From Xenococcaceae cyanobacterium MO_188.B32 (GTDB taxonomy: Bacteria > Cyanobacteriota > Cyanobacteriia > Cyanobacteriales > Xenococcaceae), in the NCBI GenBank assembly GCA_030065635.1, contig JASJDJ010000011.1:1-64000 (forward strand): 64,000 nucleotides of DNA, written 5' to 3'. Shown piece by piece: positions 1 to 64,000 of the stretch. The notes below the pieces were generated by a model. The model was not told where the DNA came from and did not search any database. It saw nothing but the letters and a program-made list of their open reading frames with translations. Positions within the stretch are counted from its first letter, which is position 1. The number at the start of each line of letters is the position of its first letter. Both the position numbers and the translations under genes were made by a program.

Positions 1-299
1 CTGACTGCGATCGACCAAGAAATGAATTTCTTGGCTTAAAGTCAAAGTCCGTCTTATAGGACTTTATATGCAAAGATGCGAGAATTTATTCTCTGGCTTT
101 TTAGAATGAAATAGCCCTGCACACCCCCCTCTCTCATGACCGCCAGAAAGATCCCGTGAAAAGTCAGATATATAGCGATCGCATAACGAAAAAATCAGCT
201 TTAGAGGTTTTATACATCAAAATTTTGCTTAAATCTGAGAGAGCGATCGCCAACCCTAAAAGCCTGCCCTGCCTTAAATCCAAGTATGTTGTCACCCCG
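1..299. other. Left-edge noncoding stretch
   Basis: No convincing gene lies here. Frame 1 reads a dozen codons to a TAA at 37-39, which could be the tail of a gene beginning outside the window, but this is too short to judge. Two HIP1 octamers (GCGATCGC) are present near 175 and 243. The rest is AT-rich spacer leading to the 3' end of the minus-strand nuclease-like gene. Confidence 0.4.
44..65 (+). terminator. Weak hairpin, possible terminator
   Basis: AAAGTCC (44-50) and GGACTTT (59-65) form a 7-bp stem with an 8-base loop, just after the possible TAA at 37-39. There is no long T-run after it, so termination is an inference only. Confidence 0.3.
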
Positions 300-830
300 T
301 CAGTGGTTGAGTATGGGTTCGTCACTATTTAAAGTCAACTCAGGAGAATTAATTTCTCGCCATAAAGAAGGTTTTAAGAATTCCGATTGATATATTCCTT
401 TATGATTTCGTTGAGCCAAGATTTCATGAGAGATAAAACTACGAGAATGTTGGCGATCGGCAATTGCCCAACCTTGTTCTACTAACCAAGCATTGAGATT
501 TTGTTTACCAACAAAACACTCAGCTAAAGGAATTAGATCTTTTTCTTGCTCTCTAATTAGGCAAGTTAAAGATTTTTCTGCTATTTTTTGTGCTAATTTT
601 TGTTTGGCGGTTAATCCGCATTGCCAAGGCTTACCTTTAACATAGCAAAGTTGTTCTAATTCAGGAGCATCTATGCCATAAAGTTGGATTTTTTGCTGCT
701 CGATTTCAATGATATTACCTTTAATAACATCCGCTTTACCTTTAATCTGTCCTTGTTCTGATATTTCGATCAGAACTACTCCCAAAGCAGCTACCGTTAA
801 TGTTTTAGTTAATACTTTTAGCCAAGACAT
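300..830 (-). CDS. Membrane-anchored thermonuclease-like (SNase fold) protein, probably inactive
   Basis: 176 residues. An N-terminal hydrophobic segment (about 5-22) suggests a signal or anchor, followed by an SNase-like domain (about 30-160) recognised from the QLYGIDAPE strand-turn and the later LVEQGWAIA motif. In staphylococcal nuclease the catalytic residues are Arg35, Glu43 and Arg87. Here the Glu of DAPE is kept, but the first Arg position is Gln (IQLYGID) and the usual YGR segment reads DLIPLAECF, so both arginines seem to be missing. Four cysteines could pair outside the cytoplasm. It stands alone, with 412 bp before the divergent pxcA. The family call is reasonable; nuclease activity is doubtful. 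Confidence 0.7.
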   Translation of the reverse strand: MSWLKVLTKTLTVAALGVVLIEISEQGQIKGKADVIKGNIIEIEQQKIQLYGIDAPELEQLCYVKGKPWQCGLTAKQKLAQKIAEKSLTCLIREQEKDLIPLAECFVGKQNLNAWLVEQGWAIADRQHSRSFISHEILAQRNHKGIYQSEFLKPSLWREINSPELTLNSDEPILNH

Positions 831-1242
831 ACTTTAATTTGAGCCATTTGCATTTTTATTCATGTTTTTGGATCGACAAATCACTCTCTGTTTAAGACCG
901 ATAAATAAGGATTTGAGTTCCAATAACTGCCAATTTAATTATTTTTAAATTGTTTTTAGTAGCTTAAGTAATAAAGTGCGATCGCCACTCGCCTTGGCTT
1001 TGCTTCGCAAGACTGCGTTTATCTAAAAGGTTTAATTTAAAGTACGCTTGCTGTCAATTAGACTCTCAAAGCCCGCAGGTCAACGTATTCCGCGGTCAGT
1101 TAAAATTATCAGAATAGTTTAGTTTTTTGCACGGTTTGTGAAAACCCTAATTTAGCAAGGCTAATTTTAATTCACATTAGACGTTTAACGTAATAATATA
1201 TAACTTCGACATAGCTTTCTCGATCGATATATCATATATAAA
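831..1242. other. Divergent intergenic region before pxcA
   Basis: 412 bp between the divergent nuclease-like gene and pxcA. It is AT-rich, with one HIP1 site near 978 followed by a GC-richer patch (about 985-1020) of the short dispersed type seen elsewhere in this genome. I see no RNA gene, ORF or clear operator. Both promoters presumably lie here. Confidence 0.4.
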
Positions 1243-2613
1243 ATGAAGTTCCCCAACATCGTTCGTAGCAGCAGAAGATGGTTATCTGCTACCCCAGAAA
1301 GAGCATTAGATGCAGCGTATCGGGCTGCTTTAAAAATCAAAGCGATCGAAGACGATCATTTTAAGGGGGAAAAAGTAACCACAGGGACAATTAATTATTC
1401 TCAAAGCGTGCTGGCAGTCTTTCGTGCCGATGTTAATAATTATTTACAAACTATCAAAGTCAGATTGACAGAATTTAATGCTAGCCGTGCTGTACTTATT
1501 TTTTCTGATACTGGAGTCAATATTGCTCAAACAGAAATTGTTTACGATAATGAGCAAGAATATAATCAAGGTCGTTCGATTATTGAAAAACTCAATTTTA
1601 TTGAAGAGGTAGTCTCTCGATATAAAAATGGCTTTTCTCAAGAAACTAGTGCTTTATTACCCGCTCTAAAATCCAAATCTTTCAAAAGTAATAGTAAAAA
1701 TAAATATCTAAGAGATAACAAGGTTTCTGTTTCAGAAGACAGTAAGTTTGATAAGAATAAGCTACTCAAAAATAAACAGGAAGAAGACCCCAATTTAGAA
1801 ACTATTTCTGATAAGACTGCCGTTTTACCTCGTTCTTTTTTAAGAACTATCGATCGCATTCGTCAAGAAATCGATCCTCAATCAGAAAATACTGAAGAAC
1901 AAGTATTAAAAAAGTTTCGCCGTTCTCGTAACAAAACTGCCATTTCGATTCGATTTTTACTTATTCTTATAATTGTTCCTTTACTAGCTCATCAACTGAG
2001 TAAAACTTTTATTGTTTCACCTTTTGTTGAAAAATATTTTAGTAACCATCAAGATATTCTATTTATCAACAAAGATTTAGAAGAAGAAGCTTTTGTCGAG
2101 TTTCACCGTTACGAAGAAAAACTCGAATTTAAAAGTTTGATTGGCTTATCTCCTGCATTAACTAAAGAAGAAATGAAGGATGAATTACATGATAAAGCTG
2201 AAGAAATTGCCGAAATATATAGGCATCAAGGGATAGATGCTATTGGTAATGTTTTTGCCGATCTTTTTTCTTTAGCTGCTTTTGCAGCAGTGATTTTTTT
2301 TTGTAAGCGGGAAATCTTAATTATTAAGTCTTTTCTAGATGAAATTATTTATGGTTTAAGTGATTCGGCTAAAGCTTTTTTAATTATTCTTCTTACAGAT
2401 ATGTTTGTCGGCTATCACTCTCCTCACGGATGGGAAATAATTTTAGAAGGAATTTCTCGCCATTTAGGTTTGCCAGAAAATCGAGATTTCAACTTCTTGT
2501 TTATTGCTACCTTTCCTGTAATTTTAGATACAGTCTTAAAATATTGGATTTTCCGTTATCTCAATCGTATCTCTCCTTCTTCTGTGGCAACCTATAAAAA
2601 TATGAATGAGTAA
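1243..2613 (+). CDS. pxcA: Proton extrusion protein PxcA (CemA family)
   Basis: 456 residues. The N-terminal half (1-230) is a soluble, charged domain. The C-terminal half carries about four membrane segments (about 232-252, 340-355, 375-395, 415-440) and matches the CemA/PxcA family, including the conserved RIRQEIDPQ stretch before the first segment and the HSPHGWE motif near residue 390. In Synechocystis the homologue supports light-induced Na+-dependent proton extrusion at the cytoplasmic membrane and thereby inorganic carbon uptake; that function is transferred from the family. The ATG at 1243 follows an AT-rich leader without a strong ribosome site. The start is supported by the N-terminal domain beginning at once. 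Confidence 0.9.
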   Translation: MKFPNIVRSSRRWLSATPERALDAAYRAALKIKAIEDDHFKGEKVTTGTINYSQSVLAVFRADVNNYLQTIKVRLTEFNASRAVLIFSDTGVNIAQTEIVYDNEQEYNQGRSIIEKLNFIEEVVSRYKNGFSQETSALLPALKSKSFKSNSKNKYLRDNKVSVSEDSKFDKNKLLKNKQEEDPNLETISDKTAVLPRSFLRTIDRIRQEIDPQSENTEEQVLKKFRRSRNKTAISIRFLLILIIVPLLAHQLSKTFIVSPFVEKYFSNHQDILFINKDLEEEAFVEFHRYEEKLEFKSLIGLSPALTKEEMKDELHDKAEEIAEIYRHQGIDAIGNVFADLFSLAAFAAVIFFCKREILIIKSFLDEIIYGLSDSAKAFLIILLTDMFVGYHSPHGWEIILEGISRHLGLPENRDFNFLFIATFPVILDTVLKYWIFRYLNRISPSSVATYKNMNE

Positions 2614-2706
2614 TTTAATTAATAAATTGTTTAGTTAGGATGATTTTTAAGGATTAAGAGGTTAGCCTGTAAAGTGTAAAGTCGATCTATTGGTGTTAAT
2701 AAACTT

Positions 2707-2802
2707 ATGACTTCTAACGAATTTCTTACCCTGGCTCTTTTGCTCAGTCCTGGAATGCTACTTTCTATCTTGATTATGCTTACTTTTGCTAAGGGAGGAT
2801 GA
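2707..2802 (+). CDS. Small single-span membrane protein, 31 aa, unknown
   Basis: An ATG at 2707 opens a 31-codon frame ending with TGA at 2800-2802. The product has a short polar start (MTSNEF), one hydrophobic segment (about 7-27) with a central PGM, and a KGG end. The length and layout resemble the tiny subunits of photosystems, cytochrome b6f and NDH-1, but I cannot match it to a named one. It lies 93 bp after pxcA on the same strand, without a strong Shine-Dalgarno sequence. It could be an unannotated thylakoid or plasma-membrane small protein, or a chance frame. Confidence 0.4.
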   Translation: MTSNEFLTLALLLSPGMLLSILIMLTFAKGG

Positions 2803-2988
2803 TCGGCAGAGTAAATACATCTCCTTACATAATGACTCTACATAGAAAAAACAGAGACATAGAAAATTAGTATTTCCATTCTTTAACAAGATAGGAAACA
2901 AGTAGTTACCTGTTTTATTAATCTATAAAAATAATAGTTGAATTTAATAAGTCAGGAGAAAATACACAAACTCAATAAAAATAAATTG

Positions 2989-3019
2989 GGAGGATACAAT
3001 AGGTAAAAAAGTATCCTCC
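2989..3019 (-). terminator. Intrinsic terminator of the ftsQ-DUF760 run
   Basis: GGAGGATAC (2989-2997) and GTATCCTCC (3011-3019) form a perfect 9-bp stem with a 13-base loop, 27 bp beyond the stop of the DUF760 gene. Read on the minus strand, the stem is followed by a T-rich stretch (CAATTTATTTTTAT). Confidence 0.65.
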
Positions 3020-3045
3020 GTTACCATTTGCCATAGTTATTATAT

Positions 3046-3414
3046 TTAGTCATCATCGAAATCTGGTAACTCATCTTGACGAGCATATTGGTTTAAAGTC
3101 TCAGATCCAGATAGGCTTTCTTCTAAATCCATACGTTTTTCCATTTGACAGAGAAAATAACCAGTCATCATTGCCGAAGCCAAAAGATGAGCTAAGTTTT
3201 CTCTATCTGTAGTTACTTTAATGTTAAAGTCTCCTGAGGGGAGCATTCCTACTAGTCCCTGAACATTTTGAGAAATTATTTCCTTAATTTCTGGACTAGC
3301 AGATTGAGCAATTCTAGCTAAGACTTCAGGTTGTTGCTGACGAAGATATTCAATCAGGGTATTAACTTGTTGGTCTTGCTGTTCTGAATTATGAAAATCA
3401 AAATTAAATATCAT
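3046..3414 (-). CDS. DUF760 family protein
   Basis: About 122 residues from the ATG at 3414; an upstream TTG at 3420 would add two. Small, acidic and soluble, with no signal or membrane segment. It has the features I associate with DUF760, a family shared by cyanobacteria and plastids: LIEYLRQQQPEVLARIAQSA near the N-terminus and the central ASAMMTGYFLCQMEKR helix. The end is very acidic (PDFDDD). Function is not firmly established. It is the last gene of the minus-strand run that starts with ftsQ, separated from scpB by about 85 bp, and is followed by a hairpin terminator. Confidence 0.75.
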   Translation of the reverse strand: MIFNFDFHNSEQQDQQVNTLIEYLRQQQPEVLARIAQSASPEIKEIISQNVQGLVGMLPSGDFNIKVTTDRENLAHLLASAMMTGYFLCQMEKRMDLEESLSGSETLNQYARQDELPDFDDD

Positions 3415-3499
3415 TACCAATCCAAAATTTGGATGTACATCTCCTCTACTTTGACATAATCTTTGGTTGAACCGCTAGTTAAATAACTACAAAAACAAC

Positions 3500-3967
3500 T
3501 TAAGATATAGTCAATTGGTCGATCTCAAAGTATTGATGAAATTTATCAGTCACTTCTAACCAATAAGAGCGACCATCTGCTTGAGGTTTTTTACGGATAA
3601 AACCTAATTGTACCAGTTCTGCTACTTGTTGATAAGCACCACTTCCTCTTAGATCGATCAAGTCCGTTTGTAATATAGGGTTTTTCAGGGCGACTGCTGC
3701 TAAAGTTCGTAAAGCTCCTGTTCCTAATTCAGCGGGTATCAACTCTTTCAATAAATTCTCATAGATTGATTTTAACTGTAGACTGTAACCAGCAGGAGTT
3801 TCAATAATTTCTAAAGCACTATCGCGATGAGCATAGTCGTTCATTAATTCAATTAAAGCATATTCTGCCATCTCGCGATCGCAATCTAGATGTGTAGTAA
3901 TTTCCTCTAAAGAAAGAGGTTTTCCTTTTATATACAGGATTGCCTCAATCTTGGTTGCTAATTTCAC
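3500..3967 (-). CDS. scpB: Segregation and condensation protein B
   Basis: 155 residues, slightly shorter than many ScpB proteins. It contains two winged-helix modules (about 1-75 and 80-150); ATKIEAILYIKGKPLSLEEI at the N-terminus and the second-wing region ending in IRKKPQADGRSYWLEVTDKF are characteristic. ScpB forms the kleisin complex with ScpA and SMC, which compacts and segregates newly replicated chromosomes. No scpA is visible in the window. It follows the hypothetical gene by 18 bp in the same direction as ftsZ, so the run links cell division with chromosome segregation. The ATG at 3967 gives a normal N-terminus. Confidence 0.9.
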   Translation of the reverse strand: MKLATKIEAILYIKGKPLSLEEITTHLDCDREMAEYALIELMNDYAHRDSALEIIETPAGYSLQLKSIYENLLKELIPAELGTGALRTLAAVALKNPILQTDLIDLRGSGAYQQVAELVQLGFIRKKPQADGRSYWLEVTDKFHQYFEIDQLTIS

Positions 3968-3985
3968 ATTTCCCTGCCCATTAAA

Positions 3986-4462
3986 CTAATTATTGTGATT
4001 ATTATTTAGTAAAGGACGAACTAGTAAGAACCCGCTAGTAAATGCTGTCAAGATAATAATAACAATAGCGATCGCCAAAACCCAACTATTAATTTCTGGA
4101 GACTTATTTTGCTGTCTTGGGGTACGTTGGGGTGCATATTTAACTGTCACGACTTGCTGCTCCTGCGATGTATCCCAAGATTTAGCTTGCCAGATAGGTT
4201 TGACTTTATTTATTTTAGGACGATGGGAAAGTTGATGATTAGATTGCTGAATAAGTTGCTGCGTTCTCTGGGCTGACTGCATTAATCGCTCGATTTCTTG
4301 TTGCAGTTGTCGATTATTTGCTTTCATCGCCGAGAGTTGAGCTTTAGTTACTTGCAATTCCTCTATTACCTGCCGATATACAGAAATAGGAACAGAAGGG
4401 TGAGAATGGCGAGGAAAAGGAATTGTCTGGGGGGAACGGAGTTGATGAGAGTTAGGCTTCAT
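3986..4462 (-). CDS. Coiled-coil protein with C-terminal membrane anchor
   Basis: 158 residues, not recognised as a named family. The N-terminus is Pro/His/Ser-rich (about 1-30); a coiled-coil stretch follows (about 30-75, with ELQVTKAQLSAMKANNRQLQ and repeated Gln), then a basic linker and a single C-terminal membrane segment (about 128-150) ending in an Asn-rich tail. This suggests a tail-anchored cytoplasmic protein. It sits 10 bp after thiD and 18 bp before scpB, so it is almost certainly co-transcribed with the division genes. A role in division or envelope work is possible from context only. Confidence 0.6.
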   Translation of the reverse strand: MKPNSHQLRSPQTIPFPRHSHPSVPISVYRQVIEELQVTKAQLSAMKANNRQLQQEIERLMQSAQRTQQLIQQSNHQLSHRPKINKVKPIWQAKSWDTSQEQQVVTVKYAPQRTPRQQNKSPEINSWVLAIAIVIIILTAFTSGFLLVRPLLNNNHNN

Positions 4463-4472
4463 TTGCTTTTAG

Positions 4473-5279
4473 CTATAGTTGCTCTTTCAATAAAGGAAAA
4501 AAGTGTCCTACAGGACCACTACCCGCACCAATTTCTAAAGAGTATTTCAGTGCTGTAGTTACATAAGTTTTAGCTTCTTGTACCGCTAACCACAAGTCTT
4601 TTCCTAAAGCTAGATTAGCAGCAATCGCGCTAGAAAGAGTACAACCAGTACCATGAGTATTTTTCGTCTCTACTATGGTGGTAGTTAAAATTTGATAACT
4701 TTTACCATCAAACCACACATCAACCCCCCTATCTTGACCAGACATTCCACCCCCCTTAACTAACACAACTGCCACCCCATATTTTTCGTGAATTATGGCA
4801 GCAGCTTGTTTCATCTCTTCTACAGTGTTAATTTTAATCCCGCTCAAAATCTCCGCTTCGTAAAGATTGGGAGTAGTAATTAGAGCTTGAGGTAAGAGAC
4901 GAGCTTGTAAATTGGCTATGGCGCGGTCGTCAATTAATTGCGCTCCCGTACGAGATACCATGACGGGATCGACTACTAACTGTCTGACGTTTCTTTTAGC
5001 TAACTGTTCTGCTACTACTTCGATAATTTCGGAGTTGAGTAGCATTCCTGTTTTGACAGCTTTAACTGTCAGATCTCCCATAACTGCCTCTATTTGCCCG
5101 ATTATCATGGCAACACTTATGGGTTCTACTTTTGTGACTCGAAGAGTATTTTGTGCCGTTACACAAGTTAAAACACTAGCCCCATGAACGCAATGAAAAG
5201 CAAAAGTCCGCAAATCTGCTTGGACTCCAGCACCTCCACTGCTGTCAGAGCCTGCAATCGTCAGAGCGGTTGGGAACAT
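4473..5279 (-). CDS. thiD: Hydroxymethylpyrimidine/phosphomethylpyrimidine kinase
   Basis: 268 residues, the usual length of a single-domain ThiD of the ribokinase fold. The N-terminal TIAGSDSSGGAGVQADL and the C-terminal anion-hole/catalytic motif KNTHGTGCTLSSAIAA are diagnostic. The enzyme phosphorylates HMP and then HMP-P to HMP-PP, the pyrimidine precursor of thiamine. VLVKGGG near residue 175 is also typical. No thiamine riboswitch is visible, because the gene begins only 20 bp after ftsZ ends and is probably transcribed from upstream promoters in the ftsQ-ftsZ run. No other thiamine gene is in the window. Confidence 0.93.
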   Translation of the reverse strand: MFPTALTIAGSDSSGGAGVQADLRTFAFHCVHGASVLTCVTAQNTLRVTKVEPISVAMIIGQIEAVMGDLTVKAVKTGMLLNSEIIEVVAEQLAKRNVRQLVVDPVMVSRTGAQLIDDRAIANLQARLLPQALITTPNLYEAEILSGIKINTVEEMKQAAAIIHEKYGVAVVLVKGGGMSGQDRGVDVWFDGKSYQILTTTIVETKNTHGTGCTLSSAIAANLALGKDLWLAVQEAKTYVTTALKYSLEIGAGSGPVGHFFPLLKEQL

Positions 5280-5299
5280 TTTATTAGTTATGACGACAA

Positions 5300-6556
5300 C
5301 TAATTTTTAGGAAAACGTCTTCTTTGCAGAAAATCAGGAATATCTAAGCGATTATTGGAACTTTGGGCGGGAGAACTTTGTCGGGAAATACCAGGCAACG
5401 GAAAGTCGATCGTGCCCGAAACTTTTTCTACATTAGGAGCTTGTGCTTGTTGACCATCAAAACCAGTGGCAATAACGGTAATGCGTATTTCTCCTTGCAT
5501 TGCTTCGTCTATTACTGCCCCAAAAATAATATTAGCCTCTTGATCGACTACATCATAGATACTTTCAGCAGCAGCGTTCACTTCATGGAGAGTCAGATCC
5601 GAACCACCCGTAATATTAATCACTACTCCCTGAGCCCCTTCAATGGAAGCTTCTAGCAAAGGAGAAGAAACCGCAGCTGTAGCTGCTTCTCTAGCACGAG
5701 ATTTTCCAGAACCGATCCCAATACCCATCAAAGCAGAACCCGCATCTGCCATTACGGCTCTAACATCAGCAAAGTCTACATTAATTAAGCCAGGGATAAT
5801 AATAATATCTGAGATGCCTTGTACCCCCTGGCGTAAAACATCATCGGCAACCCGAAATGCCTCTTGGATCGGAGTTTCAGGAGAAATTACCGTTAGTAGT
5901 TGATTATTAGGAATTACAATTAGAGTATCTACTCGACTCCGTAGAGCATTAATTCCCTCTTCTGATTGACTAGTACGTCGTCTACCTTCAAAGGTAAAAG
6001 GACGAGTTACTACACCCACAGTCAGACAGCCCATTTCTTTAGCAACTTCTGCTGCGATGGGAGCTGCTCCTGTTCCCGTTCCCCCACCCATACCGGCAGT
6101 AATAAATACTAAATCTGTGTTTTCTAAAGCATGGGCAATTTCATCTCTAGATTCTTCTGCTGCTTTTTGCCCGATTGCTGGATTTCCTCCTGCTCCCAAC
6201 CCTCTGGTGATTTTATGACCAATTTGTAGTTTTTGGGGGGCTGAAGCTTGAGCAAGTGCTTGAGCATCGGTATTAATTGCCCAAAATTCGATTCCACCAA
6301 CACCAGCATCGATCATGCGATTAACGGCATTACAACCGCCACCGCCTACCCCCATAACTTTAATTTTGGCAACGTTACTAGGCAGAATTTTATTTTTACT
6401 AGTTTCTTCTCTCGGTATTCCCATGTTACTATAATTGGCATTTCTTGATATACTTGTACCATTAGCAACCTGACTACCACCTAGCCCTCCATGTAAGTCA
6501 GCGTTATAGCCTATTGCGTTTCCTGAAAGATTTTCTAATCTGTTGTTCAAAGTCAT
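5300..6556 (-). CDS. ftsZ: Cell division protein FtsZ
   Basis: 418 residues. The tubulin-like GTPase core starts near residue 63 ([17 protein letters not shown]) and includes the tubulin signature [12 protein letters not shown] (about 155-167) and the T7 loop [11 protein letters not shown] (about 258-268). The C-terminal peptide [11 protein letters not shown] is the conserved tail that binds other division proteins. As in other cyanobacteria there is an extra N-terminal stretch (about 60 residues, Asn/Gly-rich) before the core. FtsZ polymerises into the division ring. It lies downstream of ftsQ (212 bp gap) and upstream of thiD, the usual cyanobacterial ftsQ-ftsZ order. Confidence 0.97.
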
Positions 6557-6767
6557 GGGGAAGATAAAATAACCTTATTGTTTAAAATTTTCTACTATAC
6601 AAGTCAATTTTTAGTTCATGACTCGATCATTATGCTTCATCATATTAGATAATCAGGAAATATTTAAGTTTTTGTAATTATTAAACTAAATAAATTAACC
6701 AAACAAGCTGCTGTTAATTAAGATTTATCTTTACAAATCCGAAACATTTAATTTCTAGAGAAAATAC

Positions 6768-7571
6768 TTAATTAGAAATACTGTTTTCTCGAGCATGCTT
6801 TTCTACAAGTCGTACATTAGGATTACTTAAATCGATATGATCTATTTGACTTTGGTTGAGATAAGCAGGTAAGTTTTGTAAGCTTGCTAAAGCAGCAAAC
6901 TTGTCTGCCAAGCGAAAACGAGGAGAACCTAAATAAACCATTCCTAATTCTGTTTTCAGCTTTAAATTTTCTGAATCTTGCCAATTTACTTCAAAAATAT
7001 CAACATCCGAGTACAAATTTATTAGTTTGTATACTTCTCTCCAATAATGAGCATACTGAGGTTGAAAATTAATAACTCTGAGGGCTAATGAAGGAGAGTT
7101 ATTAGTAGTATTTTGATAAAACTGGCTAGGAATCCAACTACCTTGACTATCTAAAAAACCTATTTTTCCGTCAGATAAAGCAATGGCAACAGGAACTTTT
7201 TCTTGCAAAGAAATTGTTATAATAGGAGGAAGAATTTGTCGATTAACTCTAGCAGTAAGAATTGGTGGAGCAGACTCTAAAGTTTGACTCAATTTTTTTG
7301 TTGGTATTGACCAAATAAATTGAGGATAAGACAAAGCCAGTAAAGAATAAATCGTATCTTTGGTTACTGTATGGTTACCTATTATTTTTACCTGCGATTT
7401 ATGTTTAATTTGCCAATAGGGTAAACTAATTAACCAAAATAGAGTAGCTGCCAAACTACTTATGAAGAGAGAACGCCAAAGAGCGCAGTATAATTGCTGT
7501 TTTTTTTGCTTTTTAAGCAGGGATAGCTTTTGTTGTAACTTAGGAGAATAGGATAAAGACATTTTAGGCAT
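6768..7571 (-). CDS. ftsQ: Cell division protein FtsQ/DivIB
   Basis: 267 residues with the standard FtsQ plan: a cytoplasmic basic N-terminus (about 1-28), one membrane segment (about 30-50), a POTRA domain (about 56-125, starting VKIIGNHTVTKDTIYSLL) and a C-terminal beta-domain (about 126-255). The bitopic protein recruits FtsB/FtsL and later divisome proteins in the periplasm. Position immediately upstream of ftsZ supports the call more strongly than sequence, since FtsQ is poorly conserved. The ATG at 7571 places a long basic segment (KLQQKLSLLKKQKKQQ) before the membrane helix, which is normal. It diverges from the protease gene at 7691. Confidence 0.88.
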   Translation of the reverse strand: MPKMSLSYSPKLQQKLSLLKKQKKQQLYCALWRSLFISSLAATLFWLISLPYWQIKHKSQVKIIGNHTVTKDTIYSLLALSYPQFIWSIPTKKLSQTLESAPPILTARVNRQILPPIITISLQEKVPVAIALSDGKIGFLDSQGSWIPSQFYQNTTNNSPSLALRVINFQPQYAHYWREVYKLINLYSDVDIFEVNWQDSENLKLKTELGMVYLGSPRFRLADKFAALASLQNLPAYLNQSQIDHIDLSNPNVRLVEKHARENSISN

Positions 7572-7690
7572 AAATAGCTATTTTTGAGGAAATTTATAGA
7601 CTTAATATCACGGTCTAACACAAACACCTGTGGTAAATTAAAACTTATTATTGATTTAGTAATCTTATCCCAGCACATTACTTTTTGCTT

Positions 7691-8983
7691 ATGGTCATTT
7701 CAAAACAAGGACTTGTTCTTGGCACTACGGCTGTTGCTCTTTCTACCATCGCCGTTACCGGAGCAGGGGTTCATCTTTCTCAAAGTCAAGCTTTTTTCCA
7801 AGAAAGTCCCAAAGAATTGGTGGATGAAGTATGGCAAATTATCAATCATCAGTATGTAGATACCAGTTTTAATGATTTAGATTGGCAAAAAGTTCGTCGA
7901 GAATATTTAGAAAAATCCTATAGCGATAAAAAGGATGCTTATGAAGCAATCCGCGAAATGTTAGAAAAGCTTGAAGATCCTTATACTCGTTTTATGGATC
8001 CCGAAGAGTTTAAGAATATGCAAATTGATACCTCTGGAGAATTAACGGGAGTAGGTATTCAAATTGCTAAAGACGAAGAAACCGATCGACTAATAGTTAT
8101 TTCACCCATTGAAGATACTCCTGCCTTTAGTGCAGGGATTTTAGCCAAAGATATTATTACTAAAATTGATGGTGTTGATACTAAGGGGATGGATGTCAAT
8201 GAAGCAGTTAAGCTCATTCGCGGTAAACCTGGCAGTAAGGTTGTTCTAACTATTGATAGACAAGGCGGAGAAAGAGATTACGAAATTGTTAGGGCGCGGA
8301 TTAAAATCCATCCAGTCAAAGCTAGTGTAGAAAACACTTCGATTGGTAAGGTGGGCTACATTCGTTTAACTCAATTTAGCGCGCAAGCATCTAAAGAAAT
8401 GCGCGATGCGATTAAAGATTCAGAAAAACAAAAAGTAGAGGGCTATGTTTTAGATTTACGTTCTAATCCTGGTGGTCTTCTCTATGCTAGTATCGATATC
8501 GCGCGGATGTGGTTGAAGGAAGGAGCTATTGTTTCTACTGTCGATCGCGGTGGAGAAAGAGAGCGCAAGTCGGCTAATAATAATGCTTTAACCGATAAAC
8601 CCTTAGTAGTGTTAGTAGATGGTGGCTCTGCTAGTGCCAGTGAAATTCTCTCTGGGGCACTCCAAGACAATAATAGAGCAACTCTGGTAGGAACACAAAC
8701 TTTTGGAAAAGGTTTAGTACAGTCCGTACGCTCTTTAGGAGATGGCTCTGGTTTGGCTGTAACTATAGCCAAGTATTTAACTCCTAGTGGTAGAGATATT
8801 AACAAAGAGGGCATTCCTCCCGATGTAGTAATAGAGTTGAGTGATGAGCAACGTAAGAAACTACAGGGCGATCGCACTTTGATCGGTACTAGAGAAGATC
8901 CTCAATTTTCTAAGGCATTAGAAATTTTATCAGGGGAGGTAAGAGCCTACAAAGGCTCATCTGCTCAAGTTAGAGGTAATTAA
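7691..8983 (+). CDS. C-terminal processing serine protease (S41, CtpA/B/C type)
   Basis: 430 residues from the ATG at 7691; a TTG two codons earlier is possible but unnecessary. An N-terminal signal segment (about 5-30) directs it to the thylakoid lumen or periplasm. A PDZ domain follows (about 95-180, GVGIQIAKD... GKPGSKVVLTI), then the S41 core. The Ser-Lys dyad is visible: Ser315 in GGSASASE and Lys340 in TFGKGLVQ, 25 residues apart as in D1-processing proteases. Cyanobacteria have three paralogues, of which CtpA matures the photosystem II D1 protein; I cannot say which paralogue this is. It diverges from ftsQ. Confidence 0.92.
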   Translation: MVISKQGLVLGTTAVALSTIAVTGAGVHLSQSQAFFQESPKELVDEVWQIINHQYVDTSFNDLDWQKVRREYLEKSYSDKKDAYEAIREMLEKLEDPYTRFMDPEEFKNMQIDTSGELTGVGIQIAKDEETDRLIVISPIEDTPAFSAGILAKDIITKIDGVDTKGMDVNEAVKLIRGKPGSKVVLTIDRQGGERDYEIVRARIKIHPVKASVENTSIGKVGYIRLTQFSAQASKEMRDAIKDSEKQKVEGYVLDLRSNPGGLLYASIDIARMWLKEGAIVSTVDRGGERERKSANNNALTDKPLVVLVDGGSASASEILSGALQDNNRATLVGTQTFGKGLVQSVRSLGDGSGLAVTIAKYLTPSGRDINKEGIPPDVVIELSDEQRKKLQGDRTLIGTREDPQFSKALEILSGEVRAYKGSSAQVRGN

Positions 8984-8995
8984 TGTCAGTTTGGG

Positions 8996-9260
8996 TTAAG
9001 ACAATTTAAAAGTAGGAGAGCTATCAGCTTTAATAATCAAATGAAGCTTAAAACTATAGTGCCATCCCCTAAAGTTCTTCCCCCAACCAGCAATGTTTTC
9101 AAATCTTCGATGAGAACGACTACAACAAGGGTGACAAACTTCTATGGGTGTTGAATCAACAAAACTAATCCTTGTTATTTCCCCTTTACAAATTTACAAC
9201 AAATATTGAGAAAACAGCACGGTAACATTAAAAACCAAGGCATTAGCTCGACAAAACGAT
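8996..9260 (-). pseudogene. IS982-like transposase remnant
   Basis: The minus strand reads a continuous frame from 9193 down to a TAA at 8996-8998 containing FVDSTPIEVCH and GWHYSFKLHLII. These resemble the first catalytic Asp region and the following GWxxGFKLHL segment of IS982-type DDE transposases. One stop (TAA at 9194-9196) interrupts the same frame upstream, where CRANALVFNVTVL continues to about 9260. The C-terminal half with the remaining catalytic residues is missing. No flanking repeats were identified. It is a decayed fragment immediately after the protease gene. Confidence 0.65.
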
Positions 9261-9312
9261 TATAACGATATAACTAGCTGAGATTTTTGAATTATAATGA
9301 CAATCGAGTTTA

Positions 9313-9582
9313 CATCTCAGCCTCTATTTTCTTTCCTCTTTTCATCGAACTGACGTCACTCAAGTTAATTTTACCCCTACATATTAAGGCATTAATCATC
9401 TAAGCCAATGCTTTGAGGTGACGAAAACTCGATATTAGCTGTATTGCAAGGCATTGCGTTGGGCGGGGTTCCCGACAGTCACGCAACTGCCGAAGGCGAT
9501 TTAGTAAACCGAACAGTTGATTATAAAGTGGGGCAGAGATAGACATGGGATAAAAAGTTGAAAAACGTCTATTTTTAGCCAA
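9313..9582 (-). pseudogene. N-terminal fragment of a second transposase, with in-frame repeat insertion
   Basis: A minus-strand frame reads MSISAPLYNQLFGLLNRLRQ, then an odd GC-rich segment, then FRHLKALA, a TAG at 9400-9402 where a Trp codon (TGG) would be expected, and MINALICRGKINLS to about 9313. The HLKALAWMINALICSGK-like pattern is one I associate with cyanobacterial IS transposase N-termini, from memory. The segment between LRQ and FRH is encoded by a palindromic repeat (about 9445-9500). No catalytic domain follows, so this is a dead fragment next to the IS982-like one. Confidence 0.5.
9445..9500. repeat. GC-rich palindromic repeat inside transposase remnant
   Basis: An imperfect nested hairpin: TTGCGT (9454-9459) pairs with ACGCAA (9481-9486), and inside it CGGG (9464-9467) pairs with CCCG (9471-9474) around GTT. 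It is much richer in GC than the surrounding DNA and splits the transposase-like reading frame without shifting it. Confidence 0.5.
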
Positions 9583-9612
9583 CCATTAATTCTCTTCCTT
9601 TTCTTTTCTATT

Positions 9613-10554
9613 ATGACACTAGGTTTTATCAATTTAAATAAGCCTGCTGGCTTCACTTCTCATAATTGTGTCGCTAAGGTCAGAAAAATATTAAAAACTA
9701 AAAAAGTAGGACATGGCGGTACTCTCGATCCTGCTGCAACTGGAGTACTACCCATTGCCGTAGGTAAAGCAACTAGATTACTACAGTTTTTACCCACAGA
9801 AAAAGCCTATCATGCTCGCATTCGTCTGGGAATGAAAACTACTACTGACGATCTAGAAGGAGAAATAATTTCTACTCAACCTGGTATCGAGATTAGCCAA
9901 GCAGAAATTAAAGCTTGCTTAGGTAAATTTATCGGCACAATTGAACAAATACCACCTATCTATAGTGCAATCAAAAAACAAGGTAAAAAACTCTATGAAT
10001 TAGCGAGAAAGGGAGAAAAAATTGATGTACCACCCCGCACTGTAGTTATCGACACAATAGAATTACTGAAGATTATTCCTGGGGAATTTACGGAAGTAGA
10101 AGTAGCTATTATTTGTAGTCCTGGAACCTATATTAGGGCGATCGCCCGCGATTTAGGATCGATGCTAGGAGTAGGAGGAACTTTAGCTAATTTAATTAGG
10201 ACTAAAAGCTGCGGTATGCGATTAGCTGATAGCATAACTTTACTTGAGTTAGAAGAACAATTTCGCTCGGATACTTGGACTTTGATTTCACCGCTTCAAA
10301 CCCTATCACACTTACCAAAAGTTAGTTTGAATTCAGAACAAGCAAAACGTTGGTGTCAAGGTCAAGCAGTAGAAATATCTCCGCAAGAATACGTAAAAAA
10401 TAAATCTATAAATATAAATAAACAATTATTTGAACTTCAAGAATATTATTTGACAATTTATAGCGAACAAAACTTTTTCTTAGGTATTAGTATTTTATTA
10501 GCCCATCAATCTTCCATTATTATTTCACCCAAAATAGTTTGTCATACTCTATAA
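9613..10554 (+). CDS. truB: tRNA pseudouridine(55) synthase TruB
   Basis: 313 residues. The catalytic domain starts at once (GFINLNKPAGFTSHNCVAKVR) and contains the catalytic Asp in GHGGTLDPAATGVLPIAVG (about residues 35-52), the YSAIKKQGKKLYELAR segment and the RAIARDLG motif. The C-terminal part (about 235-313) resembles the cyanobacterial TruB tail rather than a full PUA domain. The enzyme makes pseudouridine 55 in the T-psi-C loop of tRNAs. The ATG at 9613 sits right after a T-rich leader with a weak ribosome site. It stands alone between the transposase graveyard and the sensor kinase. Confidence 0.95.
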   Translation: MTLGFINLNKPAGFTSHNCVAKVRKILKTKKVGHGGTLDPAATGVLPIAVGKATRLLQFLPTEKAYHARIRLGMKTTTDDLEGEIISTQPGIEISQAEIKACLGKFIGTIEQIPPIYSAIKKQGKKLYELARKGEKIDVPPRTVVIDTIELLKIIPGEFTEVEVAIICSPGTYIRAIARDLGSMLGVGGTLANLIRTKSCGMRLADSITLLELEEQFRSDTWTLISPLQTLSHLPKVSLNSEQAKRWCQGQAVEISPQEYVKNKSININKQLFELQEYYLTIYSEQNFFLGISILLAHQSSIIISPKIVCHTL

Positions 10555-10885
10555 TATATTTTGAATTAAAAAAAATCAAAAGCTTGGATAGATGGTGGAT
10601 ATTAGCAAATATACTCTAAAAATGACCACCGAGAAAATAACTATTTTTCTGATTTTTTGGGTCTTATTACGTAAAAACACTAGTATTTTTACGGTAAGCC
10701 AACATAAATTAAATAAAAATCAATGGCATCTGCAAATATCCTGAAAAAAACCTTTAAAATAAATATTATGGTTTGGTAAATTAATTAATATTTTAGTGTT
10801 AACTTTTAGGAAAAAATATTTAACCAACTTAGCAAATTGTTTGACTTCGACTCTTCATTTCATCAATCACTAGGAAACAAAGAGA
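10555..10885. other. Intergenic region before the sensor kinase
   Basis: 331 bp, very AT-rich. It contains an inverted repeat CGTAAAAA (10670-10677) / TTTTTACG (10686-10693) around CACTAGTA that could be an operator or a weak terminator of truB. No ORF or RNA gene was seen. A TAG at 10871-10873 in the kinase frame shows that the kinase ORF cannot extend further upstream. Confidence 0.4.
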
Positions 10886-13708
10886 ATGGCTAGAGAAGTA
10901 GGGGCAGCAGATTATCTCAAGACAAATCGATTTAGACAAGAAATTCCAGAGCGGGCACTCGATCGGGCAATGAACTTTTTTCAATCCCTCAGTATTAATA
11001 ATCCGATCGAGCAACAAGACCGACAATTTAAAGCAAAAGTTGAAACAGGTTTGAATTACCAACTACCAGCACAACAAATATCTCAAAGGTTTGAAGAAAA
11101 TGCTCAAAGTATCTCTTCACAAACCAAAGATAACTTTCAAACAATTTTTGAGCAAGCTAATATAGGAATCGCTTTTATTGCAACTTCAGGGCAGTTTCTT
11201 CGTGTTAATTCATATTTATGCTCTCTATTACAATATTCAGAATCAGTAATGTGTTCTTCTACTTGGCAAGAGATTACTCATACTGAAGACCGAGAAACCG
11301 TTTGGCACTCTATAAAACAAGTATTAAGTAGTTCTCAATCTAGTCAAGTTTTAGAACAACGCTATCTGCGTCAAGACGGTCAATGGCAGTGGGTAAGTAT
11401 TACCTTCTCTCTAGTTGAAAACTCTCAAAATGTCCCTCTTTATTTAATAGCTACTATCCAGGATATTCAGCTTCGTAAGCAAACAGAGGCCAAATTAAGA
11501 AATAGATTTACTATCGATACAGCGATAGCGAAAATTTCTAGAAAACTCATTAGTACCAAAGAAATTAATTATGAAGAAATTTTAGGGATTATTGGTGAGG
11601 CTACAGATTGCGATCGAGTTTCTTTAATTCGTTTTACTCTAGGGTATCAATGTTGTAGTACATACCATTGGAGCAAAAATACTAAGATTTCTCAACTTCA
11701 GTCACAGATTACAGCAATACACCAGCTTCCTTGGTGGCAAGCCAAACTAAATAGAGATGAAGACATAATCATAAATGACATCGCGCAGTTGTCAGAAGTA
11801 GCTCAACAAGAAAAAAATATACTGCGATCGATAAATATTTGCTCTGCTTTAATTATCCCTATTTTTACCGCGGAATGCGCTCATCCGCAAGCCCCGCCTT
11901 TTCAAGGCGGGGAACGGATGACTTCTTCTGGTCAGGTTTGGGGTACTCTTGGTTTATACGATCGAGCCCAAAACTATCGAGATTGGTCAGAAGAAGATGC
12001 ACGACAACTCAGAGTTTTAGGAGCAATTATCCAAAGTAATCATCAATATAGGGTTGCTCAAACTAGACTAAAAGCCTCAAAAGCTTTATCTGCTCAATTT
12101 TTTCATCATTCAGTCGATGGCATTTTTTTAATTGACAGATTGCCCGATGGTCGATTGATCTACAAAGCTAATAATCCCGCTTACGCTAAACTCATAGGTA
12201 AAACCGCTCGAGAAATTGAATGCAAAACCATAGCGGAAGTATTTCCCGCAGAGATAGCACCATTCGTTGAACAGAAATGTCGTTTTTGTCTCGCCACCAA
12301 AAAACCCTTAGACTTTTTGCTTACTTTAGAATTACAAGGAAAAACTCGTTATTGGCGTATTTATTTGGTACCGATCGAAAACTATAGTGGACATTACTTA
12401 AGGTTACAAGGTAGTGTCAAAGATATTACCGAAGAAAAACAAGCACTAGATAGACAAACTCGCTATCGTCATCTATTGAGATCGATAACCTTTAAAACTA
12501 GTCAATCTTTAGATATTCAAGAAATTCTGCAAACTACAGTAGGCGAACTCCAAAAAACTTTTAATGCCGATAGAGTTTTACTATTGCAATTTCTACCAGA
12601 TGGGTCTGCCAAAGTCATCAAAGAATCTGTTGAATCTGGTTTTCCCTCAATTTTAGAAGAAGTAATTACAGATCAATATTGTCGGGATGTTTGGCCTGAC
12701 AAATACTCGGAAGGATATGCTTATCTTTGTGAAGATACTAACAATGCGGAACTATCTTCTTGTCATCGAGCTTTTCTAGAAAAGTATCAGATTAAAGCGG
12801 ATTTAGTTTTACCCATTTCTCGCTATCTACCCCATAAAAATTCTACAGTTAAAAAAGCTAGTCAAATAAGTAATAGTTTGTGGGGACTTTTATGCGTACA
12901 GCAATGTAGTCAATCTCGTCAATGGACTCAAGATGAAATTGAATTACTACAACATTTAGTAGGACAGTTAACTATTGCTTTATCTCAAGCTGAATTACTA
13001 GAAAGTGAAATTACTCAACGTAAAGAATTAGCTCGTTCTAATGCTGAATTAGAACAGTTTGCATATATTGCTTCTCACGATCTACAAGCACCGCTACAAA
13101 CTGTTACTAATTATGTTCAACTGCTTCAACGTCGCTATCAAGATCGACTAGATGCTAGTGGGGAAAAATTTATTCATTATATTACTGATGGCGTTAACAG
13201 AATGCGTACTCAAATTAATGATTTATTAGAGTATTCTCGTGTAGGCAGACAAAGAAGTACTTTTCGTACTACTGATTGCAACTTAGTTCTAGAACAGGCG
13301 ATCGCTAATCTCCGTTCAGAAATAGACAAACACCAAGCAGTAGTTACTTATTGTTCTAATTTACCTACTTTAATTGCTGATTCTAGTCAATTAGTAGTTT
13401 TGTTTCAAAACTTGATTAGTAACGCCATCAAATATCATTCTCAAGCTATTCCTTCAATTAAAATTAATGCGGAGCGTCAAGGAGATTATTGGCAATTTTC
13501 TGTCAATGATAATGGCATTGGTATTGCTCCTCAATATAAACAGCGCATCTTCCAAATTTTTCAGCGACTTCATACTCGGGAAGAATATCCAGGTACAGGC
13601 ATTGGTTTAGCCATCTGTCAAAAAATTGTTGAACGTCATGGCGGGCAAATAGAAGTTAATTCCCAATTAAATAAAGGTTCTACTTTTTACTTTACAATTC
13701 CTGTTTAA
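10886..13708 (+). CDS. Hybrid PAS/GAF sensor histidine kinase with cyanobacteriochrome-type GAF
   Basis: 940 residues, no membrane segment. The first about 30 residues (AREVGAADYL...) look like the tail of a receiver domain. Then PAS (about 80-205), GAF (about 215-395), PAS (about 405-525), GAF (about 540-705), HisKA with His731 in ASHDLQAPLQ and a HATPase (about 830-940; N box NLISNAIKYH, G boxes DNGIGIAP and GTGIGLAI). The second GAF has LSSCHRAFLEKYQIKADLVL, with Cys626-His627 at the position where phytochromes and cyanobacteriochromes bind a bilin. The first GAF carries a palindromic in-frame insertion near residues 330-350. The next two genes are a receiver and a diguanylate cyclase, likely partners. 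Bilin binding is inferred. Confidence 0.88.
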   Translation: MAREVGAADYLKTNRFRQEIPERALDRAMNFFQSLSINNPIEQQDRQFKAKVETGLNYQLPAQQISQRFEENAQSISSQTKDNFQTIFEQANIGIAFIATSGQFLRVNSYLCSLLQYSESVMCSSTWQEITHTEDRETVWHSIKQVLSSSQSSQVLEQRYLRQDGQWQWVSITFSLVENSQNVPLYLIATIQDIQLRKQTEAKLRNRFTIDTAIAKISRKLISTKEINYEEILGIIGEATDCDRVSLIRFTLGYQCCSTYHWSKNTKISQLQSQITAIHQLPWWQAKLNRDEDIIINDIAQLSEVAQQEKNILRSINICSALIIPIFTAECAHPQAPPFQGGERMTSSGQVWGTLGLYDRAQNYRDWSEEDARQLRVLGAIIQSNHQYRVAQTRLKASKALSAQFFHHSVDGIFLIDRLPDGRLIYKANNPAYAKLIGKTAREIECKTIAEVFPAEIAPFVEQKCRFCLATKKPLDFLLTLELQGKTRYWRIYLVPIENYSGHYLRLQGSVKDITEEKQALDRQTRYRHLLRSITFKTSQSLDIQEILQTTVGELQKTFNADRVLLLQFLPDGSAKVIKESVESGFPSILEEVITDQYCRDVWPDKYSEGYAYLCEDTNNAELSSCHRAFLEKYQIKADLVLPISRYLPHKNSTVKKASQISNSLWGLLCVQQCSQSRQWTQDEIELLQHLVGQLTIALSQAELLESEITQRKELARSNAELEQFAYIASHDLQAPLQTVTNYVQLLQRRYQDRLDASGEKFIHYITDGVNRMRTQINDLLEYSRVGRQRSTFRTTDCNLVLEQAIANLRSEIDKHQAVVTYCSNLPTLIADSSQLVVLFQNLISNAIKYHSQAIPSIKINAERQGDYWQFSVNDNGIGIAPQYKQRIFQIFQRLHTREEYPGTGIGLAICQKIVERHGGQIEVNSQLNKGSTFYFTIPV
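11881..11921. repeat. Palindromic repeat inserted in frame in the kinase GAF domain
   Basis: TCATCCG (11881-11887) pairs with CGGATGA (11915-11921), and inside it CCCCGCCTT (11892-11900) pairs with AAGGCGGGG (11904-11912) around TTC. The repeat encodes HPQAPPFQGGERM, which interrupts the normal GAF sequence between ALIIPIF and GQVWGTLGLYD. It is strikingly GC-rich compared with the gene around it. Confidence 0.75.
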
Positions 13709-13842
13709 CCTGAGCTTTGAGCTTAATATTTATTTACTAAAATTAAGCTATTATACTAATTGAAATTAAGATATTTAGCAGATTAGTGTTGACAGTTATA
13801 GTTGGTAAGATGAGAACTCTGAATCAGTTATGCTTTGGCAAA

Positions 13843-14295
13843 ATGGTAAGCTCTCAACTTATTAAAAATGTTCTTTTAGTCGAAGACAATCCTAGCTATC
13901 AAGATTTAATGTTAGTTGCTTTTGAAGAAAATGACATTGCTCACAATTTACATATAGTAGGTAACGGAGAAGAAGCATTACTTTTTTTACAACAGCAAAA
14001 AAAATACTTTAATTCTCCTCGTCCAGATGTTATTATTCTAGATTTAGACTTACCTGGAATGCACGGACACGAGTTATTAAAAATTATCAAGCAAGATATT
14101 AAGCTTAAGTTAATTCCCGTTATTGTTTTTACTAGTTCTAGTCAACCAAAAGATATTACCAAAAGTTACAAATTAAAAGCTAATTGCTACTTAAGCAAAC
14201 CCTATAATTTAGATGATTTTTTAGCTGTAGTACAAAAAAGTTTAAATTTTTGGCTTAATTTTTCTAAACTACCAGAAGACACGGTAAGTACATAG
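13843..14295 (+). CDS. Stand-alone response regulator (REC only, Rcp1-like)
   Basis: 150 residues from the ATG at 13843; an upstream GTG at 13786 would add 19 residues not typical of receivers. A single receiver domain with the acidic pair VEDNPS (Glu14-Asp15), phospho-acceptor Asp67 in ILDLDLPGMHG, Thr/Ser in VFTSSSQ and Lys in LSKPYN. There is no output domain. The long loop between helix 2 and strand 3 (QQQKKYFNSPRPD) resembles Rcp1, the receiver partner of phytochrome kinases such as Cph1. It follows the bilin-type kinase by 134 bp and precedes a diguanylate cyclase, suggesting a phosphate shuttle. Confidence 0.87.
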   Translation: MVSSQLIKNVLLVEDNPSYQDLMLVAFEENDIAHNLHIVGNGEEALLFLQQQKKYFNSPRPDVIILDLDLPGMHGHELLKIIKQDIKLKLIPVIVFTSSSQPKDITKSYKLKANCYLSKPYNLDDFLAVVQKSLNFWLNFSKLPEDTVST

Positions 14296-14557
14296 CTAAG
14301 CAAATAGATAATGATGTGCATATTTATCTATAGATTGTCTAAAATTCTAGAGTAAGCAAATTAACTCTAGCAAGTTGGTGAAGATCACAGATAATGACGG
14401 GATTAGTGTAATATGCTGTATTTACCGATTAAAGGTATTAAAAAAAATAATTTTAGCTAAAATTCCTGCTTAAAGCCTGAAAAAAGCTAACAATTATTAT
14501 TTACACGTTAAAAAAAGCAATCGAATCGGCTTTACCGTCAAAAAACAAATTACGTCA

Positions 14558-16081
14558 GTGGATATTAACACTCTCAAAATACTGTTAATTGAAGATAATC
14601 CAGCCGATGCTGATTGGATTGGAGAAATATTGATAGAGGAAAAGTTAGCAGGGCTAAAGCTAAAACACGCTAATCGAGTCAACGAAGGATTGCACATTTT
14701 ATCGCAAGACTATTTTGATGCTGTGTTGTTAGATTTATCTCTTCCGGATAGTCAAGGAATAGATAATATTGCCATGGTAAAACAGCAAGCTCCAGAATTG
14801 CCTATTATAGTTCTAACTTCTCTCAACGATCAGAATATGGCGATTAAATCTGTACGTAAAGGAGCGCAAGATTATCTAATTAAAGGTGGATTTGAAAAAG
14901 AATTACTCATCCGTTCGATTCGCTATGCTATTGAACGTCAAAGGACGAAAGAAACCCTCAGACAGCAAGCAGAAAGAGAAAGGCTGATGGGTAAAATGCT
15001 CGAAAAAATCCGCCAGTCTTTAGAGTTAACAGAAATTTTAGAAACCACGGTAGATGAAGTTAGGCAATTTCTGAAAACAGACCGAGTACTAATTTATTGC
15101 TGCGAATCTTCTCGCCCCGGCAAAATTGTAGCAGAATCTCAAATTAATGAAAATTGCTGCTTTTCAAAGCAAAAAGTGTCTTCTGAGGCTAACTCTTTTG
15201 AGCTATATTTAGCTGTATCTGATGCCGATCATCTTCAAGCAGTTACAGATATTCAGCAAATTCAAGCCTCATCATCAGATATTTATCGATCGACAGAACA
15301 TCAGCTAAGAACAATTTTAACTCTGCCTATTTGGCGTGGTCAACAAGTCTATAGCGATCGCTTAGAAAAATGTGAATACAATCTACATAACCCTATTCAA
15401 AGAAAAGAACAATTATGGGGAATGCTAGTTGCTCATAGTTATGATACATCCCGCCAATGGCAAAAATGGGAAGTAGATTTTCTCAAACAACTGACAACTC
15501 AGGTAACTATTGCTATTCAACAATCAGAACTCTATAGTCAACTGCAACAAGCAAATCAACAACTACAACAGCTAGCAATTTTAGATGGTTTAACTGGGGT
15601 TGCTAATCGTCGCTATTTCGATCGGGTATTAAGTAATGAATGGAATCGTTTAGCTAGAGAAGAAAAGCCATTGTCTTTAATTTTATGTGATATCGATTAT
15701 TTTAAAATTTACAATGACACTTATGGTCATCCAGAAGGGGATTCTTGTCTTCAAAAAGTTGCTAATGCTCTACAACAAGCAACCAAACGTGCTGCTGATT
15801 TAGTAACTCGTTATGGTGGAGAAGAATTTGCTGTCATTCTTCCCGATACCGATGCTAGAGGAGCTTTATTTGTTGCTGAAAATATTAGACAGAAATTAAA
15901 TACACAGAAAATACCTCATCCTGCATCTAGCGTTAGTCCCTATATAACCATTAGTATTGGAGTTGCCACTACAATTCCTACTGCCGCTCGAACTGCAAGT
16001 AGGTTGCTTAAGATAGCAGATAATGCGCTTTATCAAGCGAAAAAACAAGGACGCGATCGAATTATTCAAGGTAGTTCTTGA
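14558..16081 (+). CDS. Response regulator diguanylate cyclase (REC-GAF-GGDEF)
   Basis: 507 residues, GTG start at 14558. REC (about 7-125) with phospho-acceptor Asp59 in LLDLSLPDSQG, a coiled linker, a GAF (about 150-330) related to bilin-GAFs but lacking the Cys-His motif, a short coiled coil, and GGDEF (about 340-505). The active site is GGEEF at residues 420-424, and the inhibitory I-site RxxD (Arg411-Asp414) lies exactly five residues before it. So it should make c-di-GMP from two GTP, with product feedback and receiver control. It is the third gene of the kinase-receiver-cyclase cluster. A gap of 260 bp before it may hold its own promoter. Confidence 0.9.
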   Translation: MDINTLKILLIEDNPADADWIGEILIEEKLAGLKLKHANRVNEGLHILSQDYFDAVLLDLSLPDSQGIDNIAMVKQQAPELPIIVLTSLNDQNMAIKSVRKGAQDYLIKGGFEKELLIRSIRYAIERQRTKETLRQQAERERLMGKMLEKIRQSLELTEILETTVDEVRQFLKTDRVLIYCCESSRPGKIVAESQINENCCFSKQKVSSEANSFELYLAVSDADHLQAVTDIQQIQASSSDIYRSTEHQLRTILTLPIWRGQQVYSDRLEKCEYNLHNPIQRKEQLWGMLVAHSYDTSRQWQKWEVDFLKQLTTQVTIAIQQSELYSQLQQANQQLQQLAILDGLTGVANRRYFDRVLSNEWNRLAREEKPLSLILCDIDYFKIYNDTYGHPEGDSCLQKVANALQQATKRAADLVTRYGGEEFAVILPDTDARGALFVAENIRQKLNTQKIPHPASSVSPYITISIGVATTIPTAARTASRLLKIADNALYQAKKQGRDRIIQGSS

Positions 16082-16147
16082 CTTAATCTTAAAAAGATAG
16101 TCTATTTAATTTAAATATGAAGTGAAAGGCTTAGTCTCAAACAGCTA

Positions 16148-17284
16148 ATGACTAATAATTATAAATTTATTCGTGCCGATCTCGCTCAAATATCAGCTTA
16201 CACTCCTCATTCTATCGAAGAGATTGCTCATTCTCTAGATCATCTTGATACCAATGAGAGTCCTTACGATCTGCCTACTACAATTAAAGGGAAACTAGCT
16301 TGGGTTTATCAAGAAGAAATAGAGACAAATCGCTATCCCGATGGTAGTCATATAGTCCTCAAAAGTGCGATCGCCGAATATGTTAAACAATCTGCAAAGC
16401 TTAATGGAGAAATTTCTCACCATAATATCTCCGTAGGTAATGGTTCAGATGAATTAATTCGCTCTATACTAATTGCTACTTGTTTAGGAGGAGAAGGCTC
16501 GATTTTAGTAGCTAATCCTACCTTTTCTATGTACGCTATTTTAGCCAAAACTTTAGGGATTCCCGTTATTGAAATTCAGCGTTCCGATACAGATTTTTCC
16601 CTCGATCTAGTTGCTGCTACTGAAGCGATCGCACAAACGAACCATCCTCCTGTTAGGGTTGTGTTTATAGTTCATCCTAACTCTCCTACTGGCAACTGTT
16701 TAACTACAGCCGAGTTAGACTGGTTACGCAACCTAAGCCAAGATATTTTAGTAGTTATAGATGAAGCCTATTTTGAATTTAGTCAATCTTCTTTAGTCGG
16801 CGAATTAGTTCGACGTTCTAACTGGCTAATTTTACGTACCTTTTCTAAAGCTTTTCGTTTAGCTGCTCATCGAGTGGGTTATGCGATCGCCGATCCAGCT
16901 ATCGTTGCAGCCTTAGAAAAAGTTCGTTTACCCTACAATTTACCAAGTTTTTCTTACATTGCAGCTTTACTAGCACTCAAACATCGCGATTTATTACTAG
17001 ATATTATAGGAGATACTCTCCAAGAAAGAGAAAAATTATGGCAAATCTTATCTCAACGCTCAGATCTCAAAATCTGGCAAAGCCAAGCTAATTTTCTCTA
17101 TCTACAACTGAACAATGCTTCTTCTGCACAAAATCCTGAACAATTAGCCAAAATTACTCAAGATTTGAAAAACCAAGGAACTTTGATTCGTCATACTGGT
17201 GGTGGTTTAAGAATTACCATTGGTACTCCCGTAGAAAATGCGAGGACAATAGAACGAATGCAAAAGATACTCGATCGCAGTTAG
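16148..17284 (+). CDS. hisC: Histidinol-phosphate aminotransferase
   Basis: 378 residues, a class I/II PLP aminotransferase. The HisC features are the early TNESPYDLP substrate loop, NRYPDG (about 61-66), the GNGSDELI phosphate-binding loop (98-105), HPNSPTGN (176-183), DEAYFEF (205-211) and the PLP lysine Lys234 in [15 protein letters not shown]. It converts imidazole-acetol phosphate and glutamate to histidinol phosphate in histidine synthesis. Cyanobacteria have more than one HisC-like enzyme, so a broader aromatic aminotransferase role is possible. Its stop codon overlaps a heptamer repeat. Confidence 0.9.
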
Positions 17285-17308
17285 TAGTTAATAGTTAGTA
17301 GTTAGTAG
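17281..17308. repeat. Heptamer tandem repeat (TTAGTAG)x4
   Basis: Four consecutive 7-bp units, three TTAGTAG and one TTAATAG, beginning inside the hisC stop codon. Units of seven bases are typical of the short tandemly repeated repetitive (STRR) sequences known from cyanobacterial intergenic DNA. Confidence 0.7.
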
Positions 17309-17367
17309 TTTAGAGGCTTTGCTGAAGGAGTAGTGCTGAATAGCGATCGCCATGTCACTATTACCTA

Positions 17368-19194
17368 TTAAATTCCTAACATCTGTAATTTGTACAGACT
17401 AGAATACAGTCCTTCTCGAGCCAATAGTTCTTCATGTGTTCCCGATTCAATTAGTTCTCCTCTTTTCAGAACTAGTATCTTATCGACATTGCTGATAGTA
17501 GATAATCGGTGAGCAATAATAATGGCTGTACTTTCTGTTAACAACTTTTCTAAAGCCGATTGAATTAGAGCTTCTGTTTTTACGTCTAGGCTGGCAGTGG
17601 CTTCATCTAATACCAAAACACTAGGATTACGAATCGCTACGCGAGCAAAAGCAAGTAATTGTTTTTGTCCACCAGATAAATTGGTGCCTCTTTCTCGCAA
17701 AATAGTATTGTAACCCTGAGGCAATTGCTCGATAAATCGATCGATATTGGTTAATCTAGCAGCTTCTTTGACTTGTTCGAGAGAATAATCATCTCCTAAA
17801 GTAATATTGCGTTTCACATCACCTGCAAACAGAAAACTTTCTTGTAAAATTACGCCAATGTAACGACGTAAATCTGCTTGAGATATATCGCGGATATCAA
17901 TACCATCAACTAAAATTCGACCACGACTAGGTTCATACAGACGACAGAGTAAACGAATAATAGAACTTTTACCTGCTCCTGTTGGCCCGACTAAAGCAAC
18001 TTTTTCCCCTGGTTTAATGGTAAAATTCAAGTCTTTGAGGACATATTCGTCTGGTTTGTAACCAAACCAAACACCATCGAAGATTATTTCTCCTCTACTG
18101 CTAGGTGCAATCTTTTTATGACTGGTTAATTTAGAAGATTCTGGATCGCTAATTTCAATCGGTTGATTCATCAATTCAGAAATACGTTCGATCGCCGTAA
18201 ACCCAGATTGAAACATGGTGAATTTATCAGCAAATTGACGCAAAGGGTTGAATAATCTTTGAGCGTAGAGAATGAAAGCAGAGAGAATACCAAAGGTAGT
18301 ATTTTCCCTGAGAACAAATATCCCTCCCAACCAGAGAACACCAGCGATCGCTACTAGAGAAATCCATTCTAAAGTAGCGGATACGGCGGAGTCATGAAAA
18401 ATAGTCTTATCTATGGCTTGGCGATAGCGAGTATTAATCGAACGAAACATCTCAGCATTATATTGTTCTCGCCGAAATAGCTGCACGATATTAATCCCCG
18501 CGATATTTTCTTGCAGCATAGAGTTAAGCTTAGAAAGTTCTTCTCTGGCACGATAATTTGCTTTACGATACTGTCGCTGAAAATAAATAATTAAGCCTGT
18601 TACGGGAATGAGCATCAACACCAACATCGATGCTAATCGCCAGTCCATTAAGTACATGGTTACCACAATAGCGATAATCGAAACCAAATCGCTAAATACT
18701 CCAATAGCACCACTAGCAAAGACATCTCCCAATGCTTCTACATCATTGCTAATGCGAGTAACTAATTTACCGACAGGAGTGCGATCGAAAAAACTGGAAG
18801 CCAGAGTAGTAACATGAACAAATAAATCCTCTCTTACTGCTGCGGTAATCTCTTGTCCAATTTTCTGGACTAAATATCCTTGAAGAGAAGCAAACATCAA
18901 ACGAATAATTACTGTAGCTAAGAGTAAACCAACTAAAGTATTAACTCCTTCAGCAACAGATAGATTTTCTAAAAAAGACCAAGTTGTTTCTTGTTTTAGT
19001 AGAGAGACAGCTTGTCCGATAATTAATGGTTGAATTGCTCCTGCGATCGCTAGAGGTACTAACAAGATCGTGGAGAGCAATAAAATACCCCTGTTACCAC
19101 GGGTATAAGGAATTAATTTGAGAAATAATCGCCAATCATTTTCTTGGCTTTTTCGTCGAGTTTTTGCTTCTGATAAGGGAGAGGAAACAGTCAT
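17368..19194 (-). CDS. ABC exporter, fused permease and ATPase (MsbA/MDR type)
   Basis: About 608 residues from the ATG at 19194; a GTG at 19221 would add nine. A six-helix ABC type I exporter domain (about 30-320) is followed by the ATPase domain (about 345-600) with Walker A GPTGAGKSS, signature LSGGQKQLLAF, Walker B VLVLDEATASLD and the switch His in IIAHRLS. Such half-transporters work as dimers to export lipids, drugs or peptides across the cytoplasmic membrane; the substrate is unknown. It is a single gene on the minus strand between hisC and flv1, with no dedicated partner visible. Confidence 0.92.
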   Translation of the reverse strand: MTVSSPLSEAKTRRKSQENDWRLFLKLIPYTRGNRGILLLSTILLVPLAIAGAIQPLIIGQAVSLLKQETTWSFLENLSVAEGVNTLVGLLLATVIIRLMFASLQGYLVQKIGQEITAAVREDLFVHVTTLASSFFDRTPVGKLVTRISNDVEALGDVFASGAIGVFSDLVSIIAIVVTMYLMDWRLASMLVLMLIPVTGLIIYFQRQYRKANYRAREELSKLNSMLQENIAGINIVQLFRREQYNAEMFRSINTRYRQAIDKTIFHDSAVSATLEWISLVAIAGVLWLGGIFVLRENTTFGILSAFILYAQRLFNPLRQFADKFTMFQSGFTAIERISELMNQPIEISDPESSKLTSHKKIAPSSRGEIIFDGVWFGYKPDEYVLKDLNFTIKPGEKVALVGPTGAGKSSIIRLLCRLYEPSRGRILVDGIDIRDISQADLRRYIGVILQESFLFAGDVKRNITLGDDYSLEQVKEAARLTNIDRFIEQLPQGYNTILRERGTNLSGGQKQLLAFARVAIRNPSVLVLDEATASLDVKTEALIQSALEKLLTESTAIIIAHRLSTISNVDKILVLKRGELIESGTHEELLAREGLYSSLYKLQMLGI

Positions 19195-19365
19195 TGAATA
19201 CTTTTGCTGCGATAGAGACACATAATATAGCTTAGTCGGAATTTGTAGTTTAGTAATGAGTCTTCAAGCAGTTTTTTCTAAGTAGATCCACAATTGCTTG
19301 GGCGATCGCTCTTTTGAATTTTTCATAAGCGATCGCGTTGTTAATTTTTAGTTTCAGAATAAATT

Positions 19366-21093
19366 CTAGTAATGACTACCAGACTTACGATGGTGGACGG
19401 CTGTTACTCCTTCAGCTTGTAAAACATTGCCTTTTTCTGCTATGGCATAGACTAGCCAATGATCGCCACATTCCATACGGTTATCTATGCGACATTCGAT
19501 ATACGCAAGGGCATCTGTCAGAATAGGGCAGCCATTCTCCGCTTCTTCTGTTTCTACACCCTTAAAACGATCTTCCCCTGGTTTAAAGGGTTTGAGGAAA
19601 TGTTTCATCAATCCAATATGTTTACCTTCTTGGAGAATATTAAGGACAAAATTGCTACCTGAATGTAAAAGAGATTCGATCGCTCTTTCTTTGGCTACTG
19701 CTATAGTTAACCCGGGAGGATTAAAAGTAGCTTGGGATACCCAGGAAGCTAACATCGCTCCTGCTAATTCTTCTTGTTTAGTGGTCACTACGCACAAAGA
19801 ACCAATAATTCTTCCCAAAGCTTGTTCTGTTCTTGCTCCTTCAGAAGTTCCCACAGCTTGTTTGGCTTTGCGAGTACGTTTAGCTTTTTTCAGGGTTTGG
19901 GCGAAGTCTATGCCAGCTTCTTCACAGGTTTTAATTACGGCATCCGTAGGCTTAAATTTAACACGGATCGGGTCAAATCCAAAAGTATAACCAGCGTTAC
20001 GGAATTTATTTTCCAACAGATCGATCGCTTCACCACTCCAACCAAAAGAACCAAATACACCAGCTAATTTAGTTTTATCTGCATTAGCAAGGACTATCCC
20101 CAAAGCCGTTTGAATTTGAGTTGGTGCATGACCCCCTAAAGTGGGCGAACCCATAATAAAACCTGCTGCTTTAGCGACTGCTTCTTTTATTTCGTCTGGT
20201 TCGGCAAATTCAGCATTGATCGATTCTACTCTCACTCCAGCTTTAGTAATACCACTAGCGATCGCCTGTCCCACAGTTGCGGTGTTACCATAAGCAGAAG
20301 CATAAATTAATGCCACACTAATATCTTGATTACTTTGTTGTTTGAGCCAAGTTTGATAATTAGCGGTTAAGGGAAGTAAACTGTAATAAACTAAAGGGCC
20401 ATGACCTACTGCATATATTCTCGCCTGTTTATCTGCCAGTTTTTCTAAAGCACTAGCTATTTGACGGGCGTGGGGAGCCATAAGACAATCAAAGTAGTAA
20501 CGACGGTCTTCTTGATAAACCGTCCAACCTTCATCAAAAACCTGATCGCCACAAACGTGCGCTCCAAAAAGCTTATCAGTATAAAGAACTTGGGTTTTAG
20601 TATCGTAGGTACAAAGTTGATCGGGGTAACGAGGATTGGGAGTCGGAATAAATTCGAGGAGATGACCTTGACCCAAATCTAGAGTTTCTTCACCTTTGAC
20701 TACCTTAATCTTTAATTCTGGTGATTCGATTAGTTTACGCAGAGATATGGCACCTGGATTAGAACAAACAAAAGTAATCTGAGGGGCTATATCTAATAAG
20801 GCTTTAATAGTAGTAGCTCGGTTAGGATTGATATGCCCCAAGATAATGTAATCAATTTTTTGAGGATCGATACGTTCAGTCAAGGCAGCGAGGAAAATTT
20901 CCGTAAATGATTCCCCTGGAGGGTCTAATAAAGCTATCTTATCCCCTTCAATCAAATAAGAGTTAGCCGTAGTTCCTTTTTGCAGAGCATATTCTATTTC
21001 AAATTTTAATCTATCCCAAGTGCGCGATCGCATGACTTTAGTTTCGGCAGCCATGAGATATACTTGAACGTCTCTGGGTTTATTGGATGACAT
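19366..21093 (-). CDS. flv1: Flavodiiron protein Flv1
   Basis: 575 residues in the cyanobacterial class C layout: a metallo-beta-lactamase-like domain (about 30-250), flavodoxin (about 260-405, with SAYGNTATVG and GSPTLGGHAPT) and a C-terminal NAD(P)H:flavin reductase domain (about 425-575). The diiron ligand stretch, which is HxExD in canonical proteins, reads GHINPNRATT, so acidic ligands are replaced. That substitution is known for Flv1 and Flv2 and absent from Flv3/Flv4; the whole sequence is closest to my memory of Flv1. Flv1 works with Flv3 in photoreducing O2 to water after photosystem I, protecting it in fluctuating light. No flv3 is in the window. Confidence 0.9.
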   Translation of the reverse strand: MSSNKPRDVQVYLMAAETKVMRSRTWDRLKFEIEYALQKGTTANSYLIEGDKIALLDPPGESFTEIFLAALTERIDPQKIDYIILGHINPNRATTIKALLDIAPQITFVCSNPGAISLRKLIESPELKIKVVKGEETLDLGQGHLLEFIPTPNPRYPDQLCTYDTKTQVLYTDKLFGAHVCGDQVFDEGWTVYQEDRRYYFDCLMAPHARQIASALEKLADKQARIYAVGHGPLVYYSLLPLTANYQTWLKQQSNQDISVALIYASAYGNTATVGQAIASGITKAGVRVESINAEFAEPDEIKEAVAKAAGFIMGSPTLGGHAPTQIQTALGIVLANADKTKLAGVFGSFGWSGEAIDLLENKFRNAGYTFGFDPIRVKFKPTDAVIKTCEEAGIDFAQTLKKAKRTRKAKQAVGTSEGARTEQALGRIIGSLCVVTTKQEELAGAMLASWVSQATFNPPGLTIAVAKERAIESLLHSGSNFVLNILQEGKHIGLMKHFLKPFKPGEDRFKGVETEEAENGCPILTDALAYIECRIDNRMECGDHWLVYAIAEKGNVLQAEGVTAVHHRKSGSHY

Positions 21094-21187
21094 AGTTTAT
21101 ACTTGTTTGATTGGCTGTATTTTTATATTATTAACTATTTCGATCGAGTTCCTGACAATACTATTGATTCAAGCGCGATTTTAGACT

Positions 21188-22099
21188 ATGCACAACTTTC
21201 TACCTATTGCTTACTTTCGCAACCAATTTATTCCTTTTGCTGAAGCCAATATTTCGATCGCCACTCATGCTCTACATTATGGTACTGGTGCTTTTGGTGG
21301 TTTAAGAGGAATTCCCCATCCTCAAAATTCTCAGCAAGTTTTATTGTTTAGATTAGACCGTCATTCTCAGCGATTAAGCAATAGTGCTAGATTCTTACAA
21401 TACGATTTGCCAGCAGATAAAATCCAACAAATAATTATTGATTTTGTTAAAAAAAATCAGCCCGATAAATCTTTTTATATTCGTCCTTTTATTTATACTT
21501 CAGATTTAGGTATTGCCCCCAGACTACATAATATTGAAAAAGATTTTTTTGTCTATGGTTTAGAATTGGGCGATTATCTACCTCCCGACGGTATTGTTTG
21601 TCGGATTAGTTCTTGGCATCGTCAAGAAGATAGAAGCCTACCCTTAAGAGGTAAAATTAGCGGTGCTTATATAACTTCTTCTCTAGCTAAAACAGAAGCA
21701 GTTAAATCTGGTTTTGATGAAGCAATTTTACTCAATTCTCAGGGCAAAGTTTGCGAAGCTTCTGGTATGAATATATTTATTGTCAGAGATGGTCAATTAA
21801 TTACTCCTGGGTTTGACCAAGATATTTTAGAAGGAATTACTAGAGACAGTATCTTGACTATTGCTAAAGATCTAGGTATTCCTACAGTAGAAAGACCTGT
21901 AGATAAAACAGAACTTTTAATTGCAGACGAAGTATTTTTAAGTGGTACTGCTGCTAAAATTACTCCTGTCAAAGGAATAGAAAACTATCAACTCTCCACA
22001 GATAGACCTGTTACTGAAAAATTAAAACAAAAGTTAATCGCCATTACCGAAAATCGAGAACCACAATATCAAGATTGGGTTTATGTAATCGATTGTTAA
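21188..22099 (+). CDS. ilvE: Branched-chain amino acid aminotransferase
   Basis: 303 residues of PLP fold type IV. Visible motifs are THALHYGTGAFGGLRG (about 26-41), the PLP lysine Lys156 in LRGKISGAYITSSLAK, EASGMNIFIVRDG (about 193-205) and the phosphate-binding SGTAAKITPVKGI near residue 259. It makes the last step of valine, leucine and isoleucine synthesis or starts their breakdown. D-amino-acid transaminase and aminodeoxychorismate lyase share this fold, but the pattern here is that of IlvE. It diverges from flv1 across 94 bp. Confidence 0.9.
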   Translation: MHNFLPIAYFRNQFIPFAEANISIATHALHYGTGAFGGLRGIPHPQNSQQVLLFRLDRHSQRLSNSARFLQYDLPADKIQQIIIDFVKKNQPDKSFYIRPFIYTSDLGIAPRLHNIEKDFFVYGLELGDYLPPDGIVCRISSWHRQEDRSLPLRGKISGAYITSSLAKTEAVKSGFDEAILLNSQGKVCEASGMNIFIVRDGQLITPGFDQDILEGITRDSILTIAKDLGIPTVERPVDKTELLIADEVFLSGTAAKITPVKGIENYQLSTDRPVTEKLKQKLIAITENREPQYQDWVYVIDC

Positions 22100-22227
22100 T
22101 CTCAAAGTTTTTAGCTATTAGTTATTAGCTTTTAGCTTCTACTAATTAGGATTTAACTAATAAATCATAATATTATCTTGTTGAATATTAAGATCGATTG
22201 CTTGAGTTAATTATTGTTTTTCTGCTT

Positions 22228-22713
22228 TTAGTTCGGGTTTTTTAGTGTAGCCAATACCTTACGAAAAATGATTTTATCATCGCCTGCTTTATAAAATTCG
22301 CGGATTCTTGCTTCCTCGTCGTACCCGTGCTTGCGGTAGAATGCTCGCACACCCTCAAAGTTTGGCAGTCCCGAAGTTTCTATCAATAACACGCGCTCTC
22401 CGCGTTTCGCTAACATTTGTTCGATATAGCACAGCAATTTTGCACCGATTCCTTCCCTCTGGCGGTTGGGGTGAATGGCAATAAAGTATAGATTCCATGT
22501 CCCCTCAGTATAGGGTTCTGGTGCGTAGTATGCTACTCCGACTGGATCGCCATCGTCATAGGTAATCCAAAAGCGATCGCTGTTAAGATTTCCGTCGAAG
22601 TATTCTGTTAACATACGATCGAGTTCCTCAAGCTCTTGCGGACTAAATAGATCGACCGCCCCAGCAATACCCATCAGAGCTTTCTTGTCATCGGGCGTAG
22701 CGAGTCGAATCAT
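22228..22713 (-). CDS. GNAT family N-acetyltransferase
   Basis: 161 residues from the ATG at 22713, which has an AGGA nine bases upstream and gives the usual GNAT start MIRLATPDDKKAL; an upstream ATG at 22737 would add eight. The acetyl-CoA loop is visible as HPNRQREGIGAKLL (motif A) and motif B as FYRKHGYDEEARI. Substrate unknown. The codon choice looks GC-richer (many CGC, GCG, CCC) than that of the neighbours, a mild sign of acquisition. It is a single gene convergent with ilvE. Confidence 0.85.
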   Translation of the reverse strand: MIRLATPDDKKALMGIAGAVDLFSPQELEELDRMLTEYFDGNLNSDRFWITYDDGDPVGVAYYAPEPYTEGTWNLYFIAIHPNRQREGIGAKLLCYIEQMLAKRGERVLLIETSGLPNFEGVRAFYRKHGYDEEARIREFYKAGDDKIIFRKVLATLKNPN

Positions 22714-22833
22714 GAGCAAATCCTCGATCGAGTTCATTTATCCGTTTCTAGCATTGTACTGCTACTGATGCTTAATAACAATGATATAATAATAGGATCT
22801 ACTTAATATCGCACTACACACTGAGATTAGTAC

Positions 22834-22866
22834 ACTCATTACTCATTACTTATTACTCATTACTTA
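22834..22866. repeat. Heptamer tandem repeat (ACTCATT)n
   Basis: Consecutive units ACTCATT, ACTCATT, ACTTATT, ACTCATT and a partial ACTTA lie between the GNAT gene and smpB. The same heptamer family occurs at 51026-51060. Confidence 0.7.
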
Positions 22867-22949
22867 CGAGTAATTAGATCGACTTGTCCTAACAAATTAA
22901 CGTACTGCGATAACAAGGGGAGATAGTGTAAATGATGGTGTAATTTAGT

Positions 22950-23417
22950 ATGGGCGATCGCAATCCAGGGATTAAAATTATTAGTGATAACCGTCAAGCT
23001 CGTTATCTGTATCACATACTAGAGACTTACGAAGCGGGTATTGAATTAGTTGGCACAGAAGTAAAATCTATTCGAGAAGGAAGAGTTAACCTCAGAGATG
23101 GCTATGCTTTAATTCGCAACGGGGAAGCATGGCTCTCAAACGTCCATATTTCTCCTTATCAAGCTAGCGGACAATATTTTAATCATGAACCACGTCGTAA
23201 TCGTAAATTACTTTTACACCGTCAAGAAATCAACAAACTAATTGGTAAAGTAGAGCAACAAGGTTTAACTTTAGTCCCTTTAAAAATGTATTTTAAGAGA
23301 GGTTGGGTTAAAGTAAGCATCGGTTTAGCCAAAGGAAAAAAACTACACGATAAGCGAGAATCAATCAAACGTCGTCAAGACCAAAGAGAAATCTCAAGAG
23401 CAATGAAACGTTACTAA
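22950..23417 (+). CDS. smpB: SsrA-binding protein SmpB
   Basis: 155 residues, the standard length. The beta-barrel begins with IKIISDNRQARYLYHI and includes the signature GIELVGTEVKSIREGRVNLRDGYA; the C-terminal tail is basic (KKLHDKRESIKRRQDQREI) as needed to mimic codon-anticodon pairing in the ribosome. SmpB delivers tmRNA to stalled ribosomes for trans-translation. No ssrA RNA gene is seen in the window. A HIP1 site overlaps codons 2-5. Confidence 0.96.
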   Translation: MGDRNPGIKIISDNRQARYLYHILETYEAGIELVGTEVKSIREGRVNLRDGYALIRNGEAWLSNVHISPYQASGQYFNHEPRRNRKLLLHRQEINKLIGKVEQQGLTLVPLKMYFKRGWVKVSIGLAKGKKLHDKRESIKRRQDQREISRAMKRY

Positions 23418-23517
23418 ATTAAAGCTTGCTGAAAAAATTAGATTGAGTATTGAACGCTGTGGTTAGCTATTAGTTTTTTATCTCACTGCTGTTGAGAAAC
23501 GGTGTAACTTATATAAC

Positions 23518-24696
23518 TTATCCAGGTACAGTCATGGTTTCATACATTGTCACCAATGCTGGCGGTAATTTAAATAAATATACTTCGGGTGTATCTAAGG
23601 GAATATAGCCTAAAATAGGAAAAATTTTCTTTTGTTTTAGCTGCTCTTTAAGATATTCAGAACTAGCAAATAAATGAGCAAGCTGCATAAGTCCATTAGC
23701 CATAACATTAATATCTGAATCTGTCTGATTTGGCCAAGAGTCAATAAACCCTTTCCAGGGAGAACCTGGTTCGACTGCTGGTTTCACCAGATAGCCTGCT
23801 GTTTCCAAGGCACCTCCCAATTTCATGGCTTTTCCACTAGCAGCAGCACTTACCATCCCACAGTTTTGGTGAACCATCTGAATAAGTACTACTACGTCAC
23901 GTCCGATACCTTCAAGATTATATTGAACCGTGGCACCTAAACTTAAATCATTGTAAGGATTTACCACATTACCGATGCTACGTTCGACAAAGAAACCTGG
24001 AATATCGTCACTGTCTTTAAGGCTTAAGCGACGTTCGTAATGAACTCTCGAATCAACACAGCCGAGGATCACACCGATAGGATTTTGACCCTGACCGGCA
24101 CGATTAAAGAAATCTGTCATTTCCCCAATGGGTATTCCTGCAAAGGGGTAATCGGGATTATTTTGTTGTTGTCTATACTCATCGACAAATGATTTATTCA
24201 CTTCGACAAGTTTAGCTAACGCCTGCCAAACTTCGAGCCAACCTTCTTTATTATTAGATTTGCTGTTACGAGTTTTTTCGATTTCGGTGGCAATAGTCGC
24301 TGAATTAAGCAGGGCAAAACCGTTTTTAGTTGGAGGTATAGTAGGTAGTAAGCCCATAGGCAATTTTTGGTCATTTTCGGCAGGGCTAGATTCAGCTGCT
24401 ATACCCCGAACTGGATTGAGAATGGTTTTTTCAAAAGTATATAATCCTGTTCCTACCAGCCCAGTTTTAATCAGGTTTCTGCGTAAAAATCTACTCCTGA
24501 GCATCTTTTGAGTTTTGTTGCCCAGATCTTCTGCTTGAGGATCGTCTGAAACGTTGTCATTTACGGTAATATATTTTTTTTTTCTCAGAAACATAATTTT
24601 TCCAATACATTTATTTCCTCTATTTTTATCTAACACTGGTTTTTCGAGGAGCAAACTACCAGCCTTGGACACTTTTATTTTTTGTGTCGAAAGCAT
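23518..24696 (-). CDS. Exported beta-class carbonic anhydrase
   Basis: Up to 392 residues. The zinc-binding residues of beta carbonic anhydrases are in place: Cys213, Asp215 and Arg217 (GCVDSRVH), then His276 and Cys279 (HQNCG). A segment at about 66-90 (RSRFLRRNLIKTGLVGTGLY) looks like a Tat or Sec signal, which would fit EcaB-type periplasmic enzymes. The N-terminus is uncertain: ATG codons at residues 1, 35 and 65 are possible, and a start at residue 65 (position 24504) would put the signal at the front. The gene follows the ictB-like gene by 82 bp on the same strand, suggesting joint transcription for inorganic carbon handling. Confidence 0.82.
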   Translation of the reverse strand: MLSTQKIKVSKAGSLLLEKPVLDKNRGNKCIGKIMFLRKKKYITVNDNVSDDPQAEDLGNKTQKMLRSRFLRRNLIKTGLVGTGLYTFEKTILNPVRGIAAESSPAENDQKLPMGLLPTIPPTKNGFALLNSATIATEIEKTRNSKSNNKEGWLEVWQALAKLVEVNKSFVDEYRQQQNNPDYPFAGIPIGEMTDFFNRAGQGQNPIGVILGCVDSRVHYERRLSLKDSDDIPGFFVERSIGNVVNPYNDLSLGATVQYNLEGIGRDVVVLIQMVHQNCGMVSAAASGKAMKLGGALETAGYLVKPAVEPGSPWKGFIDSWPNQTDSDINVMANGLMQLAHLFASSEYLKEQLKQKKIFPILGYIPLDTPEVYLFKLPPALVTMYETMTVPG

Positions 24697-24778
24697 TATA
24701 CAGTGACCAAAATGATTTATTGGTAAAGATTTATTAGTAACAATTTTATGTTTAAATTGTTGACTAATTCGGGTAAAG

Positions 24779-26188
24779 TTAATTGGAAATATTGCTTTCC
24801 AACAACCGATCTTTCTTCACTTCTTCAGTTTTTACCGTTTCCCATTGACTAGCTAGAATAGCTAACATAAACCACCAGAGAGTACTAATTTGGGGACGAT
24901 ACCAAACTGTATCGACAATGCCATGAGCCAGCAGTCCGACAATGGCTGCTGTAGCTGCTATTACCCACAGTCCTTGACGGTCTTTAAGTGCACGCAAACG
25001 GTTAATTTGGCGTATTCCATAATTAAGAGTAACGACGATTAACCACAAAAAACAGCCCAGTCCCAAATAACCCATTTCTACCAAATGCTCTAAAAAGATA
25101 GAATAGGCACTAAGAGCAGGATAACGACTATTCATATAGCGGGGATAAATTTGGTTAAAAGCGTCATGTCCGGGACCTATACCTGTTAGAGGATAATCCC
25201 TAATCATCTTAAATACTGCTTCCCAAACATTAATTCGGAAATTATTGCTGTCATCTGCACGACCGACAAAAATACTCAAAAAGCGCAATCTTAAAGGCTC
25301 TACCGAAATAATTGCGACTATTAACAATCCACCTAAACTACCAAATACTAATGGTAATAACCATACTCGCCAAAAACGAGGCAAGTATTCTCGCCACCAA
25401 TAATAAAGTAAGATTAATAAAAATGCGGTCATGGCTGCCATTGCTAACCAGGCCCCACGACTATCAGTAAAATATAAACAGGCAGAATTAACTCCTACCA
25501 TAGTCATAGCCAAAGCTTTTTGGAGCCAACTGCGCCAAATAAAAACTGCTGCTACACTTAAAGCGATCGCGCTTAAGAGATAGCCTCCTAATAAGTTAGG
25601 ATTGCCCAAATAACTATAAACTCTAGTATCGTTAGCCAAAGGAGAATTAGGATCGTTCCAAGTGGCTAATTGCTCTACTCCTATTAATTCTTGATGTATA
25701 CCATAGGTACTAACCAATAAAGCAGCTAGTAAAAAAGTGGTAATTACTCCAGTAGTTATCCTAGCCGAGCGCAAAACTCTTGCTGCTAAGGCAAATATGC
25801 CTAAATACAAAGTTAATATAATCCAGCCCGATAAAGCCTCTGACTTGACTGGAGAAAAAGCCGTAGCAATTGTTGCTACCAGCCAATATATAAATACTAA
25901 TATATGAATAGGTGTTACACCTTGTCTATCCCGTTCCGACAGAGTTATTATTATCCAATAACTAACTACTGCTAAGAGAAGGAATCCAATCAAACTAGTG
26001 GAAACAAAAGGATTAAGCATTAAGACAATGCTAAGCAAACAGGCTCCCAATAGTTCTGTCCACTGAAGCAACCAGCTACCTTCCTGCCAAGAAGATAATA
26101 TTCCTACTAGCCGATAAAAATAGCTTGAATTTAACCATTTAGACCAATGTAAATTAGCAAGTGCTATTTTTGTCCAGGCTGAATTCAT
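24779..26188 (-). CDS. ictB: IctB-like membrane protein (O-antigen ligase/polymerase family)
   Basis: 469 residues with roughly ten to twelve membrane segments. The central loop with YSYLGNPNLLGGYL and YFTDSRGAWLAM, and the later GIGPGHDAFNQIYPRYM, match the cyanobacterial IctB group of the Wzy/O-antigen ligase superfamily. IctB was reported to increase inorganic carbon accumulation in Synechococcus and in transgenic plants, but direct transport has been doubted and the fold suggests a glycan ligase. Here it lies 82 bp upstream of an exported carbonic anhydrase in the same direction, a context that favours a carbon-related role without proving it. Confidence 0.82.
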   Translation of the reverse strand: MNSAWTKIALANLHWSKWLNSSYFYRLVGILSSWQEGSWLLQWTELLGACLLSIVLMLNPFVSTSLIGFLLLAVVSYWIIITLSERDRQGVTPIHILVFIYWLVATIATAFSPVKSEALSGWIILTLYLGIFALAARVLRSARITTGVITTFLLAALLVSTYGIHQELIGVEQLATWNDPNSPLANDTRVYSYLGNPNLLGGYLLSAIALSVAAVFIWRSWLQKALAMTMVGVNSACLYFTDSRGAWLAMAAMTAFLLILLYYWWREYLPRFWRVWLLPLVFGSLGGLLIVAIISVEPLRLRFLSIFVGRADDSNNFRINVWEAVFKMIRDYPLTGIGPGHDAFNQIYPRYMNSRYPALSAYSIFLEHLVEMGYLGLGCFLWLIVVTLNYGIRQINRLRALKDRQGLWVIAATAAIVGLLAHGIVDTVWYRPQISTLWWFMLAILASQWETVKTEEVKKDRLLESNISN

Positions 26189-26273
26189 AATTATGAATAG
26201 AAAATATTGCTAAAAAGGTTAATGTGTATGCAGTTTAACCTAATTTTATCGAGATAAACAGATATTCTATTTT

Positions 26274-27794
26274 CTATTCTGGTTCGGATTCTACTTGAGG
26301 AAATTGTAAAATATAGCGATATCCTGATTCTGGTGAACCTTGAACTAAAACCTGACCTCCATGAATTTCTACCAGATGACAGGTCAATAATAATCCCAGC
26401 AAATCTCGGGAGATTTTATCGTTGGCAGTTTTGCTAGGTTTCTCTCCACTGTCTAGAACAGTAATTAAGGCAGAAGAAGTAAGTACTTGATTCCCTAATA
26501 AAGCATTATTACCCATACCTGTATTTAAAGAATTTCTGGGATTAACCTCATTGAAAGCTAAAGCTTTAGTTACAGACTGAGAATATAATTCAGTTTGAGG
26601 TAAACCATCCCCTAGCCATGGATGAGAAAGCCAGACAGCAATATGTAATGCTCTATTTCTACGAGAAATATGAATTCTTATTTCACCACCAGCCTCCGAC
26701 ATTTCTAATACACTAATAATTAGATAATAGAGAGCTTGTTTGACTTTATCTTTATCTAGAGACCAAATACGATTACCTGGCTCGACAGATAATCGGAGTG
26801 TTTGTTGTTGTTGCCTGGCCACATCAACTAAGCTATTAATAACTTGCTGAGCAATCATTTCAACATCAGTTGAAGCAGTTTGTAGCTCGGCATCTCGATC
26901 GCTTAAAACTCCTAAATTAACAATTTCATCTACCAGAGAAATAAGATTTTGACCACTGTTATGAATGATTTCTAAGTATTCTTTTTGTTTACCAGTTAAA
27001 GGGCCATAGACTTCTCTTCTGAGCACACTTGCCATCCCAATCACAGAAGTTAGTGGGGTTCGTAATTCTTGAGTAAGTTGAGCTAATAATCTTACCTTGA
27101 TCGAATTAGTAGAATTATATTTTTTGGGTGATGTGGATAATGTTTCTTTTGGTACGACAGAAGAAGCTTGCCAATTAGAACCTCCAGGATGAATAACTGA
27201 TAAATTATGAGCGCGGTCCGTTGTTATTTGCTCTTGGTTTTTGATGAGGTTATCTCGCTCATATTCTCTCAAACACCAACGGGCTGTTAAAGCTAAAAAG
27301 TCTACATCTCTATCATTAAACTGGCGAGTTTCAACATCCATAACCTCTAAAGTACCAATACATAAGCCTTCAGAGCTAATTAAAGGAACACCGAGATAGG
27401 CTTTAATACCGTAGTGCTGTACGAGTGTGCTACTAGCAAAGACGGAATTAGTTAAAGTATTTTCGATACATAGAGTTTGTTCGCTGTCCACTACGTAAGT
27501 ACTAAAAGACTCGATTAAAGGCACTTTTCTATGGACAGCTAATTGATTCATCAAACCAATAGTGGATAAACCAGAAGCAGACTTGAACCATAGTTCATTT
27601 TCAACTACCAAGCCTAGAATACAAATTGGCATTTCGAGAAAGCTTGAGGCTGTTTGTGTGGCTTCTTCAAAAACAGGAACTGTTTCAGCTACTAACAAAC
27701 CAAGCTTACTAAGAGCATTCAGTCTTTGTTGCTCTTTAGCTACGGGAGTGAAACCATCTAAACGGCAAAAGAGTCTATTTTTTAATTTATTCAT
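26274..27794 (-). CDS. GAF-domain histidine kinase-like protein lacking the phospho-His
   Basis: About 506 residues from the ATG at 27794; a GTG at 27839 would add 15. A GAF domain (about 40-185 in the longer numbering) is followed by a dimerisation region LLAQLTQELRTPLTSVIGM. The usual SHELRTP phospho-acceptor His is replaced by Gln257. The ATPase domain (about 350-515) lacks an obvious N box, has a long low-complexity insert and keeps only a weak G2-like stretch. It may be a pseudokinase acting as an allosteric partner or scaffold. No receiver gene adjoins it. The 85 bp to the ictB-like gene would allow joint transcription. Confidence 0.75.
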   Translation of the reverse strand: MNKLKNRLFCRLDGFTPVAKEQQRLNALSKLGLLVAETVPVFEEATQTASSFLEMPICILGLVVENELWFKSASGLSTIGLMNQLAVHRKVPLIESFSTYVVDSEQTLCIENTLTNSVFASSTLVQHYGIKAYLGVPLISSEGLCIGTLEVMDVETRQFNDRDVDFLALTARWCLREYERDNLIKNQEQITTDRAHNLSVIHPGGSNWQASSVVPKETLSTSPKKYNSTNSIKVRLLAQLTQELRTPLTSVIGMASVLRREVYGPLTGKQKEYLEIIHNSGQNLISLVDEIVNLGVLSDRDAELQTASTDVEMIAQQVINSLVDVARQQQQTLRLSVEPGNRIWSLDKDKVKQALYYLIISVLEMSEAGGEIRIHISRRNRALHIAVWLSHPWLGDGLPQTELYSQSVTKALAFNEVNPRNSLNTGMGNNALLGNQVLTSSALITVLDSGEKPSKTANDKISRDLLGLLLTCHLVEIHGGQVLVQGSPESGYRYILQFPQVESEPE

Positions 27795-28144
27795 AGTATT
27801 GACTCTTATACCTAAATCTACTGCTTGCACTTGTATCACTAAATTTAATAATTAGAAGGGTAATATACATACTGGCTTCGGGAGCATAATTAATCTAGCA
27901 ATCTCTCTTAAAAAATAACCTATATAAAAAATAACCTATATAAATATATATAGTTTTTGGCTTTTTACCAGAGAAAATAGAGCTAAATAACACCTACCTT
28001 AGCTTGTTATTTTTAAAGTTCCCTAAAAAATGCTTAAACGAACATTTTAAGTAGAGATTGCTGAAAATATATTTAGTCAAAAATAAAAATTTTCTTTAAT
28101 TTAGTAGTCCAGAGAGTCTTGCTAATAATAGTCATTTTGAATGA
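27795..28144. other. Intergenic region with a 16-bp tandem duplication
   Basis: 350 bp of AT-rich DNA between two minus-strand genes. It contains a perfect 16-bp tandem duplication, AAAAAATAACCTATAT at 27910-27925 and 27926-27941. No ORF or RNA was recognised. The kinase-like gene's promoter should be here. Confidence 0.45.
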
Positions 28145-28831
28145 TTAAGCCGACCAGACTGGATGAGAAAAGATAGATGCGATTACTCTAACACCCCTCA
28201 GTTGATTAGATAAGGGTAGATGCCCTTTGGGTGCACTCAAATCCCAAGTAAATTCTTTGGGGTAACGAGTCCAATTGTTGTCGGTTTTCCAGCCTATTTT
28301 GTACCAAAGTTGAGAAAAATCTTGACCGAGGGAAAGCCAAATTTGCCTTTGTACAGAAAACCCGAATTTACCTTCTGAGTATATGAACCACAGTCGATCG
28401 AGAGTAAGTAAATCTGTTGAGGGGAAGTTATCTACTTCGGTAAAATATAGCCATTTTCTTTTTATAGCTGCTTCTCCAGCTAATTCACATAGTTTTTGCA
28501 AAGTAAGGAGATCTGCTCCTTGAAAATCCTGTTGGGCTAATAACTGTTGTAGGGGGTGATAATCAATATTTTTGGCAGAATTTAGGGGAACAACACCAGT
28601 AGGTAGATGGGTTTTTAAAAACTGCTGAGTTTTAGTTTTATTGGCTTGATAGAGAACTTGATATATTTTTCCCGTAACTAAATTGGGTGGTTCGGATAAG
28701 CGAGAAGATAAAAATTCCATCAAAATATCCCATCCAGGTTCTCCTACTGCATAGATTTGAGGAATTAATTTTAGTTGATTTTTAGGGGATTCTAAGGAAA
28801 ATTTTTGGCTGAGTTGACTAATGTCTTCCAT
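28145..28831 (-). CDS. gun4: Tetrapyrrole-binding protein Gun4
   Basis: 228 residues, the length of cyanobacterial Gun4. The N-terminal helical-repeat region (about 1-85) precedes the GUN4 domain (about 88-228), with DYHPLQQLLAQQDFQGADLL, the greasy-palm-forming middle and the C-terminal GHLPLSNQLRGVRVIASIFS. Gun4 binds protoporphyrin IX and Mg-protoporphyrin and stimulates Mg-chelatase in chlorophyll synthesis. It stands alone on the minus strand, 205 bp from the LuxR-type regulator. Confidence 0.94.
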   Translation of the reverse strand: MEDISQLSQKFSLESPKNQLKLIPQIYAVGEPGWDILMEFLSSRLSEPPNLVTGKIYQVLYQANKTKTQQFLKTHLPTGVVPLNSAKNIDYHPLQQLLAQQDFQGADLLTLQKLCELAGEAAIKRKWLYFTEVDNFPSTDLLTLDRLWFIYSEGKFGFSVQRQIWLSLGQDFSQLWYKIGWKTDNNWTRYPKEFTWDLSAPKGHLPLSNQLRGVRVIASIFSHPVWSA

Positions 28832-29036
28832 ACAACAACTTTACTGACGTAGCGGTTGCCCGAGCGATACCACGAAGATAATCGCAGCTTTTATCTCTAG
28901 AATTATCCTGAGTGTTTATACTTAGGGTTAACTAGCTGTTCTCATGGTACCATAGAATAGACTGCTAAGTGTCAACCTGCAATAAAATACTAAGATACTT
29001 ACTTTATTTGATTGAATTAAAGAGATTTCTGTCTTA

Positions 29037-29747
29037 CTATTTTTTTTTGGCTTTTTCATAGCCCTGTTCATAAGCAAAACGAACTAATTGGGTTCGATTT
29101 TCTAAATTTAGTTTATTTAAAATATTGCTCAAATGAGTTTGGACTGTACGAGGACTTATATACAAGAGTTGACTAATCTGTTTATTAGTGAAACCTTGAA
29201 TAACTTCCCAAAATACTCTTTCTTCAGCAGGAGTAAGAGGTAAGGGGTCTGGTTGAGGATTTTGAGTATTGAGGTTATTAAAAGTTGTTGAGGAAAGTTG
29301 AGAAGAAATTTTGACTTGACTGACAGCATTAGAATTGACTAGTTGCTGCATGAGATGAACGATTTCTGAATGGATACGACGCGATCGCTCGAGCAGCCCT
29401 TCAATCTTAGCAAGTAACTCTTTCATTTCAAAAGGTTTGGTTAGATAATCATCTGCACCACTAGAATGTCCTTCAACACGGTGGTCTAAATCGGTTTTAG
29501 CTGAAAGAAAGATAAAGGGTACTAATTGTCCTGATGGTTGAGAGCGCAATTGACGACAAAATTCAAATCCATCCATTTCTGGCATAGAAACGTCTGAAAC
29601 AATAAGGTCGGGGACATCTCGCTCGAAAACATTGAGAGCTTCTTTGCCTGAATGCACTGTTTTAACTTGATATCCTTGCTGTTCCAAAGTATGCTTTAGA
29701 ACCGTGCGTAAAATACTATCATCATCTACAACCAAAACTTTTTTCAT
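29037..29747 (-). CDS. NarL/LuxR-type response regulator
   Basis: 236 residues from the ATG at 29747, which has AAGG just upstream. Receiver (about 1-120) with DDD acidic cluster, phospho-Asp in IVSDVSMPEMDG (about residue 52) and Lys in LTKPFEMKE; a linker of about 50 residues; then a LuxR-type HTH (about 170-232), LTPAEERVFWEVIQGFTNKQ. It resembles the cyanobacterial/plastid regulator group that includes Ycf29, but I cannot assign a specific name. No kinase is adjacent. It diverges from icd over about 150 bp containing an NtcA-like box. Confidence 0.85.
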   Translation of the reverse strand: MKKVLVVDDDSILRTVLKHTLEQQGYQVKTVHSGKEALNVFERDVPDLIVSDVSMPEMDGFEFCRQLRSQPSGQLVPFIFLSAKTDLDHRVEGHSSGADDYLTKPFEMKELLAKIEGLLERSRRIHSEIVHLMQQLVNSNAVSQVKISSQLSSTTFNNLNTQNPQPDPLPLTPAEERVFWEVIQGFTNKQISQLLYISPRTVQTHLSNILNKLNLENRTQLVRFAYEQGYEKAKKK

Positions 29748-29860
29748 TATGCCTTCATTCTGTGTAACCAAAATTATTAATCAATTATATTGCTTTTATT
29801 TTGGCTACAAAATCTAACTTTTATATGTGCTATTTCTAGTTCAGATTAACTAACCTAATT

Positions 29861-29874
29861 GTAACCTTAATTAC
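29861..29874 (+). promoter_or_regulatory. NtcA-type box upstream of icd
   Basis: GTAACCTTAATTAC is a perfect GTA-N8-TAC, flanked by T and A as in the extended TGTA-N8-TACA consensus. NtcA is known to control icd in other cyanobacteria. The box ends 24 bp before the icd ATG, too close for a standard class II promoter, where the box would be centred at -41.5. It may instead act on an upstream start, or on the divergent regulator gene. Confidence 0.6.
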
Positions 29875-29898
29875 ATCTTTCTCCTAGTTGTGACCAAT

Positions 29899-31323
29899 AT
29901 GTACGAAAAAATAATTCCTCCAACTACTGGCTCTAAAATTACTTTCAAAGATGGCAAACCGATAGTTCCCGATAATCCCATTATTCCTTTTATTCGTGGT
30001 GATGGTACAGGAGTGGATATTTGGCCTGCTACGGAAAAAGTAATCGATGCTGCGGTTAAGGCTGCTTATGGCGATCGACGTAAGATACACTGGTTTAAAG
30101 TCTATGCTGGGGATGAAGCTTGCGAGAAATATGGGACTTATCAATATCTACCAGAAGATACCCTCAAAGCGATCGAAGAATATGGTATCGCTATTAAAGG
30201 CCCTCTAACTACTCCTGTTGGTGGTGGTATTCGTTCTCTTAATGTTGCTCTCAGGCAAATTTTTAATCTTTATGCCTGTGTCCGTCCCTGTCGTTACTAT
30301 CCAGGTACTCCCTCCCCCCATAAATATCCCGAAAAACTAGATGTAATCGTCTACAGGGAAAATACGGAAGATATTTATTTGGGCATTGAGTGGAAAAAAG
30401 GCGATCCTATTGCCGATAAACTGATTCAATTACTCAATCAAGATTTGATTCCCGCTACGCCCGAACATGGTAACAAACAAATACCTCTAGATTCGGGAAT
30501 TGGCATTAAACCCATTAGTAAAACAGGCTCTCAAAGGCTAATCGGAAGGGCAATAGAACAAGCTCTAACATTACCCCCATCTAAGCAAAAAGTCACCTTG
30601 GTACACAAGGGTAATATCATGAAATATACTGAGGGAGCATTCCGCGATTGGGGTTATGAATTAGCAACAACTAAGTTTAGGGCTGAATGCGTTACTGAAA
30701 GAGAATCTTGGATTCTCAGTAACAAAGAAGCAAATCCAGATCTGACCGTAGAAGAAAATGCCCGCTCGATCGAACCTGGCTATGACTCCCTTACACCAGA
30801 AAAGCAACAGCAAATTAGAGAAGAAGTGGAAACAGTACTCCAGCAAATTTGGGATAGTCACGGTGAGGGTAAATGGCAAGAAAAAGTAATGGTTAATGAC
30901 CGTATTGCCGATAGTATTTTCCAACAAATTCAGACTCGCCCTAATGAATATTCTATTTTGGCAACGATGAATTTAAATGGAGATTATATTTCGGATGCAG
31001 CAGCAGCCGTTGTGGGTGGGTTGGGAATGAGTCCTGGGGCTAATATTGGCGATAATTGCGCTATTTTCGAGGCTACCCATGGTACTGCACCAAAACACGC
31101 TGGTAAAAATCGGATTAATCCAGGCTCGGTAATTCTTTCTGGGGTGATGATGCTAGAGTTTATGGGTTGGCAAGAAGCAGCTAATTTAATTCAAACAGGA
31201 ATTGCTGGAGCGATCGCCAACCGTCAAGTGACTTATGATTTGGCTAGGCTAATGAGTCCTCCTGTCGAACCTCTAAGCTGTTCTGATTTTGCTCAAGCGA
31301 TTATCGATCATTTTGAAAAATAG
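29899..31323 (+). CDS. icd: NADP-dependent isocitrate dehydrogenase
   Basis: 474 residues from the ATG at 29899; a GTG at 29890 would add three. The cyanobacterial type is recognisable from the start MYEKI, the substrate site RSLNVALRQ with PCRYYPG, the [12 protein letters not shown] motif, [20 protein letters not shown] and the dimer/metal region [19 protein letters not shown]. It makes 2-oxoglutarate, the carbon skeleton for nitrogen assimilation and the signal sensed by NtcA and PII. The next gene begins on the base after its stop codon (TAG at 31321-31323, ATG at 31324), so the HAD gene is probably translationally coupled. Confidence 0.96.
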
Positions 31324-32022
31324 ATGGAGAAACCAAAAGTAATCTTTTTTGATGCAGTTGGAACTTTGTTTGGCGTAAAGGGTAGTGTAGGGGAGGTATA
31401 TAAGGAAATTGCCCTAGAATTTGGTCTAGCTCTCGATGCTGAGAGTTTAGAACAAGCTTTTAGGTCAAGTTTTAAGCACTCTTCTCCTCCTACTTTTCCT
31501 GGTGTTCGAGAGCAAGATATTCCCCAACAAGAATTTAAGTGGTGGAAAGAGGTCTCTAAATCTACTTTTGCTAGAGTAGATGCTTTGAACAAATTTGCCG
31601 ATTTCGAGCTTTTTTTTGCTCGACTCTATCAACATTTTGCGGGAATAAAACCTTGGTATATCTACGATGACGTTATTCCCACTTTGCAATACTGGCAACG
31701 GCAAAAAATACCTTTGGGAATTATTTCTAATTTTGACACTCGCTTGTTTCAAGTTTTGAAATTGCTAGAACTAGAGCATTTTTTTACCAGTGTTACTATT
31801 TCTTCTTTGAGTGGATCTGCCAAACCAGATAGTCAAATTTTTATGACAGCTTTAGCTAAACATAATTGTTATCCGACAGAGGCATGGCATATTGGGGATA
31901 GTAAACGAGAAGATTATCAGGCTGCTCGAAAAATTGGGATTAATTCTTGGTTACTCGATCGCGATCTTAAATCATCAATTATAAGTAAAAACCAACTACC
32001 CAATTTAAACAGTCTGAGATAG
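31324..32022 (+). CDS. HAD-like hydrolase of the REG-2/HDHD3 type
   Basis: 232 residues. HAD motif I reads FFDAVGTLFG: the nucleophile Asp10 is present, but the second Asp of the usual DxDGT is Val12, as in the REG-2-like/HDHD3 group. Motif II is ISNFD (Ser/Asn), motif III has SAKPD (Lys) and motif IV is HIGDSKREDYQAA. The loss of the general acid-base Asp means classical phosphatase activity is uncertain. The start codon directly abuts icd, so the two are co-translated; the connection is not explained by known biochemistry. Confidence 0.82.
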   Translation: MEKPKVIFFDAVGTLFGVKGSVGEVYKEIALEFGLALDAESLEQAFRSSFKHSSPPTFPGVREQDIPQQEFKWWKEVSKSTFARVDALNKFADFELFFARLYQHFAGIKPWYIYDDVIPTLQYWQRQKIPLGIISNFDTRLFQVLKLLELEHFFTSVTISSLSGSAKPDSQIFMTALAKHNCYPTEAWHIGDSKREDYQAARKIGINSWLLDRDLKSSIISKNQLPNLNSLR

Positions 32023-32079
32023 ACTTGTGTTGAAATAATCAATATCAAAGAATTGCTGTTGGATTAGGAGGTAATTGCC

Positions 32080-32976
32080 TTGGATACAGCCAATCAACAA
32101 AGAATTTTAGGCTATTTTATCGAGGAAGCTAAAGAACACTTACAAACTCTGGAAAAAGGAATATTGCAGTTATCTACCTCTGCTCAAGATGCGGAGATGG
32201 TAAACGAGATGTTTCGTGCTGCTCATTCAGTTAAGGGTGGCGCAGCTATGTTGGGATACTCCAGTATTCAAAAAACGGCTCATCGTCTAGAAGATGCTTT
32301 TAAATTGTTAAAAGAGTCTTCGATTAACGTAGACGATAAACTAGAAGCTTTGTTTCTTAATGGCTATGATTATTTACAGGATTTAGTCGAACGCTTAGAG
32401 AATTCTACTGAATTTAGTGATGAAGATGCCATAGGTATATTAGAGCAAGCGGAATCTAACTTTGTTATCTTGCAAGAGTATCTTCAAAAGTTAAATACAG
32501 GCTCAAGCGTAACTGAGACTGCCGAACCCTCAGTTGATATTGCCGAGCAAGTTAAAGAAACTCTTAAGCAAATGTTGCAGCTTTTCAAGCAGGAAGCATC
32601 TACTGAAAATAGACAAAAATTGCAACAATTATGTCTTGGTTTGGGTAAACTCGCTCCTCAAGAACAAAATTGGCAAAATTTAATTGAAGCTGCTCAAAAA
32701 GCTCTGATTAATACTAGATATCCTTATAATACAATTGCTCAAATAGTTATTAAAGAACTAAAAATAGCTGGCGATCGCCTCCATTTAGGTCAAATCGAAC
32801 AAATTGTACCTAGTAAAAATCTGCAACAATTAGCTAATACTGCTACCGCCAGTTCAGCATCGCAAGTGATGTTACCAACTGAACCCAAAGCAGCAGCAAT
32901 TACACTGCTAAAAACATTTAATAGACAGCAATTAGCGCAAATAATTCAGCTTGTTTCCAGCAAAATGCAAAGCTAA
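32080..32976 (+). CDS. Hpt-domain phosphotransfer protein
   Basis: 298 residues. TTG start at 32080, supported by a near-perfect ribosome site AGGAGGT eight bases upstream (32066-32072). The Hpt helical bundle fills about 1-115 with phospho-His49 in FRAAHSVKGGAAML, the classical CheA-P1 pattern. The rest (about 145-298) is helical with no recognised domain; there is no kinase, receiver or CheW part. It could pass phosphate from a hybrid kinase or act as a detached Hpt of a Che/Pil-type pathway. Such partners are not next to it. It lies 57 bp after the HAD gene in the same direction. Confidence 0.82.
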   Translation: MDTANQQRILGYFIEEAKEHLQTLEKGILQLSTSAQDAEMVNEMFRAAHSVKGGAAMLGYSSIQKTAHRLEDAFKLLKESSINVDDKLEALFLNGYDYLQDLVERLENSTEFSDEDAIGILEQAESNFVILQEYLQKLNTGSSVTETAEPSVDIAEQVKETLKQMLQLFKQEASTENRQKLQQLCLGLGKLAPQEQNWQNLIEAAQKALINTRYPYNTIAQIVIKELKIAGDRLHLGQIEQIVPSKNLQQLANTATASSASQVMLPTEPKAAAITLLKTFNRQQLAQIIQLVSSKMQS

Positions 32977-33067
32977 GATCGAGTTTTTTAAATTAAACTA
33001 TATAGTTCACTAATATTAATATATGGTATAATATAAACTTATAATTCAATTATAGGTAAGATTAGCC

Positions 33068-33340
33068 GTGTTTCAAATCGCATATTCTTATTTAGTTGAA
33101 GCAATTGAACCATTGGTAAATTTACTCCGCCTTTTATTTGCTTGTTTATTATTAACTATATGTGGTTGGAGTCTATTTAGTTTATTGCTTGATGCTCTAA
33201 CAAGAGCTAAACAAATGCACAAAATACCCTGCACTCAGTGTCGTTTTTTCACTAATAATTACAGCCTGAAGTGTACGGTTAATCCCGGTACTGCTAATAC
33301 AGAAAAAGCGATCGATTGTTCTGATTACCAAACACATTAA
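33068..33340 (+). CDS. Small conserved membrane protein with C-terminal Cys motif
   Basis: 90 residues, GTG start. One strong membrane segment (about 20-45) is followed by a short soluble tail containing four cysteines: IPCTQCRFFT (Cys57, Cys60), LKCTV (Cys71) and IDCSDY (Cys85). The spacing suggests a metal site or redox-active thiols. I recall similar cyanobacterial hypothetical proteins but no function. It lies between the Hpt gene and a cupin gene, 91 and 23 bp away, all in the same direction. Confidence 0.65.
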   Translation: MFQIAYSYLVEAIEPLVNLLRLLFACLLLTICGWSLFSLLLDALTRAKQMHKIPCTQCRFFTNNYSLKCTVNPGTANTEKAIDCSDYQTH

Positions 33341-33363
33341 GTTAAATATTTTAAATTCAACTT

Positions 33364-33732
33364 ATGTTGGTTCAAAAACTAAGTGCTATGGACGAGTTTA
33401 TCGCTGGCGATGGTACTCGTCTGCGAGAACTGTTGCATCCAGATAAGCAAGTAATAGAGCTACGTTACAGTTTAGCTCATGCGATCGTAGCTGTCGGGCA
33501 AACTTCAACACCTCATTCTCTGACTACTTCGGAAGTTTATTATCTCTTGAGTGGCAAGGGAGAAATGCATATAGATGGTGAAACGCAGATAGTAGAGACG
33601 GGAGATGCTGTTTATATCCCACCTAATGCCCGACAATTTATTCGCAATTGTGGCAATGAACCTTTAGTTTTCATTTGTATAGTCGATCCTGCCTGGCGAA
33701 AAGAAGACGAAACGGTATTCGAAGAAGTATAA
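33364..33732 (+). CDS. Cupin-domain protein
   Basis: 122 residues forming one cupin barrel. Motif 1 is around TPHSLTTSEVYYLLSGKGEMHIDG and motif 2 around DAVYIPPNARQFIRNCGN; the metal-ligand positions are not a perfect three-His set (His58 and Glu63 are visible, the last reads Gln-Phe). Function unknown; small cupins bind metals, sugars or act as isomerases. It follows the Cys-motif membrane protein by 23 bp and is likely co-transcribed with it. Confidence 0.82.
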   Translation: MLVQKLSAMDEFIAGDGTRLRELLHPDKQVIELRYSLAHAIVAVGQTSTPHSLTTSEVYYLLSGKGEMHIDGETQIVETGDAVYIPPNARQFIRNCGNEPLVFICIVDPAWRKEDETVFEEV

Positions 33733-33998
33733 ACTAGAGTTTACTTAAGATAAATTTAAATTTTATTTAATATTTGTTGAAATTAATCGATAGTTCGCGA
33801 TCGCGAAGGTCGCAATTTCCGCACTTTAAGCAATAAGTCTGACATTAACTACAGGAATATCTAATAACGTCAGTTTTTTCTTAACTCCGAACTGCGCTTG
33901 GGATGCGCCGAGGTTTCCTCGGCTAGCAGAACCAAGTAAGACACGAACTTCGAACTTCGAACTCACGTGATATAAATGCTTTTGGTGAAAAATAAGCT
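33733..33998. other. Intergenic region with palindromes and heptamers
   Basis: 266 bp after the cupin gene. It includes the 14-bp perfect palindrome TTCGCGATCGCGAA (about 33792-33805, extended HIP1), a small hairpin CCGAGG-TTT-CCTCGG (33908-33922) and (CGAACTT)x3 at 33944-33964. No ORF or RNA gene was recognised. Confidence 0.5.
33944..33964. repeat. Heptamer tandem repeat (CGAACTT)x3
   Basis: Two exact CGAACTT units followed by CGAACTC. It is a fourth heptamer sequence family in this window, again with a 7-bp unit. Confidence 0.65.
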
Positions 33999-34763
33999 AT
34001 GTCTGAATCTAGAAAAGAGCAAATTATTAAAAATTTACAGCAAGCCAAACAAGCAGGAGAATTAAAAACAGAAAAAATTAGAGAAATTATTAGAACAGCC
34101 ATATCCGAATCTGTAGTTGAAGTAAAAGAAGGCAGAGAAGAAATAAGTAGTTTAGTAAAAGATGCGATCGCAGCGATTGTAGAAACTTTCAAAGAAAAAA
34201 GAGGCGAAATTAAAGAAGAGGTTACTGCTTCTATTGAAGGAGCAATTGAAGCTATTAGCAATAATAAACGAGAAGCGATTACTAAAACTCAATCAGAAAT
34301 TCAAACTTTGCAAACAAAAGTAGAAACCGAAGAAGAACAACTTCAACAACAAATTGAGGGAGTACTAGAAGATATACAAGCAACAAATAAAGAGCAATCT
34401 ACTAACGTAAAAGAAGCAATAGAATCGGCAGTTAATACGATTAAAAATAGTGAAGAAGTTGCTCTTTTGCAGAAACGTTATGCTCAACTAAAAGCTCAGT
34501 TAGCTGTAGTCCAAGCAAATTTATCTAGTCGATACGGAGAAAGCTACGATAATGTAAGTCAATATTTAAATGAAGCAAAAACCTGGTACGAAAAAGCCAA
34601 AGAAAATCCCGAGGTTTTTACAGGCAAAGTAGAAGAAAAACAAGCAGAATTCGAACAAAAATTAAGCGAAGCTGGTACGGCGATCGCCCGAAAAGAAAGA
34701 CAAATCAAACAAATCTTACAAGAACTCTGGAAATCTATTACTGAAATATTTCGCGATCGATAA
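33999..34763 (+). CDS. Long coiled-coil protein, unknown
   Basis: 254 residues, almost entirely helical, rich in Glu, Lys, Gln and Ala, with heptad-like periodicity throughout (for example EIISSLVKDAIAAIVETFKE and the IQTLQTKVETEEEQLQQQIE region). No signal or membrane segment, no Cys. The pattern is like apolipoprotein- or LEA-type amphipathic helical proteins; this is a resemblance of composition only. The next genes on the other side of a shared terminator encode a Pmp3-like peptide and a holin-like protein, a set often linked to osmotic stress, so a stress role is conceivable. Confidence 0.6.
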   Translation: MSESRKEQIIKNLQQAKQAGELKTEKIREIIRTAISESVVEVKEGREEISSLVKDAIAAIVETFKEKRGEIKEEVTASIEGAIEAISNNKREAITKTQSEIQTLQTKVETEEEQLQQQIEGVLEDIQATNKEQSTNVKEAIESAVNTIKNSEEVALLQKRYAQLKAQLAVVQANLSSRYGESYDNVSQYLNEAKTWYEKAKENPEVFTGKVEEKQAEFEQKLSEAGTAIARKERQIKQILQELWKSITEIFRDR

Positions 34764-34773
34764 AAAATATAAA

Positions 34774-34795
34774 TCTCCCAGGAATGACTGGGAGA
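34774..34795. terminator. Shared terminator between convergent genes
   Basis: TCTCCCAG (34774-34781) and CTGGGAGA (34788-34795) form a perfect 8-bp stem around GAATGA. On the minus strand it is followed by TTTATATTTTTTA, so it terminates the Pmp3-like gene; it also lies 10 bp after the stop of the coiled-coil gene. Confidence 0.7.
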
Positions 34796-34849
34796 AAAGA
34801 ATTTATAAAAGAGAAAACTAAGACCAAACCAGTCGCTAACAAATTATAT

Positions 34850-35026
34850 CTAGGCACTGGCTTTTTCTGATTGCTTAGAAATAACCCAAAGAGCATGAAT
34901 GACTCCTGGAATCCAGCCAAGCAAAGTCAGTAAAACATTAATTAGCAAGGCTTGACTCACTCCCATAGTTAGAAATACTCCTAATGGGGGTAAAACGATG
35001 GCAGCAATAATATTAATAATTTTCAT
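34850..35026 (-). CDS. Pmp3/YqaE family membrane peptide
   Basis: 58 residues from the ATG at 35026 to TAG at 34850-34852. The sequence has the family's two membrane segments: IIAAIVLPPLGVFLTMG with the diagnostic LPPLGVFL, and LINVLLTLLGWIPGVIHALW with LLGWIPGxIHA. Members in yeast, plants and bacteria influence membrane potential and salt tolerance. A 58-residue length is normal. Upstream DNA up to 35320 must contain its promoter and that of the divergent holin-like gene. Confidence 0.9.
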   Translation of the reverse strand: MKIINIIAAIVLPPLGVFLTMGVSQALLINVLLTLLGWIPGVIHALWVISKQSEKASA

Positions 35027-35320
35027 GGTTTTGTTTTTGACTTTTCATTTATACGTAAGTATTTACTATATTTTAGCTTTTTGCCCAATTTGTCTTCTGT
35101 CTAGAGAAAGATAATTAACTTTTTTTGTGATGGCAAACAAGATTATGGCATTGCTTGAATCAGTGAAATATATATTGGTTAAGTCAGGGGAAAAGTAAAA
35201 ATTTAATTATTAATTCTCTCAAAAATACATCTTAAAATAGATGCATAAATTTTTTATCTATTTAACAATACAAATAGATATTCAAAAAATTACATTTTGT
35301 AAACAATTTAGGAGAAAAAT
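35027..35320. other. Divergent promoter region (Pmp3-like / holin-like)
   Basis: 294 bp, extremely AT-rich. It must hold both promoters of the divergent genes. The holin-like gene has a clear AGGAGA seven to eight bases before its ATG. I see no other structure. Confidence 0.4.
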
Positions 35321-35716
35321 ATGCTAGGTTCACTGTTGACTATACTGGCTACAGCCTTAAGCCTTTTAGTCGTTGATATTATCTTTCCTGGAGTTGATTT
35401 AGCTAACTTTCCTGCTGCTTTAATTGCTGCGGTAGCTATCGGTATAGTGAATGCTGGAGTCAGACCCATTATCGCTTTACTATCTCTACCTCTCAATATT
35501 CTCAGTTTAGGAGCATTCTCTTTGGTAGTTAATGGTTTTTGTTTCTGGTTAGCATCTGTTTTCGTTCCGGGTTTTAGAGTAGCTGGCTTGTTATCGTTTT
35601 TACTAGCACCAGTACTTCTATCTTTTGTTAATACTTTCCTAAATAACTATTTAGGTGAAAGATATCCTAACTTAATGGGAGGACAAAATCCTAGTCTAAC
35701 TGACGGACAGCAGTAA
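35321..35716 (+). CDS. Phage holin family 4-like membrane protein
   Basis: 131 residues with four membrane segments (about 3-20, 28-48, 52-75, 85-108) and a short polar C-terminus. The GIVNAGVRPIIALLSLPLNI segment matches the 'mycobacterial four-TM phage holin, superfamily IV' family. Despite the name, chromosomal members without lysis genes are common and their function is unknown. There are no phage genes in the neighbourhood. A strong ribosome site (AGGAGA) supports the start. Confidence 0.82.
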   Translation: MLGSLLTILATALSLLVVDIIFPGVDLANFPAALIAAVAIGIVNAGVRPIIALLSLPLNILSLGAFSLVVNGFCFWLASVFVPGFRVAGLLSFLLAPVLLSFVNTFLNNYLGERYPNLMGGQNPSLTDGQQ

Positions 35717-36359
35717 AAAATGAGTTCGGAATTCGGATAAATTTTCGATAGTCGCTTACGCGAAAGAAATTCAGAGTTCGGAGTTATTGTTTTTTAACCA
35801 GTTATAGAAAAGCGGTCGCCTTTTTAGAGCCTAGTACATAGTTACTAATATGTCTGAGCGATCGCTAATTTTTTAGATAACAATTCTCAAATTCAGTAGA
35901 TCACAAACGTTTTTAGAAGATTTATGGAATGCGGTTTTCAGCCGATATCCCCTACGGCTAAAAACTAGGTGTATCAGCGAATGGGCGCGGTCTCGCTCAG
36001 CTCCGCAGCGAAGCTGAGCGCTTTAACAATTGGCGATCGCCAATTGAAGCGTCAACAACTCGAGCTCGGAAGCACGAAAACCGCATTATTTCGTGACTTT
36101 GTGCTCTACTGAAATTGATAAGGCGCAGACCATAATAAACCGAGAAAAACTGATAGGAAACCTGATAGGAAACAACGTAGTTACAAGCAGAGGTCTAATT
36201 ATGATCATTTTCTTAAAAAAATTGAGACCTTAGCTTCTCTCGGTAAAATTAAATAATTGATAGCAGTTAAAGCCAATAGGATTCAACTTCAACAGCCTTC
36301 GATAGCTCAAACTGAACCATCAGTTTATTTGTCTTTGCCAATATTTAGCTTATTAAAAA
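35717..36359. other. Long intergenic region upstream of gltB
   Basis: 643 bp. It begins with heptamer-like GTTCGGA/ATTCGGA stretches (35725-35785), then carries the MITE-like element A (35892-36113) and a 246-bp gltB leader. The leader has no strong ribosome site before the gltB ATG. A GTA-N8-TAA sequence about 120 bp before gltB is only a partial NtcA match. Confidence 0.5.
35892..36113. mobile_element. MITE-like element, copy A (222 bp)
   Basis: The ends are inverted repeats: TTCAGTAGATCACAAA (35892-35907) and TTTGTGCTCTACTGAA (36098-36113), 15 of 16 matching. Just inside, ATGCGGTTTTC is also inverted. The interior holds CGCTCAGCT/AGCTGAGCG (35994-36002 / 36012-36020) and the perfect palindrome CAATTGGCGATCGCCAATTG (36027-36046). 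There is no ORF. A second copy lies at 43351. No certain target duplication was seen. Confidence 0.7.
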
Positions 36360-39300
36360 ATGAATAATAATCAACTGCCACCCAAACAGGGTCTATACGA
36401 TCCTCGCTTCGAGCATGATGCCTGCGGTGTTGGATTTATCGTCCACATGAATGGCAAGAAATCCCACGAGCTTGTGGAACAGGCTTTGACGATTCTGGTC
36501 AACCTCGAACATCGCGGTGCTTGTGGTGCTGAGACAAATACAGGTGATGGGGCAGGTATTTTGATGCAAATACCTCATAAGTTCATGAAGAGGGTAGCTG
36601 CCCAGGAAAACATTACTCTACCAGAAGTAGGGCAGTATGGTGTTGGCATGATTTACTCTTCTCCAGAGCCTCTGCTCAGAGAGAAAGGAAGAAGGATATT
36701 TGAAACAATTGTCGCCGAAGAAGGACAGAAAGTTTTGGGTTGGCGTGACGTGCCTACCGATAACTCATCTTTGGGGAACACTGCTAAATCAAGCGAACCT
36801 TTTATGCAGAAAGTGTTTATCCAACGCGCGACCGATTTAGATGAAGCAGCCTTTGAACGGAAACTCTTCGTGATTCGCAAGCGGTCTCATCTAGAGATTC
36901 GCAGACAGTTGGGGGATTCGTTTTGGTATGAGTCCAGTGTCTCCTGTCGAACGATTGTGTATAAAGGGATGCTGATGCCGATGCAAGTAGGAGAATATTA
37001 TCCCGAACTCCACGATCCCGACTTAGAAAGTGCTTTAGCCTTGGTACATTCGCGCTTTAGCACTAACACCTTCCCCAGTTGGTCAAGATCTCACCCCTAT
37101 CGCTACATTGCCCACAATGGAGAAATAAATACCCTACGGGGCAACATTAACTGGATGCACGCTCGGCAATCGTTGTTTGAGTCGGAGCTATTTGGCGAAG
37201 ACATGAAAAAGGTGCAAAATTTAATTAATATCGATGGCAGTGATTCCAGTATTTTTGATAATACTTTAGAACTATTGGTCTTGGCAGGGCGATCGCTTCC
37301 CCACGCAGTGATGATGATGATTCCCGAACCCTGGGCTGCTCACGAATCCATGAGTGATGAGAAGAAAGCTTTTTATGAATATCATTCTTGTTTGATGGAA
37401 CCTTGGGATGGTCCAGCTTCCATCGCCTTTACTGATGGGACAATGGTAGGGGCAGTGTTGGATCGCAATGGGTTACGTCCTTCTCGCTACTACGTTACCA
37501 AAGATAACCTGGTAATTATGGCATCAGAAGCAGGAGTGCTACCAGTTGCACCAGAACAGGTAGCGTTGAAGGGGCGTTTAGAGCCTGGTAGGATGTTCCT
37601 GGTAAATATGCAAGAGGGACGCATTGTTGCTGACGAAGAGATTAAACAAGCAATTGTTACTCAACAGCCCTATCGCGAATGGTTGGAACGCTATCTGGTA
37701 GATTTGGCATCCTTACCCGAACTAAATTTATCCAATAATTCGTCACCTGTTTCTCAAGCTGAGTTACCCACAACTCTCCAAAAGCAGATGACTTTTGGTT
37801 ATACCTTTGAAGAACTGCGAATGTTAATAAAACCAATGGCTCTCAATGGAGTCGAGGCACTTGGTTCGATGGGATCGGATACACCCCTAGCAGTGCTTTC
37901 AGACCGTCCCAAACTACTTTACGATTATTTCCAGCAATTATTTGCTCAAGTAACCAATCCTCCCATCGATTCAATTAGGGAAGAAATTGTCACCTCACCA
38001 GTAACTACCATCGGTGCCGAACGCAACTTACTCGCTCCTCAACCCGAAAGTTGCCATCTGATTAAGTTAAAAACTCCTGTAATTACTAATACAGAACTAG
38101 CAAAGCTCAAGCATTTGGATGGGGAGGATTTTCAGTCCATTACCCTACCGATTCTATTTGACCCTAAAGAGGGTGTAAAGGGTTTAGAAGCAGCAATCGA
38201 GCGGATTTGTACTCAGGCGGCTCGAGCGATCGCGGAGGGGAAAAGTATTATTATCTTAAGCGATCGCGGTCTCGAGCGAAACCGCGTTCCGATTCCTGCT
38301 TTGCTGGCAGTATCAGGTTTACATCACCACCTAATTCGTCAAGGCACTCGTACCAGAGTGGGAATTGTTCTAGAATCGGGCGAACCGAGGGAAGTACATC
38401 ATTATGCTGTCTTGCTGGGCTATGGTTGCGGTGCGATTAATCCTTACCTCGCTTTTGCTACCCTTGAGGACATGATTGGTCAGGGAATATTGGTTGATGT
38501 GGATTATCAGACTGCTTGCAAGAACTACATCAAAGCAGTGACCAAGGGAACTATCAAGATTGCCTCCAAGATTGGTATTTCCACCCTACAAAGCTATCGG
38601 GGCGCACAAATTTTTGAAGCGATTGGACTAAACCACTCAGTAATTGACCGCTACTTCACTTGGACAGCCTCCAGGATCGAAGGGGCAGATCTAGAAGCGA
38701 TCGCCAAAGAAACTATTTTACGTCACAACCATGCTTTTCCTGACCGGGATGTGAACGGACATACCCTTGATGTTGGCGGTGAGTATCAATGGCGTAAAGA
38801 TGGGGAAGCACATTTGTTTAGTCCCCAAACCATTCATACCCTGCAACAAGCCGTCAGAACTGGGGATTATGAACTTTACAAACAATATGCCAAACTGGTC
38901 AACGAGCAAAATAAGCAACGCTTTACCCTCAGAGGACTGCTGGAATATAAAGACCGCGAACCGATTCCTATCGAAGAAGTAGAACCAGTTGAAGCGATTA
39001 TGAAGCGGTTTAAGACAGGGGCAATGAGTTACGGCTCAATTTCTAAAGAAGCACATGAGTCCCTGGCGATCGCTATGAATCGCATTGGCGGGAAATCCAA
39101 TACAGGAGAAGGAGGGGAAGACCCAGAACGCTACACCTGGACGAACGAACAGGGTGACTCGAAAAACAGTGCAATCAAACAAGTTGCTTCAGGTCGTTTT
39201 GGCGTTACCAGTTTGTATTTATCCCAAGCCAAAGAAATCCAGATCAAAATGGCACAAGGGGCAAAACCAGGGGAAGGGGGGCAACTTCCTGGTCGGAAAG

Positions 39301-40961
39301 TGTATCCCTGGATTGCCAAAGTGCGCCATTCTACCCCAGGAGTAGGTTTAATTTCCCCCCCACCCCACCACGATATTTACTCCATTGAAGATTTAGCCGA
39401 GTTGATCCATGACTTGAAAAATGCCAATCGGAAGGCTCGCATTGGCGTAAAATTGGTATCGGCAGTGGGGGTAGGAACGATCGCTGCTGGGGTAGCTAAA
39501 GCCCACGCAGATGTCGTGTTGATCTCTGGTTTTGACGGTGGGACGGGAGCATCTCCCCAAACCTCAATTAAACACGCAGGACTACCTTGGGAACTGGGAA
39601 TAGCAGAAACCCACCAAACCTTGGTCTTAAATAACCTCCGCAGCCGCATTGCCGTAGAAACCGACGGTCAAATGAAAACTGGTCGGGATGTGGCGATCGC
39701 TACTTTACTGGGTGCTGAGGAATTTGGTTTTTCTACTGCCCCCTTAGTTACTCTCGGCTGTATCATGATGCGCGTCTGCCACATGAACACCTGTCCTGCA
39801 GGAATCGCTACTCAAAACCCATTGCTACGTAAAAACTTCATCGGCGATCCCGAATATACAGTCAACTTTATGAAGTTTATTGCCCAAGAAGTCCGCGAAA
39901 TTATGGCAAGTTTGGGCTTCCGTACCCTCAATGAAATGGTAGGGCGTACCGATGTCTTAGAAGCGAAAAAAGCTGTGGATCATTGGAAGGCTAAAGGCAT
40001 CGATCTCTCAAAAATCCTTTACCAGCCCGAAGTTGTGCCAGAAGTAGGTCGCTATTGCCAGATTCCCCAGGATCATGGCTTGGATAAATCTTTAGATATG
40101 ACTGTGTTACTCGATCTCTGTAAACCAGCGATCGATAAAGGAGAAAAGGTCAAAGCTACCCTGCCAATTAAAAATACTAATCGGGTAGTTGGTACGATTT
40201 TGGGCAATGAAATCACCAAACGTCACTGGGAAGGTTTACCAGAAGATACGGTACATCTCCATTTCCAAGGCAGTGCCGGACAAAGTTTTGGAGCATTTGT
40301 ACCAAAGGGCGTAACTTTAGAATTAGAAGGTGATGCCAACGATTATCTAGGCAAAGGTTTGAGTGGTGGCAAAATAATTGTTTATCCTCCTCACGGTTCT
40401 ACCTTTGTGCCAGAGGAAAATATTGTTATCGGCAATGTCGCCTTTTATGGGGCAACTAGTGGCGAAGCTTATATCTATGGTGTAGCTGGAGAACGATTCT
40501 GCGTTCGTAACTCTGGTGTTAATGCTGTAGTTGAAGCAGTCGGCGATCATGGTTGCGAATATATGACTGGTGGCAAAGTTGTGATTCTAGGGTCAACTGG
40601 ACGGAACTTTGCTGCGGGCATGAGTGGAGGGGTTGCTTACATTCTCGATGAAAAAGGTGACTTTGCGACCCGTTGTAACACTCAAATGGCAGACATTGAA
40701 CCCCTTGATGAAGAAGACCGCGAAACTATCTACCAGATGATTCAAAAACACGCCGATTATACCCAAAGTCAGAAAGCAGCTAAAGTGCTAGCCAACTGGC
40801 AAGAGATGGCAGCAAAATTTGTCAAAGTCATGCCTAGAGACTATAAACGTGTATTGCAAGCCATTCAAAAAGCGATCGCTGAAGGGTTAAGTGGTGACGA
40901 TGCCTTAAGTGCTGCCTTTGAAGCCAATGCGCGGGATGCTGCTCGTATTAGTGGTAGCTAG
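36360..40961 (+). CDS. gltB: Glutamate synthase large subunit
   Basis: 1533 residues, full length. The class II amidotransferase domain begins after a 21-residue propeptide with Cys22 ([12 protein letters not shown]); a central domain follows (about 470-770), then the FMN domain (about 830-1200) with [13 protein letters not shown] and the 3Fe-4S cluster cysteines in [15 protein letters not shown], and the C-terminal beta-helix (about 1250-1490). It converts glutamine and 2-oxoglutarate to two glutamates. Adjacent gltD argues for the NAD(P)H-dependent enzyme rather than ferredoxin-GOGAT. The ATG lacks a strong ribosome site; a MITE-like element lies 246 bp upstream. Confidence 0.95.
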
Positions 40962-41062
40962 TTTTAGTTAACAGTTAATTAGATGGCTACTTGCTTATTG
41001 CCCTAATATGCTTCTCAATCATAGTTGACTGATACAGCTAATTTGAGGCAATAAAAAATATC

Positions 41063-41089
41063 CACAGATGAACACAGATGAACACTGAT
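41063..41089. repeat. Decamer direct repeat between gltB and gltD
   Basis: CACAGATGAA occurs twice in tandem, followed by a third partial copy (CACTGAT). Short repeats of this kind are common in bacterial intergenic DNA. Only two and a half units are present, without spacers, so it is not a CRISPR. Confidence 0.55.
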
Positions 41090-41168
41090 ATCTATTTGTT
41101 GGCTATAGGCTTAATACGACGTTAATTTCTTTGACCTCATCCTTCATCATTTTGTAAGAGAAACAACT

Positions 41169-42647
41169 ATGGGAAAACCAACAGGCTTTATCGAATATTT
41201 ACGAGAAGAACCCTCTGAATTATCAGCTCTAGAACGAATCCGTAATTGGGATGAATTTCATCTGCCCATGCCAGAGGAAAAACTGCGTACTCAGGCTGCT
41301 AGATGTATGGACTGCGGTACACCTTTTTGTCATACTGGCATTACCATTAGTGGTATGGCAAGTGGTTGCCCGATTAATAACCTAATTCCCGAGTGGAACG
41401 ATTTGATTTATCGCGGACTTTGGCGCGAAGCCCTCGAGCGCTTGCATAAAACCAATAATTTCCCAGAGTTTACCGGTCGTGTTTGTCCTGCACCCTGCGA
41501 AGGTTCTTGTGTACTGGGAATTCACAATCCTCCAGTAACAATTAAAAATATTGAATATTCAATTATTGAAAAAGGTTGGGATGAAGGATGGATTAACCCC
41601 GAACCACCGCAAAAACGAACTGGCAAGAAAGTTGCTGTGGTTGGTTCTGGCCCTGCGGGACTGTGTGCTGCTACCCAACTCAATAAAGCAGGTCATTGGG
41701 TGACAGTGTTTGAACGGGCGGATCGTCCAGGGGGACTGTTGATGTATGGCATTCCCAACATGAAACTGGATAAGCAAGAAATTGTCATGCGTCGCATCCA
41801 ACTGTTAGAAGCAGAAGGCATAAAATTTATTTGCAATACTGAAATTGGTAAAGATTTACCCGCCGAGCAATTAGTAAAAGAGTATGATTCCGTAATCCTC
41901 TGTACTGGTGCAACCAAACCAAGAGATTTAAATGTCGAAGGTCGTTCGCTCAAAGGGATTCACTTTGCCATGGAATTCCTTACTGCCAATACTCAAGCAC
42001 TTCTCGATCGCCGTGAAACTAGTATCTCTGCGAAAGATAAAGATGTGGTAATTATTGGTGGTGGTGACACGGGCACTGACTGCGTTGGTACATCAGTTCG
42101 CCACGGTTGTCGAAGTTTAGTACAGCTGGAAATTATGCCCCAGCCTCCTAAAGAGCGCGCCCCCAATAATCCCTGGCCAGAGTGGCCCAAAATTTACCGT
42201 CTCGATTACGGACAAGAAGAAGCTGCTGCCCAATTTGGTAGCGATCCCAGAGGTTATCTCACTACGGCTACCAAGTTTGAAGGAGACGAACAGGGACAAG
42301 TAAAAGCTGTTCATACCGTCCAGATAAAATGGGAAAGAGATGCCAATGGTCGCTTTATTCCCCAACATATTCCTGGTACAGAACGAGTTATCCCTGCCCA
42401 ATTAGTTTTATTAGCCATGGGTTTCCTCGGTCCCGAACAACCCCTCCTGGAAGCTTTAGGACTCGAAAAAGATGGCCGTAGCAATATCAAAGCCGAATAT
42501 AACAAATACACTACTAGCATTCCTGGTGTTTTCGCAGCAGGAGATTGTCGTCGCGGACAAAGCTTGGTGGTTTGGGCATTTAACGAGGGTCGGGGTGCAG
42601 CTCGCGAATGCGACCGCTATTTGATGGGAAGTACTGACTTGCCTTAG
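41169..42647 (+). CDS. gltD: Glutamate synthase small subunit
   Basis: 492 residues. The N-terminal iron-sulfur domain carries [10 protein letters not shown] and later [10 protein letters not shown] (about 42-115), followed by two nucleotide-binding folds: FAD site [14 protein letters not shown] (about 155-170) and NAD(P)H site [13 protein letters not shown] (about 290-303). It supplies electrons from NAD(P)H to the large subunit. Located 207 bp after gltB in the same direction, so the pair may be an operon or have a second promoter. A strong bidirectional terminator separates it from the convergent apcF. Confidence 0.95.
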
Positions 42648-42672
42648 AATCAGACAATGAGCCGATGAAATA

Positions 42673-42713
42673 ACAATCCCACCCTGTTAGCGATCGCGGA
42701 AGGGTGAGATTGT
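42673..42713. terminator. Bidirectional terminator gltD/apcF
   Basis: ACAATCCCACCCT (42673-42685) and AGGGTGAGATTGT (42701-42713) pair at 12 of 13 positions around a loop containing GCGATCGC. The hairpin lies between the stops of two convergent genes. Confidence 0.7.
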
Positions 42714-42730
42714 CAATTATTTAACAATTA

Positions 42731-43240
42731 TTAAACAGAAACTTCGCTCAAATTACGAGTCATATGTTCAAAAGGTTCATCGATAAAAGAAGTATCAGTA
42801 ACTCCCGTGTCTGATGCCATTTCTTTAACTATGTCTTTCATAATTTGGATACCCACAACAGTAGGACCAATAGGTACTCCTAAAGAGTTGTAAGTTTCTC
42901 GTAGACCTTGTAGAACTCTTTCATTAAGAACATTCATATCTCCAGCAACCAAAGCATAGCTGGCATAGCGAAGATAGTAGTCTAAATCTCGTAAACAAGC
43001 AGAATAGCGACGAGTGGTATAAGCGTTACCACTGGGACGAAGCAATTCTGGTACTTGTTCAAACAATTGAGAACTAGCTTGTTTAACAATAGATGCAGCA
43101 TTAGCACTAATCATAGTAGCAACCGCTACTCTTGCTGTACCAGATTCAAAGTAAGCTTTTAAACTATCAATTGCATTTCGGTCTAGATAACGACCAGAAA
43201 TATCATAATTTTTAATTAAATTGGTAACCGCGTCTCGCAT
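42731..43240 (-). CDS. apcF: Allophycocyanin beta-18 subunit ApcF
   Basis: 169 residues. The start MRDAVTNLIKNYDISGRYLD and the tail DTSFIDEPFEHM are ApcF features and separate it from ApcB (about 161 residues). The bilin-binding Cys sits in the ACLRDLDYYLRYASYAL segment (about residue 81-85), which also contains the conserved Tyr/Arg contacts; TTRRYS precedes it. ApcF is a minor beta subunit at the terminal-emitter end of the phycobilisome core, pairing with ApcE and helping energy transfer to photosystem II. It is a single gene, as usual, on the minus strand facing gltD. Confidence 0.94.
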   Translation of the reverse strand: MRDAVTNLIKNYDISGRYLDRNAIDSLKAYFESGTARVAVATMISANAASIVKQASSQLFEQVPELLRPSGNAYTTRRYSACLRDLDYYLRYASYALVAGDMNVLNERVLQGLRETYNSLGVPIGPTVVGIQIMKDIVKEMASDTGVTDTSFIDEPFEHMTRNLSEVSV

Positions 43241-43350
43241 TAAATATTTCTCCCAAACAGCAGTTTTGTAGTTGGCTGATAATTAGCCTCATTTTAAGCT
43301 CTATCTATTTTATAATCCCATAAACCGCGACGAGGATAACCATTTTCAAA

Positions 43351-43503
43351 GTCAGTAGAGCACAAACTTTTCTAGAAGGTTTATGGAATGAGGTAAAGAG
43401 CCGATATCCCCTATGTCTAGAAACTAGAGTGTATCAGCTAATGGGCGCGGTCTCGCGAAGCTCCGCAGCGAAGCCGATCGCTTTGACAATTGGCGCTCGC
43501 CTT
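43351..43503. mobile_element. MITE-like element, copy B (partial)
   Basis: GTCAGTAGAGCACAAA (43351-43366) matches the left inverted repeat of copy A. The following bases (TTTATGGAATG, GCCGATATCCCCTA, GTATCAGC, AATGGGCGCGGTCTCGC, CTCCGCAGCGAAGC, ACAATTGGCG) match copy A in order. The right terminal repeat of copy A is not found, so this copy is decayed or truncated on that side. Confidence 0.65.
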
Positions 43504-43570
43504 ACACAAAATCAACACCCTACTCCCAAGCCTTTTCTCCCTAAAAAGAGAAGCCTGAATCCAGAGAAAT

Positions 43571-43605
43571 GTTTAATGTTTAATGTTTAATGTTTAATGT
43601 TCAAT
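43571..43605. repeat. Heptamer tandem repeat (GTTTAAT)x4-5
   Basis: Four exact GTTTAAT units and a fifth, GTTCAAT, in direct succession. A further example of the seven-base repeat class. Confidence 0.75.
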
Positions 43606-43681
43606 GAAGGGTCAATGCGAAACTCCTAGATTATTATTTAAGTTAATTAAAAATTAAAACTGCCCCTCAAATAACTGATAT

Positions 43682-45538
43682 TTATTCTCGGCTTATCCAC
43701 TGATATATTTTGCGTAGTCTCGCCTCTATTTCTGGTGGCTTAGAAGTAAAAATAATGTAAAAACAATTCTTGCCTGCCGATTTTTCTGTCACTTTGGCAT
43801 AAATGTCGTCACTTACTGGTTTGGAACTAGTAGGCAAGATAATATTTAGTTTTATATTACTATTAGACTCGGCTTTACCATTATTTTCTACGGGATTAAT
43901 TTTTACTTTAGCTCCTTTTGCAGAAAGTTCTATCAAACTACCTTTAAAAATAGTGTCGCTCACATTTTTTCCTTCCAAAATTGTATATTGAATGGGAAGT
44001 TCTACTGCAAGTGGGAAAAATTGTTCTTGTTCTTTAGGCAAAAACAGATTGTAAAAACCGCCAATTCCCCAAACATCATAAATCCGGATCGGTTTTTCTA
44101 TACCTTTGACAGTTACTTGTTTTTGTCCCGCAATTTTGACAATAGATTCTACTTCTTTTAAAGTCGTTTCAGAAATCAGAATTTGACCACCTGTAGTGCA
44201 CGATTCGATTCGATAAGTAAGATTGACTTGGTTACCTACAATACCGTACTTAGTGCGTTTTTCCGAGCCAATATTACCGACGACCGCCTCGCCAGTGTTG
44301 ATCCCAATCCCCATTTCCAATGCAGGTAAGCCCATTTGTTTCATATGTTCGTTAACCGCACCCATTTTTAACTGCATGGCACAAGCACAAGCCACTGCTC
44401 TAATCGCATCATCTTCTCTAGCAACAGGCGCACCAAATAAAACCAAAATACCATCGCCCATAAACTCATCTATAGTTCCTTGATACTCGGTAATTACATC
44501 TGCCATGTATTCCAGGTAGATGTTGAGTATATCGATTACTTCTTCAGGAGGCATCCGTTCTGAAATAGCAGTAAAGCCTCTAAGATCGGAAGTAAGAATC
44601 GTAATTTTACGTCTTTCGCCACCAAGTTTGAGTTTTTCCTCAGCAGCAGCTTTCAGTAAGACCGTGACAATTTCATTACTGATATAACGCCCAAAAACTT
44701 GGCGAATTAAACCATTTTTTTGTTCTAAGTCGACATTGGCATCTGCTAACTCTGCCGTGCGCAACCTAACTTCTCCTTCTAACTGTTTTGTCGATTGACG
44801 TAATCTCCCGAAAACTAAACTTATACCGAACAAAGATAGTATGGATAATCCTCCTAATTTTAGGGACAAGTCCGCTATGTTGTGCTGGTTTTGTTCCATG
44901 AAGGTATCTAGAGGCTGAATGAGTTCCATAATGCCTCGTATATCTCCAATTCTCCAATCTGTCTTGGGACTTTGGGGATGGGTGTTGTGACAAGAGACAC
45001 AGCTTGCTTTCATCACAAGCGGCATTCCATAGCGCATGGAAAGACGATTTTTGTAGTTTTCAATACGATAGTACGAACTAACCGCATGGTTTTTGAAATA
45101 ATCGAGCGCATCTCGTTCGAATTTGTCTTGGGGTCCTCCCGTACCATCCTCTAGGCGATTGGGAAAGGGATAGTCGCTATAAACTCGAAAACGAAAGTTA
45201 CCTTTCCGTTCGCTAATTCTTTCTCCTAAAACAATTGAATAAGTAGAAGGTGGGGGGATTGCTCCTTCTATTGTGGGATAGTTTTCACTGACTGGAACTT
45301 CATGTGTGATGCGCCCGACCACATCATCGCTGTAGAGTTGTACTGCCTCGCCAAGAGCTTTAATACACCACTCGGCATTTTTACTTGCTTGTAATTCCAC
45401 TAAATCAAAGGAAAGATTGTTAACAGCTATCCAAGCGAGCGCACCTCCTGCACACGTAAGAACTACCAATACTAGAATAATCTGCTTGAGTAAAAAACTA
45501 ACCAATCGATGCCAAATTCTCGATATTAACTGTTGCAT
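43682..45538 (-). CDS. Haem-motif sensor adenylate/guanylate cyclase with C-terminal PilZ-like domain
   Basis: 618 residues. A membrane segment (about 15-38), an extracytoplasmic DUF3365-type sensor (about 45-215) with CVSCH (Cys180, Cys183, His184), a haem c motif, a second membrane segment (about 226-244), a short coiled linker and a class III cyclase domain (about 305-490). The metal Asp residues are Asp318 (TSDLRGF) and Asp362 (EFMGDG); Lys430 (RTKYGIVG) and the VNLTYR Asn/Arg are in place. The tail (about 515-615) resembles PilZ, but the RxxxR is absent and D/NxSxxG reads ELSAKG. Likely a redox- or gas-sensing cAMP producer; c-di-GMP binding is doubtful. Confidence 0.87.
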   Translation of the reverse strand: MQQLISRIWHRLVSFLLKQIILVLVVLTCAGGALAWIAVNNLSFDLVELQASKNAEWCIKALGEAVQLYSDDVVGRITHEVPVSENYPTIEGAIPPPSTYSIVLGERISERKGNFRFRVYSDYPFPNRLEDGTGGPQDKFERDALDYFKNHAVSSYYRIENYKNRLSMRYGMPLVMKASCVSCHNTHPQSPKTDWRIGDIRGIMELIQPLDTFMEQNQHNIADLSLKLGGLSILSLFGISLVFGRLRQSTKQLEGEVRLRTAELADANVDLEQKNGLIRQVFGRYISNEIVTVLLKAAAEEKLKLGGERRKITILTSDLRGFTAISERMPPEEVIDILNIYLEYMADVITEYQGTIDEFMGDGILVLFGAPVAREDDAIRAVACACAMQLKMGAVNEHMKQMGLPALEMGIGINTGEAVVGNIGSEKRTKYGIVGNQVNLTYRIESCTTGGQILISETTLKEVESIVKIAGQKQVTVKGIEKPIRIYDVWGIGGFYNLFLPKEQEQFFPLAVELPIQYTILEGKNVSDTIFKGSLIELSAKGAKVKINPVENNGKAESNSNIKLNIILPTSSKPVSDDIYAKVTEKSAGKNCFYIIFTSKPPEIEARLRKIYQWISRE

Positions 45539-45911
45539 ATTATACTTCAGGAACGTTCTCCCACACTCATTGCTATGGTAATAGAGATAAGAAACTTCCT
45601 ACTCGCAATGCTAATAAGTTGGTCTTTTTACATAGTAATACCAACTTGCGTTCAAAGACGTAACTTTGAATTCAGTTTTCCAATCTAGAGGAGCCACAAC
45701 TGATGATTTTGGTAAACTCATGTAAAAACCGCTATGAACTCAATCCGTGAGCTAGGAAAATTTTGTTAATTTTATTACATTTTTGTAATGTTTACAGATT
45801 TGTAGCTGATTCAGACATGGTAATTCTGTAACAGAGAAAACAAAATATTGACACCCCAATTCTCTAGGATGATTCGAGGCTAAAAAAAATTAATCATTAA
45901 AGGAGCTACTT
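45539..45911. promoter_or_regulatory. Divergent promoter region cyclase / glnA
   Basis: 373 bp. It contains the palindrome TTACATTTTTGTAA (45775-45788) and, overlapping it, GTTAATTTTATTAC (45765-45778), which is one base from the NtcA consensus GTA-N8-TAC. A good ribosome site (AAGGAGC) lies before the glnA ATG. A perfect NtcA box was not found, although glnA is normally NtcA-activated. Confidence 0.45.
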
Positions 45912-47333
45912 ATGCCAGAAACAGCCCAAGAAGTCTTGAAAATGATTCAAGACCAAGACATTAAAATAATTGACCTCAAATTTATTGATATGCCAGGTAT
46001 CTGGCAACATTGCTCTTTCTACGTATCTGAAATTAGTGAAGATTCTTTTGTTAACGGCGTTCCTTTCGATGGTTCTAGCATTAGAGGATGGAAAGCGATT
46101 AATGAATCGGACATGGCGATGGTTCCCGATCCCAAAACTGCTTGGATCGATCCTTTTTACCAAGAACCAACTCTAAGCATGATTTGCAGCATTAAAGAAC
46201 CTCGTACTGGAGAATGGTATAGCCGAGATCCTCGTTCTATTGCTCAAAAAGCTCTTGATTTTCTTACCAGTACCGGTATTGGTGACACTGCCTTTTTTGG
46301 CCCTGAAGCTGAATTTTTTGTCTTTGATGATGTTCGTTTCGATCAGACCGAAAGCCAAGGTTACTATTATGTAGATAGTGTAGAAGGACGTTGGAATAGT
46401 GGTCGTCAAGAAGATAGTGGTAACTTAGGTTACAAGCCTCGTTATAAAGAAGGGTATTTTCCTGTCGCTCCTACCGATACTCTACAAGATTTGCGAACAG
46501 AAATGCTGCTGACCATGGCCAAATGTGGCGTACCGATCGAAAAGCATCACCATGAGGTAGCTACAGGGGGACAAAATGAACTGGGTATTCGTTTTGCACC
46601 CATCATTGAGGCAGGGGATAATTTGATGATTTATAAATACGTCATCAAAAATGTGGCTAAAAAGTATGGTAAAACCGTTACTTTCATGCCTAAACCTCTG
46701 TTCAATGATAATGGTTCGGGGATGCACACCCATATGTCTATTTGGAAAGGCGGACAACCTCTATTCTGGGGCGATGGTTACGCCAACTTAAGTAAAGTAG
46801 CTTTGAATGCTATTGGCGGTATTCTAAAACACGCTCCTGCTCTTTTGGCTTTTACGAATCCTACAACTAACTCTTATAAGCGTCTTGTACCTGGTTTTGA
46901 AGCTCCTGTAAACTTGGCTTACTCTCAGGGTAATCGTTCTGCATCGGTGCGTATTCCTTTATCTGGTTCTAACCCTAAAGCAAAACGCTTTGAGTTCCGT
47001 TGTCCCGATGCTACTTCTAATCCTTATCTTTCTTTTGCAGCAATGCTTTGTGCTGCCATAGATGGAATTAAAAACGAAATCGATCCGGGAGAACCTTTAG
47101 ATGTGGATATTTACGATCTATCTCCTGAAGAATTGAGTAAAATTCCTTCTACTCCTGGTTCTTTGGAAGAAGCATTAGAAGCTTTAGAAAAAGATAGTGG
47201 CTTCTTAACTAGTACTGGTGTTTTTACTGAAGATTTTATTCAGAATTGGATTGAATACAAACTAGACAACGAAGTTAACCCTCTACGTTTGCGTCCTCAT
47301 CCTTATGAGTTTGCACTTTATTACGATTGTTAA
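45912..47333 (+). CDS. glnA: Glutamine synthetase type I
   Basis: 473 residues, the GSI length. Visible signatures: [13 protein letters not shown] near residue 50, the ATP-binding [16 protein letters not shown] (about 258-273) and NRSASVRIP (about 338-346) with the active-site Arg. Like cyanobacterial GSI it probably is not adenylylated but inhibited by the small factors GifA/GifB; neither gene is in the window. It fixes ammonium onto glutamate. Its neighbours gltB/gltD (upstream) and amt (downstream) make this a nitrogen region. The ribosome site AAGGAGC is well placed and a strong terminator follows the stop codon. Confidence 0.97.
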
Positions 47334-47347
47334 ATTATCGATTAGAT

Positions 47348-47376
47348 AAAAAGTAATGTTTTCTACATTACTTTTT
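47348..47376 (+). terminator. Intrinsic terminator of glnA
   Basis: AAAAAGTAATGT (47348-47359) and ACATTACTTTTT (47365-47376) form a perfect 12-bp stem around TTTCT, with the T-run at the end, 14 bp after the glnA stop. Confidence 0.85.
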
Positions 47377-47396
47377 ACGTTTAATTGAAAGCGCAA

Positions 47397-47425
47397 ACCA
47401 CCTAGAAATCAGCTTTCTGGGTGGT
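47397..47425. repeat. Hairpin after glnA terminator
   Basis: ACCACCTAGAAA (47397-47408) and TTTCTGGGTGGT (47414-47425) pair at 11 of 12 positions with a short loop. No T-run follows, so it is either a dispersed palindrome or a 3' structure. Confidence 0.5.
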
Positions 47426-47463
47426 ATGTTTGATCTTAAAAAACCCCAATGATTCAGATTTTT

Positions 47464-47477
47464 GTAAAATTGGATAC
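47464..47477 (+). promoter_or_regulatory. NtcA-activated promoter of amt
   Basis: GTAAAATTGGATAC is a perfect GTA-N8-TAC. A -10 element TAAAAT (TA-N3-T) starts at 47499, 21 bases after the box, close to the usual spacing of 22 for class II NtcA promoters. The predicted transcript has a leader of about 150 bases. It carries a GAGTTC-GGC-GAACTC hairpin at 47619-47633, 30 bases before the amt ATG. Confidence 0.8.
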
Positions 47478-47662
47478 TAAAAATAGTCCATAAATAATTA
47501 AAATCTGATGATACACAACTTTAGTTCGTAGTTTTTATTTCGTACCTATTTTTTTAATGTTAACGAAAAAAAATAATTATTGTAAGCTCTCGATTTAAAG
47601 CGTAGACTTGCGTTTTGAGAGTTCGGCGAACTCACACGTTAAACAGATAACTTGATGGATTA

Positions 47663-49168
47663 ATGGATTTCAAGCAAGTGCTAGGAAACAAAAAGGTTTC
47701 AGTACCTAAAAAACAAAATAATTCAACATTAAATGTCTTATCGAAGGATGAATCTCTATCCTTAAAATTTTTAAAAAATATGACTCGCTGGTTTTCTCCT
47801 TATTGGCTAGCTTGTATTCCCTTAACAGCTTTAATTGTAGTAGTTTGGAATTCGGCAGCAGTTGCTCAAGGGATCGATCCTCCCGCAGATATGGATCAAC
47901 TTAGAGTAGTTTTAGATTCTATATTTTTGCTATTTTGCTCGGTTCTGGTAATCTTCATGAATGCTGGATTCGGGATGTTAGAAACAGGCTTCTGTCGCCA
48001 AAAAAATGCCGTTAACATTTTGGCAAAAAACCTGATTGTTTTTGCGATCGCGACTATCGCTTACTGGGCTGTTGGCTATGGTTTAATGTACGGTGAAGGT
48101 AGCCCTTTTATTGGCTTGCAGGGCTTTTTCTTTAGTGGCGATCCTGCTCCCTACGGTAACGACCCTTATCCCGCAGCAGTGCCTGAAGCTATTTCTTTCT
48201 TATTCCAAGTAGCTTTCGCAGCAACAGCAGCAACTATAGTTTCTGGTGCAGTAGCGGAAAGAATTAGATTCGATGCTTTTTTAATCTTTAGTTTTCTATT
48301 GGTAGCTGTTTCCTACGCTATTACCGGACATTGGGTTTGGGACGGCGGTTGGTTAAGCGAAATGGGCTTTTCTGACTTTGCTGGTTCAACTGTGGTGCAT
48401 TCCGTCGGTGGTTGGGCTGCTTTAGTAGGAGCAGCACTTTTAGGGCCAAGACAGGGTAAATATCGCAGTGATGGTAGCATTAGTGCTATACCCGGTCACA
48501 ATATGAGTATTGCGACTCTGGGCTGTTTAATCCTCTGGATTGGCTGGTTTGGTTTTAACCCTGGTTCAGAATTAGCAGCTACAGCTAATGTTCCTTATAT
48601 TGCTGTAACTACCAACTTGGCAGCAGCAGCAGGTGGCTGTACCGCAACTTTTACTTCTTGGATTAAAGATGGTAAGCCCGATCTTTCCATGATTATCAAC
48701 GGTATTTTAGCTGGTTTGGTAGGTATTACCGCAGGTTGTGCCGATGTGGATTACTGGGAAGCCGTAGTTATTGGCGCGATCGCTGGGGTTATTGTTGTTT
48801 TCTCTGTTGCATTTTTTGATAGTATTAAAATTGATGACCCTGTCGGTGCTACTTCTGTTCACCTAGTTTGTGGTATCTGGGGAACTTTAGCAGTAGGAAT
48901 TTTTGGGACAGGAAATATTATTACTCAAATAATTGGCATCTTAGCAGTTGGTGCTTTTACTGTTGTCTTTAGTGCTGTAGTCTGGTCTTTACTAAAAGCA
49001 ACTATTGGGATTCGCGTCCATTCAGAAGAAGAATTTATTGGTTTAGATATATCCGAACACGGTATGGAAGCTTATAGTGGATTTGTTAAAGAATCTGATG
49101 TTTTAGTTGGCGGAAGTTCGGGATCGGTTACTACTGAGTCTGAAATAGCTAGTAGTACAAACCTATAA
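47663..49168 (+). CDS. amt: Ammonium transporter
   Basis: 501 residues. After a cytoplasmic or signal-like N-terminus of about 70 residues with one hydrophobic stretch (about 45-67), the Amt/MEP/Rh core of eleven membrane helices starts (about 80-470). The motifs [18 protein letters not shown], the pore region with [30 protein letters not shown] and the twin-His (VVHS and VHLV) are visible. It carries ammonium into the cell. A perfect NtcA box upstream predicts induction in nitrogen limitation. PII-family genes, which often accompany amt, are not in the window. A strong terminator follows. Confidence 0.94.
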
Positions 49169-49226
49169 TAAACCTATAATTATGTGAGTTTGATAAAATT
49201 CTCACTCAGGTTAATAGATAAAAAAA

Positions 49227-49257
49227 GGAAAGGCTAAAAAACCTTTCCCTTTTTTGT
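49227..49257 (+). terminator. Intrinsic terminator of amt
   Basis: GGAAAGG (49227-49233) and CCTTTCC (49242-49248) form the stem, extended by flanking A and T runs; CTTTTTTGTTTTTTT follows. Confidence 0.85.
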
Positions 49258-49294
49258 TTTTTTATTATGTATGACATTACAAACCATAAATAGA

Positions 49295-49322
49295 GTAGGG
49301 GTGATTCGCCAATCACCCCTAC
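49295..49322. repeat. Dispersed cyanobacterial hairpin repeat
   Basis: GTAGGGGTGATT (49295-49306) and AATCACCCCTAC (49311-49322) form a perfect 12-bp stem around CGCC. I recall close variants of this palindrome as a common interspersed repeat in cyanobacterial genomes. It directly follows the stop of the ABC permease gene on the minus strand and may work as its terminator. Confidence 0.7.
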
Positions 49323-49325
49323 AAT

Positions 49326-51020
49326 TTAATTCACATTAGAAGAAGAAAATAACACTTTGGTTTCCGATGATCCTGCTTGACGTAGTTGTCTAGTCATTTG
49401 GAACCCAAGTAAAGCGATCGCCAACCATTGCCCTAAGATAGCTACCATTACAGTAGATAGTGATGCGTGTTTTAAGGCTGCTGTGGGTAAGAAAGTAAAT
49501 AGCCAAACTAAAGTCGCATCTCCTAAGCTAGCATCTGCCAAAGCTAAACAAACAAAGGGCACAATAATCAAAGATAAAATGCTAACCGACGCCCAAATTG
49601 CTCGTTTTGGTGACTTCATACTTAGAATTAACTGAGCAATGATGGCGTAAAGTAGAATAACGCTAGCACTAATTAGTAAGCCCCACAAGACATGAGATAA
49701 GTCACCTTTGAAGGGAAACAAGAATAATGAAGGCAGAATATAAACAACAGCGATCGTGATATTAATGGCGATCGCTACAGTGGAAGGACTTTTTTCTCCC
49801 CAGATTAACTCTTTCCATAACTTATTACCTTCCTTACCTAATTGATGGCGATAACGCGCCCAATCATGCAAAGTTTGACGATGGGGACTTAAAGCTGCAA
49901 TTAAGCCTAAAAACATTACCAGTAAGAAGCATTGAAGCAAGATGAAGTTGTGAAACAAATGATAATTTCTGGTAGTTTGTAGGGTAAAACCAAGAGAAAT
50001 AGCCACAAACCAGCCTGTCAACCAGTAACTTTGTTCTTTACTCAAAATGGTATTAGTAGGATTGTGAAAACGACGTTTGACACCTTGCCACAACCAGTAT
50101 GTCCACAACATATAATTGCCAAGAATAAGACTTATACCCATTCCAGGTTTTACCCACCAAGACTGCCCATAAAAAAGCAAACTAGTCAATCCATTAGAGT
50201 GAAAATAATCAACCGTTGTATTGGACAGATAAGTAGCATCAACTAAATAAGTCAAAACTCTACCAGGATAAAAAATAATCAACCAATCGAGAGCGGTATT
50301 ACTAACTGAATGAGTATGCATGGCTATTCCCGTAGCCGATACCAGAAAAAATAGAACCGCGCCACTACCCAACCAAGCTTTAAATCCTACTGGCGCAAAG
50401 TTAAGTAGACTCAATAAAATTGCTGCGCTATAAAAGAAAGCACAACTAGCGATCGTGGCAGCATAAAAACCGAATATAAGGCTTACAGGAATATGGGCAT
50501 TTAATCCAGCAGCAAAATGTAAAGGTAGTGCCAATAAAATAACGCTATAAAGCATTATCGGTACACCTAATATTTTTCCTGTCAAAATACTGCTAGCGGT
50601 TTGAGGAGTTAGACGAATAAAATTTAATGTTCCCTTACTTTCTTCTTTAGTTAAGTCGGCAATCAGCATATAAGTACCAACTACTAGTAAAGAAAAAATA
50701 CTAATAATACTCAGACAAATAAAGATATCTAGCCAGAAAAGCTGCCAGTTAATCACCCAATCTCCGAGCCTATCTGTCTCACATAAATGCTGACTAGAGT
50801 AAGATTTGACAAATCCAAAACAATAGCGACTACGTTGCGTTACACCTAAATCGATATCTGGCAACTCACCGAGATAGTATAAAACAATTAACAATTGAGT
50901 AACAACAGAAGAAACAGAAGCGATTATTATATTTCTTTGTTTTACTCTTCCTTTTATTTCCCTAAAAAATTGGGGATTCCAATTTAATATATTGTCCATC
51001 ATATTATTTTTAAACGACAT
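49326..51020 (-). CDS. ABC-2 type transporter permease
   Basis: 564 residues with about ten to twelve hydrophobic segments spread over the whole length. The first large loop (about 55-110, with Cys86 and Cys98) and LTKEESKGTLNFIRLTPQTASSILTGKILG (described in pieces: EESKGTL then LTPQTA) place it in the ABC-2 permease group where that cytoplasmic helix couples to the ATPase. The substrate is unknown. The ATPase gene lies 39 bp upstream on the same strand; the spacer consists of heptamer repeats. Both form an exporter at the cytoplasmic membrane. Confidence 0.85.
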   Translation of the reverse strand: MSFKNNMMDNILNWNPQFFREIKGRVKQRNIIIASVSSVVTQLLIVLYYLGELPDIDLGVTQRSRYCFGFVKSYSSQHLCETDRLGDWVINWQLFWLDIFICLSIISIFSLLVVGTYMLIADLTKEESKGTLNFIRLTPQTASSILTGKILGVPIMLYSVILLALPLHFAAGLNAHIPVSLIFGFYAATIASCAFFYSAAILLSLLNFAPVGFKAWLGSGAVLFFLVSATGIAMHTHSVSNTALDWLIIFYPGRVLTYLVDATYLSNTTVDYFHSNGLTSLLFYGQSWWVKPGMGISLILGNYMLWTYWLWQGVKRRFHNPTNTILSKEQSYWLTGWFVAISLGFTLQTTRNYHLFHNFILLQCFLLVMFLGLIAALSPHRQTLHDWARYRHQLGKEGNKLWKELIWGEKSPSTVAIAINITIAVVYILPSLFLFPFKGDLSHVLWGLLISASVILLYAIIAQLILSMKSPKRAIWASVSILSLIIVPFVCLALADASLGDATLVWLFTFLPTAALKHASLSTVMVAILGQWLAIALLGFQMTRQLRQAGSSETKVLFSSSNVN

Positions 51021-51025
51021 GGTTT

Positions 51026-51060
51026 ACTTATTACTTATTACTCATTACTCATTACTCATC
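51026..51060. repeat. Heptamer tandem repeat (ACTYATT)x5 between ABC genes
   Basis: Units ACTTATT, ACTTATT, ACTCATT, ACTCATT, ACTCATC in succession fill the gap between the ABC ATPase stop and the permease start. It is the same family as at 22834-22866. Confidence 0.75.
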
Positions 51061-52010
51061 TAAGATGCCTGTTGATATCCTAACTTGAGAAAAATAGTTT
51101 CTAAATCCTCCTGAATACAGTGAAATTCTGTTAAAGGAATCTCTGCTTGAATCAGCGATCGCAACAGTTGGGCAATTTCTGTTTCCCCTCCCGCAAAGCT
51201 AACTTTTAAACTATTTTTTCCTGGGATTATTTCCCACTCGTTAACCAAAGGATTTTTACCAAGTTCCCTTTGTAATGAGTCTAACTCACCCAAAGTTGCC
51301 ATCACAATTTGTTGACGAGAAAGACGGCAATATAGTTCTGCTAAGGAAGTACTTTCTACTAAAAAGCCTAATTCCATTATGCCCACAGAAGTACAGAGTT
51401 CTGCCAGATCGCTAAGGACATGAGACGAGATTAAAATGGTCATCCCTGCTTCTTGTAAAATTTTAATAATTTGCCGAAACTGCATTCGGGCAATAGGGTC
51501 TAAACCCGATACGGGTTCATCTAATAGTAGTAAAATCGGTTCGTGAATAATTGTTCGCGCTAAACTGAGACGTTGTTTCATTCCCCTAGAAAGAGTGGAA
51601 ATGATGCTTTTACGTTTGTTTCCTAGTTGAACTAATTCTAAGACTTCGTAAATACGCCGTTGGCGATGAGGTTGTTTGAGGCGATACAGTCTAGCGAAAT
51701 AATCCAAATAATCCCAAACGGTAAGATCGTCGTAAAGAGGAAAATCATCGGGAAGATAGCCTAAACGTTGTTTGAGATGAGGATTACTGTCATCTCGTAG
51801 TAAGCGATCGCCATTAATATAAATTTCTCCTTTTGTCGGCTCTTCGGCTGCTGCCAACATCCGAATCAGAGTAGTTTTACCTGCACCATTAGGACCAATT
51901 AGACCATAGACTTCTCCACTTTTGACTTGCAGATCGATATCATTGACAGCGATATGTCTTTCAAATCTTTTGGTGAGTCCGTAAGTGGCGATCGCTAACT
52001 GTTGACTCAT
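51060..52010 (-). CDS. ABC transporter ATP-binding protein
   Basis: 316 residues. Walker A GPNGAGKTT (about 38-46), Q-loop in GYLPDDFPLYDDLTVWDYL, signature LSRGMKQRL, Walker B LLLLDEPVSGLD and switch His in ISSHVLS; the last about 90 residues are the regulatory tail typical of ABC-2 ATPases of the CcmA/NatA type. It powers the permease encoded just downstream. The substrate cannot be read from the sequence. The 3' codon overlaps the last unit of a heptamer repeat. Confidence 0.92.
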   Translation of the reverse strand: MSQQLAIATYGLTKRFERHIAVNDIDLQVKSGEVYGLIGPNGAGKTTLIRMLAAAEEPTKGEIYINGDRLLRDDSNPHLKQRLGYLPDDFPLYDDLTVWDYLDYFARLYRLKQPHRQRRIYEVLELVQLGNKRKSIISTLSRGMKQRLSLARTIIHEPILLLLDEPVSGLDPIARMQFRQIIKILQEAGMTILISSHVLSDLAELCTSVGIMELGFLVESTSLAELYCRLSRQQIVMATLGELDSLQRELGKNPLVNEWEIIPGKNSLKVSFAGGETEIAQLLRSLIQAEIPLTEFHCIQEDLETIFLKLGYQQAS

Positions 52011-52234
52011 TTCACAGCTTATTTTAAGTACTAATAGTTATTACTATTTTGACCTATTATAATCAATTCAATTTTTTTCTAGCTCTAGCTTTCTAGCTTT
52101 TTTTGCATATAGTAGACTGTGTGACCTTCAGGATAATTATCCAGTTGCTATTCAGCTTTTTTCGATTACAAGATAAGAATCGATCGAGAAGAAATCGAGA
52201 AATTAATCTGATTGCTGGCTAAGAGCTTTTTCCT

Positions 52235-52837
52235 TTACCAAATTTTAGTTACGTCTAAATTAAAGCCGACTAATAAAGAGCCACCACTAATAGTAACGGG
52301 ATCATCTAAACATTCCACATCTCGATCGGCACTGTAAATATAAACTTGGCGATTTTGGCGATCGATCAGCCACCCTTGAGATGCACCATTATCGATATAT
52401 TCTTGCATCTTATCCTGTAAAGTTTTTAAATTATCACTAGGAGAACGAATTTCTACGATAAAATCGGGACAAATAGGTGCAAACTTCGCTTTTTGTGCAT
52501 CAGACAAAGCATTCCATTTGCTCAGTTTTATCCAGCTCGCATCGGGACTTCTAATTGCACCATTAGGTAAGATAAATCCAGCAGAAGAATCAAAACCTAT
52601 TCCTGTTCCATCTCGATCTGTCCAATTGGCTAACTGTTGAATTAATTTAAAGTTACGGTTTCCTGTTTCCGAACCTGCTGGTGACATGATAATTAATTCT
52701 CCTGTAGATATACGTTCGATGCGAAGATGGGAGTTAAGCTGACAAAAATCAAATAAGCTATCTTCACTCATCGAAATTACAGGAGACATCTGTAACACTA
52801 TGAAATTGTTTGTTTCGTTAGCAGTTGTTACAGTCAT
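52235..52837 (-). CDS. Uma2 family endonuclease-like protein (DUF820)
   Basis: 200 residues of the PD-(D/E)XK fold family that is strongly expanded in cyanobacteria. Visible motifs: RISTGELIIMSPAG near residue 40-53, SPDASWI (Asp), PDFIVEIRSPSD (the E-I-R acid/basic motif) and the helix DKMQEYIDNGASQGWLID. Biological role and nuclease activity are not established for the family. It is a single gene; 224 bp separate it from the ABC pair and 272 or so from gyrB on the other strand. Confidence 0.87.
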   Translation of the reverse strand: MTVTTANETNNFIVLQMSPVISMSEDSLFDFCQLNSHLRIERISTGELIIMSPAGSETGNRNFKLIQQLANWTDRDGTGIGFDSSAGFILPNGAIRSPDASWIKLSKWNALSDAQKAKFAPICPDFIVEIRSPSDNLKTLQDKMQEYIDNGASQGWLIDRQNRQVYIYSADRDVECLDDPVTISGGSLLVGFNLDVTKIW

Positions 52838-53091
52838 GATGGGCTCTTGATTTTATGGGTATTATAGCAAGAGCGTGTTCGCGCAGTTTCAGCTTATGGC
52901 GATCGCCCTCATCCCAACAACCTTTTAAATAGTACAATAGTATTTAAGTAATTGCTGTTAAGTGATTACTGTCAACTGTTAACTGAAAGGGGGTTGCATT
53001 TGTTAATAAAATTATCTTCAAATTGCTTTTAAACCGTCACCTTGCCTTATGTGTTAGAATTTTTGAGTCTTTTGTCCTAATTTTTTTTTAA

Positions 53092-58038
<4,947 letters not shown>

Positions 58039-58064
58039 TTTTACTGTTGCAGACTTTTTTAAAA

Positions 58065-58096
58065 TAAAACCAAAAGGTTTTACTTTAATATTTTTT
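58065..58096 (+). terminator. Probable terminator of gyrB
   Basis: TAAAACC (58065-58071) and GGTTTTA (58076-58082) form a 7-bp stem around AAAA, followed by CTTTAATATTTTTTTT. Confidence 0.6.
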
Positions 58097-58153
58097 TTGG
58101 TGAAAGTGACACATCGCGTAATAATAAATAAAGTTGGTTCATAGCATTAAGAC

Positions 58154-59083
58154 ATGGTAAAAACTGACGAAAAGTCAATAAATTCTGATAATGCAGCGAT
58201 ATTCGCTCTCCCTAGTTATCTCAAGCAGAGAAAAAGTTTAGTTGACAAAGCCCTAGACAATTCTCTGTCCATCAAAAAACCAGAGACAATTTATCAAGCT
58301 ATGCGCTATTCTCTATTAGCTGGCGGAAAGCGTCTGCGCCCTATTTTGTGTCTGGCTACCTGTGAATTAACAGGGGGAAGCATAGATATGGCCATGCCTA
58401 CTGCCTGTGCTTTAGAAATGATTCATACCATGTCTTTAATCCATGATGATTTACCAGCTATGGATAATGATGATTATCGTCGTGGTAAATTAACGAATCA
58501 TAAAGTTTATGGGGAAGATATCGCTATCTTAGCTGGAGATGGACTACTAGCCTATGCCTTTGAATATGTAGCTGCTAATACTTACGATATTCCCGCAGAA
58601 AGAATTGTACGAGTTATTGCTTGCTTAGGTCGCACGGTAGGTGCAGCAGGATTAGTAGGTGGTCAAGTTTTAGATTTAGAATCTGAAGGCAAACCTGATA
58701 TTTCTAGTCAAACGCTTACATTCATTCACACTCATAAAACTGGCGCATTATTAGAAGCTTCAGTCGTGTCTGGAGCAATCTTAGCAGGAGCTTCGGCTGA
58801 AGATATTACTAAACTATCTCAGTATGCTCAGAATATTGGTTTAGCTTTTCAAATTATTGATGATATTTTGGATATTACAGCTACCGATGAGGAACTGGGT
58901 AAAACTGCTGGCAAAGATTTACAAGCACAAAAGGCCACTTATCCTAGTTTGTGGGGCATCGAAAAATCACAAACTCACGCACAAAAGCTAATAGATGATG
59001 CCATCGCCCAGTTAGCAACCTACGAGGAAAAAGCCGAACCATTAAGAGCGATCGCTAACTATATTATTATTCGTAATCATTAA
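58154..59083 (+). CDS. crtE: Geranylgeranyl diphosphate synthase
   Basis: 309 residues, all-helical prenyltransferase. The first aspartate-rich motif is [18 protein letters not shown] and the second is [18 protein letters not shown] with the substrate Lys/Arg precedes. The residues before the first motif and its two-residue insertion fit the cyanobacterial/plastid (type II) GGPP synthase. It provides GGPP for carotenoids, phytol and quinones. It is the first of three same-direction genes (crtE, PAP2-like, argC) with small gaps. The PAP2-like gene begins 44 bp later. Confidence 0.94.
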
Positions 59084-59127
59084 ACTTCCTCTTATATATA
59101 TGTTGTCGAGATAATTAGATATAAATT

Positions 59128-59592
59128 ATGCAGGACGTTGGTGACATTTTCCACAACCAAGTATTAGTGGTAGCAATATTGGCTTGTTTAGCTGCCCAAG
59201 GATTAAAAGTAGTTATTGAACTAATCAAAAACGGCAAAGTAAACATTCGTCATCTTGTTACTACAGGAGGAATGCCTAGTGCCCATTCTGCCCTAGTGGG
59301 AGCTTTGGCAACTGGGATTGGTCAAACAATAGGTTGGTCGTCACCAGAGTTTGCGATCGCCTGTCTATTTGCGGTAATTGTTATGTATGATGCTGCGGGA
59401 GTCCGTCAAGCAGCAGGCAAACAAGCAAAAATTCTCAATCAAATTATTGATGAGTTATTTCAAGAAGAACACCACGTCAGTGAAGAAAGATTAAAAGAAT
59501 TATTGGGACATACTCCTTTTCAAGTATTTATGGGGTTAGCTTTGGGAATCGGCATTTCGATGATAGCTACTTCTGTTTTTGGTGCAAGTTAA
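59128..59592 (+). CDS. Divergent PAP2 family membrane protein (DUF212)
   Basis: 154 residues with about four hydrophobic segments. The signature TTGGMPSAHSALVGALATGIG and the DAAGVRQAAGKQAKILNQII stretch identify the DUF212 or 'divergent PAP2' family, found in cyanobacteria, Firmicutes and plants. GMPSAHSA corresponds to the phosphatase PSGHS-like motif, so a lipid or prenyl-phosphate phosphatase role is suggested, and proximity to crtE is suggestive. There is no direct evidence of the substrate. Confidence 0.88.
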   Translation: MQDVGDIFHNQVLVVAILACLAAQGLKVVIELIKNGKVNIRHLVTTGGMPSAHSALVGALATGIGQTIGWSSPEFAIACLFAVIVMYDAAGVRQAAGKQAKILNQIIDELFQEEHHVSEERLKELLGHTPFQVFMGLALGIGISMIATSVFGAS

Positions 59593-59732
59593 AAAGCTTA
59601 CTAAGCTAATTCACAATTACCGATTGAAACTGATATTTCCTCAGATTTGACATTCAAATTATTTAAATTACGCTTAAACTTAATTTAAAGGTAGAAGCAG
59701 TCCAGTAATATTGCACACAAAACTTAAAGACT

Positions 59733-60791
59733 ATGGCTAGTTTGGAAAAAGTATCAGTAGGAATTATCGGTGCTTCTGGTTATGGAGGAGTACAACTAGT
59801 GCGCCTGTTGTTAGAACATCCTGGTGTAGAAATCACATATTTAGGAGGAGATAGCAGTGCGGGCAAAAAATTTGCTTCTCTCTATCCTCATTTCAGCCAC
59901 TTAGTCGGTCTCGACATTGAAGCGATCGATTTAGACTTAATTGCGGATCGCTGTCAGGTTGTCTTTATGGGTTTACCGAATGGTCTTGCTTGCCAAATGA
60001 CCCCGACTCTATTAGAGAAAGGTTGCAAGGTACTAGATTTATCCGCCGATTATCGCTTTAGCAATCTAGATACCTATACCGCTTGGTATAAAAAAGAACG
60101 AGAAGATCGGGCGATCGCAGCTACAGCCATTTATGGTCTACCCGAACTATATCGAGAGAAAATTAAACAGTCTCAATTGATTGGTTGTCCTGGTTGCTAT
60201 CCTACTGCCAGTTTACTAGCCCTGGCACCCTTACTAAAACAAGGCTTGATTCTCCCAGAAACAGCAATTATTGATGCTAAATCTGGTACATCTGGGGGTG
60301 GTCGTCAAGCTAAAACTAATTTACTACTAGCAGAAGCAGATAACTCTCTAGGTGCGTATGGAGTCGCCAATCATCGTCATACACCAGAAATAGAACAAAT
60401 TTGTAGTGAATTAGCCAGACAAGAAGTCAGAGTGCAGTTTACTCCTCATTTAATTCCCATGGTTAGAGGGATTTTGGCTACTGTTTATGCTACGTTAAGA
60501 GATCCAGGTCTAGTTAGAGAAGATTTAATTACCATTTACACCGCTTTTTATCGAACATCATCTTTCGTTAAAATTTTGCCCAGTGGAATCTATCCTCAAA
60601 CTAAATGGGCTTGTGGTACTAATCTTTGTTACATCGGTATAGAAGTAGACCCCCGTACCGATCGTATTATTGTGATGTCGGCTATTGATAACTTGATGAA
60701 AGGTCAAGCTGGACAAGCAGTACAATGTCTTAATTTAATGATGGGTTGGGATGAAACTTTGGGTTTGCCACAACTAAGTTTTTATCCTTAA
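59733..60791 (+). CDS. argC: N-acetyl-gamma-glutamyl-phosphate reductase
   Basis: 352 residues. The Rossmann domain starts with [22 protein letters not shown], and the active-site Cys is in [14 protein letters not shown] (about residue 155). Substrate His/Arg residues lie in [10 protein letters not shown]. It is the third step of arginine synthesis and reduces N-acetylglutamyl phosphate with NADPH. Other arg genes are not in the window. The stop is seven bases from the terminal repeat of a MITE-like element, so its natural downstream region has been replaced. Confidence 0.95.
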
Positions 60792-60798
60792 TCAAAAT

Positions 60799-60957
60799 GG
60801 GTGCGGCTCTTTTGAAGCAACAAGTGTATTTTTATCCCTGAAACCGAATTTTGGAGGTTAAACTTTACGAAAAAATAGGAGTTTCAGTTTACAAAATTCG
60901 GTTTCTCAAGCAAAAATTGTAACTCAAATTCATCGTCGTCTGAAAAGAGCCGCACCC
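60799..60957. mobile_element. 159-bp MITE-like element with perfect terminal repeats
   Basis: GGGTGCGGCTCTTTT (60799-60813) and AAAAGAGCCGCACCC (60943-60957) are perfect 15-bp inverted ends. A second nested pair is GAAACCGAATTTTG (60840-60853) and CAAAATTCGGTTTC (60892-60905), 14 bp and also perfect. There is no coding capacity for a transposase. The right end falls inside the exoprotein gene and supplies its last 22 codons and stop; the left end abuts argC. No matching target duplication was found, as would be expected if one flank was deleted. Confidence 0.75.
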
Positions 60958-63138
60958 AAAGACGATGAGGGATGGGGTATCAATATCGATGTTACCCCCA
61001 TCGGCTGAACCATTAGCCGTTGCAGAGATTAGGCTTTCATTCTCTATTCTCAACAAGTCTGATATCTTGAAGGTGATCTTCGCTCCTTCTTCTCCCTCAC
61101 TCTTTCCCGTTTCGGCGGTGATAGAGCCTTGGTTCAGGGACAGGGAATTAGCATTGATAGTTAGATTGCCAGCCTGTCCTTGGGGACTGCTGACGGTAAC
61201 TTCTGCCCCTTCCTGTACTCTTAATTGTGGGGTATTAATAGTCACGTTGCCAGCGTCACTGCTATTACTTCGGGCAAATAGACCACTGCCAGCCCCGATA
61301 TTCCTAACGACAGTTGAGCCAAATTGAGCGCGTCGGTCAGCAAAGGTAGGATCGCTGCCAGAAAGAGTAACACGGTCGGTAGCGTTAACAGTAATACTGC
61401 CTGCATTTCCCGAACTATTAGCAGTAGTGATGAGTTGCCCGCCATTAATTGCTTCAAAAGTATTGGCATTAATTCTAATGTTACCTCCACTGTCAAAATT
61501 TTCGGTTTCGACATTGACAGTAGCACCATCGGCAATACGAAAGAAATTTGTATAGACGGTAATATTTCCTGCTGGTCCTACCGCTCCTGTCTGAGTAGAA
61601 GCAAAAATACCACTAGAAAAACCATCAAGTCCTACGCCAGAGACATTCACTAAATCAGAAGCATTAACAATAATATCCCCTCCCTTGCCCCTACCACCAG
61701 GCAAGCCATTCTGTGTACGAAAAACAGAAGCACTTAATTGACTGCCACCCGTTAGCGATAGAGAACGCGCTTGAATATCAATTGTTCCACCCTTGCCTTC
61801 CGCTCCTTCTCTCACAATACTCAAAATGCCACTGTTAAATCCCTCGCTATCCTCTCCAGCAATGGTAATGGCATCGCGCACAGCAATCGTTACATTTCCC
61901 GCATTTCCTCGCCCTTTAGTCCGGACTTGCAGTTGAGCGCCATCAGTCAAGGACAGCGCTCGCGCTTGGATATCTAAATCACCTCCATTACCTTCTGCTT
62001 CTTTTGCTTCTACGTTGCTTTGGACTGTAGTTATACCATTTAAAGAAACAAAGTCATTAACCTGGATGAATATGCTTCCAGCATCCCCTTTGCCAAAAGT
62101 GTTGACCTCTAACCTACTATCATCAATGAAGAGCGATTCAGCCTTAATATTGATATTGCCAGCATCATCTAGTTCTTGAGATCCTACATTGTTAACTAGA
62201 CGGCTATCTGTAACTGTCACTGCTCCCGTAGCATTGATTGTAATATCTCCTGCTTGAGTGCCAACTGAGCCTAACCCTTCCTCAATTCCGGCAAGGAGCT
62301 TGCTTTCTAAAATTTCCAAGTTTTGGGCGTCGATCGCAATATTGCCGCCGCCGAACGATACCACCTCAACTTTAGCTTGATTAGTGAGTGATACATCTGC
62401 TAGCGCGACATTATCAGGAAAACTCAAGCGCAGATTGTTACCATCAACCCTCAGTCCTACCATTCCTGACTCTGCCAGTCCTCCCAACTCAACTCTACCT
62501 CCCGGTGCAGTCAAAACCCCACCATTGAACTGGACATCGCCACCCACAAGCGCCAAATTCTTCCCTGGCTGCACCTGGAGACCAGGGGTAGAGCGATTGA
62601 CTATGCTCCCCGCATTCGACCTATATTCCAGACCAATGGGAATACTAATAGTCAGCAGGGGTGTAGTTTGGGGAGTTGTGGCGCTGAAAAAGTTGCCATC
62701 AGCAAAGACTATACTTCTCGCTGTACTGGCGAGAAATGAGCCACCAATATTCAATTGGGCATTGGGACCAAAAATTATCCCATTGGGGTTGAGCAGAAAT
62801 AGGTTAGCGCTGCCATTGGCTCGGATTAAGCCATCAATGTTCGATACCGATCCACCCGTCACCCGGTTGATGACATTTTGAATAGACGCGGCATTGTTGA
62901 AGTAAGCCGTGCTTCCATTAGGCAAAGAAAACTCGCGAAAGCTGTGGAACAAGTTACTTCCGGCTTCAACTCCTCCGACAATCTCAAAGACGTTACCTGG
63001 CTGGGGCGTAACGATGGAGTTGTTTGGCGTGAGTGTTGTATCAGGCTCAATTGGTTGAGCCTGGGTCAGGGTGGGTGTAGCCAGACAGGAGAGGGAAACG
63101 CTACCAGCAATCCAGAAGGCGTAAGTATACCATTTCAT
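60889..63138 (-). CDS. Two-partner-secretion exoprotein (filamentous haemagglutinin type), 3' truncated
   Basis: 749 residues from the ATG at 63138, which gives a good signal peptide (MKWYTYAFWIAGSVSLS to about AQA); an ATG at 63171 is possible. The TPS/FHA N-terminal domain (about 30-190) has the NANLFLLNPNGIIFGPNAQL-like stretch (here SANLFLLNPNGIIFG). A long region of repeated beta-strands with IDIQARSLSL and GNITV motifs follows, as in cyanobacterial haemagglutinin-like proteins. The last 22 residues (from GCGSFQ to the end) are encoded by the MITE-like element, so the true C-terminus is lost. No ShlB-type partner is nearby. GC content is visibly higher than in the neighbours, suggesting transfer. 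Confidence 0.85.
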   Translation of the reverse strand: MKWYTYAFWIAGSVSLSCLATPTLTQAQPIEPDTTLTPNNSIVTPQPGNVFEIVGGVEAGSNLFHSFREFSLPNGSTAYFNNAASIQNVINRVTGGSVSNIDGLIRANGSANLFLLNPNGIIFGPNAQLNIGGSFLASTARSIVFADGNFFSATTPQTTPLLTISIPIGLEYRSNAGSIVNRSTPGLQVQPGKNLALVGGDVQFNGGVLTAPGGRVELGGLAESGMVGLRVDGNNLRLSFPDNVALADVSLTNQAKVEVVSFGGGNIAIDAQNLEILESKLLAGIEEGLGSVGTQAGDITINATGAVTVTDSRLVNNVGSQELDDAGNINIKAESLFIDDSRLEVNTFGKGDAGSIFIQVNDFVSLNGITTVQSNVEAKEAEGNGGDLDIQARALSLTDGAQLQVRTKGRGNAGNVTIAVRDAITIAGEDSEGFNSGILSIVREGAEGKGGTIDIQARSLSLTGGSQLSASVFRTQNGLPGGRGKGGDIIVNASDLVNVSGVGLDGFSSGIFASTQTGAVGPAGNITVYTNFFRIADGATVNVETENFDSGGNIRINANTFEAINGGQLITTANSSGNAGSITVNATDRVTLSGSDPTFADRRAQFGSTVVRNIGAGSGLFARSNSSDAGNVTINTPQLRVQEGAEVTVSSPQGQAGNLTINANSLSLNQGSITAETGKSEGEEGAKITFKISDLLRIENESLISATANGSADGGNIDIDTPSLIVFGCGSFQTTMNLSYNFCLRNRIL

Positions 63139-63203
63139 AGAGTAAAGATCATAAAATCCAACTACCACCATCGGCTAATACTTGTAGAAGTTTTGTGAGT
63201 TAA

Positions 63204-63362
63204 TCACGGCCGGCCGTTCTGGTCACCACCCTCTGCTGGCTTAATGCCGGTGTCGGAATCAGTCTGACTTTCGGTAGCAGTCGTACTCTCATCGTCCCTG
63301 GGGTCAGTCCCTACACAACCAGTTGAGGCTGGTTTATTTGTTGATTCAGAGCTGTTATTCAT
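63204..63362 (-). CDS. 52-residue acidic/polar peptide, unknown
   Basis: From the ATG at 63362, preceded by AGGAGATAAGTC, to TGA at 63204-63206. The peptide is rich in Ser, Thr, Asp and Gly with a single Cys (STGCVGTDPRDD) and ends in GGDQNGRP. It has no hydrophobic segment. It lies 65 bp upstream of the exoprotein gene in the same direction and shares its higher GC content. The strong ribosome site supports translation. I do not recognise it; a leader or precursor peptide linked to the exoprotein is a guess. Confidence 0.5.
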   Translation of the reverse strand: MNNSSESTNKPASTGCVGTDPRDDESTTATESQTDSDTGIKPAEGGDQNGRP

Positions 63363-63473
63363 GACTTATCTCCTTAGAAAAATCTCTTTATACCAACTAC
63401 ATTCCCAGCAAAACAGTCAGAAAACAATGGGGAAAAATCAGGATTGTCTCGAAAAAATTATCAGGTATAAGAT

Positions 63474-63569
63474 TTAGTAAATAGGAATAAATGGGATTTT
63501 ATCAGGGGATTGATTGAACATAATAACCCCAATCAATATTAGGTTGAGTAGTTTTTTCGGGTATGTCAT
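63474..63569 (-). CDS. 31-residue hydrophobic peptide, doubtful
   Basis: An ATG at 63569 has a near-ideal ribosome site (AAGGAGAAAATC) and opens 31 codons ending TAA at 63474. The peptide is basic at the start (MTYPKKLL) with a hydrophobic middle (NLILIGVIMF) and the end KIPFIPIY. The frame extends upstream to 63728 without a better start. It may be a small membrane peptide or a toxin-like ORF; it may be chance, although the ribosome site argues against that. Confidence 0.35.
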   Translation of the reverse strand: MTYPKKLLNLILIGVIMFNQSPDKIPFIPIY

Positions 63570-63982
63570 GATTTTCTCCTTCGCACTAAAGTTACCTATT
63601 CTGTTTAACACTATTTCTGGACTGAAGAAGATTACAATTGTTATATTTTTCAAATCTTTACACGAATATTCACGTACGTATAATAACCCTAAAATTCCTT
63701 TCAGTAATTGTACGTAAAGTTTAGCCAAATTGAGTGGTAATTAAGTCAAAAATATTGCTCAAATTCTTAGAATAAAAGTCTTTTATCCTTTTGTCTCTAT
63801 TGTTTTAATTAGATTCAGTAATTACACGGAAACAATGTTGCTATACATTATAAAAAATCTTAAGATACAGCCAATTTTTGCTAGCGATAAAGGGCGTTGT
63901 TCAAATAAGGGTTACACTTTGAGGTGAAATTAGCGACTTCAATAGAACATTTGTTCTAATCAAGTTGACCGACAGGAGAGTC
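63570..63982. other. Intergenic region at the right edge
   Basis: 413 bp of AT-rich DNA. Apart from a LexA-like palindrome (63943-63958) and the ribosome site for the edge gene, no ORF or RNA gene is clear. Promoters in both directions should be here. Confidence 0.4.
63943..63958. promoter_or_regulatory. LexA-like palindromic operator
   Basis: TAGAACATTTGTTCTA: 7-bp arms TAGAACA and TGTTCTA around TT. The core GAAC-N4-GTTC has the form of the Gram-positive SOS box. It ends 24 bp before the ATG of the edge gene, a position suited to repression. Confidence 0.5.
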
Positions 63983-64000
63983 ATGAGTAATACTAAAGAA
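63983..64000 (+). CDS. Start of a gene running off the window
   Basis: ATG at 63983 follows GACAGGAGAGTC, a strong ribosome site with AGGAG seven bases before the start. Only MSNTKE is visible, so the product cannot be named. The palindrome at 63943-63958 is probably its operator. Confidence 0.6.

Follow-up and report, generated by a model that had tools for sequence, protein, structure and literature searches.

A predicted haem-Cache guanylyl cyclase with a PilZ-fold tail in a Xenococcaceae cyanobacterium

Little is understood of how bacteria signal with cyclic GMP, and few inputs to it are known. Cya2 (Sll0646) of Synechocystis PCC 6803 is described as making cGMP, and the exchange E488K as turning it into an adenylyl cyclase (PMC5995499, PMC10117731). 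Published Cya2 constructs include a coupling segment with a named motif, FGRY (PMC5995499), and are described as containing a C-terminal extension of 118 amino acids that strongly raises cyclase activity and is termed structurally uncharacterised. A second relevant group is formed by the haem-binding Cache sensors. The Tll0287/DUF3365 family has been redefined in a 2026 preprint under the new name sCache_heme, with haem binding through a CxxCH motif, 99% conserved, as its defining feature; covalent haem was demonstrated in two members, and Guanylate_cyc is listed among the fused outputs in the architecture figure (PMC12889525). In the same preprint a signalling-type member without the axial cysteine bound nitric oxide (NO) and released it slowly, a result that rests on one Pseudomonas protein, whereas no such binding with slow release was found in a stand-alone member (PMC12889525). 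The Geobacter sensors GSU0582 and GSU0935 have been interpreted as redox-linked coordination switches (PMC8396549). Finally, among the metallo-beta-lactamase (MBL) phosphodiesterases, Apyc1 cleaves all cyclic mononucleotides while its relative YhfI prefers cAMP and cGMP, and the Apyc1 Pfam model falls within a wider group of MBL phosphodiesterases that includes the YhfI branch (PMC9117128).

The gene considered here lies in a 64,000-nucleotide stretch of contig JASJDJ010000011.1 from Xenococcaceae cyanobacterium MO_188.B32, referred to below as the window. An initial annotation had proposed that a c-type haem sensor, a cyclase and a PilZ-like tail are combined in a single chain, and this is borne out by an open reading frame with the following parts, given in the order of the protein: transmembrane helix, sCache_heme (Tll0287-like) sensor, transmembrane helix, FGRY coupling segment, Cya2-type guanylyl cyclase (as predicted) and PilZ-fold tail.

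43682-45538, minus strand: whole open reading frame, 618 amino acids plus stop
45425-45481, minus strand: predicted transmembrane helix 1, residues 20-38 (19-residue Kyte-Doolittle value 2.56)
44873-45421, minus strand: extracytoplasmic haem-Cache sensor, residues 40-222 (Pfam PF11845, AlphaFold, fold match)
45365-45367, minus strand: Cys58, restricted to the window protein and its two nearest orthologs
44987-45001, minus strand: CVSCH haem c attachment motif, residues 180-184, the family-invariant CxxCH
44801-44869, minus strand: predicted transmembrane helix 2, residues 224-246 (Kyte-Doolittle 1.81 for 224-242)
44633-44800, minus strand: linker and coupling segment, with FGRY at 282-285, a motif known from Cya2 constructs
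44018-44632, minus strand: class III cyclase catalytic domain, residues 303-507 (phmmer match to Cya2 2w01, residue table)
43685-44017, minus strand: PilZ-fold tail lacking RxxxR, residues 508-618 (AlphaFold, fold searches, tail profile)

Two of these domains are recognised by Pfam above the curated cut-offs, namely Tll0287-like (DUF3365) at residues 66-208 (E 3.5e-17; 63.6 bits for PF11845 against a cut-off of 24.1) and Guanylate_cyc at 309-486 (E 1e-25). Since hydropathy predicts one transmembrane helix before the sensor and one after it, the sensor should face outward, and the FGRY motif follows the second helix. The combination of haem sensor, class III cyclase and tail is far beyond chance, recurring in full-length orthologs of 80, 71 and 60% identity and in about 31 distinct proteins of the same three-part architecture.

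The CVSCH motif lies, as first annotated, in a DUF3365-type extracytoplasmic domain flanked by the predicted transmembrane helices, and its C180, C183 and H184 are invariant in all 90 family sensors. A single-sequence search of the sensor against the PDB gave no match and the sensor profile matched Tll0287 weakly (E 0.0063), so the assignment rests on Pfam together with the fold. The fold was taken from an AlphaFold model, built from an alignment of 64 family sensors, with a pLDDT of 92.9. Its top structural match in the PDB is Tll0287 (5b82; Z 14.0, rmsd 3.4, 144 residues aligned), with other Cache domains following at Z 10.6 or less. Similarly, a scan of the genome contigs with the single protein returned no match, whereas the sensor alignment succeeded as a query. 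The genome also encodes ResB, a haem c attachment gene, and the extracytoplasmic domain, judged by its motif and fold, probably carries covalently bound haem. The same genome holds further proteins of this kind: L001 and L002 (G000:C255 and C152) are haem-Cache proteins whose cytoplasmic end is HAMP-like and which lack an output domain, resembling the NO-binding Pseudomonas protein of PMC12889525, and L004 (G000:C258:30345-33743) is a stand-alone Tll0287-like protein located beside a multihaem cytochrome and about 6 kb from a ResB match.

What such a haem would sense can be approached through its ligands. A further cysteine, the axial ligand in helix 2, is invariant across 12 Tll0287 orthologs; it has no counterpart in the window protein (profile alignment, probability 96.6), where helix 97-112 contains no Cys, Met or His. 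Because the family sensors share no conserved distal Cys, His or Met, a small ligand, most likely NO, or a change of redox state could alter the coordination of the iron, and by analogy with the studied members the haem is probably a sensor for one or the other. Redox sensing stays a live rival because Geobacter members of the same fold have been interpreted as redox-linked coordination switches (PMC8396549). Such a receptor would keep its cGMP output and respond to redox potential by switching ligands upon reduction, with Cys58, unique to the three-member clade of the window protein, as a possible clade-specific ligand. Through Cys58, the protein of this clade might then sense redox state instead of a gas. 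However, the axial cysteine of the redox-type Tll0287 is missing from the window protein, the signalling-type member without that cysteine behaves as an NO sensor (PMC12889525), and Cys58 sits in helix 1 and not in the helix that bears the Tll0287 cysteine. We consider redox sensing unlikely on this balance, if still a serious contender. The position of Cys58 also led us to reject its equivalence with the Tll0287 axial cysteine, and a proposed exchange of Cys58 for His85 as ligand was dropped: His85 is found in 62 of the 90 sensors, yet several groups without Cys58 lack it as well.

The catalytic domain was first described as a class III cyclase with intact metal residues, and D318 and D362 are present; together with the catalytic N439 and R443 they occur in essentially all relatives. 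The domain matches Cya2 (2w01) with an E of 7e-80 in phmmer and is about 59% identical to it. In the alignment its base-selecting residues, E358 and G432, are those of Cya2, whereas the aligned adenylyl cyclases have K at the first specificity site; the 6fht construct of Cya2 shows the E488K lysine. The residues thus predict cGMP and not cAMP, and cGMP is most likely the product. Of the proposal that the protein connects redox or gas sensing with cAMP, the first half stands, in that a c-type haem sensor is coupled to a cyclase and redox or gas sensing is plausible, and the second half does not, as the residues are of the guanylyl type. Mainly cAMP as product would accord with the predominance of adenylyl cyclases among the class III enzymes of bacteria, with the adenylyl-type K of a sister family that bears the same sensor, and with four of the 31 three-part relatives, from Moorena and Oscillatoria SIO1A7, that have K/S in these positions. 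It is nevertheless improbable for the window protein, given that E358 and G432 are identical to the residues of Cya2, that the remaining 27 of the 31 relatives agree, and that a single E-to-K change is described as sufficient to convert Cya2 (PMC5995499).

The product is not uniform across the family, because some members carry K/S instead of E/G. The four PilZ-tailed haem-Cache cyclases concerned (L044, L063, L065 and L067) are predicted to represent a natural switch to cAMP. The sister family, of about 500 amino acids, combines the same sensor with adenylyl-type residues and no tail, and other proteins with this sensor carry GGDEF. As Cya2-type, adenylyl-type and GGDEF fusions all occur, one sensor type is predicted to feed cGMP, cAMP and c-di-GMP. 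In addition, L091 and L100 are haem-Cache cyclases of the guanylyl type that end directly after the catalytic domain, with no PilZ tail.

The tail itself is barely recognisable as PilZ at the level of sequence. Alone, it scores 18.3 bits against a Pfam cut-off of 22.5; 33 of 59 family tails match the PilZ model at E values up to 1 (best 1.1e-5), and the tail profile finds no relative by sequence in the PDB. Its AlphaFold model (pLDDT 82.7) is another matter, in that PilZ structures fill the first 31 ranks of the Foldseek search and the first 28 ranks of a second look, with Z up to 11.9. With PilZ structures in all top ranks, a PilZ fold is predicted. This agrees with the initial annotation of a PilZ-like C-terminal domain lacking RxxxR and goes against the eventuality, considered there, that the tail does not fold as PilZ.

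The motifs for binding c-di-GMP are missing throughout the family: RxxxR is found within the first 35 residues of 1 of 59 tails, [DN]xSxxG in 2 of 59, and acidic residues occupy the N-terminal segment where RxxxR would be. K524 and Y580, on the other hand, are invariant in all 59. The same tail also ends the Cya2-type CHASE2 cyclases, one of which, L007 (G000:C76:44944-45948), is encoded in the window's own genome. The tail profile matches near-identical orthologs of Cya2 (catalytic domains 98% and 96% identical) at about 1e-30, and the window tail and the Cya2 C-terminal extension are homologous. From the absence of the motifs and from homology to an extension that stimulates its cyclase, the tail is best seen as an intramolecular part of the cyclase module and not as a c-di-GMP receptor; binding of c-di-GMP appears unlikely from the residues present. 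A true receptor for c-di-GMP, or another nucleotide, gating the cyclase through a non-canonical site would draw on the PilZ fold and on the invariance of K524 and Y580. It has to contend with the family-wide absence of both motifs, the acidic replacement at the place of RxxxR, and Cya2 constructs that are described as active and light-regulated, the accessible part of that account making no mention of added c-di-GMP, and we regard it as rather improbable. A predicted PilZ fold without c-di-GMP motifs would answer the open structural point about the stimulating Cya2 extension, which is used in optogenetic tools; a literature search found no earlier report of a PilZ tail on Cya2.

A possible means of signal removal is suggested by gene order. 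Directly downstream of both nearest orthologs, on the same strand, lies a metallo-beta-lactamase gene that matches the Apyc1 cyclic mononucleotide phosphodiesterase family of Pfam (PF23023; E 8e-22 and 4e-25). Across 60 genomes a Cya2-type cyclase occurs in 25, the phosphodiesterase in 17 and both in 15 (Fisher p 5e-6, with no correction for ancestry), and the phosphodiesterase gene is directly downstream on the same strand, at a gap of 28-157 nt, in 12 of the 17 genomes that have it. Near-identical Cya2 orthologs are followed by it likewise. The pairing supports a cyclic mononucleotide as product, and the MBL-fold enzyme is a candidate for the cognate cGMP phosphodiesterase. In the window's genome the ortholog (71-72% identity) is found on another contig (G000:C3:1938-2681). 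Apyc1-like genes directly 3' of Cya2-type cyclases, with either sensor, are located at L156:10969-11712, L158:10594-11337 and L154:2491-3234, and further at L176, L180, L184 and L185. At the place of the orthologs' phosphodiesterase, downstream of the window cyclase, there is a short tandem repeat at 43570-43610 (TTAATGTTTAATGT...).

The phosphodiesterases near relatives match the Apyc1 model, which is named for Anti-Pycsar, and the PycC models of PADLOC match the cyclase domain (E 6.6e-25), as would be expected of a Pycsar-like antiphage cyclase. The PycC matches hardly extend beyond the common class III fold, however, no Pycsar effector adjoins the window gene, and the Apyc1 Pfam model takes in the wider MBL phosphodiesterase group, whose YhfI branch prefers cAMP and cGMP (PMC9117128). 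An antiphage role is therefore extremely improbable, and Pycsar identity was rejected with the PADLOC matches taken to reflect merely the class III fold.

The relationship between the two sensor types can be followed in trees. In the tree of cyclase plus tail, three changes are needed to place the haem-sensor proteins among those with CHASE2; they form one main clade of 25 (support 98), while those of Moorena and Oscillatoria branch separately, next to a CHASE2 cyclase with K/S, and one E/K change is required. In the sensor tree the same proteins group with haem-Cache cyclases and diguanylate cyclases. The simplest reading of these trees is that a haem-Cache sensor took the place of CHASE2 on a Cya2-type module, a replacement that probably happened more than once.

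Some relatives have a further neighbour. Of 32 haem-sensor loci, 18, chiefly from Nostocales and Leptolyngbya-like genomes, have a divergent NB-ARC/WD40 STAND protein next to the gene; at L064:5875-9594 (minus strand) and 17 other loci it is an HTH/NB-ARC/WD40 gene of about 1200 codons immediately upstream of the haem-Cache cyclase. These proteins resemble each other more than they do the STAND proteins of the window's genome. None adjoins the haem adenylyl cyclases, haem GGDEF proteins or CHASE2 cyclases at their loci, and a distant STAND match (33-36%) occurs in 5 of 36 haem adenylyl cyclase loci. As no STAND protein is found near the window gene, this neighbour is left out of the explanation.

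The immediate neighbours of the window cyclase are an allophycocyanin-type gene and glnA, the latter running divergently at 45912-47333 on the plus strand, as first noted, and glnA, gltB, gltD and amt surround the gene. A possible link to nitrogen status had been drawn from this. It does not hold: none of these four genes is near the cyclase gene in any of 35 relatives, the 80% identical ortholog included, and the intergenic region shared with glnA contains no perfect NtcA box (GTAN8TAC). The linkage to glnA is incidental, the nitrogen connection was rejected, and the reading of the protein should be revised, with cGMP in place of cAMP and with NO or redox in place of nitrogen. Elsewhere in the window, at 53110-58038 on the plus strand, a GyrB frame of 1642 amino acids apparently contains two inteins, with Hint-like motifs.

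A model can be assembled on the computed domains, topology, folds, motif conservation, E/G residues, homology of the tail to Cya2 and operon-like phosphodiesterase pairing in relatives, with haem attachment, the NO ligand, GTP as substrate, the direction of regulation and the specificity of the phosphodiesterase as its inferred parts. The Cache domain would hold haem c covalently, with H184 of CVSCH as a ligand, and the coordination of this haem would be altered by NO, most likely, or by a redox change. The second transmembrane helix and the FGRY segment would relay this alteration to the class III cyclase, which would act as a dimer and make cGMP from GTP, with the PilZ-fold tail supporting its activity intramolecularly. 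An MBL phosphodiesterase of the Apyc1/YhfI kind, adjoining the cyclase in close relatives and encoded elsewhere in the window's genome, would remove the cGMP. We hold this one-component haem-Cache receptor, with cGMP output, the tail as part of the module and removal by the MBL enzyme, to be reasonably probable. The family would unite, in a single traceable module, a defined input through haem c that probably responds to NO or redox, an output predicted to be cGMP, and a phosphodiesterase that is a candidate for a dedicated partner. The natural E-to-K relatives in Moorena offer a test case for the evolutionary change of product specificity. A literature search found no earlier report of a haem-Cache guanylyl cyclase.

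In relation to known systems, the window protein shares with Cya2 the E/G residues, the FGRY segment and a PilZ-fold tail of 110-118 amino acids, but its sensor is haem-Cache where that of Cya2 is CHASE2. With the sCache_heme sensors (Tll0287 5B82, GSU0582/GSU0935, Pseudomonas) it has in common the Cache fold, CxxCH and an extracytoplasmic site; the members studied in PMC12889525 are not linked to cyclases, whereas here the sensor is joined to a cyclase predicted to be of the guanylyl type and followed by a PilZ-fold tail. The cyanobacterial haem-Cache cyclases of about 500 amino acids (L036 and L115, Microcoleus) have a homologous sensor and are 35-39% identical overall, but they belong to another cyclase branch, carry adenylyl-type K/D and lack the tail. 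PilZ domains share the fold of the tail (Z up to 11.9) and differ by the c-di-GMP motifs, which the tails lack family-wide. The partner phosphodiesterase gene shares PF23023 with Apyc1 and YhfI but, unlike Apyc1, is chromosomal and stands beside a predicted guanylyl cyclase, and is not a phage gene. The animal NO-stimulated soluble guanylyl cyclase would work alike, its class III guanylyl cyclase also being under the control of a haem sensor. The animal enzyme is a heterodimer with a cytosolic H-NOX domain and haem b, whereas the window protein, in which Pfam finds no H-NOX match, sits in the membrane and is predicted to carry its haem c outside the cytoplasm, on a Cache fold. Assembled from different parts, it may correspond in bacteria to the NO receptor of animals; the fuller proposal, tentative and somewhat doubtful, is of an NO-gated transmembrane guanylyl cyclase with extracytoplasmic haem c and its own MBL cGMP phosphodiesterase, which would have arisen by replacement of CHASE2, independently of the animal soluble guanylyl cyclase.
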